Source: Prototheca cutis
Taxonomy: Eukaryota; Chlorophyta; Trebouxiophyceae; Chlorellales; Chlorellaceae
NCBI GenBank assembly: GCA_002897115.2
Contig: BCIH01000006.1
Span: forward strand, 257,250-321,249
Reading direction: 5' to 3'
Length of the DNA: 64,000 nucleotides
Below are positions 1 through 64,000 of this stretch, piece after piece; the first letter of the stretch is position 1, and every line of letters starts with the position of its first letter. The position numbers and the translations under genes were made by a program. A model generated the notes under the pieces. The model was not told the origin of the DNA, did no database searches, and was given only the letters and a program-made list of their open reading frames with translations.

Positions 1-3000
1 GTTTCGGTCCGTAGTCATGGGTTTGGGGCATATGGATGGAAACTGTCACGCGCAGGACCCTTCACCCCCCAACACACACGCACACATGCGCGCGCACACA
101 CATGCGCGCACACAAACAAGCAAAACATGAGAGACCTCTTCATAATCCAGGAGCAGGGTCTGGTAGTGGCGCTTGATGGTGGATCCCACGCCCTTTTTAT
201 GCCGGTCCGCGACGTAGTTGCTCAGCGCCCGGAACACCTCGCCCTGCCAGTTGATGCCACCGGCCAATGCAAACCCGCCCCTTGCCGTGACCTCCCTGTG
301 TGAGGTTGGTTGATTGCTTGGTTCTTGGTTCTGGGGGTGTCTGTCTGTGCGTGCGCGCGCGCGTGCGCGGAGGAGCGCTGTCGACCAGAGTCATCATCAT
401 CCACCCCCGCCCAATGGCACATTGCACGCACTTGTACAGGTTGAAGAGGTCGAGGGGGCTGGAGTGCACGATGGGGATGGTCGCGGCATTCATTGTCTTG
501 TGCTGCAGCATTGTTGGATGGGAACACAAGAGGGTTTTTTCCCACGGAAGTACCATGGGTGGCACCGTGCATGGGACCGGTAGTCTCAAGAGCCGGCCGG
601 CGCGCCGCCGTGCAGCACGGCCCTCGGATGCACACACATAGCCCCAAGGTTCCAACCCCCATCACACTCATTCCCCTCGTGCAAACCTCTAAAACCCTTG
701 CCCACACACCAGGCGCCACTTGTAAAACGTGGCCAGGTCGGAGTAAAACTCCTCGGCCGTGCACTCACGCAGCAGCGGCCGGTCAGACCTGTGGATGGGG
801 CGGGGTACGGTGGCAAGCAGATGTAAGTGCCGTTTGGAGCGCAGGGTCATGCGAACCCACCACCACCACCACCACCACCAAACTCCTACTCACTCCCACT
901 GTGCGACGGATGGACTTTTGACCGGCTCGTCAGGGTCAGGAGCAGTCGGACTGCCTTCTCGCACGCCGCGCCCCGGCCCCCCGGCCGCGCCGTCAGACCG
1001 CAGGGACGCCGTCTCCATCGAGCTGTCGCTGGCGCTGTCGCTGACCGACCCCGCGGTGCCTATGGTTTCCGTTGCTGGAGAGCCACCTGCCGGTTGTGCA
1101 GGAATGGCGTCGTGTGAGGACGGCGGCAGCCACCCTGCGTCGCCGGCGGCACCCTCGGCGCCTGCCTGTACAGCGTGCACCAACAGCTGCGCCAGGCCCC
1201 GGTCCTGCTGCAAGCGGCCCGCGCCCCGTGCGCTGTCAAGTGCCAACAACAGTGCAGGGGGCAGGCCACCGGGCCATGGTGCTGCTTGGGCAGGTCCCAG
1301 CAATGCCCCCCCGGCCGTCTGCCCCAGCGGCGTGTTGCTGGCCACCGCCGACCCCGGCGGCGTCGACTGTTGCTGCTGCTGTTGTTGGCGAGGGTCTCTC
1401 CTATTTGACTGCAGTTGTTGGTGACTGTTGGGCACGGGTGCAAACACCGGGCCCAGCGGAGCACCGAGGCGGGCCAATGAAGGGCCCGACTCAGCCGCGG
1501 GACCCGCGGCCGACTGGACTCCGGATGTTGTGGGGAGCACGGGTGTGGCGCTTCCCGCCCATCCCAGTTCGGCCCACGGCGTAGCCACAGCGGGATCAGG
1601 GGAGGAACCTTCAGTAGGAACACCCACCTCCGCCGCGGCCAGCGCCGTCCAGCGCGCGGCGTCGGCATGGCCCCACGCGGCGACGGGCGTGGCGCCGACC
1701 GCAGCGACTCCCACGGCCACGAGCCCGCGGTACCGGGGCAGCGCGGCCAGTCCCTTGAGCGCGGCGACCATCCAGAGGGAGGCCACGGCCAGTGCACCAC
1801 TGGCCGGCACCCCCGCAGCAACGGCCGGATCACACGCCGGCGGCGGGGGGGGCGGCGCACCCCCGGGCGGTAGCTTGAGCTGCAGGCTCTGCGCGTCGGC
1901 CACCAGCGCGGCGCGCAGCGCGTGCCGCAGCAGGCCTGGGTCCTCCAGCACCGATCGCGGCCCCCGCACGACGGCCGTCAGTGCCGCGCCCGAGGCCGTC
2001 ACCAGCTGCACGCGCAGCGCTGCCTGGTCCGGATCCCCGCCGCCAGCCGCGCCTGGCCGCTCCAGCCGCACCGCGCCGGCCAGCGCCGCCCACCGCACCT
2101 CAGTCGTCAGCACCGCGCGCAGCGATTCGCAGGCCAGAGCCAATGATGCGGGGGACGGCGACGGCGCCGCCGAAGCCAGCTGCAGCCGCAACTCTGCCAT
2201 GGGGGCCAGCAGCCGTACCTGGTCAAAGCCTGGGGGGAGGCTGTGGTGGGGGGGCACTGGCTGCGGGCCGTCTGTACCGCCGGGGCTGGTCGGACCGGGG
2301 CCGGTCTCATGATCCTTCCCACCGATGCCCTTGCCCACGACTTGGTCACCACAGCTTGCCGCGGCACCCTCGGGCCTCTGCGCACCCGGGGCAGGCCCGG
2401 CAGCAGTCCCCAGGCCAGTCGGCGCCAGCAGCGGCAGCGACCCCGGCCCGGGCAGCGCGGACTGCACCGCGGTCAGGAGCACGGGCAATGCGGGCTCGGC
2501 GCCGCCATAAGCAGCGCCCGTATGCGCCAGCACCGCGTGCCGGGCGAGGGCAAAGGCCTCGGGCACACCCACCGTCGACACACGCAGGTGCGCAAACAGC
2601 GCACGCGCAAAGTGCAGAGCCGCCAGTGCGTTGGGCGGTTCGGTGCGGGAGGGCCAGCACACCACAAATGGCACGCCCAGCTGCCGCACAAGCCAGCCTG
2701 TTTGTGTGATTGCGTGTGTGTGTGGGGGTGGGGGGAGATGGTGGGGGGGCCCCGCCAAACCACTGCGTGCTTGCAGCCTGAGAAGGCAGGCAGGTTAACC
2801 CCGACCCCAATCCTAATACACATGCGTGCACGCCTGCCCCTGAACCCATACAACTGCTTGCAAAGCATACCGAGCTCGTCGGTGCAGGCGGCGTCGATGT
2901 AGACGAGAAACATCCTGGTGTTTGACAGGGCATGAAGGAGCAGGGCGACAGAGGCAGGCAGAGGGAGGTCTGCAGAGAGTGGGCGTACAGGCGCACAACA

Positions 3001-3655
3001 CGGCTTTGACAGAGCGCATGACATGTCTCTGGACACAAGAGCCGGACGAGCCAGCACTGTAGTTACCACACCGTTCCATGTCCCACTCGTTGACTGCACC
3101 AGGTGGCGCGCCGCCGCACACCACTGTGCGCAAACCTACCGGGAGCTGATCCTCGGGGCGTGAGGTTGAGGGGGGCCAGCGAAGCGCGTGCGGGGCCGGC
3201 AGCAGTGAGAGCAACCCCGGCCGTGATGTACATGGCGCTGGGCCGCCTGGTGGCCATGACATCGGGGAGCTCCTGGACATTGGGAGACTTTAGGACATGG
3301 ATCTGCAGATCGTGCATGTGGGGACAGCGGCAGGCAGGAGTGAGCTGGTGGGCAGTGCATGATCTCCGTGCACAGCGTCGGCCGGGGAGGGCGATTCTCT
3401 GCCCAGCCCCAAGGGAGGCCTCCCACCAGCAGTGGTCGGGGGTCCCCGCCATGAGAGGGCAGCGCCATGAGGACTCCTTGCCCAGCCGCCCGTCCCCATG
3501 ACGCCCCATGGACGCACCTCTACTCCCACATCCTTCACATGAGTGAGTTCCCCGAGAGGTCCAAGCCCTTGGGGGTCGCAATCCAGGAGGGTCTCGATGG
3601 AAGGGCCGGTTTGGAGCACAACCGCCCGCAACGTGCTGGACTGTGCAGCGCTCAT
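1..3655 (-). CDS. ARID4: ARID4-like ARID/BRIGHT-domain chromatin protein (3' end beyond window)
   Basis: Seven exons were placed on the minus strand: 3655-3518, 3302-3140, 2969-2871, 2697-894, 788-710, 502-432 and 295-136; all junctions keep phase over 838 codons, and the gene then leaves the window. The ATG is at 3655. The N-terminal part carries a conserved block ending in VPFVVCW. The long exon 4 is low-complexity, with a poly-Gln run. Exons 5-7 form an ARID domain, with LDLFNLYKEV across the exon 6/7 junction, then GGINWQGEVF and IKRHYQTLLLDYEE. Order and motifs match plant ARID4 (At3g43240 type), an accessory subunit of the PEAT chromatin complex. Plant ARID4 has a PHD finger after the ARID; here it would lie left of the window, so its presence is unknown. 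Family assignment is strong; PEAT membership is inferred from homology. Confidence 0.82.
72..115. repeat. Alternating purine-pyrimidine (CA/CG) tract in an intron
   Basis: A 44-base run of alternating CA and CG dinucleotides lies just downstream of exon 7 of the ARID4-like gene. Such tracts can adopt Z-DNA; no function is evident. Confidence 0.6.
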
Positions 3656-4216
3656 GTCGCTTTGCTGGTCACAAATGTGCTAATGGGAAACAGAATACTA
3701 GCAGGGGAGCCCCAGTATCCTCAGCGGCAGCGCCGCTGCGGGTGCTCGAGACCTTCCGCAGGCACGGCCGACTGCCGCACACCGGGGCTGCACCGCCGAG
3801 GTCACACCTCCAACCCCAGAAAAGTGCGATCATATAAATGCCATCAAATAATCGAGAAAATGCGATCATGCCCCCGTATGGCGGCCAGGGAGTGCCGTAA
3901 TGAACGGGGGGTGAATGTCATCATGTGCGGAGGGCCGAGTCCCCGGGCTGCAGGATGGGCCAACTCCAACGCGAGGCCGGCATGGAGATGTGGCATGGGC
4001 ATACCAAGCCCATATCCCTTGCCTCGCCACAACTGTTCGATCTGTGACCGACACACCATTTCATTCCGTTGTTGGGTCGACAACGTCGGAGATTACAGAC
4101 TGGTTTGCAAGCTTGCGGTGGCACCCAGGCAGCTTCGAGGGGGCCCTGGCGTCTGCGGCGAGCCTGGATCCCGGACTCTGTGAGGAGCAGCCTGGGCTGG
4201 GACCCCACCCGCTGCC
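3656..4216. promoter_or_regulatory. Divergent upstream region, ARID4-like / eIF2B delta
   Basis: This 561-base spacer separates two divergent start codons and must hold both promoters and 5' UTRs. I see no clear TATA box. The open frames in it look like GC-rich background. Confidence 0.5.
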
Positions 4217-6904
4217 ATGCACCGTGGAGATTCATCAAAGCAAAAGGTGGAAGCCACGCCACCCGTCAAGGTGGTGGGCTTCCATGTGGAGGGCGCATCG
4301 CCTTCGCCCCGCTCCAGCGTGTTGAGCCAGACGCTCAACCCATCGGGTGCCTCGCTCTCGCCGGTAATCATCCCACCATCTTTCCAGGTGAGAGGACGGG
4401 ATGGGTGCCTGTGAACGGCAGGCTACGTCTCCCGGCAGAGGCGTGCCAAGCGGACGACTCCCAGGACATTTGCACTGGAGGTGGGCCCTCTCAGGCCTCC
4501 CCAACCGGGCTTCCCTGCTTGCACGCATGAGCGAATCCCAATGAGAGCTACAAAGCCGACCACCCCCATGACTGACTCGTGCAGGCACCTCAGGGGAGCA
4601 CCACACACCAGCGCACCCCCGGGACGGCGGCTGATGCACCCGGCGACGTCTCGCCGCACGGCGCCATGTCGGCAGCCTCAGCGACGGGCACCGCGCAGCC
4701 CGGCGGCACGCCGCTGCGGCCGCTGCGCACCGTCAGCGACAACGACGTCATGGCACTGCCCGTCACACCCGGCCGCCGGTCGGCGACGCTGCCGTTGACG
4801 CCCGTGGCCGCCGGTGCTGTTGTCAGCTCTGTCTCTCCGGGGACAGGCACTGTGCCCTCAGTGTCGCCGCTGCAGGGCCCCGCCCAACCTGTCAAGCAAC
4901 ATTCTGCACCTCCTGCTGCGATGGGCACTTCTTCCGCGGTACAACCGGCCGGCGGCCCGGGATCGGCCAAGGCTGACCGGCGGAGTGTCTCTTTCAACGG
5001 CAGCGACGGTGCCGCGAGTGTGGGAACAACGCAGCCGCCACTCACCAAGCAGCCGAGCAACCTGGGCCGGAGCTCCACGCCCACGCCCAGCCCGCGTCCA
5101 GCGCAGCAGCAAGAGTCCTCGGGGGCATCCGGTGCCACTGCCGGCCCGCAACAGCAGGCATCGCAAAAGCAGGCAGCTGCTCAGAGTGGGCCGCAGGCCG
5201 CCCACGGCGCCCCGCGGCAGAAGGAGATGACCAAGGCAGAGCGCCGCGCACTGCAAGAGGCACAGCGCGCTGCCAAGGCGGCCGGAAAGAATGGCGGCCA
5301 AGGTGGCGGCAAGGCTGGCAGTCAGGGTGGCGGGGGTAAGGCTGGCAGTGGGCCCGGGGCAGCCGGCGGCCGCCTGGTCAAGGCCGGCAGTCGGGAGAGC
5401 CTGGCAGGTTCAGAGCGGGGCAGCCTCGTGACTGGCAGCTTGTTCCGCGATCGCACCGTGAGCCGGGAGGAGCGTGACGCCTCGGGTGTGGGCACGCCCG
5501 GCCCGGGCGGCTCTCCGTTGCTGGCGGGTGGTGCTGGCGGCAGTAGCAGTGCCTCGGGCACCGGTGGCTCCGGCACCACCGGTGCGGCGACCGGAGGCTC
5601 AAATCCACGCCAGCAGGCGGCCCAGCAGGCCGCACAACAGCAGGCCCAGCAGCATCAGGCGCACCATGCCGCGCGGTCGACGGAGCTGTTCGCGCACCTC
5701 CCCCCCTTCCGCCCCGTGACGGTGGACGCGATCGTGGAGCGCGGCGCTGCGAGCGGCGTCCCGCTGTGTGCAGTGCGGCTGGGCATGCGGCTGACGGAGG
5801 GCAGCCTGCGTGGCGCCAATGCACGGTGCATCGCCATGCTCTCCGTCTTCCGCGAAGTCATCTCGGGCTTCCGCACCGCGGGTGGCCGCGACCTTGCGCG
5901 CGAGCTGTCCCCCGTGCTCAACGGCGTGATTGCCTTCCTGGTTGCCTGCCGCCCGCTCAGCATCTCCATGGGTGCGGCCATCAAGCACGTCAAGGCGGCC
6001 GTTGAAAAGCTCAAGCTCGAACCGGGTGTGCCCGAGTCCGAAGCCAAGGAGCGGTTGCTAGCTGTGATTCAATCCTTTGTCCAGGAAAAGATCTTGTTTG
6101 CGGGGGACGTCGTCGCGCGCCAGGCCGCCAGCCGCCTCAAGGACGACGACGTCGTTCTCACCTATGGCTACTCGTCGCTCGTCGCGGCGGTGTTGGGCCG
6201 CGCCGCGGCCACGGGCACGCGCTTCTCCGTCGTCGTCGCCGACGCGCGGCCCTTGCATGAGGGCAGGAGGCTGCTGCCCATGCTCGCCGCTGCGGGCGTG
6301 CCCACGCAGTACGTCTCGCTCAACGGCTTGGGCTTTGTCCTGCCGCGCGTGACCAAGGTGCTCCTGGGAGCGGGGGGAGTGCTCTCCAACGGCGCCGTCA
6401 TCGCGCGGGCGGGGACCGCAGCCGTCGGCATGGCTGCCGCTGCCGCCCACGTCCCGGTACTCGTGGCCTGCGAGACGTACAAGTTCCACGACCGTGTCCA
6501 GCTCGACTCCATCACACACAACGAACTGGGAGACCCAGATTTGTTGGTCAAGGTCGGTGGCGTTTATTACTTTATGCTTTTTTCTTCTTTTGGGGGGTGG
6601 TGGTGGTGGGGCAGAAGTTGGATGCACAAGGAATGTCGGGCCGCACGGAGCATGTACCTCCGTTTCCGGCTGATAACCGCAACCGTTAACCCTTCCTCCC
6701 CTTCTCTTACCACAGACGCCTGCTCCGGCACCGCAATGCTTCAAGGACTGGCGGCAGCAGGAGGGGCTGGGGCTGCTCAGCCTGATGTACGACACGATGC
6801 CCGCGCGGTGCGTGAGCATGGTCGTCACCGAGGTGGGCGCCATCCCGCCCACCTCCGTCCCCGTCATCCTGCGCGAATATCGCGTCGACGGTGCCGCGGC
6901 CTGA
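4217..6904 (+). CDS. EIF2B4: Translation initiation factor eIF2B subunit delta
   Basis: Three exons: 4217-4387, 4585-6552 and 6716-6904, 775 residues, all joins in phase. eIF2B is the cytosolic guanine-nucleotide exchange factor for eIF2; delta is one of its regulatory alpha/beta/delta subunits. Exon 1 carries the plant-type N-terminal motif VKVVGFHVEG followed by SLSPVIIPPS, which is why I start at 4217 and not at the in-frame ATG inside the long ORF. Residues about 60-400 are a low-complexity Gly/Ala/Gln/Ser region with a basic KAERRALQEAQRAAK stretch. The conserved Rossmann-like domain follows, with TYGYSSLVAAVL, LSNGAVIARAGTA, HNELGDPD and the C-terminal PPTSVPVILREY. A TGTAA element at 7103-7107 may be the poly(A) signal. 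The donor at 6553 (GTCGGT) is a little unusual. Confidence 0.95.
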
Positions 6905-7635
6905 GGGCCGGAGACTGCGCCAGCGCGCTGAGGATGCGACCCCGAAGCTCGAACCCCTCCTCGAAACCCTGCGGGGCGGCGGCGTGCGATACCAGTGCAT
7001 GCCCGCGCTCCATGAACAGAATGCGATAGCCCTCCCTTCCGTTGTTTCTTTGACACCATAGTCTGTGATCGTGCTCCAGATTTCCAGTTGTTGATCGCAG
7101 GGTGTAATGGAGGTGGGCTAATTCTTGACAAATCCGCTCAGGGGCTCTTCTGCGCCCACCAACCTCGCCCGCTGCACGACAATTTTTATCCCAAAGCACT
7201 GACGCAGTCTGCGGGGGGCACTTCTGGGAAGGAGGTGGGCGTGCCTGCACGCAGTCAGTCCTCGTCCAAAGCAACCCCGGAGCGCCGTACCAGGGATCGG
7301 ACACTTTGAACAGCGCGGATAGGCCTTTGCAGCGCCCGTTCCTTTCAGAACTATGTACATTAGAAACATTTTGGAGGAACAAGAATTGGAAAGAGCACCT
7401 GGTATTTGCGACTGAAGTGGTTTCAAGAGCACCCTTTACATACCCTTGAGCATGACTGTTGAAAGGTGACTTGCAGGAGCCGGGCTCTGTCTTGTTTGGA
7501 GCCCTCGGTACAACCCCGACCATCTGGGATATTCCTCGTGGTTTCACTCTGCATGATTATTGCATTGGTGCATTGACAATCCAAGGTAGGGCACGTTTGA
7601 TCAGGGAGTTGTAGACAGTTCAGCCTGGGAGGTGA
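6905..7635. other. Intergenic region
   Basis: Apart from the TGTAA element at 7103 I recognise nothing here. No open frame shows family motifs, although a missing N-terminal part of the TnpB/Fanzor-like ORF to the right could have lain here. Confidence 0.4.
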
Positions 7636-7653
7636 ACTTGCGCTGCCAGGAAC

Positions 7654-8388
7654 GTGGACCAAGTGGTACCCCTGAGATTTTGCCGGGACTGTCGCGCTCT
7701 TCTTGGGGTTGACATCCAGGCAAGGCTCGTGCATCGTCGACGACCTGGTGCTGATATTGCTGTGGGATCGCCGGAAATAGCGACACTACCGCTTCTGATG
7801 AGCCGCCAACGCAGAGCAGACTATCTGGTAGAGTTCAGATGCCATTGCCTTGAAAGTCGTCAGAACTGCATGCATGCTTGCCACGGTATGACAAGCCCCC
7901 AGCGTGGATCCAGGCCAAGCCATCGGCGATGGACGCTGTTAGCCAGATGGCCGTGGCATGCATGTGCGCAGGGCGACAAGGAAAGCACCGTCGGCCGGTG
8001 CCCCCACGTGAGATCGCAGTCGCTGCTGCGCCGCCTCCCTTATGTGATGGCGGGGCTTGTGCGGGTGCGGGGCGAGTGCACGGACGGGCGCGCAGCCATG
8101 CACAGGCGGTTTCCACGGGCCGTGGGTCACGCCCGCCCCAAGCGCGCCATGCCGCAGGTTTGCTCGGCGTGCAATAAACCCTTGCGCCTGGGCGACTGCC
8201 CCACCTCCAAGAACAAGCACCTTGTCCGGCAGTGTCAGAATGAGGCCTGTGGCGTCGTGCTGAACGGCGACAAGAACGCGGCGCAGAACATGTGCTATGT
8301 GGCGATGAGCCTGATCTTCGACGGCGTCCGGCCGGAGCCTTTTGACAAGCTGCTCCCCCCCCTGGCCCCTGCCCTGAGTTCAGCCTGA
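7654..8388 (+). CDS. TnpB/Fanzor-like RuvC nuclease fragment (probable relic)
   Basis: An open frame of about 244 codons (open from 7636; no ATG near its 5' end) ends at TGA 8386-8388. Its C-terminal part looks like the zinc-ribbon and last RuvC motif of IS605 TnpB and eukaryotic Fanzor proteins: CSACNKPL, then RQC and an x4-spaced Cys, then VVLNGDKNAAQNM, where the Asp of GDKNA would be the third RuvC catalytic residue. Upstream, in the same frame, LLGVDIQ could be RuvC-I and VRGECTDG could contain the RuvC-II Glu. These two are weaker and could be chance. No N-terminal wedge/helical region was found, so this is either an exon of a larger gene or a decayed copy. No inverted repeats or guide RNA were recognised. 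It could instead be another protein with a zinc-ribbon tail. Confidence 0.45.
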   Translation: MDQVVPLRFCRDCRALLGVDIQARLVHRRRPGADIAVGSPEIATLPLLMSRQRRADYLVEFRCHCLESRQNCMHACHGMTSPQRGSRPSHRRWTLLARWPWHACAQGDKESTVGRCPHVRSQSLLRRLPYVMAGLVRVRGECTDGRAAMHRRFPRAVGHARPKRAMPQVCSACNKPLRLGDCPTSKNKHLVRQCQNEACGVVLNGDKNAAQNMCYVAMSLIFDGVRPEPFDKLLPPLAPALSSA

Positions 8389-8717
8389 ACACCCCCCACC
8401 CACCAACGTGTCCAGCTCCTTATTTCTGCTGGTCCCAAAGGAGGCTTTCGCTTCCTCCCTCCATGCTTGAACAGGCATCAATAATCCCTACCTGCACGCA
8501 CGTTTGTTGCAGAGAAAGGGGTTGCTCCAGGGCGCCGTCAATGCTGTGTTTATTGCTTGCATGTCATGTGTTTGGCCTGCATGATCGATGGCCAAACAAA
8601 TTGGCGCGTGCCGTGCAATGTGTGAGCCCGACGTTGGTTAGTGAATCCGCCAGATCGGGTCTTGGACCGCTAAAAAATCCCTTTGGCGAAACGTTTGCGC
8701 GGTGCGCTGGTGTTGTC
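8389..8717. other. Intergenic region upstream of the permuted tRNA-Thr
   Basis: No coding signal was recognised. It presumably contains the 5' flank of the tRNA transcript. Confidence 0.4.
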
Positions 8718-8799
8718 AACCGAAGATCGTGCGTTCGATTCGCACAAGGGGCAGTAACATGCGCCTCTTTGGCCAAGTGGCTAAGGCGTCGGTCTTGTA
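8718..8799 (+). tRNA. trnT-UGU: Circularly permuted tRNA-Thr(UGU): 3' half precedes 5' half
   Basis: The 3' half lies first (8718-8753) and the 5' half second (8763-8799), with a 9-base spacer. Rejoined as 5' half plus 3' half they give a full cloverleaf. The acceptor stem GCCTCTT (8763-8769) pairs with AAGGGGC (8746-8752), with one G-U, and the discriminator is A8753. The T arm is GTGCG (8729-8733), loop TTCGATT, CGCAC (8741-8745). The anticodon stem TCGGT (8789-8793) pairs with ACCGA (8719-8723). The anticodon loop has U33 at 8795, anticodon TGT at 8796-8798 and A37/A38 split across the halves. The variable loop is AGATC. The D stem has GCC/GGC. Seven Ts follow at 8809-8815. This arrangement is known from Cyanidioschyzon, prasinophytes and nucleomorphs, where the precursor is processed through a circular RNA. 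Confidence 0.93.
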
Positions 8800-8808
8800 T
8801 CCGCTATC

Positions 8809-8815
8809 TTTTTTT
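8809..8815 (+). terminator. Pol III T-tract after permuted tRNA-Thr
   Basis: Seven Ts begin 10 bases after the end of the 5' half, where an RNA polymerase III transcript of the permuted precursor would end. Confidence 0.75.
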
Positions 8816-9224
8816 GCATCTGACCCTGTGAGCATGGAAAGGGAGCCTCGTGACCTGCGTCGAAGAGCCACTGAGTCGTCATTGGGCTCGTTGGACTCTG
8901 CCTTGACTTGCCGGTGGTGCCCCGGCTCCGCTAGACCGTGCTTCTGCTGCAACCGTGACCGCTTACGCGCTTAATGGGGTAAATGTATCCATTGCAAGCT
9001 GGCACCACATTAGGGCGACCTTGCATAAGTGCTCCCTGCATTTTGTTGTGGATCATGCAGCTCGCCAGAAACCGCCGGCGCGGGTTGGGTGCCAGGTTTG
9101 CAACCATTACCAATTTCAATGCTGGGTCAGAGTCGCGCGCATACAAAATACACCCAACCCACCCTTGGCGGCATCGCGTTCTTAATCAGATACTGTTTTA
9201 TATTGTGTGACTGAGCCAGAATCA
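8816..9224. other. Intergenic region, tRNA-Thr to DGAT2
   Basis: This holds the DGAT2 upstream region. An AT-rich stretch lies around 9190-9208 (TACTGTTTTATATTGTG). Nothing else was recognised. Confidence 0.4.
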
Positions 9225-10433
9225 ATGGCGGAGCCCGCGCCCGAGGCCAAGGCTGCGGCCCCACCAAAACCCAGACATGGGTGGTCCTCGCCCGGAGTGT
9301 ATGTCGCCCTTCCCATCTGGATCTTCGGACTGGTGGCGGGGGCCCTGTGGCCCACGTTCACCGTGATTCTATTCCTGTTCTCCCCCATTATGGGGACGAT
9401 CAGCCTGGCGCTGCTGGTGATCGCCATGTTCACCCCGCTGGACATTCCCTGCCCCAAGCCGGTGTTCCAGTTCCTGGAGTACTGCACCGTTGCGGCCAGC
9501 GACTACTACCCTGTGAAGTTTTACTACGACGACAAGGAAGCAGTGGAGAAGCTTGATCAACCCGCAGTGATTGGTGAGAGAGGGGGTTCTGGGGGTCATT
9601 TTTGTTTTGGGGGACGGCCTTCATTGCCAGAAAGGCTTTGGAAGGCCCCCCCCCCCCCCCTCGCGTCCCCAGCACATTGCAATCCCCAGCACATTGCAAT
9701 CCATGCACACCGTTCCTGCTCCCAAACCCCCTCCGCCCCCAAAACCAACCCCTCTCTCTACACAGGTTACGAGCCGCACAGCGTGATGCCACAGGCGATG
9801 AGCATGTTCGGGGACCAGCCGCACCCGGAGGTCGTCGGTCGCCTGGCGTACTCCCGGCTGCTGGCATCCTCTGCTGGGTTTTGGGCCCCGCTGACGCGAC
9901 ACCTGTGGTGGTGGCTGGGAGCACGCGACGTGTCCCGCGCCTCCTTCCTCCGAGAGCTGAAATCGGGGCGCTCGGTCATCCTGTGCCCCGGCGGTGTGCA
10001 GGAGTGCCTGTACATGAAGAATGGTGTGGAGGTCGTGTACCTCAAGCGCCGGACGGGCTTTGTCAGGCTGGCACTGGAGAATGGCGCGCCGCTGGTTCCT
10101 GTGTTTGCGTTTGGACAGACGGAGACGTACTCGTACGTTCGGCCTTTCATTGACTGGGAGTCCCGCATTATTCCAAAGTCCAACTACTTTTCGTTTGTGC
10201 GCCGCATCGGCTACGTCCCCATGCTTATCTTTGGCTCGCTGGGAACCGCCATGCCCAAGCGCGTGCCCATCCACATTGTGGTGGGCAAGCCCATCGAGGT
10301 GCCCAAGACCGACAGCCCCTCCAAGGAGCTGCAGCAGGAGTACCTGCAGAAATTCATCACGCAGATGGAGGGCATGTTCAACCGCTACAAGGACCAGTTC
10401 GGATACAGCGACCTCAAGCTGGAAATTCACTGA
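9225..10433 (+). CDS. DGAT2: Type-2 diacylglycerol O-acyltransferase (DGAT2)
   Basis: Two exons, 9225-9573 and 9766-10433, give 338 residues, the usual DGAT2 size. The enzyme transfers an acyl group from acyl-CoA to diacylglycerol, the last step of triacylglycerol synthesis, at the ER and lipid droplets. I start at ATG 9225. Residues about 22-70 contain two close hydrophobic segments, the typical DGAT2 membrane hairpin. The intron falls just before the GYEPHS motif (residues 117-122), the plant-type form of the catalytic block. The C-terminal half has CPGGVQECLYM, LALENGAPLVPVFAFGQ and the P.HIVVGKPIEVPK motif, all characteristic. The intron (9574-9765) contains a run of 15 C at 9646-9660. 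Confidence 0.96.
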   Translation: MAEPAPEAKAAAPPKPRHGWSSPGVYVALPIWIFGLVAGALWPTFTVILFLFSPIMGTISLALLVIAMFTPLDIPCPKPVFQFLEYCTVAASDYYPVKFYYDDKEAVEKLDQPAVIGERGGSGGHFCFGGRPSLPERLWKAPPPPLASPAHCNPQHIAIHAHRSCSQTPSAPKTNPSLYTGYEPHSVMPQAMSMFGDQPHPEVVGRLAYSRLLASSAGFWAPLTRHLWWWLGARDVSRASFLRELKSGRSVILCPGGVQECLYMKNGVEVVYLKRRTGFVRLALENGAPLVPVFAFGQTETYSYVRPFIDWESRIIPKSNYFSFVRRIGYVPMLIFGSLGTAMPKRVPIHIVVGKPIEVPKTDSPSKELQQEYLQKFITQMEGMFNRYKDQFGYSDLKLEIH

Positions 10434-10944
10434 GTGTTGACTACTGCAGGTGCAGTGGTTTTGTCCGCCAGGCTTCTGATTGCAGACGGGAGGGTGCCGC
10501 CCGCCGATTCAAACTCCTATCAACCATTTTTGTGGCGCTTGATAGTGCAGCCGCACAAGAGACGACTTCCATTCACCACACCCCTTTCATACTCTGGAGG
10601 GGCAGCTGTCCCTGCCCCATGGCCACCCGCATACCATGGACCCTTACACGCTGGTGTTTCTTCCTTGGACGCGATTGCCTTTTGCACAATTTCCTGCTTG
10701 TCCCTGTCGCGGTTTTCCCTTGTTACGTCTCCAGGACCATCTCTCGGTTGCCTGGGGCATGGCTCGAGCCGTGCAGGCACGAGCACCGCATGGCCCCCCC
10801 ATGCCCTCTGCAATATTACAAAGATGCTGCCTCCAGCATGACGATTGGATCGGGGGAAGCGTGGGTCCGGTGCAGGCAGCAACCGCAAATCATGGCACAG
10901 CATCGTCGACCTGGTGTTGTCGGTTCTCAAGCGTGGCGCTGACT
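10434..10944. other. Convergent intergenic region
   Basis: The 3' ends of DGAT2 (plus) and the first FAS1 gene (minus) face each other here. No gene or RNA was recognised. Confidence 0.4.
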
Positions 10945-12651
10945 CTATGGCCGGGCTGCGGCTGCCACGGCAGGGGCACTGCTGCCGGCCTTGTAGCCAC
11001 TGACAAGTGGCACCTCGTCGACGCCGGTTTCACCATAGGCCGGCAACTGGCCGTCCGCCACCTGGGGCGAGTGGATCAGCTCGCACATGCCAAACTGCAC
11101 ATTGTGGATGAAGGGTGTGTCAGTTGATGGCGGGTGAGTGTCTATGGTGGGGTCCCAAGCAGGCATGAAGCCAGGGGAGGGGTGCATGAAATCTGGAGGA
11201 GCACCAAGTCAAGGGCCCCCCAACCCCCCTTCCTCTGCAACCCATCTCCAGAAACCCCCACCCACCCAAAACAAAAGACGACGTACGGAGTAGATGGTTC
11301 CATCGGGGAAGCGGCAGCCACCCATCGCTGGGCAGAAGCTGAAGACGTTGCATTGCGCGTTGGCGGTGCAGGCCTGGCTGCAGTCGGTCAGACTGGCTTC
11401 AGTGGTGTTGCTGAGCAGGGTGCCGTTGAGCACAGCATTGGCCTCGATGACAAAGCCCGGCGCCCCGATGGCCGTACCAACGTCGCCGTTGGCCGCGACG
11501 GCGGCCTCGGGGTCAAATGGCCACAGCACAGCGTCGATGACGTCGACGACGGTCTTGCACGCGCGCAGATCAGACTCGGTGATCGTGGCGGTGTTGACGG
11601 GGCCCGTCAGCGTGATGCCCGTCAGACCGCCGCGGAAGGTCAGGTCCGAAGGCAGGGCCATCTTGCTCGTCTTGATGGTGGCATTGCCAACGTACATGGT
11701 GACCAGCTCAGCCCCCACAGCCATGAAGGGCGTGGTCCACAAACCCCGTGTCCGGGGCTCGGGAGGGAGGATGTGGAACTTGAGCACCTCCAGCAGCAGG
11801 TCGGGCTCCTGCAGCAGGCTGGGGTACTTGGTCAGCGCCGCGTTGAATGCCTCGTCGGTGGGAACGAGCATCGTGGACACCCAGCCAGGCGCCTTGAGTG
11901 CGGCCTCCAGCGTCGAGTTGGTGGCAGTCACGGCCTGCAGGAACCGTGTGTTGCCCGTCTTCTCGATCACGTCCCACGGACTGCTGCAGCACTTGCACCG
12001 CCCGCAGCTGATCTGGCAGAAGCCTGTGTGGGTGAATGGAAAGTCGATGTAGCTGGGGGACAAGTGGGGCAGTTGTCATCGTTGGCTGAGCCGGACACGA
12101 TGTTGCCTAGCATCCAACAACGAAAGTCGGGCCCGACTTGACTCAGCACTGCCTTGAAAAGTCCCACGTACGCCTGTCGTCACCGCGCACACCAGCGCCA
12201 CCTCCGAGATGCCAACCACGTGCACATGAGTCAGCCGGGAACCCCCACCATGCATGGAACAGCAGACGCACCGTCGGTTTCAACGAGCTCCGCCAAGTAC
12301 AGTTGCATGAAGCTTGCGTTGCAGTTACCATACAATGCCTGGTGGTAGCAGTTGTAGGTCACCAGCAGGTTGTCCGCGCGTGGGTCGGCATCGGAGCAGA
12401 CGCAAGGCTCCGAGGTGGCCAGGGAAGCCGTGGTGGCGGCCGGGGGGACCGTGTAGTGCGGGCTGGCGTAGCTGCGGATCTCGCCATTGTGGGTGTTCAC
12501 GTCGGGAGTGGCGGCGAACGCCGCGCCTACGGGGCATTGGTGCAGATTAACGCGTTCATGTCATATAACCGTCATTACAAGGGCATGCGAGAAAGTTTGG
12601 GGGAAAAGACGCACCGAGGCAGACGGCGAGGAGGAGCAGCGGTGCCCGCAT
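10945..12651 (-). CDS. Secreted fasciclin (FAS1) domain protein, copy A
   Basis: Four minus-strand exons, 12651-12615, 12526-12272, 12023-11287 and 11094-10945, encode 392 residues in phase. Exon 1 is little more than the hydrophobic core of a signal peptide (MRAPLLLLAVCLG), so the protein should enter the secretory pathway. Next comes a Cys-rich module with CVCSDADPR and NCYHQALYGNC, then a second Cys cluster (GFCQISCGRCKCC). A FAS1 domain follows at about residues 115-260, with FLQAVTATNSTL, VPTDEAFNAAL, LKFHILPPE and DVIDAVLWPFDP. A Cys-rich tail closes the protein. FAS1 domains mediate adhesion in cell-wall or extracellular-matrix proteins. Exon positions match copy B at 15868-17542. It lies head-to-head with an LRR gene. 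Confidence 0.88.
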
Positions 12652-13576
12652 TTGGTGCCCAGTACTCGGTAAGCCAGGGAGATCCTGGGCAAGGGTTGCG
12701 CAGCACGCTTCCAGGAATTTCCCAAAACGTATTCTTACAGAGTAATCTGGGATGAAGGTTTACGGGAGAGCAATAAAGATCTTGCTCGATCAGGTTTGGT
12801 GAGGTTCACGACGGAGATTGTGGGACGGGACGAAGAAGCCGGTAGGCGGCATTTGGGCAGGACGAGATCCCCCAGGATCCAATGCACACCTGCGGGTACG
12901 AGGGGTAGCTGATGCGTGCCAGCCACTGTACGCCTGTCCGTGCAACGCTCTTTCCCCTCGAACCCAAAACAGACGACAAAAAAGATCCCATAGAACTGGC
13001 TCCAGTCGCCCTGGGGAGATGCCTGTGCATTTTATCACACGATCGGGTTCGATTGCTGGATCTTTGGGATCTCGGATCACCATCTCCAATTTCAACGCCA
13101 GGCAGCCAAAATCACTGGTCCTGGGGGTTCCCTGCTTCATCACCAGAAAATCTTGCACATCGCGTGATTTCAGACAGCTTACAACTGCATTCTTCACACT
13201 ATGACATGCAAATGGGGGCGCAGATGATGAGAGATCAAGGCTAGCAGATGGTGGACAGGGGTGGACAGATGGTCGCCCAGTGACAGACCATGCATGGTTC
13301 CTTGCACGTCCCATGATCCCTGCAAATGGTGTGAAATCACATTGTCAGAGCGATTCCAGATTCCCCCCTGTGGCATTGTCAAAGAGCAGCTGCGTACTGC
13401 AGCTCCTCCGAGATCCTCTGGCAGACCCATGGGACAGGCCGAGAAGCTGCTGCTGTCCCATGTGCGTACAACGAGATCCAACATCACTGCCGCTCTCCTC
13501 GTTGGCCAATGTCATAAACTCCGTCCTCAATAGTTTATGTTGTTGCTGAGTTGGTTTGCTTCTTGAACCCATCGCC
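12652..13576. promoter_or_regulatory. Divergent upstream region, FAS1-A / LRR-A
   Basis: A 925-base spacer between divergent starts. I saw no extended similarity to the equivalent 356-base spacer of the second module and no clear core-promoter motif. Confidence 0.45.
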
Positions 13577-15416
13577 ATGGACGGCCGTGTAGTCCTGCTC
13601 GGGCTCTGCCTGGTGGCGGGCTGGGCCCAGGGAGTGCTGGGCTACACCGACCCCGCCGAATGTAACGATCCGCAGCGTGGGCGTGCATGTCCGTTCCAGA
13701 TTTGGAGATTTACACTCATTATATTCTGCTGCAACGCCCTGCAGATCAAAGACTGGTGGAGTTCCGTGACAAGTACAAGACGAAGTCGGAGTACTGGGCT
13801 GCGGCGCTGTCCTCATGGACGGTCAGTGTCCGTGTGGGAATGTGCTCATCGAGGGTCCTCCGATCTGTCATCATGGCTGCTATTATGTATGAACCGACGT
13901 AACACGCTTTTTTCTGCGCCCATCGTTGCAGTGCCCTACCGCTGCGAACAACAGCAAAGGGAGCGACTGCGATCCCTGTGGCGAGACCTGGTGGGGGGTG
14001 AGTTGGGTTGGGAGGACCCTAGGGATTCCTCAAGAGAGGCGCAAGGGATAGAGCAGATAATGAACCTATCCATCAATCATGATCATTCGAACAATTCACA
14101 CCTTCGTTCCACCCACCCGGTGCAGAACTGGGAGCACATTTCCTGCCGAACAATAAACACGCTGTTCCGTGAGTGGGCTGGGCCTCTGGGACAGTCGTGG
14201 GATTTTTTGCCAAGCAGCCGCCTGCTTTGCAGAGTGGCATGACTGAACCTGGGTAGGTACAACACCCACGTGCCACAGGTGATGACACGGTTCCCGGTAA
14301 CGGGTATGTGACCAACATCCACTTCTCGCTGACGGGTGTGGATGGCACTCCGCCCCACGAGGTCTGCAACTTTGTCCACACCAAGGAATGGGACTTCAAG
14401 GTGAGCTGAGTGAGGATGCAATGGGAAGCATGGGGTGTGCAACAGTCATTGGGAAGGCGTGTTCTCACCCAACGCAGATGAAGGGCGTGAAACCCTGCCA
14501 AGCTTTGGCTGCAGGTGCATCTGAGTCAACACTTCTCCCCCCTCCGTCCTGCAACGAAACCCTCCAGGTCTGCAATCTGGAGGGCACTCTGCCGACGTAC
14601 CTGGGCGGCAACCTCTCTTGCCTGCCAGTCCTGGAGGAGTGGGACTTTTCTCGCAACCACATGGTTGGTGAGTTCAGGGATGGGGGGGGGGGGGGGGGGG
14701 GGGACTGGGGGTTGCTTGGCATGTGGGTTGGCCGCATGGACAGCTGGCATGCACGCACAGCTCACACATTCAAGTTGCCAGCACAATACATCCATGGATG
14801 AACGCATGCAAGGTAGGATCTGTTCCAAAATCCGCTGCAACGACAAAAGCCCATTGGACCCCCCGCACCCAGGTCCCATCCCTGCCGACACGGGGAGCAT
14901 CCCTCGCCTGGTCCGCTTCAAGATGCAGGGCAACCACCTCACAGGCCCTATCCCCGACACATTCGGCGATCTCAAGGCCCTGGAGTGGATCCGCGTTTTC
15001 GGTACGTTATGATCGGGGGGATGGGAGGCCCCAGGGGGCAGGCCCAGGAGGGGGAGGCCCCAGGAAGTGAGCAGAGAAGGTTGCATTGTGGCACCCTGCG
15101 AATTCAATCCACATGCCCACACACACAACCCACACGGACAGACAACGAGCTGACGGGGACCTTTGGTCCCGCATTCAAGAACGTCAACCCACGGATGACG
15201 CAGCTGTCCATCGGCGGCAACGGCTTCGAGGGCAACTTGTACAACTTTGCTGATGTGCGGGCGCAAAACACAAACATCACCTTCCTGCCCAAGATGTGCG
15301 GCATGATCCCGGTGGGTGTCGAGTATGGAAACGGCTTTGACCTGGAGGGGTCCCCGGGCCTCGGCCTGCCCTGCGCCGACGAGGTCGCCAACGGCTGGCC
15401 AGCACCGACGGCGTAA
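13577..15416 (+). CDS. Secreted leucine-rich-repeat protein, copy A
   Basis: Eight exons: 13577-13661, 13745-13821, 13932-13997, 14126-14168, 14279-14400, 14568-14667, 14873-15001 and 15142-15416. They give 298 residues with every phase consistent. The N-terminus is a signal peptide ending near GVLG/YTDP. A short plant-type LRR cap follows (C.P..NNSKGSDCDPCGE.WWG, then ISCR). The middle carries plant-type LRRs such as GPIPADTGSIPRLVRFKMQG and LTGPIPDTFGDLKALEWI. It ends in a conserved Cys-containing tail (FLPKMCGMIPVG). No transmembrane or kinase domain is seen, so it is probably a soluble extracellular binding protein. Exon structure equals copy B at 17899-20087, except that B has one extra intron in the last exon. 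A 22-base G run sits in intron 6. Confidence 0.88.
14682..14703 (+). repeat. G22 homopolymer in intron 6 of LRR-A
   Basis: The run begins 14 bases after the 5' splice site. It is a candidate G-quadruplex on the sense strand; its exact length may be a sequencing estimate. Confidence 0.7.
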
Positions 15417-15867
15417 TGCCACAAAATCTGGCATCCACACACATGCACCTATTTGCCCCCATTGCCTGCACATTCATCATGTACGAAAGACAGTATGCGG
15501 CAGGAGGACCACATTCCATCCAAATCAGTGACTGAAAGCGATAGCGATGGACAGGTGTGGTTGGTCAAAGATGATGAGGCGGAAGCTACACCACGCGCCC
15601 CCCCCCCCCCCCTTTCTCTCTTTCTCTGATATAATACAAGGAGCTTTGCAGGAGATCGGGCTAAGAAAGGTTATTGGGAGGGATTCCAGGCACCAAAGCA
15701 TGCCACACGCACATGCGCCGGCACGCACCCAGCCACAGCATTCGAGCCTGGCTTGCAGAGTCTGCGCAGCACATGGGGTGCTCGCCCCGTTGCACGCGAA
15801 GCCCGGCGTCTTCCGGCGCCATGGATGGCAGGTGGGATGTGGTTCGTCGAGTCATAAAGGCTCACAC
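15417..15867. other. Convergent intergenic region between the two FAS1/LRR modules
   Basis: The LRR-A and FAS1-B 3' ends converge here. A C15 run lies at 15598-15612. No repeat marking the duplication junction was recognised. Confidence 0.4.
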
Positions 15868-17542
15868 TTAGCCTGCCGTCGTGGCGGCTGCAGGCTGTGT
15901 GGCCGTGAAGCCAGTCATCACAGGCACCACATCGATGCCCGAGTCGGCGTAGAGCGGCTGCTGACCGGCAGCCACCTCGGCTGAATGTTTCAGCTCACAG
16001 TACCCATACTGCAATTCGGGGATGCCGGGTTGACACTGAAATTGAAATGCTGTTTGAACCTCTATGGGATGTGGATATGCATACCTTGCACCCCTCCCAC
16101 CCACCAAAAATTAAAATAAAATAAATAAATGAAAAGAAAAGAAACAAAATTCAACCGACAGCTCCCTCCACGCACCGGCAGCGTGTCGGCTGTTGGAAAA
16201 CGGCAGCCACCTGGCAGCCCGCAGTAGGCCCAGACATTGCACTCCGCCTTGGCCGTGCATGCATCGCAGCAGTCTGCCGGACTGGCCTGGATGTTGGAGG
16301 CCCCCGCAACCAGTGTCGTCGCGTTGACAATCGAGTTTGGCACGACCGAGCAGGTTCCGGCCCCGACTGCGGCGCCCACGGCGTTGCCTTGAGTCACCGT
16401 AGCGCTGAGTTTCTCGGGGTCAAATGGCCACAGCACGGCATCGATCACCGTGACGAACGTCTTGCAAGCGCGGATGTCCGAGGCGGTGATCGTGGCGGCG
16501 TTGACGGGGCTCGACAGCTTGATCCCGGTCAGGCCGCCGTACGCGGTGACATCGGCCGGCAGGGGGGTTTTGGTGGACGTGATTCTTGCAGTCCCGTCAA
16601 ACAGGGAGCTCATCGTAGCGCCGACGGCCATGAAGGGGCTCGTCCAGAGACCCCGGGTCCGGGGCTCGGGCGGGAGGATGTGGAACTTGAGCAGCTCGGT
16701 CAGCACTCCACCGTCGCGGAGCAGAGCACCGTATTCGGAAAGCGCGGCGTCAAAGGCGGCATCGCTGGGCACCAGGATGGTCGAGGTCCAGCCGTAGGAC
16801 TTGAGCATGCGCTCCAGGGTGGAGTTGGTCGCGGCCACGGCCTGCAGGAACCGCGTGTTGCCCGTCTTCTTGATGATGTTCCAAGGCGAGTCGCAGCACG
16901 TACAGTTGTTGCAGCTCATCTGGCAAAAACCTGTTTTGTTTTTGTTTTTTTTTTTTGGGGGGGGGGGGGGGGGGGTGGTTGAGGTGTGGGGGGTCTGAGG
17001 GTTGGACATCATGACATGTTTTGGTCCAAGACGCTGTTGGCCACATCTGACACCTCAGAGTAAATCACAGGAGCAGCAACAAACGACCGCACCATCGGAT
17101 TCAACCAGCTCCTCCAGGGCTCCAGACATGAAATCGGCCTGGCAGTTGCCATACAACGCCTGGTGGTAGCAGTTCGTGGTGACCAGGAGGGACTCGTCCC
17201 GGGGGTCGGCGTCGGAGCAAATGCAGTCCACTGCTGTTTCCAGGCTCGCCACCTCAGCGTCGCGAGGCACCGTCTTGTGCGGATCGTTATAGAAAAAGGT
17301 CATGCCATTGTGAGGGTTCACGATCACCGTCCCGGCCTGAACTACCGTGGCCACCAGGGCGCCTGTGGGGAGCCGGTACGGAGGAGTGGGTTTGCGCTAG
17401 CGGACCGCCGCAGGCGCGCACATGGGTGCGCTGAATCGCGTTGCGCGATCGGCACACTAACAGATCCCCACGTCAGGCACCCAACCATATAATGCTCACA
17501 AAGAACGAGAACGCCGCACGCATTTGCCGCGGAACGCGCCAT
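15868..17542 (-). CDS. Secreted fasciclin (FAS1) domain protein, copy B
   Basis: Four minus-strand exons: 17542-17500, 17362-17093, 16930-16176 and a last exon ending at 15868. The last exon can start at 16035 or 16008; both acceptors keep phase, giving 411 or 402 residues. The organisation is the same as in copy A: short signal-peptide exon (MARSAANACGVLVL), CICSDADPR and NCYHQALYGNC, second Cys cluster (GFCQMSCNNCTCC), FAS1 domain (VPSDAAFDAAL, LKFHILPPEPRTRGLW, TVIDAVLWPFDP) and Cys-containing tail. Intron 2 has a remarkable 3' end: 19 C, 12 A, then CAAAAACAAAACAG. Function is inferred as extracellular matrix or adhesion, from the domain only. Confidence 0.87.
16945..16975 (-). repeat. C19-A12 compound homopolymer at a 3' splice site
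   Basis: Read on the gene's strand, 19 C are followed by 12 A just before the exon 3 acceptor of FAS1-B, in place of a normal U-rich polypyrimidine tract. Confidence 0.7.
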
Positions 17543-17898
17543 GGCCAAGTTCCACTGACGGGCAGCCCGGTTCTCAGAAACACGGTGCAGCGGCCTTGCC
17601 GGACACCTGCACACCGCAACTGCCTGGAAATCCTCAAGTGCGAGAGGATCTGGGAGGCCTATAGCGTTATGCTCGGAAGTGCACCTTATTTGCTTACGAG
17701 TAATGCTGGTCGGACGACGTTTTCCTCGGGATTCTTGGACCCCGGGAGGTGGGAAGCCAATGGTTTGTGTCTTCCTAGGGTCGCGATTGCCGCATGTGTT
17801 TCAGGCACGCGCTATCGCCCTACAGCACCACCCGCATTGTCCTTTAATGTTGTGAACTGAAAATCTAGTTGCGTCCCAGAAAGTATAGTGTCTCCAGG
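17543..17898. promoter_or_regulatory. Divergent upstream region, FAS1-B / LRR-B
   Basis: A 356-base spacer shared by divergent starts. No recognisable core-promoter element was found. Confidence 0.45.
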
Positions 17899-18732
17899 AT
17901 GAAGACCTCGGCGCTGCTGCTGCTGGTGGGCAGCGCGGCGCTCCTCCATGTCGCGGTGGGCTACACGCACCCAGAAGAGCGTGAGTTGGCGCAGATCGCG
18001 CGTCGCGCTGTGTCTTGGTTCTCATGAACTGGGTGCTCCTCCTTGCCTCATGTTTTCGTGCTGATCGCGCGGCGCATGGTTGCGGTACGATAGTCGAGGG
18101 GCCGGACGCGGCGACTGGCCTGATGGTTTCCGCCTCACGAACCCGCCTCCCGCGCAGTCCAGCGCCTGATCGCCTTCAGAGACAAGTACATCTCCAGGGG
18201 CCCCGGCTGGGAGTACGCTTTCAGGACCTGGAACGTGAGCCTTTCTGGATATGGACATGTGTATTTGATGCCTGTGGGGTGGGCGTACTGGCGGCGATCA
18301 GGGTGCGGTCATGCAATACGTGGCTTCCCTCATTCAGCACCATCCCCTGGCCCTGCTCTTCTGCTGCAGTGCCCAACTCCCGCGAACAACAGCGACAGCG
18401 ACTGCGACCCCTGTGGAAGGGACTGGTGGGGGGTACGTTCAGGTTACCGTGCTTTGGGGGGAACACCTGTGCCCCGCAAGGCATGTTTGCAGACGAGAGG
18501 GGCTCCAGGGCCGGTCCAGGTGTGCTTGAACACTTCTTCAATGCCTTCCTGGCACTTTCTTTTCTCGACCACTCGCAGAACTGGGATCACATCTCCTGCC
18601 GCAGCACCGACACCCTTTTCCGTGAGTTGTTATTTGTTGGGGCAGGGCACTGAAACACAGCCTGCCAGATTCTGATCTGCCTGTGATCCTGGCGCCCCTG
18701 CATTGGGTGGGACCACAGCAGGCGCGCATGCA

Positions 18733-18792
<60 letters not shown>

Positions 18793-19843
18793 GTTCCATC
18801 CCCTCCCATACTCTTCCACAGGCGAGGATCATGTGCCTGGGGATGGGTATGTGACCAACATCCACTTTTCCCTGACCGGCGCCGAGGGCACCCCTCCCAA
18901 GGAAGTCTGCGAGTTTGTGCATGCCAAAGAATGGGACTTCAAGGTGAGGGAGGGAAGGCTCCATTGGAAGGATTGGGACCGCTTGATTTGATCCCAAGGT
19001 GGCTGATGAATGTCAGAGGATGACATGGCGGAACTATACAGGGGCTCATCAGGTGCCCACCACGGTGTACGGCCCTTTGCCCTATTTGGAGACCAGGCCA
19101 TGTGACGGTGCTGCGATCACTGTCCACCAACTCTGTGCGTGCAAACCCCCCTTGCAACGAAACCGTGCAGGTCTGCAATCTGGAGGGCACTCTGCCAACG
19201 TACCTCGGTGGCGACGGCTCCTGCCTGCCGTTGCTGGAGGAGTGGGACTTTTCCCGCAACCACATGACCGGTGGGGGCAGGGCCGTTTGTGTGTGTGTGT
19301 GTGTGTGTGTTGGGGGGGGGACCAGAATCATCTGCCCTTTGACCGGCTGCGGCTGACTGAAGGAGGGACCACGCACAACCACAACACCCCCTGCCACTGC
19401 AGGTCCCATTCCTGAGTCTGTGGGCACCATCGAGCGTCTCGTTCGATTCAAGATGCAGGGCAACCATCTGACGGGCCCGATCCCTGCCAATTTCGGTGAT
19501 CTCAAAGCCCTTGAGTGGATCCGCGTATTTGGTACGGTGCTGTGAGGTTGGTCTGAATCCTTGCCGGTGGTGCGAAAAGGGAAGCAGCCAGCCTGATGCT
19601 GTGTCAAGGGAGAGCAGTCTTCCATGGCGCATGTCAATGTTGTGCTTTATTCACTCGACTGACATCCCCCGCTTCGGAGATCCCCTTTCTCAGANAACCA
19701 GCTCTCCGGAACATTTGGCGAGACATTCAAAAAAGTCAATCCACGGCTCACGCAGCTTGCCATTGGTGGCAACAACTTTGCCGGTAAGGATAGGGAGGAG
19801 GGGCCAGCTTTGCATACCTGCCCGACAGCAATGGCAGTGAAAT

Positions 19844-19895
<52 letters not shown>

Positions 19896-20087
19896 CCCCC
19901 CCCCCCAGGCGACCTGTACAACTTTGCGGATGTCAGCCTACAGAACGGGAACATCACCTTCCTGCCCAAGATGTGCGGCATGATCCCCGTGGGCATTATG
20001 TTTGCCAATGGCTACGATATTGGCGGCTCTCCTGGCCTGGGCCTGCCCTGCCCCGACGAAGTGACCAATGGCTGGCCCGAGGCGTGA
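17899..20087 (+). CDS. Secreted leucine-rich-repeat protein, copy B
   Basis: Nine exons: 17899-17980, 18158-18234, 18370-18432, 18579-18621, 18822-18943, 19171-19270, 19403-19531, 19694-19783 and 19909-20087, 294 residues. Exons 2, 4, 5, 6 and 7 have exactly the lengths of copy A (77, 43, 122, 100, 129). Signal peptide (MKTSALLLLVGSAALLHVAVG), Cys-containing LRR cap (SDCDPCGRDWWG), plant-type LRRs (GPIPESVGTIERLVRFKMQG) and the conserved tail are present. An ambiguous base at 19695 falls in the first codon of exon 8. Introns hold (CA)26, (GT)n and a 61-base C tract. Two TGTAA elements lie at 20126 and 20142. Confidence 0.88.
18737..18788 (+). repeat. (CA)26 microsatellite in intron 4 of LRR-B
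   Basis: An uninterrupted CA dinucleotide repeat upstream of the exon 5 acceptor. A shorter GT repeat lies at 19288-19310 in intron 6. Confidence 0.9.
19846..19906 (+). repeat. 61-base C tract at the exon 9 acceptor of LRR-B
   Basis: C run interrupted only by G19895 and leading directly into the acceptor AG at 19907-19908, so it replaces the polypyrimidine tract. Its length is probably unstable or uncertain. Confidence 0.8.
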
Positions 20088-20125
20088 GCAGTCAATCGCT
20101 TCTAAATACCTATGATCTGATTGAA

Positions 20126-20146
20126 TGTAAACCTCGTCGCATGTAA
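20126..20146 (+). promoter_or_regulatory. Paired TGTAA poly(A) signals after LRR-B
   Basis: TGTAA at 20126-20130 and 20142-20146, 39 and 55 bases after the stop. UGUAA is the usual chlorophyte polyadenylation signal. Confidence 0.6.
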
Positions 20147-20384
20147 ATCGCTTCCAAATGCGCTGCAGCATCATACATCGAGCCCAGAGGTTGTGCCACC
20201 GTCGAGGTGGATGATGGCAACCCGTCGTCCGGAGGGGTCAGCTCCCGTGATCCTTCGCAAAACAAAACAAATGAAGGTCGGACGGTGCGCACCGTCCAGT
20301 CCATTCGAGAGATGCCGGCGTGACCCTGTAATGCCCTAGTCAGCCTCCTTTTGAGGGGTGAAGCTGGCAGTATAGAAGGACGAG

Positions 20385-21742
20385 ATGGCGATCAAACAGC
20401 AGTGGAAGTTTAGAGACATCAGTTGGCGAGAAGTCTTCAAGCGTCAGGTGGGGCACAGGGGCGTCGCGGGCGGTCGTGCTTGTCATGCCCCATGAATGAG
20501 GGGTTTATACTTGATTGCATGACCTGTTCCATAGATGAAAGACTTCTGTCATGGTTGAACTGTAAGCTGGTATGCCCAACTGTTGTGACACGGGGGATCC
20601 CATTGCCCTCGGCTGGGCCGTTTTCCGGCTCCGTTTCCTGGTTACCGCGTGAGGGGCGCTTCCTGTCCCCCCCCCCCCCCCCCCCGCCTGCACGGTTTGT
20701 CCTAGACGCGGTCTCTCAATGCTCTTGTCCCCCCTCCCCCCATCCGCCAACCAAGAAAACAAACCCTTTTGGCTGACCCACCTTCACCCGGCTTGTCCAG
20801 GACTATGCGACCATCCTGTTCACGTGCTGCGTCATCATCGGCATCGTGATACCATCGGCGATTGCCACGCCGCGGCTGTCTCAGTACTGGGTGTATGACG
20901 CGACTATTTCCCTGGCGGGCAAGGGTAACTTCAAGGCTTCGGTGCCCGACTGGGTCCCCGTCATCATCCCGCTCATCTACCTAGCGCTGACGATTATCGT
21001 GGGCGAGGTCATCAGCAGCAAGGCCCAGCACAACACGGTGACCGAGGCCGTGGCCTGCGTCGTCTTCTTCTTCCTGGACGGCGTCCAAAGCTTCATCTTT
21101 GGGCTCCTGGTCACGCAGGTCACCAAATTCGTGGTCGGCCGGCCTCGCCCCGATTTCCTGGCGCGGTGCAACCCGGCCAATACAAATGATGTCCAGATCG
21201 TGATTGGTGGCGACCCCAGTGCCCTGTGGCCCTGCCAGGAGCCCTGGAGCGGGACACTGAAGAGCGGGTACGAGTCGTTTCCCTCGGGTCATACTTCGAC
21301 CGCATTCAACACCACTGTCTACTGCTCCGCCTACCTCATCTGGTGCTGGCACATGCGCCTGCCATGGAAACCGATCCAGCTCAACATGAAGCAGCAGTTC
21401 CTGCTCGACCTCCGCAACGTCGCCGCAAAGGTCTGGATGCTGCTCCTCCTCGCGTTTGCCTGGGGCGTCGCCGTCTCCCGCATCGTGGACAACCAGCACC
21501 ATGTCTCTGACGTCCTCGCGGGAGCCATGATTGGCATCTGCGTCGCCCTCATCTACGTCCTGCGTGCCATCCCGCGCTATAAGCGTGTGCTGTCTCCAGA
21601 GGCGGGGCTGGACCTGGAGCAGCGCTCGCAGCGCTACGTCGCGCTGCCGGAACGCAAGCCCTCCTCCCAAGCTGCCGCCGGTGTCTCTGCTTCCCCGGAG
21701 ACGGAGATGGCAGCCCAGGGCAATGGCGAGCGTGTGGTCTGA
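20385..21742 (+). CDS. LPP: PAP2-family lipid phosphate phosphatase
   Basis: Two exons, 20385-20447 and 20801-21742, 334 residues. Members of this family dephosphorylate phosphatidate and related lipid phosphates at membranes, yielding diacylglycerol. The three phosphatase signatures are complete: KFVVGRPRP (about residue 128), the PSGHTSTAF motif (about 181) and SRIVDNQHHVSDVLAG (about 246-260), so it should be active. About six hydrophobic segments surround them, as in plant LPPs. The C-terminal 50 residues are polar and probably cytosolic. Exon 1 encodes only the cytosolic N-terminal peptide MAIKQQWKFRDISWREVFKR. The 353-base intron carries a C19 run at 20667-20685. DGAT2 upstream at 9.2 kb uses the diacylglycerol product, but the two genes are not adjacent. 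Confidence 0.95.
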
Positions 21743-22353
21743 TTTCTGTGATGAATGATGCTGCCTTCAGGAGCATCATCACCAGGGTGGTGCTCCAAGT
21801 CAGCCAGCCCTGATTGCTGCAACCCAGCCCCTAAGACTGACTGCGTGTTGCCTGGCCCCAGTCACGATGCCAGGCGGCGGCATTCCGAAGAATCTAATCC
21901 CCCCGACCCTGTCCCTTTATCAGGCATTTGGCATCATTGTTACACCAGCGATCAGTCACAATGCCTCTCCTCATACCCGGGCCTTAAACTTGTCGCTGNT
22001 CCCTGGTCGCTGGCCCCTTGCCACCCTGAGCCGCTCCGTGAGCGACTTACTCAAGGATCTGCATAGCTGTCCATCCCTGGAAGAAACANGCCGTCTGTGC
22101 ATGCTGCTTCAGTGTAAAGTGAAAGGAGCCTGTTGACATTGCCAGCATGTCTTGTCTGAACGATAACACAGGATAAACACAGCCACAAGTCCAGAGCGGC
22201 ACAAGCCTTGCCCTGCCCTGCCCCGCCAGAAACAGCTCTCGCACCTGGCTCTTCCCCTGTCGGAGAGCAGGCATTGTTGCCGGAATCGGTCTTGCCGGCC
22301 AGTCTAGGGTAGTACGACTGCCATGACAAGAGTCGGAGGGAATGGGATGATGT
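21743..22353. other. Convergent intergenic region
   Basis: Lies between the LPP and RIK-like 3' ends. It contains two ambiguous bases (21999, 22089). No gene was recognised. Confidence 0.4.
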
Positions 22354-24403
22354 TCAGCTCATCATGCGCCGGGCGCAGGTGGCATTCATCCCTTTTCCTC
22401 CGGATTTCCGGCTGCGTCGTTGCAATGCATTCATCAAACAAGCAAACGTCTGCCGCTGAGCATCGGCCATGAACACCGCGGCCCCTCCCTCTTGGCACGA
22501 GAATGGACATGTGGCACAACCCAGGCACAGCCCGCACCAGAGTTTTGTCGTTCACCCCTCTCTCCCCACACCCACCCACGCACCTGCGGAACAACGTGGG
22601 CCGTGGGCTCCTCCGAAAACCGCCGGCGTTTGGGCTGCTGTGGCGCTTCGGTCGCGCCCGATGTGGTCTCGTGTGCCCCACTGCCAGACTGCCCCAGCGC
22701 CTGGCTGCCGTACGGCGGTGCAGAGGCCATTGCTCCCTTTGCATCATATAAACTGGACGGTGGCGCGACTGCGCCGTAGCCGTCGCTCGGCGCACGGGGC
22801 GCCGCGGTCGACGGGCCCCGACGAGCAGTGGCCCCTCGCATCATTGCAACCCCTTGGCCGGCGCCCCCGACCCCAGCGGTTGCCGGTGCCGGCGGCGGCA
22901 AGGGAGGACCGTACCGCCCGTGCTCGGTCGGCGGCGGCAGCGACGGAAACGCAGCGCTAAAGTCGGCACGCACGGTGTCGATGAGACTGCGCGCCAGACC
23001 GACAGCCGCTGCCAGTTGCCCCGAGTCGGCCGTAGACACGAGCACGTGCAGCGGCTCGCGGGATTCTGGTACTGTCCCCGACCCCAGTCCCCGCAGTGCC
23101 GCCATGCAGGAGCACGTGCTTGCAATATGGCCCAGGAAAGCGTTGTCGGGCCCACGGACACGGCCCGCCAGGTCCCACATTCGCGGGCACGACGGCGGCA
23201 CGCCCACGTACCTGCAGCATGCAAGGCATCATGTCTTGCTTGCAAGAACTACTACGGGGCCGATGGATCCAAGAGTATTCTGCACAGGGAGTCTGAAGCC
23301 GAAGTATTCTGCAGCCAAAGGCAGAGCTACGCCCATGATTTACAACGATGACACCAACCTCTTCCCATCTCACAGGCAGTGATAGCCGGGGCCAGAGGTC
23401 GGGTAGGGCGCCAATGGGGCCAGGGGCAGCTGGATTGGCGTCCCCGGCATTGCTGGGAGCCCTGCCGTCGTGCTGTGTGGCCCCTCCAACGGCGCCAGTG
23501 GCCTGCCGGCCAGCAGGGCTTCCACATCAGCCACTGCCCCAGCGCATGCCGCCAACCTCTCGGCGGGATTCTGCGTTGCATGGGCGACGATCAAGCTGCA
23601 TTGCCATGCATGTCGTCGTTTCGTCTCCACACACGCCACATGTGAAGCGAACTGCAATGCTCGTATCTTGCGCATGCCCCCCGCCCTCCCACCACCAATG
23701 CACCTCGGTTTTGTCTGCAACAATGCGCAGACGAAGTGGAGGCTCGGCCCCCGGGGGCGGCACGACACCCAAGGGATAATATGCACCATCGACAGTGATG
23801 CTGACTGTGCGGCGCGCCTCGATCACCTCCTGCGTAGGCCGATCCAGCAGCTGGCCCCGCCGGACCGGATCGGCGCCATTGATGCCCACATCCGCCGACT
23901 GCAGAGTATGCTTCTGTATGCTGGCGGCCACAGATCCTGGTGCCGTGGTGGCAGAGTTTGAAAGGCGTGCGGCACCAGTGGTCAACGAGGGTGCGACCGC
24001 AACGCCGGCTGGAAATCGCCTATCGGCCCCGGTTGTGGCCGTCGTAGCACTCTGATTCCTCGGCATCGCCGCCTGGCCCGCTACAGCCGCCTGCTTCCCA
24101 GCCTCAGTCATCGCGTTGGAGTTCCTCTGTGCATGCTAGAGTGCGCAGCATGCGATGACGTGTGAGGAAGGCGGTGGCAAGCGCAGTGGCCCCCACTTCC
24201 TCCCAAAGTCAAGTGACGCCTGCCCATGCGCTGCCAGCAACCTGGTCTGTGAGGATCCGTGCAGCAGCTGCCGCACTCTCCTGAATGGCTCTGGCCACGG
24301 CATCCACGCTGCTGCTCTGGATCGGCGCGTCCGCCGAGCCAGGCACGTCCCATTTCCTCCGCCTCGCGCGAGACTGTGCCTGCTCACTCATGGGCAACTG
24401 CAT
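22354..24403 (-). CDS. RIK: KH-domain RNA-binding protein, RIK/KHDC4-like
   Basis: Minus-strand exons 24403-24242, 24126-23704, 23570-23374 and 23211-22584, plus a tentative last exon 22455-22354; about 503 residues. The N-terminus has a basic RRRKWDVPGS motif and an Ala-rich helix (SVDAVARAIQESAAAAARI), as in plant RIK. A first KH-like unit reads INGADPVRRGQLLDRPTQEV with TVSITVDGAYYPLG. The second KH unit has YVGVPPSCPRMWDLAGRVRG, RGLGSGTVPES, EPLHVLVSTAD and LARSLIDTVRADF. This is the two-KH arrangement of RIK (partner of AS1/RS2 in plants) and animal KHDC4, a splicing factor. The acidic/basic PKRRRFSEEP motif closes exon 4. The last exon keeps phase but has no family support. The ATG at 24391 is an alternative start. 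Confidence 0.83.
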
Positions 24404-24677
24404 ACCACCTCAATGCATCATGCAATGTTTCTGTGACGGAATCGGTGGGCTCTCGGCCACTTTTTTGGGAGGCCAATTCGGGGCAGGTCGTGCATCACCA
24501 AGCCCGCTTCTAGCACTCTCGGCATCGCAAACCATGTTGGGATGGAAAGACCAGCATTATAAAGCATCTGCCTGATTCTCCTTGAATGCAGTCTACTGTT
24601 TATTATTCTTTTTTCTTGTATATGACAATGTGAATCGTGTGATTAGGGGTGCCGGTATCGTTCACGCTGCGGGTGCG
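24404..24677. promoter_or_regulatory. Divergent upstream region, RIK-like / CPSF30
   Basis: Only 274 bases separate these two RNA-processing genes. The part near CPSF30 is T-rich (about 24598-24621), but no defined motif was assigned. Confidence 0.45.
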
Positions 24678-25596
24678 ATGGACGACTACGAGTTCGACTT
24701 TGAGAAGTCGCTGGCCCAGCAGCAGCGGCAGGAGCCGCAGCAGGGGACGGTGCTGTACGACAATGCATCGGGAAGGAAGGGCACGGAGCGACCACGGAAC
24801 TACCGACAGGTATGACATGGGTCTCGAGCGAGCATGCGTGCTGCCGGCAAGGGGAGCGCACTGTCCCGGCTGTGGTGACAGCACCGCCTGACACTTCCTA
24901 TTCTTCCCCAACCCCCCGTGCAGACAGTGTGCACCTATTGGTTACGTGGACTGTGCATGAAGGGGGAGTCCTGTGGCTTCCTGCACCAGTTTGACCCTGC
25001 GCGCATGCCCATCTGCCGCAACCTGCTCAAGACTGGGGTGTGCAAGGACGTGGATTGCCCATACAAGCACAGCACGGAGGAGATCAAAGAGTGCAACATG
25101 TACAAGCTTGGATTCTGCATCTATGGCCCCGCAGTACGTGTCAGTGTGTTTATTGTTGGGGGAATTCTTTTCTTTCCCCTATTGTCTGTGGTGGTGGTGT
25201 GTGTTTGGGGGGGGGGGGGGGGATGAGGTGACGGTGTGTGGGTGTGGTAACGATGTTGAGGGGCTCCAGTGCCAGGTATGAAAACATTGCACTGGGTGGC
25301 ACTGCTACCAGACTAAGGAGCATGTGCAGTGCAAACGTGATATCATTAAAACCCCCTGTCTGCCCATGCAGTGTCGCTTCAAGCACACCAGGTTGTCAGG
25401 ACCGCCGCCGGAGCCTTCCACCATTGAAGCGGCCAAGCCCAAGCAGCTTCGGAATGTGAGCATCGTGGCAGATCAAGCCAACCGAGGCATCCACCTGCTT
25501 GGGCCTCATGGCAGGCCCCGAGACCTGCCGCTCTCGCTGACAGCTGGAGAGCCAAAGTCGACAAATAGGGCCATTGTGCCACGTTCCTCGCGATGA
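24678..25596 (+). CDS. CPSF30: Cleavage and polyadenylation specificity factor CPSF30 (CCCH zinc finger)
   Basis: Three exons, 24678-24809, 24924-25133 and 25372-25596, 188 residues. CPSF30 binds the poly(A) signal region of nascent pre-mRNA in the 3'-end processing complex. Three CCCH fingers are visible: CTYWLRGLCMKGESCGFLH, CRNLLKTGVCKDVDCPYKH and CNMYKLGFCIYGPACRFKH; the exon 2/3 junction splits the third. LHQFDPARMPIC and IKECNMYKLGFC are near-identical to plant and animal CPSF30. As in plants there are three fingers and not five. The C-terminal 60 residues lack a YTH domain, so this corresponds to the short plant isoform. Intron 2 contains a G16 run at 25207-25222. Confidence 0.95.
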
Positions 25597-26054
25597 CGGA
25601 ATGCTGCCAGCTCTGATTGCCGCTGCTGCGTGCCAGGAATGCCCTCCTCCCTTGTATACACTCTTACTGCCTATTTCATTAATTGTTTCCTCCTTGTAAG
25701 GCGACACAAACTTTGGGCACAGAAGAGATGCTTGGTCGCAAGATAGAAAAGCTTGGACAGAGATGATGCCGGCGGGATGGCGGCCGGATGGCCCTGCGCG
25801 GCCAGCCTGCAGAGATCGGGGTTTGCACATAGATTTTTTCGTCGAGCTCGCGATGGCAAGCATACAACCGGGCTACCTGTACATCCATGCTGTATATTTG
25901 CTCATGTGAACCTTTGAAAATCTTTAGAAGGGCATATTGAGCGAGGCCGCTGGGACCGACATGCCGTCGGGTCAGTGACATGTCGGCACCCGCCGGGCAC
26001 TAGTCGTCCTCATTCCACGCAACATTACTCTAGCGGATTAACGATCCTTTCGCC
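25597..26054. other. Intergenic region
   Basis: CPSF30 3' flank and upstream region of the coiled-coil gene. TGTAA occurs near 25696. Nothing else was recognised. Confidence 0.4.
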
Positions 26055-28741
26055 ATGCTGTGCGAAGACGGCAACGAGGAAGATGGTAAGTGCTCGGCGG
26101 AGGGTGGCGTGGGGTCTGGGGTGGGTGGGGGGGCCCCTTGGGGGCAGGGCTCAGTTGATTGACCCAGCTACTGACCTGACTCGCCCGCTCGGCGGTGCTT
26201 GCTCCTACGGCATCTTTGCCCGTGAACCATGCAGCGCTGTTGCCAGCACGCCAGGCCAACCCCACGGGCCAGCGCCCAGCCTACTTTTGGCTCAATGAGC
26301 TTGAGCGCGTCAAGGTGGGACTGTGGGAGCTCTGTTCTCGTCTTCTCGTGGTTGATTGATTGGTTACGTGGCCTGTGAACATGTCAAGACGATACCATCA
26401 CGCCTCAGTAGGCTCAGGAGTCATCCTGCACTACCGATCATCCCCCTCAAACACAAACACAGGAGGATGCGCTACAGCACCCCGAGCGCCCGCGGGTGAC
26501 CCTCCAAGACCTCCAGGATCGAGCGGGCGACCCCAGCTTCCGTGGACGGCTGGTCCCTACTAGCCCTCGCTCCGTGGACGCCTGCCTGAAGCTGGGCATC
26601 GACCCGGCCAGCCTGCGCCACATCCCCCTGGAAGCCTATGCCGCTTGGGAGCGCGACCCGGAGCTGGCGCAGATGGCCTACGACTCTGAGGAAGCGCTGC
26701 GCCAGGTACTCTGGCTTGTGTCTTTTGCTTGGAGTGTCGGAGTGTTTGGGGGGGGGGGGGGATGATGGTGAGGGGTCCATGCCTGAGAGCAACAGCTCCA
26801 GAGGTCTTCTGCCTGGCGTGCTGCTGCACCAACTCTGCCACCCACCACCACACCAAAAGGCCCGGTTCAAGAGCCTGTTGGAAGAGAGGTCCAAGATGGA
26901 GGAGATGGGGCCTCAGGCCGCGGTTAAGCTCACCGGCGGAAGGTCCCTGCCCGGCTCCCCGGGTGCACTGCCAGTCTCCCCCGGCGCAGGTGCGGTGCAG
27001 TGGAAGGAATGGCGATCAAAATTTCTGACTGTTCTCCCCCCGAACACAGCCCCCCCACACGTATACACAGCCAACCAATACGTGCAGGTCTTGGGCTGGA
27101 GGGCACGTCTGACATGGTGGAAAGGGAGGCCCGGCGGCTGGAGGTCCTGCGCCGGCGGCAGGAACGCGAACTGCAGCAGCTCATCGAGCACGAGGTGTCG
27201 CGGCGCCAGCAACTGGAGAAGGCTGAAGCCAAAGTGGCTGCACTTGAGCGTCGGGCGGAGGAGCAGCGCAGGGCACGCGAAGCCGCCACCGAGGAATGGA
27301 GCCGCCAGCAGTGGGAGCGAGCGCTGGCCAAGAAGAAGGTGTCGTGGTGATGCTGTCGACTGTTGTGTTGATGGCCCCAAGTGCTCGCATACAACAGGAA
27401 AGGAACCGAAACGAACCTCCAACCCCACTGATCCATGCAGGAGGCAGCGGAGAAGGAAAAGGAGGCACGGGCGATGGAGGCTGCCCGCCAGGCACGTGAG
27501 GCGGCCATTGCTGCCGCGGAGGAGGAGGAAGCCGTCAGACGCCGCCTGGCTGCCCACCAGAGGTGCTTATATGCTGCTTGCATGAGTGTGAAGTCAGCCC
27601 TGTCCCCAACTGGAAAGAGAGACACGCTCGTCACACCCCACCCCCCCACCCAATAACCAGGGACCTGGATCGTCTGGCCAAGGCCAAGGCGGCACAGGCA
27701 GATGCAGCGGCAGCCCTGGCGGAGCAGGAGGCCGCTGTGGCGGCTCGGCGGGAGGCCATGGCACGCCGTGAGCGTGAACGCGACGCTGCCAGGGTACGCG
27801 GGGTTGGGAGCTTCGTAGTGTCGTTTCCTGACCGCTCAAGTGCGTTGCGCAGGGACGGGCGGCAAGGCCCAACCCCCACGCATCCCTCCGATTTCCCAAC
27901 CAGCCACGTGCATCCGCTTGGCTCACGACTGCTCCCTCTGACCCACCAACAAACATGCAGGCGGCTCAGGCCGCGGAGCGTGCGGCGGCCAATGCCCACA
28001 CGCAGCAGCTGGCGGAGGCCCGCATCCGCAGCGCACTGGAGGCCAACCGTGCCAAGGCCGAGGACCGGCTCCGTGCCGCACAGGACAGGTGGCAGGCGGC
28101 CGAAGATCGAGCGAGGTGGGGTTTGGGGGCTGGGGTGGGGGCCAGAGTGTCGATGGCTGGGAGTACATCCCCATGGAAATGGAAACCTAACCGCACCTCT
28201 CCCTCACCACACCCCACCCCTGCAATTCAAACTCAAAAGGGCTCTGGAGGTGCAGCGCGAGGCTGCGGATGCTGAGAAACGGCAAAAGGAAAAGACCAAG
28301 GAGGAGCAGCGACGCGCGATTTACGACGAGGCGCAGCGCCACGAGGCGGAGCGCGTGGCGGAGGTGCTGCGGCGNGCGGCCGACAAGGACGCTGAGCTGG
28401 AGGAGCTGCAGCGGGGTCGAGAAGCCGAGGCCGCGCGCCGCGCGCTGGAGCGGCGCCTGGCCCTGAAACACAAGGCCGAGAGCGTGGAAGAGGCCAAGCG
28501 CCGGGACGCGTTTGAGCGCGCCGAGGCGCTGCGCCGCATCGAGCAGGAAACTGCCAAGGGTCAGGCGCTCCTGGCCCAACGCGCCGCGCTTCAGCGCCAG
28601 CGTCGGCAGGCCAACCTCCAGCTGTCCATCCAGCGCCAGCAGGTGGCGCAGCGCATGCAGCGCCTGCTCAACAGCGGCAGCTGGGAAAAGGCCATCGCCC
28701 GAGGCATCAGCGTCGCAAGTCTCCTCAACACAAAACTCTGA
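26055..28741 (+). CDS. Large coiled-coil protein (CCDC177-like head motif)
   Basis: Nine exons close in phase: 26055-26085, 26235-26314, 26463-26705, 26860-26989, 27088-27338, 27441-27562, 27661-27793, 27961-28115 and 28240-28741, giving 548 residues. Residues about 40-120 hold a block with TSPRSVDACLKLGIDPASL and PELAQMAYDSEEALRQARF, which I recall from CCDC177-type proteins of animals and protists. Residues about 165-530 are an almost unbroken Arg/Glu/Ala-rich helix of heptad character (for example LEVLRRRQERELQQLIEHE). It ends in a short tail (SWEKAIARGISVASLLNTKL). Function is unknown; a cytoskeletal or centriolar role would be a guess. Exon 4 and 9 acceptors are AAAAG, not pyrimidine-rich. 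One ambiguous base at 28375 lies in exon 9. A G14 run is in intron 3. Confidence 0.72.
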
Positions 28742-29059
28742 TGCCCCATGCTGCTCCTGGGGTTCATCAAAGGCTGGTTATTCAAGGCTCAAAGCATCCC
28801 AATCCATCGACCCCGGGGAACTCTTGCATCCGCCCCCTACCCCACCCACCCCATCCATACACCTGGGCCTGAGAATGTGTTTACCGAGCCGACACAGCGA
28901 ACGAAACACTCAGTCGCCAGTTTCAAGTCATCCTCCTCCAGGGTTTGATGAAGTTGACGGTCGTGCGGCAGGTGTGGAGCATGCACAGCGTCAGCACTGG
29001 CCTCCACGTCACCACCGACACCATCGCCAAACAGTCTGGCACCTCGCCATTTCCTTGTA
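28742..29059. other. Convergent intergenic region
   Basis: Lies between the 3' ends of the coiled-coil gene and the cullin. No feature was recognised. Confidence 0.4.
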
Positions 29060-32000
29060 CTATGCCACGTATCGGTAGAGAGACCGGTCTGCATCATCAC
29101 GTTCCAGAAACTCGCGCTCGATCAGGCTCTCGATCCGCTGCTTGATGACCTGCAATGTGATGATGAACCAGTGGTTTGTTTGGGGGGGAGGGTGAGAGCG
29201 GTTTCTCTTGTGCTCGACCGTGCTGATCGCTGCTACTGGCAGCAATCAGCACGTCAGACCGTTCGCTCAGCATGCACACACGACCCATTCAATCCCCCAG
29301 TCGGTATGGTATGGTCTCATCTCAGCCCCGACGCACGTGTGGGTTGGGCAGGAACCGGGAGGACAGCTGTGCGGTGACCTCTGCCACGATCTGGCTGTGC
29401 GACAGCACCCGCCGCGACTGCATTGGAGGAGTGATGGAATGGGGGGACTTGTGCAGTTGTTTCATGCCGCACGCGACGACAAGGCGTTTCTCCACCACCA
29501 GCACCATGCGCCATTCCACACCCCCGTCCATCGATCACCTTCATTCCCCCTTGCCCACCCCACCAGCACCCCCCAAAAGCCACACACCTTCATGATGCGG
29601 ACGATGGCCGCCTCGATCTGTGGCTTGCGGTCCTCTTCCACGCGCTCGCGAGCTTCCTCTCGCCCCTCCTCCGAGTCACGCTGAGCCGCCACCATGCCAA
29701 TCTTGACCTTGTACAGCTTGGACTGGAAGGCATCGTTCACGGAGAAGACGTCGCTGTCGGCCACCTCCCGGCTCATCGGCTCCTTGCGAAGCACATTCTT
29801 GCCCTGTTTGTTCGTTCGGGTTTTGTTTTTGTGCTTGGATGCATTTGGGAGGAATCGCCTTCTGGGTCGACCTCTTTAAAGTCACGCAGATGTGGGGGCC
29901 CCCCACCCTAAACACCAACAAGAAAAAGAAGGAGAAACACAGACCTTGACGCAGGCAAGGCTCTGGAGGACACGGCGCAGCTCGAGCAGTGGGATGCCCG
30001 TGGCAGCGGCAATCTCGCTCGTGGTCAGGCGCTCGGTGTCGTTGAACAGCATGAGCACGATCATCTGGTACGTCGTGCAGCTCAGCTCGTGCCGCCGGCC
30101 GCCAAAGCTGGCCTTGATCTCCGCCGTGCCCATCGCCGGCTGCCACGCGAGCCGACGACCTGCCAGGTGTTTAATTTTTGAGGGGTGGATTGGGGGGTTA
30201 AGTGTCGGCCGGCTCGACTGACAGGACACGTCCATCCATCGTCCCCGCTGGCAATAGCAGCAGCAGCACATGCAACCCCAACAACGCCATCAGTCCAAAA
30301 ATGCTCATTCACCAGAGTGNGCGGCGGTGTAGTACTGGCGGTAGGCCTCGGTGGCTGCTTCCAGCTCGCGGGGCAGACTGCACCCGCCCGTGGCGGCTGT
30401 GTTGGCATTTGCCGGTGCAGCGGCACCACTGGTGGCACTGCTGCTGGACCCTGCGCTGCCTCCCCCGGCACCGGCCGCCCCCGCGGCGGCGGGCCACGAC
30501 CCCGTGGTGAGGACCTGGACTGACAGGTCGACTTCGAGCCCCGCGGCAGCCGGGTGTGCCTTGAAGGCGGCCAGCGCGTCACGGCTGGTCCGCATGTCTG
30601 TGAACATGGACTCAAGCTTGGACGTGAACTGGTACCCGCACTCGGCCTTGAGGCGGAGCAGCAGCCCGCGCTCCGCATCCTCGGCTGCCGTTCGCCCGGC
30701 GAGGAGCCGCCGTGCAAGGTGCTGCTTGGCATACCGCTCAAAGACGTCCTTGTCGCGTAAAAAGCGGAAGAGGAGCACCCCTGCATCCAAGGCAGCCTCC
30801 AGCTCCTCCTCCCCCGCGCCGCCGCGCGCCCCCCGGCGCAGGCGGTCGTCCAGGTACAGCGACACGTACTCGGGGGCGCGGGGGGCCTGGTTCATGAACG
30901 CCTCAAACGCCCGGTTCACCGCGTACACAAACTGCCGGTCCCCGGCAAACGCCTCGCTCACCAGCCGCTCGCACGCCTCGCGCTCCTGGCAGGATTTCGT
31001 TGAATGGTTGGTATGGGCATGGTCAGGGAGGGAGGTAGGAAGACGCGGGGGGAGTTCACCAATGACCTGTCGACCTAGCCAAAAAAACCCACACATACCT
31101 CCACGAGGGCGGCGACCCAGGCGACGGGGTCTCGGGCTCGCTCCGGATCCAGGACCAGCGCCCGGCCCCGCTCTCGGACGTGGTCGCCCAGCGCGGCTTG
31201 GAGCGCAGGGAGCCCCTCGGGCACGCGCGCAGCGAGCGAGTATAACCTGCGCAGGTCGGCATACCGCCGCCCGTCGACCATGGGCACCAACCCCGTCCCC
31301 GGCAGGGCCAGCAGCGCGGCCAGGTTGCGTGCGACGAGCTCGCGCTCGACGACACGCAGCACCGGGGTTTCAGACCCCGGGGCTAGGTAGGCCGCGCACC
31401 GCGCGCGCTCTTCGCATAGCCGAGTTTCCGAGGCCATCAAATACGCCGGGCAGTCGCCCGCGTCCAGCAGCCGCGCGGCTTCTGCAGCGTAATACTCTCC
31501 GGTCGCCTTTAAAAACGGCGCCTCAAAGTCGCTGGCGTAGACGTCGGGCCCCAGGTCGGCGTACATGGCCGCCAGGGCCCGGAGCAGCGCGCCGTCGACG
31601 AGCTCGCCGTCCCGCTCGCGGGCGACGGCGTCCAAGGCCAGGCCCAGCAGGCGCGGAGCCAGGCGCGGGCCGCGGGCGACCTCGTCCCGCCACAGCGCCA
31701 GTCCTGCCGCGTGCAGGGGCAGCAGGTGCTTGTGGTTGTGGATGTGCACACGCTCGAGGTAGTGCAGGAACGCGCGGATGACCGACAGCGACTTCAGGAA
31801 ATGGTCCCACTCGGCCTTGACCCCGGCCAGCAGCACCTCGTCCGTCAGAGTCTCCAGTCGAGCCGCCACGGTCCGCAGGTGCTCCCGCTCCGCATCAATC
31901 ACGCCGGCGTACAGCCGGTCGCCAAACTTGTACACCACCATCTGGTACGCATTCCTGTTGTTGTGGTGGTGTGGGTGCATGGGGTGCGCGTGTGAGTTGT

Positions 32001-32570
32001 GAGCAAATAAAAGAGTCTCAGGGAGATCGGGGCGACATTCGCCGCACGGCCAGGCAGGCTCGGGCAGATGCTCCGGTGCAGTGCGCATCAATGCCCCCAC
32101 CCACCCATCCACTCACTACCCATACCTGTACAGCTGTTCGAAACTCAGGCCACTGGCATTGTTGTTGTTGATTTCCTTGATGGCATCCGCCAGCATGGCC
32201 CAGGTGGTCTCTGCAAGAGTGTGGCAGGACGCAGGCAGGCCGGCTGAGCAATCCCTCTCACAGGCGCGATGCCGCCCTGGGCGACCGCCGCCCTGGGCGA
32301 CCGCCGCCCAACATGGTCCTGGTCCCCAGGGCATGCACGTGGCACAGCGGATATCTGCGCGGCATTCACTCTCACCTGCATAGTTCTTGTCCACCACACG
32401 ACCCAGGGGGTGGGTGAACTGGTCCATCTGGAGCTGCACGGTTGGGGAGTGATCAGGGGTGAGCGGGAGCGCCGCGGGGTGGCCCGCCCGTCCAATCGCG
32501 AATCGCAGATGCGTGTGCTGGTCGATACCCTCTCAGAAACGAGTACCTTGGTTCCCTTGCCGAACGACAT
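29060..32570 (-). CDS. CUL3: Cullin-3-type scaffold of CRL3 ubiquitin ligases
   Basis: Nine minus-strand exons: 32570-32547, 32433-32376, 32210-32126, 31954-31099, 30985-30313, 30159-29945, 29803-29588, 29417-29337 and 29149-29060. They give 765 residues with all phases correct. The N-terminal repeats start with TTWAMLADAIKEINNNNASG and LSFEQLYRNAYQMVVYKFGD, as in CUL3, where they bind BTB adaptors. The cullin homology domain (about residues 480-640) has KDVFERYAKQHLARRLL and ECGYQFTSKLESMFTDM. The C-terminal winged helix has the neddylation site IVRIMK, split from SRRVLSHSQIVAEV by an intron, and ends IESLIEREFLERD...LYRYVA. An unusual Ala/Gly/Ser-rich insert of about 45 residues interrupts the cullin domain near 30400-30500. 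Its NEDD8 is removed by the CSN, whose subunit CSN4 is encoded at 52.2 kb. Base 30320 is ambiguous. Confidence 0.95.
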
Positions 32571-33219
32571 GGTGACGACGCCGTGTCACACCTCCCAGCC
32601 CTGCTGTGTCGGAAACCTGGTCAAGAGGCGACGCCCAGGGAGCCGTTCGATCTACGCCTCCATTTCGGACCACAGGTTCATTACAATGAAAATTCCACCA
32701 GCAGAGGCCCACTGGGCATGGGACGGTCGCCCACACTTGTCCAGGCCCTGTCCAAGTGGGCCAGGCAGGACAAGACCTCCACCTTCGGGGGGCTGGTGCC
32801 GGAGAAGCGGTCACAGCAGCAAAGCCAAGCGGAGGGTGTTCGTGTCTAGAGTGTACAAGGCGGTTGTGGACCAGTTTTGGGGGCGGCGGGATTCAAGACG
32901 ACTTGCTGAACATGGTCGCGGGTACATCTGGTCCCAAAATCCCCCCATCGGGGTAATGATGAGGGGTGCTGGGAGGTGGTGTCGTTGGGGCGGAACCAGG
33001 GAAGGGTGTCCATGCCGCATGGCAGCCGATCATGGCCTTGCCATTCGAGGTCTTGCACGCATCCCTCGAGATGCCCGATCTTTGCTGCGAGGCAGCCACC
33101 GAGCCGCCGCTCTACGCAAGGCGGCCGGCACCAAGACTGTCGCGGGTAGTAGAGCAGTGGGCACACGGAAGGTCTGCGCTGGGATTGGAAGCGACTCGAC
33201 CCTGCAGCGTCCGCCCAGC
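32571..33219. other. Intergenic region, CUL3 upstream and ClpR2 downstream
   Basis: A 649-base spacer between tandem minus-strand genes. No coding motif was recognised. Confidence 0.4.
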
Positions 33220-34402
33220 TCATGCCCCCCGCGCCACCTTCTTCTGATTGTGTTTGATGATGACGTCTATGAGCCCGTACTCCTTGGCCTCCTTGGCTTC
33301 AAAGTACTTGTTCCGCACAAGGTCCTTTTCCACCTGAAATGGTGGGGGGGTGTTCGGCCGAGAGTTGATGCATGTTGTCATGATGGCAGCACCACGCAGC
33401 GATCAATGTGCCATTGTGGAGCAAGATTATCATTAAATCCATGTGGACCTGCGCCTGAAGATTGCTGCTGCCTCGCAGCCATCCACAGAATGGACGGGTC
33501 TGACTGGTGTCCCCACCGTGCGTCCCGTGAGTGCTGCTGACCTCCCATGGACCCAACATCGCCCCCTCCCAAACCACCACCACCACACCGCCCACGCCAC
33601 CGACCATTCCCCACGCACCGTCTCAAAGTCCTTGCCCGTGGCATAGGATAGGACGGCATTTACATAATCCCGCATGCGCAGCAGCTCCTGTGCCTCGCGG
33701 TTGATGTCGCTGGCCTGGCCCCGTGCATAGCCCGTGGGCGCGTGGAGCATGATGCGCGTGTTTTGCAGCACAGCGCGTTTGCCGCGTTTTCCCACTGCCA
33801 GGAGAAACCCTGACATGCCCATGGCGCCTCCAAAGGCCGCAGTCGCGACGTCGCTCTTAATGTGGCGCATGGTGTCGTGGAGAGCCAGGCAGGGCACCAC
33901 GTCCCCGCCGGCGCAGTTGATGTACAGGTTCAAGTCCTTTTGGTTCTCCGTGTCCAGGTACAGCATGGTGGCCACCAGCTGGTTGCTCAGCTCGTCGTCC
34001 ACGGGCTTTGTCAGGAACATGATGCGCTGGCGGTACAGTACGTTCCACAGGTCGATCCACACCCAGCGGTTGGAGCGCGGCAAGCGGTAGGGCACGCGTG
34101 GCACGCCGATGGCAGAAGCAGGGGGCGCCACACGACGCCGGGCAGGGAAGGGGCCGCGCTGGAAGGGCTGGCACCCCGCTGCCAGAGGGGACCGAGTCAG
34201 CAGCCCAAGGCCTCCCCCACCACCTGCTGCTATACACGTATGGCGGTCTCGTCATAAGCATAAACGTCGTCATGATCCAAGACCTCGTCGACCGACATCA
34301 CCATGCACAGACAAGTCCTCACGCAACGAGCCCACCTGGTCTCCTGCCTGCTGGCGTGTCCTGGAGCCCATGGGCTCGCGTGACCTTGGCGCTCGGCCCC
34401 AT
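33220..34402 (-). CDS. CLPR2: Plastid Clp protease non-catalytic subunit ClpR2
   Basis: Certain exons on the minus strand are 33333-33220 and one ending at 33619. My best 5' model starts that exon at 34178 and adds exon 34402-34336; phase closes to 246 residues, but the first exon is tentative. ClpR proteins sit in the heptameric R/P rings of the plastid ClpPR core. The IGVPRVPYR...WVWIDLWNVLYRQR stretch and YARGQASDINREAQELLRMRDY match ClpR2 best. The catalytic Ser of ClpP is replaced: GGAMGMSGFLLA has Gly where ClpP has Ser in G.A.SMG. The family is therefore non-proteolytic at this site. His of IMLHAP and the LYINCAGGD hairpin remain. The basic, Ala/Arg-rich N-terminus fits a transit peptide. 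An in-frame stop at 34252-34254 rules out simple upstream extension. Confidence 0.85.
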
Positions 34403-34741
34403 GGCCCCGACAGCTGCACCGCCCAAATCCCGCCACCAATTGCGCTGTAAAGGTATCGATGAATGCGAGAGGAATGAGAGGAATACCTTGGACTGAGGTG
34501 ATTCGATGTTGACATCCACACTTGATGATCCAGTTCCGTTCCACAATTTTTTTGGGGATCCCCGCACCCTCGGTTTGTGCCTTGCATGGCCCACAGATAT
34601 TCTCCCGCTGCGTACTGCTTCCCAACACATGGGCCGGCCAACTTCAGCCTCTTCCCCATCTTTTATATTTCGGTATAATTTAGGGTACATTTGTCAGTGT
34701 TTGAGGCGTGCTCCCGCCCGCGCGCGTGCCATCTCGGTGGC
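34403..34741. promoter_or_regulatory. Divergent upstream region, ClpR2 / organellar IF-2
   Basis: The right part is AT-rich, with TTTTATATTTCGGTATAATT at 34661-34680, about 60-80 bases upstream of the IF-2 ATG; a possible TATA-type element. Confidence 0.45.
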
Positions 34742-37700
34742 ATGCAGGGCCAGGTCGCCGGCACTGGCGCCAAGCCCGTGCCGGCCCTGCGACCCACGGG
34801 CAACCGCCTGCCGTTTCGCGCCGTCGTGATACCCCTGCGGAGACGCGAGGCTCTTTTCACAGGAACGCTGTGCCGAGCCGCCGTGGAAGCACCCCCGGCG
34901 GCGACTGATCACAGCCTGAGTAAGGTTGCCGACGGCTCCGACAAGCTCATAGCGCCGCCCAGGCGCCAGACCGCGCAGACTGTTCGCCAGACCGCGCCTA
35001 CCTTTGTGAGACCCAATGCCGGAAACAAGGAAAAGGCAGGGAATACGAAAGCTGCGCCGCCGCCTTGGCTGCAGCAACGACAAACGCTCCCCCGCAGCTT
35101 CAAGCCTGATGACGCCAGGAACGGCGCTGCGGCCAGGCAGGCAGGTGCACCGAGCTCCGGCTTTCCTGGTCTGCCTCGCCAGGCTGCAGCCAGGAGCCTG
35201 GACATCGCAGGGCATGGCGCCAGCACGATCAGACCGGGCCGACGGCCGCCACAGGGCCCGGCAGGCGCAGCGCAGTCCAACGGCGTCGCGCGGCCGGGAA
35301 CCAGGAACGGGCTGGCAACCAAGAACAGGACGCGGAATCCATTGCTGATGGGCCTTCCTTCCAAGGACAAGAATGGCCGGCCACTGCCCGGGAAGCCAGG
35401 TGTGAGGTGCTGAGCAAGTGTCGCTTATGTGTTCTTTTGTTTGTGGAGATTTGCCCGTGAAGTAGGTTGCGGCGATGTTCATCCTCACCCAATGGGGGAC
35501 CATGCTGCACATTCTGAATGGGGTTGATAGGGAGTTTGTAAGGGCCGGGCTTGTTCGGTCTTCTTGTCGTCCCCACCCACAGACCCGGTCTGGGTTGTGC
35601 TTGCTTCCCGCAGGCGCACCACCACCGCGCGGCTTGGCAGCCCGTGGGCCCCCTCCGCCGCCGTTTCGGAAGAAGGGTCTTCCGGCGGTCAACCTCGACG
35701 CGCGTCGGCGGGCTCGGCTACACCGCCGGTCGGACCGGAGGGAGGAAGAGAAGAGCAGGGCCGGGCTGGCCGAGGTGAGCGAGCGTCGGGGTGCACTGGA
35801 GTGAGGCTGTGAGGGTAGGGATGCCTGCCTGCTTGCCGCGGACTGTGGCTGTGATCCTGTGCATTTGTGCCTCCGGATGTTGAACTGCATGAGCTCTCTG
35901 GACCTTTTGACAACGGTCTTTTTTTTGAATTCCACCAAATCCCAGGACATTTTCGAGGTGGAGCCCGAGGGCATGACAGTGGTGCGGCTGGCGGAGATGC
36001 TGGCTGTGTCTGCAGCAGAAGTCGTCCTGCAACTGTACCAGAAGGGTGTCAAGGCCGTCATCACCTCGGTCTTGGACACGGATGCCGTCCGGCTTGTCGC
36101 AGAGGTCAGGCTTTCTCTTTTTCTGGGGTGTGTGTGTGTGTGTGTGTTTACAGTTTGGTGTGTGAAGATGGGGCAGTGGAGTTTCATGTGTCTTCCATCT
36201 TTCATGTTTCATGAGGCATGGGGTGGCTCAGAGGAGCAATGCCATGCTGAGCATGATGCTCATGACACTGCCATGCCCGTTGTTAGCCAGACCATGGACC
36301 CTGGTCATGGAGCGTTTTCTGGATGGATTTCGGGTTTTCTTGACGTGTGTTTAATGGCAAAAGAAGTAGTTATTAAATATGCACATTACCATGATATCTC
36401 CTGCTCTTGCCATGTCAACAACACAGGAGTATGGTGTCGATGTGCTGGACAAGGCGGCCGCAGACGTGACTGAGGCGGCGCGCAAGTCCACAACCCCAGG
36501 TAGCAATGGTGATTCCGGGGCTGCTGGTACGAGCGCCTACCCCCTGCTACCACGGCCACCCGTGGTGACGGTGATGGGCCACGTCGATCATGGCAAGACA
36601 ACGCTGTTAGATGCATTGCGGCGGAGCAGCGTCGCTGCGGGCGAAGCGGGCGGCATCACGCAGGCCATCGGCGCCTACACCTGCTCGCTCGACAACCTCG
36701 CATGTGGGTCTGCTGGTGGCGGGGGTGATGAAGTCGATGGTATCAACGGCGCTGTGGATATGAGCGGAGCAGATGCTGATGACGACAGCGACAATGACCT
36801 TGACGACACGTCTGCGGCCCTCGTGCGGGCAGTGACCTTCCTCGACACTCCCGGGCACGAGGCGTTTGGCGCGATGCGGGCGCGGGGTGCACGTGCCACG
36901 GACATTGTGGTGCTTGTGGTTGCGGCTGACGAGGGGGTCCGGCCTCAGACCGTGGAGGCGCTGGCGCATGCTCGGGCTGCGGGCGTTCCCGTCGTCGCGG
37001 CGCTGAGCAAGTGCGATCGCGCGGAGGCCGATCCGGAGCGCGTGAGGGGGGAACTGGCCGCGCATGACTGCGTGCCCGAGGCCTGGGGGGGGACCGTACC
37101 GGTGGTCGAGACGTCGGCCCGGACCGGCGCCGGGCTAACTGAGTTGGTAGAGTCGCTGCTCTTGGTCGCGGAGCTGGAGGAGCCCCGCGCCCGCACGGCG
37201 GGGCCCGCCCGCGGCATCGTGCTCGACGGCGCCGTCGACCCTCGCCGAGGAACGGTGGCCTCGCTGCTGGTGCAGGAGGGCACATTGCGGGTTGGCGACG
37301 CCGTTTCTGCCGGTGCGGCACATGGTCGTGTCCGTGCCATGAGCGGCGCAGACGGCCAGTCGCTTGACACCGCGGGGCCCTCTACTGCGGTGCAGATCAC
37401 AGGCCTGGGGTCTGTGCCCGTCGCGGGTGACGGCTTTGCCGTGCACGCCGATGAGCCTGCTGCGCGTGCTGCGGCAGAGACGGCTGCACAGAAGCTCCGC
37501 GAACGGCGACTCGACGAGCTTGCCGCCTCCGGCGGCACTGTCCATGCTGCTGTTGACTCGGGGGAGCACAGTCATAGTCCTGGTGGCAGCAGAGGAGCAG
37601 GAGCATCTACCGACGAGTCGCCGTCAACAGCAATGCACCCGAGCCTCGCTCGCTTGGTGGCCGAACGCGGCCTGCACGCATCCTCCAGCCCCGGCGCCGG

Positions 37701-38394
37701 AACACAAACGCTCGCTGGCCTCTTGGCGCGGCCGGCCTCGCAGCATGCCTTGCCCCACCCTCACCCGACAACAATGCTCAATCTCGTCGTGAAAACCGAC
37801 TCGAGCGGCGCGGCCGAGGCGGCGCGGTCGGCGCTGCAAAATCTGGCGCAAGGCTGCACTGGAAATGGGGGAACGAGCACAGGCCTTCGCCTGCTCCTGG
37901 TGGCTCCAGGGCGTGTGACAGCGAGCGACATCGACTTGGCGCACGCCGCAGGAGGTGCGGTGCTGGGGTTCCAGACCCGAGTCGACTCTGGAGCGGCGGC
38001 CGCCGCTGTGCGGTACCGCGTCCCCGTCAGTACCCACGCCGTCATCTACGACATGCTCGATGCGGTACGCAATGCTTTAGAAAGCACGGCGGCCAGGGGA
38101 CCCGAGGTCGTGACCGCCGGCGAGGCGATCGTCAAAGCCGTGTTTGGCAGCGGGCGGCGGCGCGCCGCAGGGTGCGTGGTGACCGAGGGTGTGCTGCACC
38201 GTGGCGGCGCGGTACGAGTCTGGCGAGGCGAAAAGCTCCTGTTCCAGGGGGACCTGGAGTCGCTGCGAAGGGAGAAGGAAGACGTGTCCTCCGTGCCCGC
38301 GGGGACCGAGTGCGGCGTCGCGCTGCCAGACTTCGCAGACTGGCAGGAAGGGGACCGCCTGGAGGAGCTCAGGCTCGCGAGTGATGACGCCTGA
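34742..38394 (+). CDS. infB: Organellar (probably plastid) translation initiation factor IF-2
   Basis: Four exons, 34742-35399, 35614-35774, 35946-36104 and 36427-38394, 981 residues, phases consistent. IF-2 is the GTPase that places initiator tRNA on the bacterial-type ribosome. The first 60 residues are rich in Arg/Ala/Ser and look like a transit peptide; a long low-complexity N-terminal region follows. The IF2-N motif ([20 protein letters not shown]) and the G domain are clear: G1 GHVDHGKTT (about residue 376), G2 [12 protein letters not shown]3 [15 protein letters not shown] (about 465). G4 reads SKCD (about 519) instead of NKxD, and G5 is ETSARTG. A 40-residue Gly/Asp-rich insert separates G2 from G3. 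Domains II-IV follow, ending with the conserved C-terminal barrel. Plastid rather than mitochondrial location is inference. Confidence 0.93.
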
Positions 38395-38933
38395 GCGCCG
38401 TTTTGTTAAAATGACAAAGGGGGGTCACGAGCTGTTCTTTGCAGGGCCTAGTGAGTCGGTCTGCGCCAGATCTCTCCCTCCAAAATATAAAGGCCGGCGC
38501 GCCGGTGCACTGACGCTGCGATATGCCTGCCATTGTCGCACGAGCTGTCGGGGCCCCCCGGCCCCTGGCGGGTCCTTGCTACCCCATGGCACATGCACCC
38601 TTGCTCAGTAATACACACCTTCTTCACCTTGTTTCATACACAAACACACACCAACTTGTTGAGTGCACTGTACTGTATGCGGCGGTGTGCATGCTGCATC
38701 CAGGGTTCTCTGAGTGTTGTCGGGCAGGAAGTCGGCAGGAAGCTGCCTGGCTTCCTCCCACTGGCACGCTGCCCTATCTGCGGTTGTCCTCTTGTGAGCC
38801 CATCACCATGACGTTGCCGCGTCTGTCCCATGGGACAGCGCGTTTGCTGGAATCAGATTGCAAGCCAGCGACATTACCACAAGGAGGAGGGGTTTGCGAA
38901 CCGCGACAGGTTGCAACACCAACAGGTTCGTTC
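38395..38933. other. Convergent intergenic region
   Basis: IF-2 and the coiled-coil gene converge here. No feature was recognised. Confidence 0.4.
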
Positions 38934-39668
38934 TCATCGAGGCGACGCTTTGCCGCCGCCCTCCCCCACGCCCATGGACAGTGCAGATATCACAGTCTCC
39001 AGCTCCTGGATCGTTTGGTTCTTCTCGAGCAGCGCGTCGTGATGCAGCTCGAAGATCTTGGCGTTGCTTTCCACGATGCTCTCCAGCTCCTGCACACGGG
39101 AGTCGGCTTCCCGCCGAGCCGCTTCGCTCGCTGCCAGCGATGCCCGGGCCTCAGCCAGCATCCGTTCCAGGGCTTGGATCCGCGTTTGCAGCGCCTGAAC
39201 ACGTTTTGGGGAGCTGGGGCTTTCAATAGGAGTGTCAATTCAGCCTGCAGAGGACAACATCTCATGTCTGGTGGCCGGCCAGTACACTGCAGCAGAGCAT
39301 GCCACCCACCCCTGCTCCCCCAATCCTCAAACGACGCAGCAAAGCACGCGTCCAATAAACATAACCAAAAACGCGTTTCTGACCATGTGAGCTTGCTGTT
39401 GCTTGCTGGCTGGGACCGCGCTCTGCCATTCCGTGGCGTCCAGGTACAGAGCTCCTTCCAGCGTGCGCTCCAGCCTCTGGCACCGATCCTCCGCCCCGTC
39501 TATGTTTTGCAGCGCGATCTGCCACCGAGATTCCAAAGGCTCTGCAGGATCTTCCGGTTCCCGATTCCTGCGCTGTGTCTGGGAGGCTGTGCGCGACAGG
39601 TCCTGCATGGTCAAGCTAAGCGCCTCGGCGCCCTGGAATGTCACGGAAGGTCCTCTGCTCGGGATCAT
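38934..39668 (-). CDS. Small coiled-coil protein of unknown function
   Basis: Two minus-strand exons, 39668-39384 and 39194-38934, 181 residues. I do not recognise the family. The N-terminal 95 residues are polar with a predicted helix (ALQNIDGAEDRCQRLERTLE). Exon 2 is an almost continuous amphipathic coiled coil (LERMLAEARASLAASEAARR, then VQELESIVESNAKIFELHHD) and the protein ends in a Gly-rich basic tail. The start ATG at 39668 is the first in frame, but an acceptor-like TTACAG just upstream leaves room for an additional 5' exon. It is divergent from the TPR gene. Both exon phase and codon use support it as a gene; function is open. Confidence 0.6.
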
Positions 39669-39983
39669 GGCCGCCACGTCCCTGCTGTAATGCAAGAATG
39701 TCCTCTACAATTGCAAATGTGAGCATGCGATCGACTCGACCACGAGAAGTGAAACGCGCTGCGCTCTCCTTCCGCGAGGTTGGGCTTGGGAACATCTTTG
39801 CGCAGCAAACTCGGCCAGGCGGTTGCGGAGGTGGTCCATCCGCCGGACGCCCAGGGAATGGGAGCGGTCACGATGGCCCGGCAAGACCCGATCACACCCC
39901 GTGCGCTTTCATACTCAGTTCGCATGCTCATGTAATGGACTTGAAAGTCGACTGAGGCCGTGCCATGTGCTAGATTGCGACAG
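39669..39983. promoter_or_regulatory. Divergent upstream region, coiled-coil / TPR genes
   Basis: A 315-base spacer; it may include a further 5' exon of the minus-strand gene, since an open frame with a YMSMRTEYESARGVIG stretch runs through it. Confidence 0.35.
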
Positions 39984-40632
39984 ATGGAGGGCACTGCGGT
40001 GGGCTCTCCTTGGGCGCAGCTCTCCAAGCACGCAGGGCCAGGGCCCTTGGTGAGTGCTGGAATTGCGCCGTGGCCTGCTCGGAACCACATTGCCCAGCAA
40101 TCTTGTAGGGTGAATACTAATTTTCTATGTGTCTTTAAGATGCTGCTCCTGCCAAGCATATGTTGTTTGAGGGAAAGCATCAGGCCTCCCTTCCTCCCAC
40201 ACCCGCTGCACCTGCCAGGCCAAGCTAAGCCTGGTGGGTCCTGTACAGCAGCATGTGAGCCGGGCACTGCTGGCCACACGCCTGGGTGACCACGCCACGG
40301 CAGAACGCCTGCTCACAGCGGCCCTGGACTGCTCCCCCGGACTGCGGGAGCTGCACGAAGCCCGGGCCACAGCCCGCCTGCACCTGCGGAATGCGGAGGG
40401 TGCAATGGAAGACGCGAGGGCCTGCCTGGCGGTAGATCCCGGCTGGGCCCGGGGCTGGGTACGGCTGGGCGCCGCGCAGCTGAGCCTGGGCCACCCTCGC
40501 GCGGCGCTGTCTGCATTTGAAAGGGCAGTGCGGCTGGACCCGGCCTCGGGAGAGGCCCAGACGGGCCACGCCCTGGCTGCCGCGGCGCTCGAGGCTCAGG
40601 GCGATCGCAGGGCCGCCCAGTACGACTGCTGA
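39984..40632 (+). CDS. Small TPR-repeat protein
   Basis: Two exons, 39984-40049 and 40219-40632, 159 residues. Exon 2 contains about three consecutive tetratricopeptide repeats: SRALLATRLGDHATAERLLT, LHEARATARLHLRNAEGAME and WVRLGAAQLSLGHPRAALSA, the last followed by FERAVRLDP. TPRs are helical protein-binding scaffolds; no catalytic domain is present, so partner and process are unknown. The short N-terminal exon (MEGTAVGSPWAQLSKHAGPG) has a good GTGAGT donor and the join keeps phase. The protein is short for the superfamily and might be an adaptor or co-chaperone. Confidence 0.68.
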
Positions 40633-40908
40633 CCTGGAACGACCGTGTTTCCCCCCCCCGGTGTCTGATCTTGGGCCTGCTACGTGTCGTATCGATGACT
40701 GCCCGCTCACTGGTCTGCGAGAAGGGGCATCGGAATGTTCTCCTGTCTGTCAACCCAACCGGCCTGTCGTGGAACCGCATGACTGAACTGTACTTTTCTA
40801 TCAGGACCGTTCCACATCGACGAGTTGCTCTTCCTTTGTGAGCGAGGACCACGGCAGAGCAGTGCAGGGAAGGAACCTTGAGTCAGAGTCAGATCCTCCA
40901 TCTCTGCC

Positions 40909-41085
40909 TCAAGCAGTCACCGCAGCCTTGAGTGGCGCAGCAGTAAGGGACAAGCGCCCCACGTGCGCCAGCATGGTGTCACGAAGAAACTGTGAGATGG
41001 CACGGCAACCATTGCAGGCCAGATCCACCACCTCCTCAAACACATCCATGGGCAGCCTGTGCGTTTTTTTGTTGTTGTTGTTGTT

Positions 41086-41116
<31 letters not shown>

Positions 41117-42262
41117 GTTAGGAAAGATGATGTCATGTGCCCCGGTTGTGGAGATCAAAATTTCCCTCTCGTGCCATATGCCCCCAGTGTGCAGCATCCC
41201 AGGAGTCAACAGTTTCCATGTCAGCAAACCAAAGTGTCAATCAGGGCAGGCCCCACAACACCAAGGACTCACTTGTTATCAGCTTGGAGCAGGAGCACTT
41301 GGTCTAGACCCGTCTGGAGGGCGACGGCGATGTCGGGCCCACCGGCCGAATCCTCGACGTAATTGAGATCCAGCAGCGCCGTGTCGTCCAGCCGGCCCGC
41401 GGCACAGGCAGCCAGCGTGTCGCGCATGGGGATGCCCGCGTCAGCCAGCGCCAGGAAGGCCGCATTGATGGCTGCACACCGCGTGCCACCGTCCGCCTGG
41501 ATCACCTGTGATAATGGTCGGGGGTCTCGCCGTGTTGTGGGTTGATTTTTCTTTTTTCAAAGAAATGTATCTATAGTTCTACATCCATAAGAAAAGAAAC
41601 AATCCCTTTGGGCCCCTACACACACACTCACACAAAAAAGAAACAAAAAATTGTACCTGGACATAGACGTCTATTTGGGTGCGGGGGAGCAGCTCGGTGA
41701 GGATGTTCTGCTCCAGTGTGTTGCCGATGGCCAGCGAGATCTCAGATGCCCTGCGGTCCGTCTTGCCCCGCCGCCGCCGCTCGCCTGAAGATACATGGGT
41801 GCATTGGCAAAGGGCGTGGACATGCAGCCGCGTGCGCAGGGCGGGAGGCCTGCCCACTTTCCTGGGAATGGAATGTCGTGACACCCGCCCACCATTGCTG
41901 CTGCTGCCCCCAACACCACCACTCTCCCCAACCTGTGCTGAATGCCGCCATGGAGTACTCGCACCGAACAATGGCCTTGGAAGTGTCTGCCTGGGAGCGA
42001 GACCCGGCCTCCCGGGGACCGTACACCGCGGCTAGCACCTACAGGTAATGGGGGACCCCTGCGCAGTGAGCACTGGTGTCCAGAACACGGGGTCTCGCGG
42101 GCAATCACGCCTTCAGCCAGCCATTCGAACCTTTGTATTTCCCATTTCGAACGTCGCCGAGCCATCGGCCGAGGCCAGCACGCTCATCTCGGCCCGCAGT
42201 TGCCGAATCTCGTTGGCTCGGCGGCCATCGAGCCGCAGACCCACCGCATTCACGTACTCCAT
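40909..42262 (-). CDS. RRP41: RNA exosome core subunit RRP41 (RNase PH-like)
   Basis: Five minus-strand exons, 42262-42131, 42038-41933, 41784-41657, 41505-41273 and 41056-40909, give 248 residues, the standard length. RRP41 is part of the hexameric RNase PH ring of the nuclear and cytoplasmic exosome. Diagnostic stretches are MEYVNAVGLRLDGRRANEIR, SADGSATFEMGNTK, VYGPREAGSRSQAD, CEYSMAAFST, LPRTQIDVYVQVIQADGGTR and LLDLNYVEDSAGGPDIAVAL. RRP41 of plants retains phosphorolytic activity, while that of animals and yeast does not; activity here cannot be decided by eye. A TATATAA element lies at 42286-42292, very close to the ATG. Intron 4 ends in a C23-A12 tract followed by CAA repeats. Confidence 0.96.
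41084..41118 (-). repeat. C23-A12 compound homopolymer upstream of a 3' splice site
   Basis: On the gene's strand 23 C are followed by 12 A, then CAA repeats and the exon 5 acceptor of RRP41. It has the same design as the tract in FAS1-B intron 2. Confidence 0.7.
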
Positions 42263-42821
42263 GAAACTTCGCTCTTGCGCAGAAATTATATAAACTTGCT
42301 ATGTTTCGTATACTCATGTCACTATGAAGTGGGCGCATGTGCTGAACATTTGTGCACAACGGCATCGGTGAGGAGGACCCCATTTTTGTTGCTCGGAACA
42401 TTTCCCCAGTGCATGCAGCCACAGGGCTGGTACTTGGTCGGCGCGCAGGCACACGGCCTACCAGGACGTCGTTTCTCTGGCCCCCGCCGTTGTTGATGGG
42501 CTATTCTGCATGTACACCGTAGTTGTCGTATCGTTGGGCTGTGATGAACAACACCTCTGGAGGGTTTGGGCCCGTTGTGCCTGAAACAGGGTTCGCCCTG
42601 ACCACACACGGGACCACTCGCTCTTCCACGCTGGACGGGCTTGCCAATGCGCTGTCCACACTACCGGGGGGGGTGGCAGGTTCATAACACGTTCCGAGGC
42701 AGCACCGCGACGTTGTACAATACGACGTTCACGGGCATTCGTGCTTGATAAACCCACAAAAAATCCATTTTGGGAGGAAAGTGTGGCAGGCTGTGAGGCG
42801 AACGCCCTCGCGCGCGACGCA
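42263..42821. other. Intergenic region, RRP41 to permuted tRNA-Ile
   Basis: Contains the TATATAA element of RRP41 at 42286-42292. No further gene was recognised. Confidence 0.4.
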
Positions 42822-42930
42822 AGCCGGAAGTCCTGGGTTCGAGCCCCAGTAGGGACAGCCAGGGACACCGTGCTCCCTCACCTCCGTGTCCCGTCCCTAT
42901 AGATCAGTCGGTTAGATCATCGGTCTTATG
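42822..42930 (+). tRNA. trnI-UAU: Circularly permuted tRNA-Ile(UAU): 3' half precedes 5' half
   Basis: The 3' half (42822-42857) lies before the 5' half (42893-42930), with a 35-base spacer. Rejoined, they form a full cloverleaf. The acceptor stem GTCCCTA (42893-42899) pairs perfectly with TAGGGAC (42850-42856); discriminator A42857. The D stem is GATC/GATC (42902-42905 with 42915-42918). The T arm is CTGGG (42833-42837), loop TTCGAGC, CCCAG (42845-42849). The anticodon stem TCGGT (42920-42924) pairs with GCCGG (42823-42827) using G-U at both ends. U33 is 42926, the anticodon TAT is 42927-42929, G37 is 42930 and A38 is 42822. The flanks TGCG (42931-42934) and CGCA (42818-42821) are complementary, extending a helix across the splice junction as expected for endonuclease processing. 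Five Ts follow at 42944. Confidence 0.93.
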
Positions 42931-42943
42931 TGCGATCCTGTCC

Positions 42944-42948
42944 TTTTT
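42944..42948 (+). terminator. Pol III T-tract after permuted tRNA-Ile
   Basis: Five Ts 14 bases after the end of the 5' half, consistent with RNA polymerase III termination of the permuted precursor. Confidence 0.65.
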
Positions 42949-43289
42949 GAGTTTCACATATAACGCTCAGTCTGTCCCTATGGCGCCGTCTCCTGTTTTC
43001 CCGCTAAAACACTCCTCACTGTCCTGGCGGCATGCGTGAGCTCGGCTTGAAAGAAAGACAGACGCGGGGTCAGTCTCGCCGCGGGCGTCAATATGCAGCT
43101 ACAGCACAAGAACATGTGCCACCTGGCAAGAAAAATGTATCCTCACGATCTCAAAAATGCCGCCTCCTCACTGGGATGGGCAGGCTTTTATTATATTGGT
43201 TGCCCACTTGCTGTGGCGGGAACGGCAGCATGCGACCAGTGCCCGCTGGAGCGATGGTTCGCAACCGCTCCCCGACAGACACACACATA
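42949..43289. other. Intergenic region
   Basis: Follows the tRNA-Ile terminator and includes the 3' flank of the NifS-like gene. No feature was recognised. Confidence 0.4.
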
Positions 43290-45328
43290 TCAGCAGTAAT
43301 CGATGACGGGTTGGCGGGGCGTGCTGAGCCTGTCGCTGGCCTTCCTGTCGACGTAGTTCTCTGCCAGGAACTTTGCGAGCGCGTCAATGTCCTCCCAGCG
43401 GCTCATGGCGCCCAGGGACACGCGGATGGAGCCCAGGGGGAGATAGACCTTGACCTCCTCGCCACCCGGCCCAACGGGCCGGCGGACCGGGATCCACTCC
43501 CAGTCTGTCCAGTTGTCGCGCTTGGTGGCGGCAAAGTCGCGGATCTCCTCGTCGCGCAGGCCTAGCGCCGGGTAGCATGCCCCTGGGTTGCATGTGCACC
43601 CCAGCCGCGTGAACAGGCCAGCGTCGGCCAGCTCCTTGCCAGCCTCGTGGTACGAGTACACATCGCCCTCCGGAGTGAGGAGCAGGAAGTTGAGCGTCGC
43701 CCCCTGGACCTCGGCGCGGTCGGGGCGGTCGTGCTTTCCAAACACACGCAGCAGCGGCGCGCCGTTGGCATGACGCAGCGTGGACAGGCGGTCGTAGGCA
43801 TAGGTCCCCAGGGAATGGGTGTGGCGCTTGATCGCTTTTGGCCCGCCCAGCGACTCAAACATATCGAGTCCGTACTGCAGCGCGACAATGTCCAAAAACG
43901 GCAACGTGCCGTCCTCCAGCGACTCGTAGCCAAGTTTTAAATGGTGCCAGTCGAGCGCGGCCGTCGCCAGAAACACGGCGCCGCCGCCCCAATAAGCCTT
44001 GCGCAGCAGCGATGCGGCCGGCTTGCGCGCGATCAGCGCCCCGACGCCCGTGGGCAGGCCAAACAGCTTGTAAAACGACAGCGCCACGAAATCCGCGGGC
44101 GTGGCAGTCAGGTTGAGTGGGGCCGTGGGAGCGTAGGCTGCCGCATCCAGGAGCACGAGCCAGCGCTCGCGCGGCGTCGACTTGGCGTGCACGCTTTCTA
44201 CCCAACGCAGCGGGTACAGCACGCCGTCGTAATTGTCCCTGGCCGGGTAGGCAAAAAGCGAATAGGTCGGACGGTCGGGCTCGGCGCTGGCGCAGGCCGC
44301 CGCGCGGCGCGGGGCCGAGTGCCGGTCGCCGCCGGGCAGCAGCGGGGGGGGCGACCCGGGCGTGCCGTCGGCCAGCCAGGCCTCCACGCCGGCTTCGCTC
44401 ACGGCACCCTGTTGCGCGCCGTGCTGCCGTGCGACGGAGCGGATGCCCAGCACAGAATTGTGATTCGCGCGGGTGTAAGCGTACGTCGAAGCCGGTGTCC
44501 AAGGGAAGGCGTCGGCCAGCAGGTTGAGCGCGCCAGTGCCGCTCCGCGTCAGTACCAGCTCGTGCGTGCTCTCGTCGACGCCAAACAGCGCCAGGATCCG
44601 AGCGCGCGCCACCTCGATCCGCACGTCCGTCAGCATGCTGGGAGGGTTGATGCTGTGCGGGTTGCCAAACGCATGCGCTGCAAGGTCGCGCGCTGCCGCC
44701 TGCGCCTGGCTCGTCCAGTACAGACCCGCACCTGGGAAAAGGGTTGTTCTATGATTTGGCTTGACTGTCGATTCTTTGATCGAGTGGGTGGGGAACCCCA
44801 ATGGTATTTTGGGTGCTTGAAATAACCCACGCAGGAGCATTGGGAAGAAACTAAAAGGAGGGTTGACTGAAGGGAACGGGGTTCATTGAGTGCCACAGAC
44901 CGGGGCCACTCAAGTTTCCCACCCAACCACAGCCTTGTCTGCACCTGTAAAGTCCAGGTAGTGGCTGCCATTCAGTCGAGGCCCGACCTCCTTGGCATAG
45001 ATGTCGTCGATGCGGCCATCGTAGCCATAGTCCTCCCCATATCTGCAGCCAGGGAGCCGGGTGGGGACGCTGTCGAGCGCGATCCAAGGGGAATCCAGCC
45101 TAGCAACCCATCCCCCAAACACACGAACTTTCGCCAAGCGGCCTTGGCGCGCACGCGTCATATTCCGGGTCCGATCCCTCACACGCACTGTTTCAGGAAT
45201 GCCTTCTTGCTGAAATCCGTTGCCTCGGCATCCAGGTGCTGGGACGGCTTGATGTCGGCGCCCAGCACCAAGCCAGTCAGGACCAGCTGAACGCTGAGCA
45301 GAGCCGACAATGCGACCCGGAGCTCCAT
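43290..45328 (-). CDS. NifS-like molybdenum cofactor sulfurase homologue with signal peptide
   Basis: Three minus-strand exons, 45328-45183, 45042-44945 and 44731-43290, 561 residues. It is a PLP-dependent class V aminotransferase-fold protein. YGYDGRIDDIYAKE, GNPHSINPPS, the PLP-lysine motif SFYKLFGLPTGVGALI and the catalytic-Cys motif LGCTCNPGACYPALGL match the N-terminal sulfurase domain of MoCo sulfurase (ABA3/MOCOS), which abstracts sulfur from cysteine for xanthine dehydrogenase and aldehyde oxidase. The C-terminal MOSC domain of true MOCOS is absent; the protein ends after the NifS domain. The N-terminus MELRVALSALLSVQLVLTGL is strongly hydrophobic and looks like a signal peptide, odd for a cytosolic sulfurase. 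The exon 1 donor at 45182 was chosen because it alone keeps phase. Substrate is uncertain. Confidence 0.85.
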
Positions 45329-46064
45329 GGCGTTGTTGCCACCCGTTATGCCCGGAGTTAGATTTTTAACCACCCTCCAATGTGACATGCCATGCGGAGT
45401 TGTACCAACAAATTCCAGGGCTGGCCGGGATCCAGGTGGTGGGGCCGCCTCCCTCCGGATGAGAGCGGCCGCGTCACCTTCCGGCAGCCTTGTGGAGCCC
45501 AGGGACGCCCACGTAGCGAGCACGAAGTCCGAATGTGCCAGAGTAGCACGCCATACACCGCAGAGTCTGTACCTCGATTTCTTCGACCATCGCGGACATA
45601 TTTCGAGAGTTCTCAACGTTGCGCTCGCATGCAGCTTTGTTGAGCATGCCCCGTGATCCCCATGATCCGGCCGATATCCGTGACCATGCTGTAGTCATTC
45701 GTGCACGCAAGCTGCAATGATGCACTTACAGCGCAACCAACTGATAAAAACTGCCAATGTCTTCATGGATGCGGGCTGATGCAGGGACATGCTCGTCACC
45801 CACCACGCTGCTGTCCAAATCATGCTGTCGGATGGGATGCAGCCTGTCCGCATACCCAGACTCAGAGTTCATCCATGCCACGCGCAAAGCCGGAGGCATG
45901 TGAGCTTGCAAATGCCCAGTGATGCAGGAGCGTGGCACTTTACAATAGCGATGATAAGCGCAGCAGGTGTTGCCCATCGCACCGCGACCAAAGTGATCGA
46001 CGGCACGGCCGTGCCTCTGTAGGCTCACCCGGCCAGCATGGCTCTCTGCCAATTCACTTGAGTG
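45329..46064. promoter_or_regulatory. Divergent upstream region, NifS-like / ShKT-MRH genes
   Basis: A 736-base spacer between divergent starts. No gene, repeat or clear promoter motif was recognised. Confidence 0.4.
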
Positions 46065-48871
46065 ATGGCGGCCACGTATTTGGTGCTGTGCATCTGTTTG
46101 CTGGGCGCGGTAACCGGGCTGCGGGATGAGCTGCTGTGGGCCAAGCAGCAGTGGCCGGAGCTGACTTTGGAGTTCCCCTGGCAGGCCTTCAAGGAGCAGG
46201 CCGACCGCATCCAGCGCGGCGAGGAGACCAGCCTGGATGGACCGGACATGGACCTGCCCAAACGGGTCGCCGAGGCCGAAGCCAGGTGGGGGTGTGGTCG
46301 CGGTTGGGGCACAGGGACGAGCTACCATGGGCGTTGCCACAGAGGTAGGGCACCCCCATGCAGCCGCACCGGTGCGCCTGGCTGGTCAACAGCTCAAGCC
46401 CCACAACAGCACGACATGGTCTCATTCTTAACAATTTCTGGCGTCCTCGCACCGTAGAGGCAGCAAGCTGCACCCTGATCTGCTCGAGGTGGTCCCAGCC
46501 GACACGGCCCGGCCCCATGCCAAGGCCGTGGCCGCGCTTTCCTGCCATGAGTGCCAGGCCCTGAGCGCTCGGCTCTGGGAGGACATGGTGGCGTGGGTCA
46601 ATGCCCATGGTGAGGTGCCGACGCGCGCCGCCATTGTGCAGTACGCCAGGGACATGTGCCAGTACGAGGTGTGTTACGTCGTGGGGGTGGGTTTGCTTTC
46701 GTCCACGGGGGACAGGCGCCATTGTTTGGATCCGTGTCTCTGCGAGTTGACGAGTTGATGTCTCGGCTGCCCCTGGGTCAGGTGAAACAAGTCACCCGCC
46801 CTACCACCCGATGCACCCACAGATCCCGGTATCGGTGCTGAAGAGCTGGATGCTGCTGCGGGTGGACGTGCGACGGACGTACGTGACCAAGCCGCCACAG
46901 ACCGAGGGCGGTGCGGCCGTCGAGCCGCAGTTTTACATGGGACCGCGCGCCGGCGAGCGCGCCGTGCCCGAGCGCGAGCAGGCCCTGGCCCGGCAGGTGT
47001 GCCGCGAGCTTTTATCCGATGCCGACCCCAATGATGACGCCGAAGAGGAAAGCACTGGATCTCTGATCAACGCGGTGGCAGACCACCTGACTGATTATGC
47101 CGCTGCAGTGGCCAAGCTGCGGACGCAGGCGGGTCTGCGGGAAAACTCGCCGTCCCGGAGCCCTCGTGACGGGGCACCGAGCTTTGACCAGTCTTGCCTG
47201 GACAAGCACCCGCTGTGCGAATCCTGGGCGACGAGGGTGCGTGGATCTATACAAAGGGGGTGTCAAGGGGGGTACGAGTGACTAGGGAGTTCATTGTTAA
47301 CTCCCCAGCAACCCCCCTAACCACCCACCCATGGCAGGGGGAGTGCGCGGCCAACCCAAACTACATGGTGGGGAAGGGCAGTGGAACCGGCCACTGCCGC
47401 CGCGCCTGCGGCCGGTGCACTGTTCCAGCGGCCCCAGCGCCGTCTTTCCTGGCGGCCGCGCCGGGCCTGGTCGCGGCTGCCGCCGTGGAAGAGAAAGCGC
47501 GGCGCGAGGCGATACCGCTGGACGCCTGCCCCACCTGCACTGCCGGCAGTGGTGGCGAAGATGATGCCCTGGCGGGACTACTGGCTGCGGCGGACCAGCG
47601 AGGCACGACGGGTTCCGTCAGCGCCGTGCCCCCCTCTGTGTGCGTGTGGCACAAAGGGCTTGGTTACGTTCCATTTGTGTGGCGTTGAGGGACATTGTGT
47701 GGAAGGGGAGACGGGTCATCCAGCAATATCGTCCTTGTCTGTGCGTGTGTGCGCATGTTTGGGGTTGGGCGCCAGGGAAGAATACGACCGGGGACAGTGC
47801 TTGCCAGGGCGTTGCTTGGCGAATATTCGGTGCATGGATCGGATCGGTGGGTTGTTGCCTGGAACCAACCCCTCTCCCCACGCTCATCCCCCTCCCAGGC
47901 TGGAGCAGACATCGGTGATGCTGGTCCGGCCCATGGCAGACCCACTGCTGCCCTTGGCCCGCGGCGACCTTCCGCCGCCTGCGACCGCCCTGCGGACTCC
48001 CGGACCGGGGGCCCTGCCGGCCGAGTGGGCACTGCACGACGCCATCGGCGGGAAATGCCTCTACGTCAGCACGGTGCGGCGATGGTGGTGGTGGGGAAGG
48101 GGATGTTCGAGAGGGGCCGGGGGTGGGGTTGGAAGGGAGAGCGTGTGAGCACTCGGAGCATGCTGCCAGCTGGGATGCAGCCGTCATCACGATCTAAACG
48201 AACGTCATTACCACCAACCTCAGCGTTTGAGCCAGCACTCTCACTCCCTTCTGAACAATCCAAACAAGTCTCCGCAGGGATGGTGGCTGTACGAGGTGTG
48301 CCCTGGCTGGCGGGTGCTGCAGTTCCATCTGAGCCCGGGGCATGCGGCCGAGTCGGTGAGCAGTCTGGGTGGCGCCGGCAGTGCGGCGCACTGGCGCCAG
48401 GCCTGGGCCCCCACGCCGCTGCTGCATCCGGGGACAGATCGCGTGCCCGCACTGGCCATGGACTTCCAGGACGGCACGCCCTGCCCTCCGCCGGAGCATG
48501 CGGATAGGGTTTCTGGTGCTGTGGACGAAGACGACGATGGTAAGCCCGACAGCCACACGCCGCCGCGGGAATCGACGCTGCTGGCGATGTGCTCTCCGGA
48601 CGCCACGACGCGTGTGGCGGTGCGGGAGCTGCAGCGCTGCGTGTACACCATCGAGCTCTACGTCCCTGCACTGTGCTCGAGCCTGCCGGTGCAGGGGAGC
48701 AGGGAGCAAGGGGATGCCAGCGCCATTGGAGATGATGCCGCGGCGCTCGACCCGGGGCAGGCCGTGCTCGACCAGGAGGAGCTGGAGCTGGGGACCATCC
48801 AGGTGGAAGAAGCAGGCCTGGAGGAGCTGCTGGAAAACGAGGATGCCGTCGTCGTCATCGATGAGCTTTAA
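46065..48871 (+). CDS. Secretory ShKT + MRH lectin protein (OS-9/GlcII-beta-like MRH domain)
   Basis: Six exons, 46065-46285, 46458-46668, 46823-47236, 47338-47639, 47899-48073 and 48278-48871, give 638 residues in phase. The order is: signal peptide (MAATYLVLCICLLGAVTG); Cys-containing helical region with CHECQALSARLWEDMV near residue 104, saposin- or canopy-like in appearance; ShKT module at about 270-305 (CLDKHPLCESWATRGECAAN, then CRRACGRC), split by intron 3; and an MRH domain at about 430-565 with CLYV, GWWLYEVCPGWRVLQFHLSP, MCSPDATTRVAVREL and CVYTIELYVPALC. MRH domains read mannose on N-glycans in ER quality control (OS-9, glucosidase II beta). The C-terminus is acidic and ends IDEL, a possible HDEL-like retrieval signal. 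Exon 4 ends with GTGCGT, a donor form common here. The exact partner is unknown. Confidence 0.82.
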
Positions 48872-49314
48872 TCAGTGTGTGGCCATTTATCCCTGTGTAA
48901 AGCCCTGGCTCATGTGGACATCCGCCCTTGACTGGGGCGAGCACCGCGCTCCTCGCTGACGGCCCGATGACGACATCTCGGAAAGGCCAGATCACACCAC
49001 CCGCGTATTGGTAAAAAAGCCCTGGGCACCATCGTCAGCACTGGTAAAAATGAGTATGTCACGGCCTTGTTAGCCAGCATCTCGGCACTGATGCCCTGCA
49101 CTCGTCAGTAGAAACATCATGCAAGTGGACGGCGGCAAGAACGGGGAGTACAGGGCTCTGGTGGCAGAGGATGCCCACCCGCAGGCCCCGCTCGTGGTGC
49201 GAAACTGGGCAGGGTTGTCGATGTGCACGTTGGGTATGCTTGGCAGCAATTGGAGTGTCCACAAATGTATACAATTCCATTTTAGATGATACGATCTGAG
49301 AAAATCCAAGTTCT
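48872..49314. other. Intergenic region
   Basis: 3' flank of the ShKT-MRH gene and upstream region of the TMEM53-like gene. Only the TGTAA element was recognised. Confidence 0.4.
48896..48900 (+). promoter_or_regulatory. TGTAA poly(A) signal
   Basis: A chlorophyte-type TGTAA lies 25 bases after the ShKT-MRH stop codon. Confidence 0.5.
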
Positions 49315-50403
49315 ATGGCGCAGGTCCTGTTGGGCTGGGCAGGCGCCCCTGACGCCCCGCTCCGAAAGTATGCCGAGCGGGTGGCGGAGTGGGGTTACCC
49401 CAGCGTGCGGTCCGTGGCCCCCGCCCACTACGTGCTGACCGGCAAGACCCAGCAGTGCAATGACTGGGCTCAGGGCATGCTGGAATTCATCGTGAGAGAG
49501 CCGCTCCTGGCGGGGAGACCCGTTGTGATGTATGCGTTTAGCAACGGCGGTGGCACCATCGTCACTGCCGCCAAGCGCGTCTCGGAGGCCAGTGCAGAGC
49601 CCAAGTGAGCATTTTCATGGCTGAAATGCTTTTGCTTGGTGTGTCAGGACGGATTGCAGTAGCATGTGTGATCAGCAGCAGGGAATGATGCGCGTGGTGC
49701 AGAGAGATTGCGGTTGCTCTGGAGACCCAGCCTTGTCCCCCCACTTTGATGCATCCCCTCCTCCCCCTGCACACACAAAACAAACACAGGATGCGAGCGT
49801 TCTGGCCCTCTGTGGTGGCGTGCATATTCGACAGTGCCCCCATCATCGGGGGCAAGCCCGAGAGTCGCTACGTCGTGGCTTCCACCATCCAGACATCTTT
49901 CCTGGATGGCCTGCGGTGGCGTGCGAGGCTGCTCCTGGATGACATCAAGACGACTCTGGTGCACAACCCCTTTTACGACGATTTTGAGTGAGTTATGGAA
50001 GATGGGATGTTCGATGTTGAGGTGGGGGGGGGGGGGGGACAAGGCGGGGAAAGGCATGAAATTCCAACGAAAGTCAGTCTGCCAGCCCATTACCTGCCGT
50101 GAACGGCTTCCTTCTCCCAACCCGTCACGCCGCAGGGAGGAAATGCTGCAGCTGGGTGGCAAGGACAACCCCCTGCCGTTGCTGTACCTGTTCAGCAGCG
50201 CCGACGTCATCACGCCGTCCTCCGCGCTGGAGGATCTGATCGAGCGGAAACGGGCGCTGGGCCACAACGTCTTGGCTCGGCGCTGGGATGACTCGGCACA
50301 CTGCATGCACATGAAGACGCACCCACTCGAGTATCTGTCCACCCTGCGCGGCTTCCTGGCCAGAAATGCACCCCTGCCGCAGGACAGATTTGCCCGGCTC
50401 TGA
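49315..50403 (+). CDS. TMEM53/DUF829-family alpha/beta hydrolase
   Basis: Three exons, 49315-49604, 49790-49987 and 50136-50403, 251 residues. The DUF829 family (animal TMEM53/NET4 and plant relatives) has an alpha/beta-hydrolase fold. Here the opening strand is QVLLGWAGAPDAPLRKYAE; the nucleophile elbow is VVMYAFSNGG; the acid is probably Asp in YLFSSADVITPSS; and the His is in DDSAHCMHMKTHP. All three triad positions are thus plausible, so an esterase/lipase activity is possible, but substrates of the family are not established. The second exon holds FDSAPIIGGK, also typical. No signal peptide is seen. Intron 2 contains a G15 run at 50024-50038. Confidence 0.85.
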
Positions 50404-50779
50404 GTTTGCCGGTCAGCCGGATGCATGTTGGTTGCCTCATGTCTCCACACACGCATGTGTGCGTGATTCTGACGGCCCCAATTTTCCAAGGCCGGCAGGC
50501 AGCTCCAGTCGCACTTGTCCAGCATTGCATTCCATAGGCATATTGTATATTCCATTTTTGACAAATGAAATGGGGAGGAGGGGCTATGTCGCAAGGCCAG
50601 GTCGCGGCATGAGACAGCCAAAAAGGTCGGGATTCATCTCATGCAGTGAGGCAAGATCAATCCATTTTTCCAAACACAGGTGAGGGGATTTCCAAGCACG
50701 CGCTCCAGGCAGTGCACAGGGCAATGCGGCGGGGTGTCGCGACAGCATACACACTATACTAAGAAAGAAAGAGATAATA
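50404..50779. other. Convergent intergenic region
   Basis: The TMEM53-like gene and the transporter converge here. Nothing was recognised. Confidence 0.4.
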
Positions 50780-51947
50780 TCAATCGACCTTTTTGGTCGC
50801 GGTCGCTGCTTGGACACCGTCCGTAGCAGTAAGATCGTCGCGCGAGTCTCCATCCACGACATCGATGTGGGCTCGTTTCGTGGCAGCGCGGGAGGCCAGT
50901 CCCCAGAGGTAGCCGCCCAGCGCAGTGACGGCCACGCTGAGCACGCTGCGCGGGCTGAGGCAGAGCCACGGCTTCTCCGGCACGCAGAAGAGTGCTGCGG
51001 TAACCAGGGTCAAAACCCCGCCGCGCAGCGCGTTTGCCAGGGTCACACCCAGTGCGCCCCTGGTGGCAAACACGTGGGCCTGGCACGCCATGTGCACGTT
51101 CATGCCCGCCGCAAAGGCCAGAGCCAGCACCGCCACGGGGCCGGGCCGCGACAGATCCAGCAGCATCGCCCGCCGCGGCAGCGTGTAGACCAGCAGGAAA
51201 CCGCTGGTCAGCGCAAATCCTGGACAGCGAGAGAGTTTTTTTGCGGTGGGTTGGGTCATTGAAGCATTGGGTGAGGGATGAACAGGCTGCAGTGGATGCG
51301 GTGGACAAAGCAGTCAAACCCACCTCCCCCATGCACAACACAAATTCCTTACCGAGCTTGGAGGAGTGCCAGGAGACATCGGCGTAGGACGGCCTGTCCT
51401 CTCCCAGCAGGCGTTCGTAGGCCAGGCCCATGCCGGTATAGAGTACGGCCGCGGCCAGAATGGCCAGCAGCCCAGCCACGAGTTCGGGGGGCAGGCCGTC
51501 CTGGGCTGCAGCGCCCGCCGTGCCCCGGGCACCCTCCCAGCGCAGCGCCAGGCCCAGGATGATGACGGCGATAGCAGCGGCCTGGTGGCCCGTGAGTTTC
51601 TTGCCCAGGAGGTAGTGCGAGGCGGAGGCGGTGAGCACCTGGGAGGCGGCCGCCANGACGAGGCTGGACAGGGCCGGCCCGCACGCGTAAAATCCAAGCG
51701 TGAACAGCACGTACGCGGCAGTCTCCAGCAGGCCGATCAGGGACAGCAGGCGCTTTTGATGGCGACTCAACTGCGTTTTGCCTCCCCGCCGCAGCCGTGC
51801 GAGGCCGGCATAGACGAATGTGGCGCCATAGCGGATCCAAGGGATGACCTGGGCCCGGGGCCCCGCGAAGCCCGTGGCCGTGAGGTATTGGCCCACGACA
51901 TTCAGCACGGTGCCCGTGAACACGAGCAGAAAGATGTCGGCATGCAT
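50780..51947 (-). CDS. Drug/metabolite-transporter (DMT) superfamily membrane protein
   Basis: Two minus-strand exons, 51947-51353 and 51219-50780, 344 residues. About ten hydrophobic segments are visible, beginning with DIFLLVFTGTVLNVVGQYL and including AAAIAVIILGLAL, LVAGLLAILAAAVLYTGMGL and VLALAFAAGMNV. This fits a ten-helix DMT/EamA or SLC35-like carrier (nucleotide-sugar, phosphate-ester or amino-acid/thiol exchangers). Nothing in the sequence fixes the substrate or membrane. I start at ATG 51947, directly before the first membrane segment. An in-frame ATG at 52082 would add 45 polar, Arg-containing residues and could supply a targeting peptide. The polar C-terminus is cytosolic-like. 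Base 51656 is ambiguous. The gene is divergent from CSN4. Confidence 0.78.
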
Positions 51948-52230
51948 TAAAAAAAGTCCGATGCGAGTATAAAGTGTGAGACGCTGCAGGGGAGGTGGTC
52001 GTTTTCTAGGGACCCCGTGCGCGGAAGTGATCTGGGGGCTCTCCCCCTCGTGGCCGAGATCAGAAGATCGACGACAGATCATGGGCCCACCCCATCATGT
52101 CGCCCCGCCACAAAAGCGCGAGCCCTGCCCTTGTTGCACCCACGCAGACCGCACAGCGTTTTGGCTATTATGTTTTCTGTGGATCTACCCAGCTAAGTTG
52201 GCGGAACGTGCTGTGTTGAGACCAGCGGCC

Positions 52231-54117
52231 ATGGAAGAGCGGCTGCACCGGGCCGCCTCGGTGGCCGACGCGAGGGCCAAAGTCGACGAATACGCGGCGC
52301 TGCTGGAAGACTTGATCAGCGCCGGTGACACTCCAGGCGTTGAAGCATTCCTGCAGCATGGTGCGCGAACGGGGTGGTATTCCTCGCGGTTCGTCTGCTT
52401 TTCACAGCGATTGACGGGATGTGGGTTGGAGGGCATGCTGTGGTCCCTCACTGGCAGGCATGCCAGCCGATACTGCACAGCCCCGAGCCCCGACCATACG
52501 GTATTCCACTCTTCCCGCAGTGGCCTCTGACGCGGTACCACTGCCGCTGAGCCGGCAGCTGCTGGGCGCGGTGGCAGCCGGCATCCCGCGCCTCCCGGCC
52601 GACGCACAAGTCCAGACGGCACAAAGGTGAGTTCAAGTGCGGTGTTTCGGACGTGGATACTTTGTGTTCTATGGACCTTAATGGTGCATGGAGACGTGTG
52701 TCGAAACGTTTGGCTTCAAATAACAAACACGCTCGACCCTCCTCAACAAACTGCCCTGCAGCGCTTTGGACGCGGTGCAGCCCCGGGCGCTGAGCTACGA
52801 GGAAGCCGCAACGGCGCTGCGTGAGGCTCTGGCGACGTCACTGGAGGGACAAGAGCTCTGGGCGGCCGCGGCCCGGGCGCTGGCAGCCGTGGACTTGGAC
52901 GCGGGAGTCCGGCCGCAGGACGACGACTGCCGCTTGGCCCGGCAGGTCAAGATTGCACAGCTGTACCTCGAGGACGATGACACCGCAGCGGCAGAGGCGT
53001 ACGTGAAGAAAGCAGCGGGGCTGGCAGCGGCGACGCGGGACCCGGCGCTGGAACTGCAGTACCGGGCCTGCGCCGCTCGCGTCCTCGACGCCAAGCGCCG
53101 GTTTCTCGAAGCTGCCACGAGGTACTACGAACTCAGCCGGGCCGCAGGGGCGCTGGTCGGTGGGCAGACGCCCTCCTGGGAGGCTGCCGGGACGTCGGGT
53201 GCGCATGACGGCTCAGCATCCGGACCAGCGTCGACACAGCCAACAACAATAGACAGCGAGGAAATCATGCAGGCACTCGGTGCAGCGGTGACCTGCGCAT
53301 GTCTGGCACCGGCAGGGCCCCAACGCAGCCGACTGCTAGCGACGCTGGTCAATGACGAANGGACGCTGGAGCTGCCTCTCCGGGGATTTTTGGAAAAAGT
53401 CCACACCGAACGCCTGCTGGAACAGCACGAGGTATGTGCCGGGTTTTTAGGGAGGGGAGAGAGAGAGTTTGTTATTTTTTGGTGTGTGTGAGTGTGGCAG
53501 TGGGGTTGTTGATGTCGTACCACGGTGGCAAAAGGATGTAGGACCCGGCCTACAGCCCTCGGACGGGAGCTATCTTATGTCCGCCCACGCAGGTTCAGAC
53601 GTTTGAGGCGACGCTGGCACCGCATCAAAGGGCGCTGCTCCCCGATGGACAGACAGTGCTCGGTCGTGCCATCATGGAACACAACCTCCAGAGTGTTTCA
53701 CGACTCTACTCCAGTGTACAGGTTGCGTGTTTTAGGGTTATGAGGGTTTCTGTTGTTGAATGTGGGAATGGTGGGCATCTGCTGCCTGGGACAGCTGTCC
53801 CCCGCATCATGGCCACTTGCAATAGCTGTTCCACACACCAGGACCCTCCTCCCCCCACCCGTTACATGCAGTTGGACTCGCTGGCGGGGCTGCTGGGCAT
53901 CGACGCTGATGTGGCCGAGGCCTCTGCCAGTCGCATGATCCAGGAAGGCCGGCTGGAAGGCCGCATCGACCAGATCTCAGGGCTGGTGTCGTTTGACCCC
54001 GTCCCATCCGCGGCCGCGGCCCGGGATGCAGCGCTGCATGCCGCCTGCCAGACGGCTGCTGAGCTGGCAGATCTTCTCGTGGCCAAGGGGCTCTGTGCAG
54101 CCCCGGCCATTGCATAG
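52231..54117 (+). CDS. CSN4: COP9 signalosome subunit 4
   Basis: Five exons, 52231-52360, 52521-52626, 52762-53431, 53593-53721 and 53872-54117, 426 residues. CSN4 is a PCI-domain subunit of the COP9 signalosome, which removes NEDD8 from cullins. Characteristic stretches: PLPLSRQLLGAVAAGI; WAAAARALAAVDLDAGVRP; IAQLYLEDDDTAAAEAYVKK; RVLDAKRRFLEAATRYYELS; AVTCACLAPAGPQRSRLLAT; the PCI winged-helix part GRAIMEHNLQSVSRLYSSVQ followed by LLGIDADVAEASASRMI; and EGRLEGRIDQISGLVSF. An acidic/Ser-rich loop in exon 3 (about 53160-53250) is longer than in land plants. The ambiguous base 53360 lies in exon 3. It has a functional link to the CUL3 gene at 29-32.6 kb. Confidence 0.95.
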
Positions 54118-54367
54118 AATGTATGGCTACAGCAATGCGTGCGTGTGAGGACCCTTTGTGCGCTCTTCTTCCCTTCCATGGGCTGCGTTGTGACGCAGGA
54201 GCCAACCCCCGTGGAAGGCGCGCTGCTACCACTGAAATCCTGTTCACAATGTAGTTCAATGAAAGGAGAAGCAGTTTGATGCTCCATGCATGACGACCGC
54301 ATCCCGGAACGGAATGGAATGGAAAGGAAAGAAAGAAAACAATACAATCTTGCACGCCTGCTTCAAG

Positions 54368-57300
54368 CTACCAAAACTCAATCGCAGGACGTGTGACAGC
54401 TTCGAGCGATGCTCCAGGGGAGAATTCTGGTGTTTGATTAATCTTTTCCAGCACAACCAGCTCGTGGGAGATCTGCAGGGAACGGGTGGGTTCGGTGAAA
54501 CTGACTGTGCGAGATGAACCAACCCCTCTGTTCACTCGAAATGTCACAGAAGCAGCACTTCCCTGGCAACACCCATGTACCTCCTGGAGAAAGGCCGTGT
54601 CGAGGATGAGCGACCCTGAATGCGCCAGGATCATCTTGAAATCTTCCTCGATGGGTGGGAACCGCTTGGACCGCACGCGCTGCAGAAAGTCCTGGACCTG
54701 CGTTCACATGGGCAATTGCGGGATGGATGGCAATGCAGGGAGTCCACAGCGCCTTTCAGTCACAAGAACAAGCCAGGGAAAATTCCCGTGCCCACCTCCG
54801 AATTCCCAGACCAACTACACAATACCCCCCCGCTCTCCCAAACACATGCGTACCAGCAATTCGCAGTAATGGACCCGTTGGACATGGGGGTTTTCGATGG
54901 ACGCGCCGCCGCCCCAGGTCTCCTTCCAGGGCGGCCGCGCGACCGGCTCACCGACGCCCTGGCGCAGCGAGAACCGGAAGCGGGTGGGCTCGCGCTTGAC
55001 CAACACACTCACGCTCTTGCCGGGCCGAACCATGACTGCGGAGTCCAACGTCTGCAGCGCCTGACCCCAGTAGTGCTCCGAGGGAACAATGGGAGTGGAA
55101 TGCTGCTTATTGTATGGTGCGGCGCCAGGCTCGCTGGACGTCCCCCCCGCTTCGTCGACCAACGCGGCATCTGGAAAAGGGACAGACCCCGCTGAGGGTT
55201 CCGACGCACTCTCGCCCACATCTCTGTAGTACCCGGTACCAAGCTCACCAGAGCCAAAGAACCATCCAGGCCTTTGTCCCTGCCAGGCATCGGACGCCTC
55301 AAACTCGGTTGGTTGCTCTTCTGATTTGCTGGAGCTGGAGGGCAATTTGCCTGCCGCCTCCGTTGGTGGTGATGGCGCTCTGTCAGGTCTGCCCGCGTCC
55401 CCACGCGTTCCCCCACCCTGCCCATACCCTGCCGGCGCTGCAAGAGGCATGGGGGTGAGAGACAGTGAGCACTGCGAACACTCCAGGAGTTTGCATTTCT
55501 TCTGCATCTCGCTTGCCATCGAGCAACGCTGCCATATGCAGAACCCATGAGATTGAAGCGCACATACAGCAACAATCATAAAATCCCACCCTACGCACCA
55601 GAGGACAGGGTCTCTACGTCATCCAAGTGGAGGTCAAACCAAAACGCAATGGCGTTGAGCTTGCCCGGAGCAATCACCTCCAACTTCAACAGCGTGTCCC
55701 TGCAGATTGGTTGCGAAGTATGCACTTGCTAGTTAGCTAGCAAGACGGGGGGGGGGGATGCATGTCAACTGATAGCTCTTTGTTTCCCAACCCGGGAAGG
55801 GAGCCCTCTTCCTCCCCTGGGTGTGAGGTGGTGTCATTCTGTATACTCCACAGCACAATCCTTCCAACCCACCCACAGCCATACAACTCCCCACTACGGC
55901 ACCACCACCGCATGCCTGATCCGGCCGCGGCGCTCGCCGTCAAAGAAGACCTCGGCCGCCTGTGCCGGCTTTGTGAGGACTTTGTGCGGGAAAGACGCCA
56001 GGCGGACGTTCTGGACACCATCGTCCCAGCGGTATTGGTTGATGGCGCGGACATCAAACCCACCGGCAGACTCGGTCCCGGCCTCGATGCCCATGCAGTA
56101 GACCGTGGCGGCGGCGGGGACGACGAGCGCGTCCGGCTGCAGGACCCGCTCACGTGCCTTTTGCAGCAGGTACTGCACGCCATCGCCCAGCAGTCCTGCG
56201 TCAAACAGGTCTGCCACCACCAGATTGGCCCCAAGCGGCCGGATGTCACGGCCTCGCTGCAGGCAGGCAACGTCCCGCTGCACGACGGACACCGTCCTGG
56301 ACACGCCATTCGCAGCAACCACCTGCTCATGAGAGTTTGTCAGTGAGTGGGTCTGCTTGCGTTGGAAAGGGAGGGATGCAGGGGCCCAGGTGTGCTGCCA
56401 AAGCCAAGATGATTGAATTGGGAAGAGGCTGACCCGACAGACTTGCACAGCACCAGACTTGTCCTTCTCATCCTGAAAAGAACAAGAAAAAGGCAGATCA
56501 AGACGATGCATGTCAACACACACAAAATAACTCTCTCAACATGCCTGGCGGGCGAGATCTGCGAGGCTGTCATGGAGCTCTGCAGCCACGACCGAGTCGG
56601 CCCCCGCCCTGGCCGCCAGGGTGGCGAGCACGCCTGCTCCCGCCCCGGCATCCAGCACATGCACCTCGCCGTCACGCTCCCGCAGGCGGAGCACCGCCCG
56701 CCGCAGCGCCCTCGAGTACGCCTCGTACTTGGTGGCATCCGCCAGCATGCCCAGCGTGCGGGGTGGGAAGCTCGCGTCGCGGCGGCACACGTTTGCGTAT
56801 TCCGCGCTTTCCAGATCAAACCGAAGACGAACGGTGTTGTGCGTTGCGAGCAGCGGGTACCGGTTGCCTTGGCCTACCTCAAGGCCGCCCTGGAGGTACT
56901 GCACCCCCGGCCGTAGTGCGGTGAGACCATCAGCTTCAGCATCAGGCCCCGTGCTCAGTTCGATGTCGCCGTGCAGACGCAGGCGGAACCAGAACCGTAC
57001 CGCATTCCAGCGCCCGCCGCGGTCAAACTCCAGGTCAAGGGTTTTGACCCCGGACTCGGTCGGCGGCGCGACCAGGTCGAAATGCCAGGCCTCCACCGCG
57101 GGGCCCAGGGGGTTCACCGCACCGGGACCGTGGGGCACCCCAGCGGCATACGCCGGGTGCCAGCGACAGCTGTCTGCGGGCGCGAGGTTGACCCCGGCGG
57201 GCCGTCCACAGACGATCTCCACGGGCTGGACAAAGACCGTGGCAGACGCCGGCAGCACCAGTGCGTCAGCCATGCTCAGCGCGCTCAGCGCATGCGACAC

Positions 57301-58716
57301 GCTGGGCACCAGTCCGCTGCTCAGCAGACCCTCGTCCAGCAGCAGCGGGGCAAGAATCAGATTCGCAGCCACAGGAACATCCTTGTTGAGAACGAGGTCG
57401 GTGGGGCGCTTGTATAGCACCTTGAACTGTTCTTCTTTGAACTGTTATCAGTGATGGGTGGACCTTGGGTCAGGGTGGGTTGTGGCTCTCCTGGCCTATC
57501 GGCCCAACTCATGACATCCCTCACGCTCCCCATCTCCCCCTCCCCACCCACACCCACACGGCACATTCATAGCATGGTCAGGCATCATGGACCACCTCAC
57601 ATCAGCTCACCCCATTGGCGTCGAGGACTTGCTTGGACAGGAGCGCCAAATACAGCCATCGCTCAACGGCTGTGACGTGGCGCGCCCCCGCACGGAGGGC
57701 CGTGGCAGATAGCACGCCTGTGCCTGCAGCGAGGTCGAGCACGCGCACATCCCGCTCGCCGTTGCCGGCCACCGCCCGGACGGCACTTTCCACCCCGGCC
57801 TGCAGCCTCGACAGCAGGTACCCATCCTCCAGCCACCGGATTGCACGGCGTGGGGCCCGCACGTCGCACTGCACCGTGGCGTAATTATACGTATCTTTGA
57901 GCGCCGGGTCGTTCTCGGCCTGAAAGGGCGTCAGCAGCTTCAACGGCAGTGCGTCCCCGGGCTTGAGCCGGTGTAGGGGCGTGGAAGCTGGGTGGAAGCT
58001 GATGCGCTGCCGGGGCTCGGGGTACGTCAGCGCCTTGATCGTCTGGCTCCCCGCGCCTGGAAAGAAAGTGGGTCGGCCGACGGGCGGCGGTTGGGTAAAG
58101 CTGAAGGTTCCTTCCCGCAACCACACACACCAGAGACTCAACAACAACACTTGCATTCCCGAGCATGCACCTTCCAGAATTTGCTTGGCCAGGCAAGATC
58201 GGGCGTCTTCAAGGGCCAGTCGTAGCGCCGGGTCGGCGGGGTCAGCTTTGAGCCCTGCCTCCGCCGCTGTGACGGCCTCGCGCAGCCTCCCCAGCCCCAT
58301 CAGCGCCCGGCTCTCCCGGGCAAAGGACTTGATGTACGTGCCAGAGGCCCTGCCGTTCCTGCATTGTGACAGAGTGAGTGGCAGCGTTCGGCCTGAAATT
58401 GATCTCCTCAGCCACCGTTCTCTCAAGGTCCTTGCCACCCAGCTCACACATACCTTCGGAGGGAGGCCTCGGCCAGCTCCCTGCTCGTTTGGGCGTGATT
58501 CAGGGCTTCCTGCCAGAGCTCCAGATCCAAAGCCGCCGCGGAGGCGTTGCCGTGCACGGCGTGCATCTCGGGATGCGTCATGTTGGATCGGGCCGCCTTA
58601 GCAAACAGGGCCTGCCAGGTGCCCAGGGCGGCCGCCGAGTCCCCAGCCTTGCGCAGCCCCGCGGCATGGGAATTGAGATCCAGCAGTTTCAGAGACATCA
58701 GCGTCTCGTCGGCCAT
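54368..58716 (-). CDS. PRMT9: PRMT9-like protein arginine methyltransferase (TPR + two methyltransferase domains)
   Basis: Nine minus-strand exons: 58716-58454, 58358-58171, 58056-57611, 57426-56545, 56322-55898, 55699-55599, 55437-54854, 54698-54585 and 54472-54368. They give 1035 residues, all phases closing. Residues 1-150 are TPR-like (YIKSFARESRALMGLGRLRE). Methyltransferase domain 1 has motif I VLDLAAGTGVLSATALRAGA (about residue 257) and LLLDEGLLSSGL; domain 2 has VLDAGAGAGVLATLAARAGA (about 556) and DLFDAGLLGDGVQYLL, plus PAAATVYCMGIEAGTE. This TPR-MT-MT plan is that of PRMT9 (SF3B2 methylation in animals); PRMT7 shares the double domain but lacks the TPRs. A 75-residue Ser/Gly-rich insert sits in exon 7. 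Exon 4 ends with AG|GC, so a GC-AG intron is required. Exon 4 could start 15 bases earlier (57441). Confidence 0.85.
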
Positions 58717-59284
58717 GGTGAGATCCCGCGTCTTCGACACCAGAGACCAAACCTGTCCGCAGGGCGATGTCCAGATGGTTGACCGCACCGCCCCAACCTC
58801 AATCGCAGCGTGCAACCCATTTGAATGTTCATGCACATGATGCACTGTACATCAGAGCCATGATCGCGCCTGCTGGATGTCTGTGGATTGATCCTCGCTG
58901 AGGGGCGTGGGTCCAGCGGGCAGGCCCGGCTGGGACCCAGTCTGAGATGTCGCATGGGGCTCCTCCGCCATGGCAGGTGCAGGGGCTCCCATGTTGTAAA
59001 TTGTAATGAAATTATTGTCTTGGAAAACGCCGCTGCGATTTGGTGGGTATGCTGTGCATTGCGGTGGCCTTTCCTCTGGCGCTGGTCGCAATTTTTCTCG
59101 TCGGGGCCATTTCAAAGCTCAGAATTGTGCTCCCAGCACCAGCATCCATCGAACCCGCGCAATGCCGCATTCGTCATAGCTGGACTCATTTTCATGTACA
59201 ATCAAAGACATTTCCCCTGATCATGGCATGTTGATCGCGATTGTGCATTGGGTGGTTCCAAATTGCACCGGGGTCAAACTACAC
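58717..59284. other. Intergenic region, PRMT9-like upstream and GT90 downstream
   Basis: A 568-base spacer between tandem minus-strand genes. No gene was recognised. Confidence 0.4.
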
Positions 59285-59950
59285 CTAGTCTTCGTCAAAG
59301 TACAGGGCCGCGTACCGCTTGAGCGCATGGTACCAATAGCAAGACAGCCCCTGCATTTGGTGAGAGAGCACATTGAGATAGGAGGTGGGGGGGGGGGGGG
59401 GGGGCTGCTCTGGAAGGGGACCACGCAGCACTAAACAGTTCCATGCGCTGGCCCTTGCAAAACCCTACTGGGGACCATGTCTCCAGCATCGCACCTGCTC
59501 CCCGAGATTTTGCAGCACCCAGTTCCTGCCTGCCGCTGCCATGTTGGGCATCTTGTTGCCATGCACCGTCTTCTCCACCACCTCCCGGATGATGGGCGCT
59601 GCAGTCGTTTGCGGGGGGAGGGGGATGGGATGAGTCATCCATGCATTCCCATGGAGCCCGCCTGCTGGTTTGGAGTTGGAATCCCACCAGCATCCCCACA
59701 ACATCAGGCCAAGCCCAGACCCTTCCTCCCTCCATCACATCCCTGCTGCAGCACCCCGCACATGTTTGCTGGATGTAGGCATTGCCATCGCCGTGTTCGT
59801 GGGGAAAGTCCGGCAGTCCCACATAGTGCGTCCCGGCCTGGAGACCTGGCTCGTAAAATTCCACGTACTCTGAGGGAACCTTGAGCACCACAGACCCACT
59901 CGCCAGCCGGTATTTGAGCGCTGCAGAGGTTGAAATGGTTGTGTGTGTGT

Positions 59951-60020
<70 letters not shown>

Positions 60021-62080
60021 GTTTGACACAGAGGGTTGGCACCATGCATGGATTGCTCAAGGACTGTGGCCCCCCAGCACTAGGGAATGGCACAGCCTTG
60101 GACCACATCAGCATCTGCATATCTGAACGGTGATGATGAGTCCCTCTGGACACGGCCTGGATGCGGATCCATCCACAAAGAAAGCTCCCATCAAGAACGA
60201 AACACCCACCCACCGGCAGAGTAGCTGAATCCGGCTGTGTGCAGGAGGTACTTGTAGTTTGACCACGCATCCAGCCAGTCAAAGTTGGCCTTGTTGCTCA
60301 CCACAAACCCGGTGTCCTTGACATCCAACTCCACACCCAGGACCTGAGCAGCCGTCCCGTTGTCCTCCAGCGCCTTGAGCACCGGCATCAGCGCCTTGCG
60401 CGGGCCCACACCCCAGTGGCCCCTGCAGGTTTTAGGGTTGTCTGATCGTCTTGCTTCTTTGATTACTTTTTTTGTGGCCCAGGAGGCATCGATGCCAACA
60501 AGCACAACTCCAAAACAAACCAGTTTCCTGAAGCCCGATGAGAGTGCCACCCCAGGGTTACAAGAACTACAGACAGCGTGCCTTTGCATGAGCTTGGACT
60601 CGCGCTGGTTCCAGCCTACTTGCCCCGCCCGCAGGGCCAGCAGCTCTACAACAGAGTCCCATGAGGTATTGGTGTACCGAGCCTCGGGATAGCACTTGAA
60701 CGTAAAGTCCGGGATTGGAATGTCAATGTTATGCTTGTCTGCAGAGATCGAATGGCCAGTCATTCGTGTGAGTTCGCATGTTTGTCGGGTGTGGAAGCGG
60801 ATGGAAGCTGGCGCACGACAGGTTTGCGACCCCGTCTCGACTTCAGGTGCAAAGCACGGGTGACGGCTGGAGGCACTGAAACAAAACCCAATAATCCGCC
60901 GCAATGCAGACAGCTGCTGGCCCCACCCATCCACACATCCATCGCAGCCTCATCCAATAAACTCACTGTAGCACATGGCAAACGCAGGCAGGCGGTGCCC
61001 ATGGCCAGTGATGGGGAAGTCCTCCGTCTCGACGATCAAGTGAAGATCCCGGCCGTTCAGGAGCTCCTCCAGCTCCTCGTTGTGCCGCTGTGCAGGGGGC
61101 CGGGCTATATGCACCGTGAAAAGAGCGTGCTTTCTCCAAATTCAAATAATGCTCGCTCACGCCTGACGGCGCGTCGGAAACCACAGGAAACGGCACCATG
61201 CATCCTGTGTCCTCACCTCCACGGCATCTTCTAGCACCGCCAGGATGCACGGTCGCTTGTGAGCTGCATTGGGTGGACTCGTCTGCACATGTGGTGTGGA
61301 GAGCAGCTTTCGGTGAGACTCACCACGAGGCTAGCCAGACAGTGTGTTCCAAGGGGCGAGGTGGTGCCAAAAATCTTTGCAGGTGTGCCGTTCCCTACCC
61401 CAAGGTACAAGAGTTCGCACGCTGAAACAAGCCCCCCGAGCAGTATTCGATCAGTGAAGAAATTCCAGTGCTGCGACCACCCACACGGGAACAGTCCCAG
61501 GCTAGGGTCAAACTCCACCCAAACAACCTTGACAACAGTCATCTCCACTTTCTGAGTGGTGATATTGTATTTCAGCGATATCTCGTCGTGTCCTGGGGTG
61601 TACTTGCCCCATTTTATCTTGTTGATATCATCGATGCCCTGCTTTGCCGTCTTCTTGGCCTTGGCCGCAGATTCCCGTGCCCCTCGGAAGAAGGCCTCCA
61701 GAGTGGGCTCGACCCAAGGAAACTGCTCCTCACACCTCGGCTCCGCTGGCGGCGGAATGGGGACTTCGACCTGCACACCGAGCCCAGATAACAACGTATG
61801 AGATATTGTACATGTGTTATGTGATCCACTTGGATCACCCAAGCAGGCATGCCCCAGAAAAAGGGCATTCAGCCATTCCATTGGCTGAGGCACGGACCTG
61901 AGTCGGGTGATGATCTGAGCCTGGCGTGGCCGCCTGCGCAGCTCCCCCGACCGATCCCAAACTCCATCTTCCATCTTTCATGTGGAATAGTAGCAATCCA
62001 ATTCCACATGCAACCAACACGCCCAGCACCACGCTGGGCTGCCTCGGCATCCTAAGGCGGGCCCTCGGCGACATGGCCAT
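59285..62080 (-). CDS. GT90 (CAP10/POGLUT-like) glycosyltransferase, type II membrane protein
   Basis: Nine minus-strand exons, 62080-61898, 61770-61485, 61263-61217, 61087-60967, 60738-60582, 60422-60214, 59920-59762, 59598-59495 and 59350-59285, give 443 residues. Near the N-terminus one hydrophobic span (VVLGVLVACGIGLLLF) makes a signal anchor, so the enzyme should face the ER/Golgi lumen. GT90 signatures: LHLIVETEDFP, FTFKCYPEARYTNTSWDS, WNQRESKLMQR/GHWGVGPRK across an intron, YKYLLHTAGFSYSA/ALKYRLASGSVVLKV and EFYEPGLQAGTHYV. GT90 includes protein O-glucosyl/xylosyltransferases and capsule xylosyltransferases; the sugar cannot be deduced. Exon 5 ends AG|GC, requiring a GC-AG intron; no GT donor keeps both phase and the motif. 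Intron 6 contains the 69-base G tract (C on the sense strand). Confidence 0.87.
59951..60019. repeat. 69-base G homopolymer in an intron of the GT90 gene
   Basis: Pure G on the plus strand, i.e. C69 in the transcript, starting 31 bases upstream of the exon 7 acceptor and separated from it by a CA repeat and a short pyrimidine-rich stretch. True length is uncertain. Confidence 0.8.
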
Positions 62081-62463
62081 GCCGGTGCAGGCTATACCAA
62101 TATCCGGCACACGCCTGGCATGGCAACGCGCCGGGGCAATGCCTTGTAATTTCGTAACTCTACATGAACAGTCTCGCCCTCTGCGCTGGTGTTGGTGTTG
62201 TGCAGTAGAGCATGGACGCGTCTGCACGCACGAAGGCCCCGCCGAGATTTTGAACCCCTCGTCCGGAGCGAAATCCTGCCCGCTGGGCCCGTTACTCCCT
62301 TGCTTCCTCCCTTCGCCTCCCTCTCAACATATTCTTGCGTTTCTCCGAGGCATAGCCAATGCCAACCACACTCTTCACTCCCATCACATTGTCGATTGCA
62401 TTGAAACTCGGTAACATCACTGTATAGTCCGCGCAGAATCATCAATGTGATGCTGTCCCCGGG
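62081..62463. other. Intergenic region, GT90 upstream and BIO3-BIO1 downstream
   Basis: A 383-base spacer between tandem minus-strand genes. No feature was recognised. Confidence 0.4.
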
Positions 62464-64000
62464 TCAATGGCCCGCACGCTGCACATGGAGGATGGCCTCT
62501 CGGACACGGTCAACCAGCCCACGGACAGTGGCCTGATCGGTCATGGGCGTGGCCAGAACATAGAGAACTGGTCCTAGCGGCCGGGCAAACACGCCACGGG
62601 CCCGCAGCGCGGCGACGGCGGCCTCGGCTGCGGCAGAGCTGTAGTCGCGTGTCCCGCCGCCACCTGGCACCGCCAGCTCCACCGCGAGCACGGTCCCGAG
62701 TGCCCGGACCCCAACGACGCCCGGCAGGCGTGATAGCGATGCCACCGCGGCCTCGCCCCACAAACTCAACGGTGCCCCTGAGGCATCGGCGGCCTGCAAT
62801 GCGGCCGCATTGGGGTTGAGCGCGGCCGATGCATAGGCGCTCTGTGCGGCCAGCGCCGCGGCGCACCCCGGGGCATGGCCTGTAAAGGAGTGCCCATGCA
62901 ACAGCGCATCCAGCTTGCTTTCCCCTGCGCGTGTTTTTTGGGCCATGTGTGTGCGTGGTGTTAAATGTTGGTGAAGTTGACGTGCAGCGCACGGATACGC
63001 ACGTGTTATCTCACACCCCTCTTCTTCCGAGCAGCACACGAGAGCAGTCTCCCCTCCCCACCAAATAGTCACCCCTTTCAAAGGCCACGAACCTTTGAAT
63101 GCATCAAAGACCCAATCAGCAGCCAGCGTGACTCCCAGGGGCGACATCCCCCCCGTGAGGAGTTTGCCGTAGCAGGCAACGTCTGGATTGACGCCCAGCA
63201 GCGCGGCGCCCGACCGCGACCCCAGACGCCAAAACCCCGTAAACACTTCGTCAAAAACGACGACCATGCCGCGGCGCCGGCACTCGGCGACCAACGCGCG
63301 CTGGAAGGCTGGGTCCACCAGGGTCATGCCGCCTGCGCCCTGCACCACAGGCTCCAGCACGCACGCTGCCAGGCGGGGGGTGCCCACCGCCGCCTGCACA
63401 TCCAGCCACGCGCTGATTGCGGCGGCATATGCCGCTTGATCAGTTGGACGGGGGGCAAACACGTCCGCCAGGCTGTGGAAAGCATGGTCCGGGTCGAGCG
63501 CCGCCGCAAAATTCTCGCCCTCACCTCCGCTTTCGCCGTCATTCACAACTCCTTTATCGGCACGCCAGGCGCCGTCCTGGACTGCCAGTGTCGGAGGGTC
63601 GAGGAAGGCACCGCGGCCGACGTACCAAGGCGTCTGGCGCCGACCCGTGTACGGCGAAGGCGCCACCGCGTCCATGGCGCCCAGCGTGTCCCCGTGGTAT
63701 GCGCCCCGGAGCCCCACCACACCCAGTTGCTCGTCATTTCCCACGGGGTGCCTTCCTTGTGCCGCCCGTGCACTGGCATATGCGCGAAAGGCCATCTTGA
63801 GCGCCACCTCCACCGCCGTGGAGCCGTTGTCCGAGTAAAACACGCGGGAAGCCCAGCCTTGCCCCGGGCCACTACGGAGCAACGCTTCGGCCAGTGCGAC
63901 CCCGGGTTCGTGCGCGGTTTGCGAAAAGATGACGTGGCCGTACCGCCCCGCGGCCGCAGCCATGGCCCTCCGCACGACGGCCTGACCCGCGGCATTCAGG
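62464..64000 (-). CDS. BIO3-BIO1: DAPA aminotransferase (BioA/BIO1 part of BIO3-BIO1), 5' end beyond window
   Basis: Two minus-strand exons are visible: one from the right edge to 63093, and 62924-62464. They encode about 455 residues with no start inside the window. The enzyme uses S-adenosylmethionine to aminate KAPA to DAPA in biotin synthesis, with PLP. Seen are YSDNGSTAVEVALKMAFRAY, the substrate-binding LRGAYHGDTLGAMD, VLEPVVQGAGGM, the PLP-contact VVFDEVFTGFWRLG, the Schiff-base lysine in CYGKLLTGGMSPLG and HGHSFTGHAPGCAAALA. In plants this domain is fused behind dethiobiotin synthetase; that part would lie right of 64000 and cannot be confirmed. It ends normally at TGA 62466-62464. 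Confidence 0.9.
   Translation of the reverse strand, partial: LNAAGQAVVRRAMAAAAGRYGHVIFSQTAHEPGVALAEALLRSGPGQGWASRVFYSDNGSTAVEVALKMAFRAYASARAAQGRHPVGNDEQLGVVGLRGAYHGDTLGAMDAVAPSPYTGRRQTPWYVGRGAFLDPPTLAVQDGAWRADKGVVNDGESGGEGENFAAALDPDHAFHSLADVFAPRPTDQAAYAAAISAWLDVQAAVGTPRLAACVLEPVVQGAGGMTLVDPAFQRALVAECRRRGMVVVFDEVFTGFWRLGSRSGAALLGVNPDVACYGKLLTGGMSPLGVTLAADWVFDAFKGSWPLKGVTIWWGGETALVCCSEEEGCEITRAYPCAARQLHQHLTPRTHMAQKTRAGESKLDALLHGHSFTGHAPGCAAALAAQSAYASAALNPNAAALQAADASGAPLSLWGEAAVASLSRLPGVVGVRALGTVLAVELAVPGGGGTRDYSSAAAEAAVAALRARGVFARPLGPVLYVLATPMTDQATVRGLVDRVREAILHVQRAGH

Follow-up and report, generated by a model that had tools for sequence, protein, structure and literature searches.

We report that the genome of Prototheca cutis contains a complete tRNA-Ile(UAU) whose parts lie in swapped order, with the 3' half first, a spacer next and the 5' half last, at positions 42822-42930 on the forward strand of the stretch of DNA that we analysed (hereafter the window; 64,000 nucleotides, C6:257250-321249 in a eukaryotic assembly of 23 contigs and 19.9 Mb). 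The observation of this permuted structure is confirmed by the analyses below. Judging from its sequence, we are highly confident that it represents a functional, circularly permuted nuclear gene for tRNA-Ile(UAU), apparently present in one copy and type II-like in that its junction falls in the anticodon loop, in a non-photosynthetic trebouxiophyte of the Auxenochlorella-Helicosporidium-Prototheca lineage.

All 21 stem pairs of the cloverleaf are formed, and the acceptor and anticodon stems, which join the two halves, account for 12 of 12. A previous sequence-only reading of this DNA had described a 35-base spacer, a perfect acceptor stem (GTCCCTA/TAGGGAC), perfect D and T stems, an anticodon stem that ends in G-U pairs and the anticodon UAU, and all of these features were borne out; 7/7 pairs form in the acceptor stem, 4/4 in the D stem (GATC/GATC), 5/5 in the T stem (CTGGG/CCCAG) and 5/5 in the anticodon stem (UCGGU/GCCGG), which has a G-U pair at each end. 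The bases T8, A14, G15:C48, G18G19, A21, U33, G53-TTCGA58, C61 and A73, conserved in tRNAs according to a list drawn partly from general knowledge and partly from the sections consulted of a 2014 review (PMC3978253), are all present. The spacer folds alone with an energy of -11.3 kcal/mol. The 50 bp that precede the 3' half lack a TATA, and an A+T-rich stretch lies about 50-75 bp upstream instead. Coordinates of these features, and of a second permuted gene in the window, are collected in Table 1.

Table 1. Coordinates, in window positions, of the permuted tRNA-Ile(UAU) and tRNA-Thr(UGU) genes and of the elements near them.
Feature	Position	Strand	Basis or remark
A+T-rich stretch, contains ACAAAAAATCCATTTTGG	42748-42773	+	candidate external Pol III promoter element (putative function)
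5' leader of Ile(UAU) precursor, proposed to be removed at junction	42806-42821	+	sequence, pairing tests; putative start
3' half of tRNA-Ile(UAU), tRNA positions 38-73	42822-42857	+	sequence, parse, model R2
3' half: A38		+	
3' half: anticodon-stem 3' strand	42823-42827	+	
3' half: variable loop	42828-42832	+	
3' half: T arm	42833-42849	+	
3' half: acceptor 3' strand	42850-42856	+	
3' half: A73	42857	+	
Intervening sequence (spacer), 35 bases	42858-42892	+	own hairpin, 7-bp stem GGGACAC/GTGTCCC
5' half of tRNA-Ile(UAU), tRNA positions 1-37	42893-42930	+	sequence, parse, model R2
5' half: acceptor 5' strand	42893-42899	+	
5' half: D arm	42902-42918	+	
5' half: anticodon-stem 5' strand	42920-42924	+	
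5' half: anticodon UAU	42927-42929	+	
5' half: G	42930	+	position 37 if the junction is 37/38
3' trailer of Ile(UAU) precursor, proposed to be removed at junction	42931-42943	+	sequence, pairing test
TTTTT, Pol III terminator-like run	42944-42948	+	begins 14 bases past the 5' half
Permuted tRNA-Thr(UGU): 3' half	8718-8753	+	model R2, strict scan
Permuted tRNA-Thr(UGU): spacer, 9 bases	8754-8762	+	model R2, strict scan
Permuted tRNA-Thr(UGU): 5' half	8763-8799	+	model R2, strict scan
T7 run after tRNA-Thr(UGU)	8809-8815	+	

A strict scan of both strands of the window, which demands the conserved tRNA bases and at least 19 of the 21 pairs, returned two structures, the tRNA-Ile(UAU) with 21/21 pairs and the tRNA-Thr(UGU) with 20/21; the same scan of both strands of dinucleotide-shuffled windows found such a structure in 0 of 2798. 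With a looser scan, none of 265 shuffles reached 21/21 pairs; in 35 of 530 strand scans the top score was 20. We also built a covariance model (R2) from six standard tRNAs of the same genome, re-ordered, from which both window genes were excluded to avoid circularity. It scored 51.6 bits (E 6.7e-13) on tRNA-Ile(UAU) and 53.1 bits on tRNA-Thr(UGU), the next match in the window being 19.4 bits; a model that has both window genes in its training set (R1) gave 64.4 and 69.1 bits, respectively. E-values of models of this type are rough. A weak permuted-like match at window positions 37093-37164, inside an exon of plastid IF-2 (R1 16.3 bits, R2 19.4 bits), was taken as chance. Folding energy does not set the locus apart: the unconstrained RNA fold is not a cloverleaf (-44.5 kcal/mol, compared with -42.9 kcal/mol when the cloverleaf is forced), and it is nothing special relative to shuffled sequences (z -0.26, with 77 of 200 shuffles equally good).

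Standard tools do not call either gene. ARAGORN found no tRNA genes in the window and Rfam gave no matches at gathering thresholds; at relaxed E-values, an Rfam tRNA match at 8677-8753 that overlaps the tRNA-Thr(UGU) gene scores 24.1 bits, under the cut-off of 29, and the best match over tRNA-Ile(UAU), at 42810-42938, is to YrlA (RF02553; 26.6 bits, E 0.18). YrlA is a bacterial Ro-associated RNA. This weak likeness raises the idea that the locus encodes a YrlA-type Y RNA or another non-coding RNA that mimics a permuted tRNA and is no source of tRNA. We regard this as extremely improbable: the score is far under the 69 bits of the YrlA gathering threshold, the locus has a complete anticodon arm with its anticodon, and it is a member of a genome-wide set (below) whose anticodons were not found in any standard gene. 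YrlA is not known to have a decoding function. As a side point, Rfam models of the YrlA type could perhaps be used for a crude detection of permuted tRNA genes.

The extent of permutation in this genome was surveyed by B-box patterns, followed by R1, ARAGORN, Rfam and a cloverleaf parse that gives the best-scoring fold per locus. The pattern GGTTCGANYCC occurs at 97 places, all of which were examined; 23 belong to permuted and 14 to standard tRNA genes, and no tRNA was recognised at the other 60, some of which are palindromic B boxes read on the opposite strand. GGTTCAANYCC occurs at 88 places, and the 27 examined (25 in loci L009, L014, L019, L029, L033 and L150-L169, one in the window and one in L088) yielded two permuted genes, Cys(GCA) and Ala(AGC). 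With the Thr(UGU) gene of the window and a Gln(CUG) gene located in the flank of a standard tRNA, the genome has at least 27 permuted genes for 20 anticodons and at least 18 standard genes for 11 anticodons, and not one anticodon is common to both sets. In DNA letters, the permuted anticodons are Ile TAT and AAT (two genes), Thr TGT, Pro TGG, Cys GCA, Gly CCC, TCC and GCC (four genes), Glu CTC (four genes), Arg TCT, TCG and CCG, Val TAC, Gln TTG and CTG, Ser CGA and TGA, Leu AAG and TAA, and Ala AGC. The standard genes comprise 17 for 10 anticodons and a Leu(UAG) in L127, which was named by reading (Rfam tRNA 41 bits; ARAGORN called it Phe). A further standard gene may lie at the edge of L125, which truncates a Phe 3' half. 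With 63 of 246 candidates scored in the tRNA family search and 27 of 88 places read for the second B-box pattern, both gene counts are lower bounds, and the permuted fraction of tRNA genes may therefore change with fuller coverage. Neither the B-box lists nor the tRNA family search yielded genes of either form for His, Asn, Tyr, Trp or elongator Met, nor for others such as further isoacceptors of Val, Ser, Thr and Ala.

R1 gives up to 26.8 bits on loci with standard tRNAs (L011, L034, L077, L093), and we therefore counted R1 matches at 30 bits or more. Gln(CUG) and Ser(UGA), with R2 scores of 19.2 and 16.6 bits, and, where R2 is concerned, both Leu genes (25.2 and 23.2 bits) were accepted on the parse rather than on model score. 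Parse scores run from 22.7 to 26.0 for the 27 permuted genes, and the best other locus reaches 20.4. We discounted the long introns that ARAGORN called at some loci (for example L092 and L138), taking them for false joins. Neither ARAGORN nor the Rfam tRNA model labelled any permuted gene as such, which has a practical consequence for annotation. One further locus, L134 (C12:216156-216466), counted among the 60 B-box places with no recognised tRNA, is tRNA-like: its T arm and acceptor stem are good, its anticodon arm is odd, and ARAGORN calls it 'tRNA-???'.

The presence of 27 such genes makes the permuted reading of the tRNA-Ile(UAU) locus much stronger, and the claim of the sequence-only reading that this is a permuted gene stands as the one that fits best. 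The order of the halves could in principle be accidental, since two adjacent tRNA fragments, or tandem standard genes that had lost their outer halves, would leave the halves in the same order. It is hardly credible here that they did, given that the halves match each other at 12/12 pairs in the acceptor and anticodon stems, that none of the 2798 shuffled windows holds such a structure, that 27 genes with 20 anticodons share the arrangement, and that ARAGORN and Rfam find no full standard genes overlapping the halves.

Several properties of the permuted genes as a class are signs of function. In 27/27 best-scoring parses the acceptor stem has 7/7 pairs and the junction lies in the anticodon loop, the only kind of junction searched for. 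A TTTT starts at most 17 bases past the 5' half in 24/24 permuted genes tested, compared with 102 of 1279 background 50-nt tiles that hold one, and lies inside the gene or spacer in 1/24. When one gene was taken for each of 17 anticodons, the mean pairing energy of leader with own trailer was -3.91 kcal/mol, compared with -2.28 kcal/mol for the partners of other genes; 3 of 10000 permutations matched the own pairing, and with longer flanks 16 and 29 of 10000 did. Upstream of these 24 permuted genes, A+T content peaks at 0.59 at -50 to -41 (window 0.38). TTTTGG or CTTTGG is found at -80 to -30 in 4/24, compared with 33/1279 background 50-nt tiles; the four genes with this A+T-rich element (such as AAAATCCATTTTGG) are Ile(UAU), Thr(UGU), Arg(UCU) in L103 and Arg(UCG) in L148. 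The sections of PMC3978253 consulted describe a TATA-like element within 50 bp upstream of permuted genes in Cyanidioschyzon merolae and an ambiguous A+T-rich region in green algae. Finally, a profile search found the catalytic domain of the splicing endonuclease (PF01974) at two loci, C3:762183-762398 and C7:717349-717564.

Comparisons within the class are informative as well. The permuted Pro(UGG) (L083, match at C2:935337) agrees with the standard Pro(CGG) (L047, C1:222717-223036) at 71/72 mature positions, and because of this agreement the gene format of the pair appears to have changed recently. The standard Pro(CGG) carries a 48-base intron, in which we saw by eye no obvious similarity to the leader and trailer of the permuted Pro(UGG). 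The relatives of Ile(UAU) are distant: the nearest among 16 other permuted anticodons is Ile(AAU), at 53/74, and among nine standard sequences it is Lys, at 51/75. Four copies of Gly(GCC), including those in L138, L140 and L144, have identical halves and differ in spacers and outer flanks, and at the junction the leader ends in CAGCTT in three and CAGTTT in one, with trailer GCTG in 4/4; from their sequences, these copies can be read as a natural map of cis-elements, in which the junction bases are kept. The four copies of Glu(CTC), which keep CGTGATCT just ahead of the 3' half and TACGCCTCG just past the 5' half, are less informative because their outer flanks are also alike. Spacers are 9 to 35 bases long in a table of 24 permuted genes, among which that of Ile(UAU) is the longest, and outside that table reach 41 bases in Gln(CUG) and 80 bases in Ser(UGA) (L088, C2:1776929-1779939), the latter longer than the longest spacer, 74, in the table of the 2014 review (PMC3978253).

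The exact place of the Ile(UAU) junction matters for one base of the tRNA. The 5' half ends in CTTATG and the 3' half is preceded by GCA; joining at 37/38 would give the loop CUUAUGA with G37, and joining at 36/37 the loop CUUAUAA with A37. The coordinates of the sequence-only reading imply 37/38 and so G37, a point that it did not raise. A37 is found in the other permuted readers of ANN codons, namely both Ile(AAU) genes, Thr(UGU) and Arg(UCU), and G37 in the permuted Pro, both Leu, two Arg(CGN) and Cys. G37 in Pro, Leu, Arg(CGN) and Cys tRNAs is as expected from other eukaryotes. A37 is the form expected for the modification t6A37, and G37 is the wrong base for a reader of AUA, such that the decoding rule favours 36/37. 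In C. merolae, tRNA-Ile(UAU) may carry t6A37, according to the portion of PMC9602550 consulted. The register of the bulge-helix-bulge favours 37/38, where the motif is only partly formed, with 2/4 central and 3/4 outer pairs; there, C32 forms a pair with the leader base third from the end, and further out GCG is paired with CGC. PMC3978253, in the text consulted, portrays the yeast endonuclease as a ruler set to the 37/38 place. A fixed-register test of the bulge-helix-bulge in 24 genes singled out no register (93 at 37/38, with a maximum of 102 among 25 registers). The sequence-only reading had proposed that CGCA before the 3' half and TGCG after the 5' half extend a helix across the processing site; the two segments (42818-42821 and 42931-42934) are complementary, and their helix represents one leader-trailer register among several that could form. 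The sequence suggests an Ile(UAU) junction in the anticodon loop, type II-like, with 37/38 favoured by the bulge-helix-bulge register and 36/37 by the decoding rule.

A standard, expressed tRNA-Ile(UAU) gene had been named by the sequence-only reading as evidence that would speak against it; on the genomic side, no second or standard copy was found with the patterns and query used. The joined mature tRNA, as a DNA query of limited sensitivity against the genome, matched only its own two halves. A 5'-half pattern with an A box occurs at 17 places with CTTAT and at 31 with TTTAT, the latter judged on matched letters only, and would be escaped by genes with an unusual A box; among these 48 places a 4/4 D stem is found in the Ile(UAU) gene itself, which has a normal loop, and at C6:618460, which has a loop of 12 bases. 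The latter (locus L067) was rejected as a second UAU gene, having this 12-base D loop and no tRNA recognised by R1 or ARAGORN.

The same earlier reading had suggested that this gene may be the only decoder of AUA codons, and that suggestion holds in part: it is possibly the only UAU gene, but the two permuted tRNA-Ile(AAU) genes could also read AUA. An inosine-34 form of tRNA-Ile(AAU) may have this capacity, and because two such genes exist, AUA need not depend on tRNA-Ile(UAU) alone. In four Pfam-supported stretches that total 1142 codons, none of the 30 codons for Ile is AUA, and selection on tRNA-Ile(UAU) may therefore be weak and a decaying gene possible. Together with G37 under the standard junction, the absence of AUA from these stretches and the two tRNA-Ile(AAU) genes would suit a permuted pseudogene, one that once made tRNA-Ile(UAU) and is now unexpressed or mis-spliced while AUA is read by tRNA-Ile(IAU). 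We think such decay distinctly unlikely, as the 21/21 pairs, the conserved bases and the terminator-like run are all intact and no other UAU gene was found with the searches made.

For the functional permuted gene, we infer all of the processing steps by analogy with the route described for other algae in the sections of PMC3978253 consulted (transcript, junction cuts, circle, spacer removal, CCA). Pol III would make one linear transcript consisting of leader, 3' half, spacer, 5' half and trailer, ending at the TTTTT of Table 1. In the folded transcript, a cloverleaf, the anticodon loop would be open and the spacer would close the acceptor end. Leader and trailer would then be cut off by the tRNA-splicing endonuclease at the anticodon-loop junction, and a ligase would join the resulting ends into an RNA circle, from which the spacer would be excised, possibly by RNase P and tRNase Z, before CCA is added. 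The 7-bp hairpin of the spacer, which adjoins the acceptor stem, may influence the last processing step.

Permuted tRNA genes are a known kind of gene. The table of the 2014 review (PMC3978253) has 34 of them from six algae and one archaeon, the largest set being the 11 of Cyanidioschyzon, and that table includes no Ile and no anticodon UGU. The sections of this review consulted describe genes of type II in the prasinophytes Ostreococcus and Micromonas that share with those of P. cutis the 3' half in first place, the anticodon-loop junction, a spacer of tens of bases or less and possibly the relaxed bulge-helix-bulge; these genomes have 3 to 6 permuted genes each, whereas the present one, from a non-photosynthetic trebouxiophyte relative, has at least 27. 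Cyanidioschyzon genes likewise have the 3' half first and a T-run after the 5' half, and a circular intermediate is known there; 11 of its 43 genes are permuted, with junctions at four positions, whereas here 27/27 fit the anticodon loop, the sole type searched (PMC3978253, same sections). In C. merolae, tRNA-Ile(UAU) has three introns, according to the portion of PMC9602550 consulted, and is absent from the table of permuted genes. What is unusual in P. cutis is the genome-wide extent, with at least 27 genes where no genome in the 2014 table has more than 11, and one unexplained base.

Closer to P. cutis, the tRNAscan-SE set of Auxenochlorella UTEX 250-A, of the same wider lineage, was incomplete and permuted genes were then detected (PMC12633428, in the part consulted). 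This preprint is the only trebouxiophyte report that we recognised in a survey of the open-access literature. Prototheca and Helicosporidium are described there as the closest relatives of Auxenochlorella, with photosynthesis lost in all and with streamlined genomes in the lineage. The window itself encodes an IF-2 (36370-38394) whose best match, among the matches listed, is from Auxenochlorella (49% identity over 98% of the query); it is plastid-type by the names of its relatives, and the other top listed matches with algal names are from Chlorellales and other green algae. Searches for chlorophyll a/b-binding protein (PF00504) and PsbO (PF01716) gave no match in the genome at the sensitivity used, and both were matched in a Synechococcus control. 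Together with the preprint, these results would place the window in this lineage, outside Auxenochlorella itself. The window also holds homopolymer runs of about 61 C (19846-19906) and about 69 G (59951-60019).

Permuted tRNA genes have so far been treated as rare oddities. We think it fairly probable that the permuted order is instead the normal state of nuclear tRNA genes in this lineage, accounting for over half of the set, with about two thirds of the anticodons found (20/31) supplied by permuted genes alone and translation thus reliant on RNA circles made by splicing endonuclease and ligase. On this reading, tRNA-Ile(UAU) would either have a shifted junction, 36/37, or be a reader of AUA with G37 and hence without t6A37. 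The genome also offers natural experiments, among which the Pro(UGG)/Pro(CGG) pair makes the change of format recent enough to study. If the permuted genes, at least 27, have no standard copies for their 20 anticodons, RNA circularisation would be essential to translation; because over half of the tRNA genes found are permuted, the cell probably must make circular RNAs to translate its genes.
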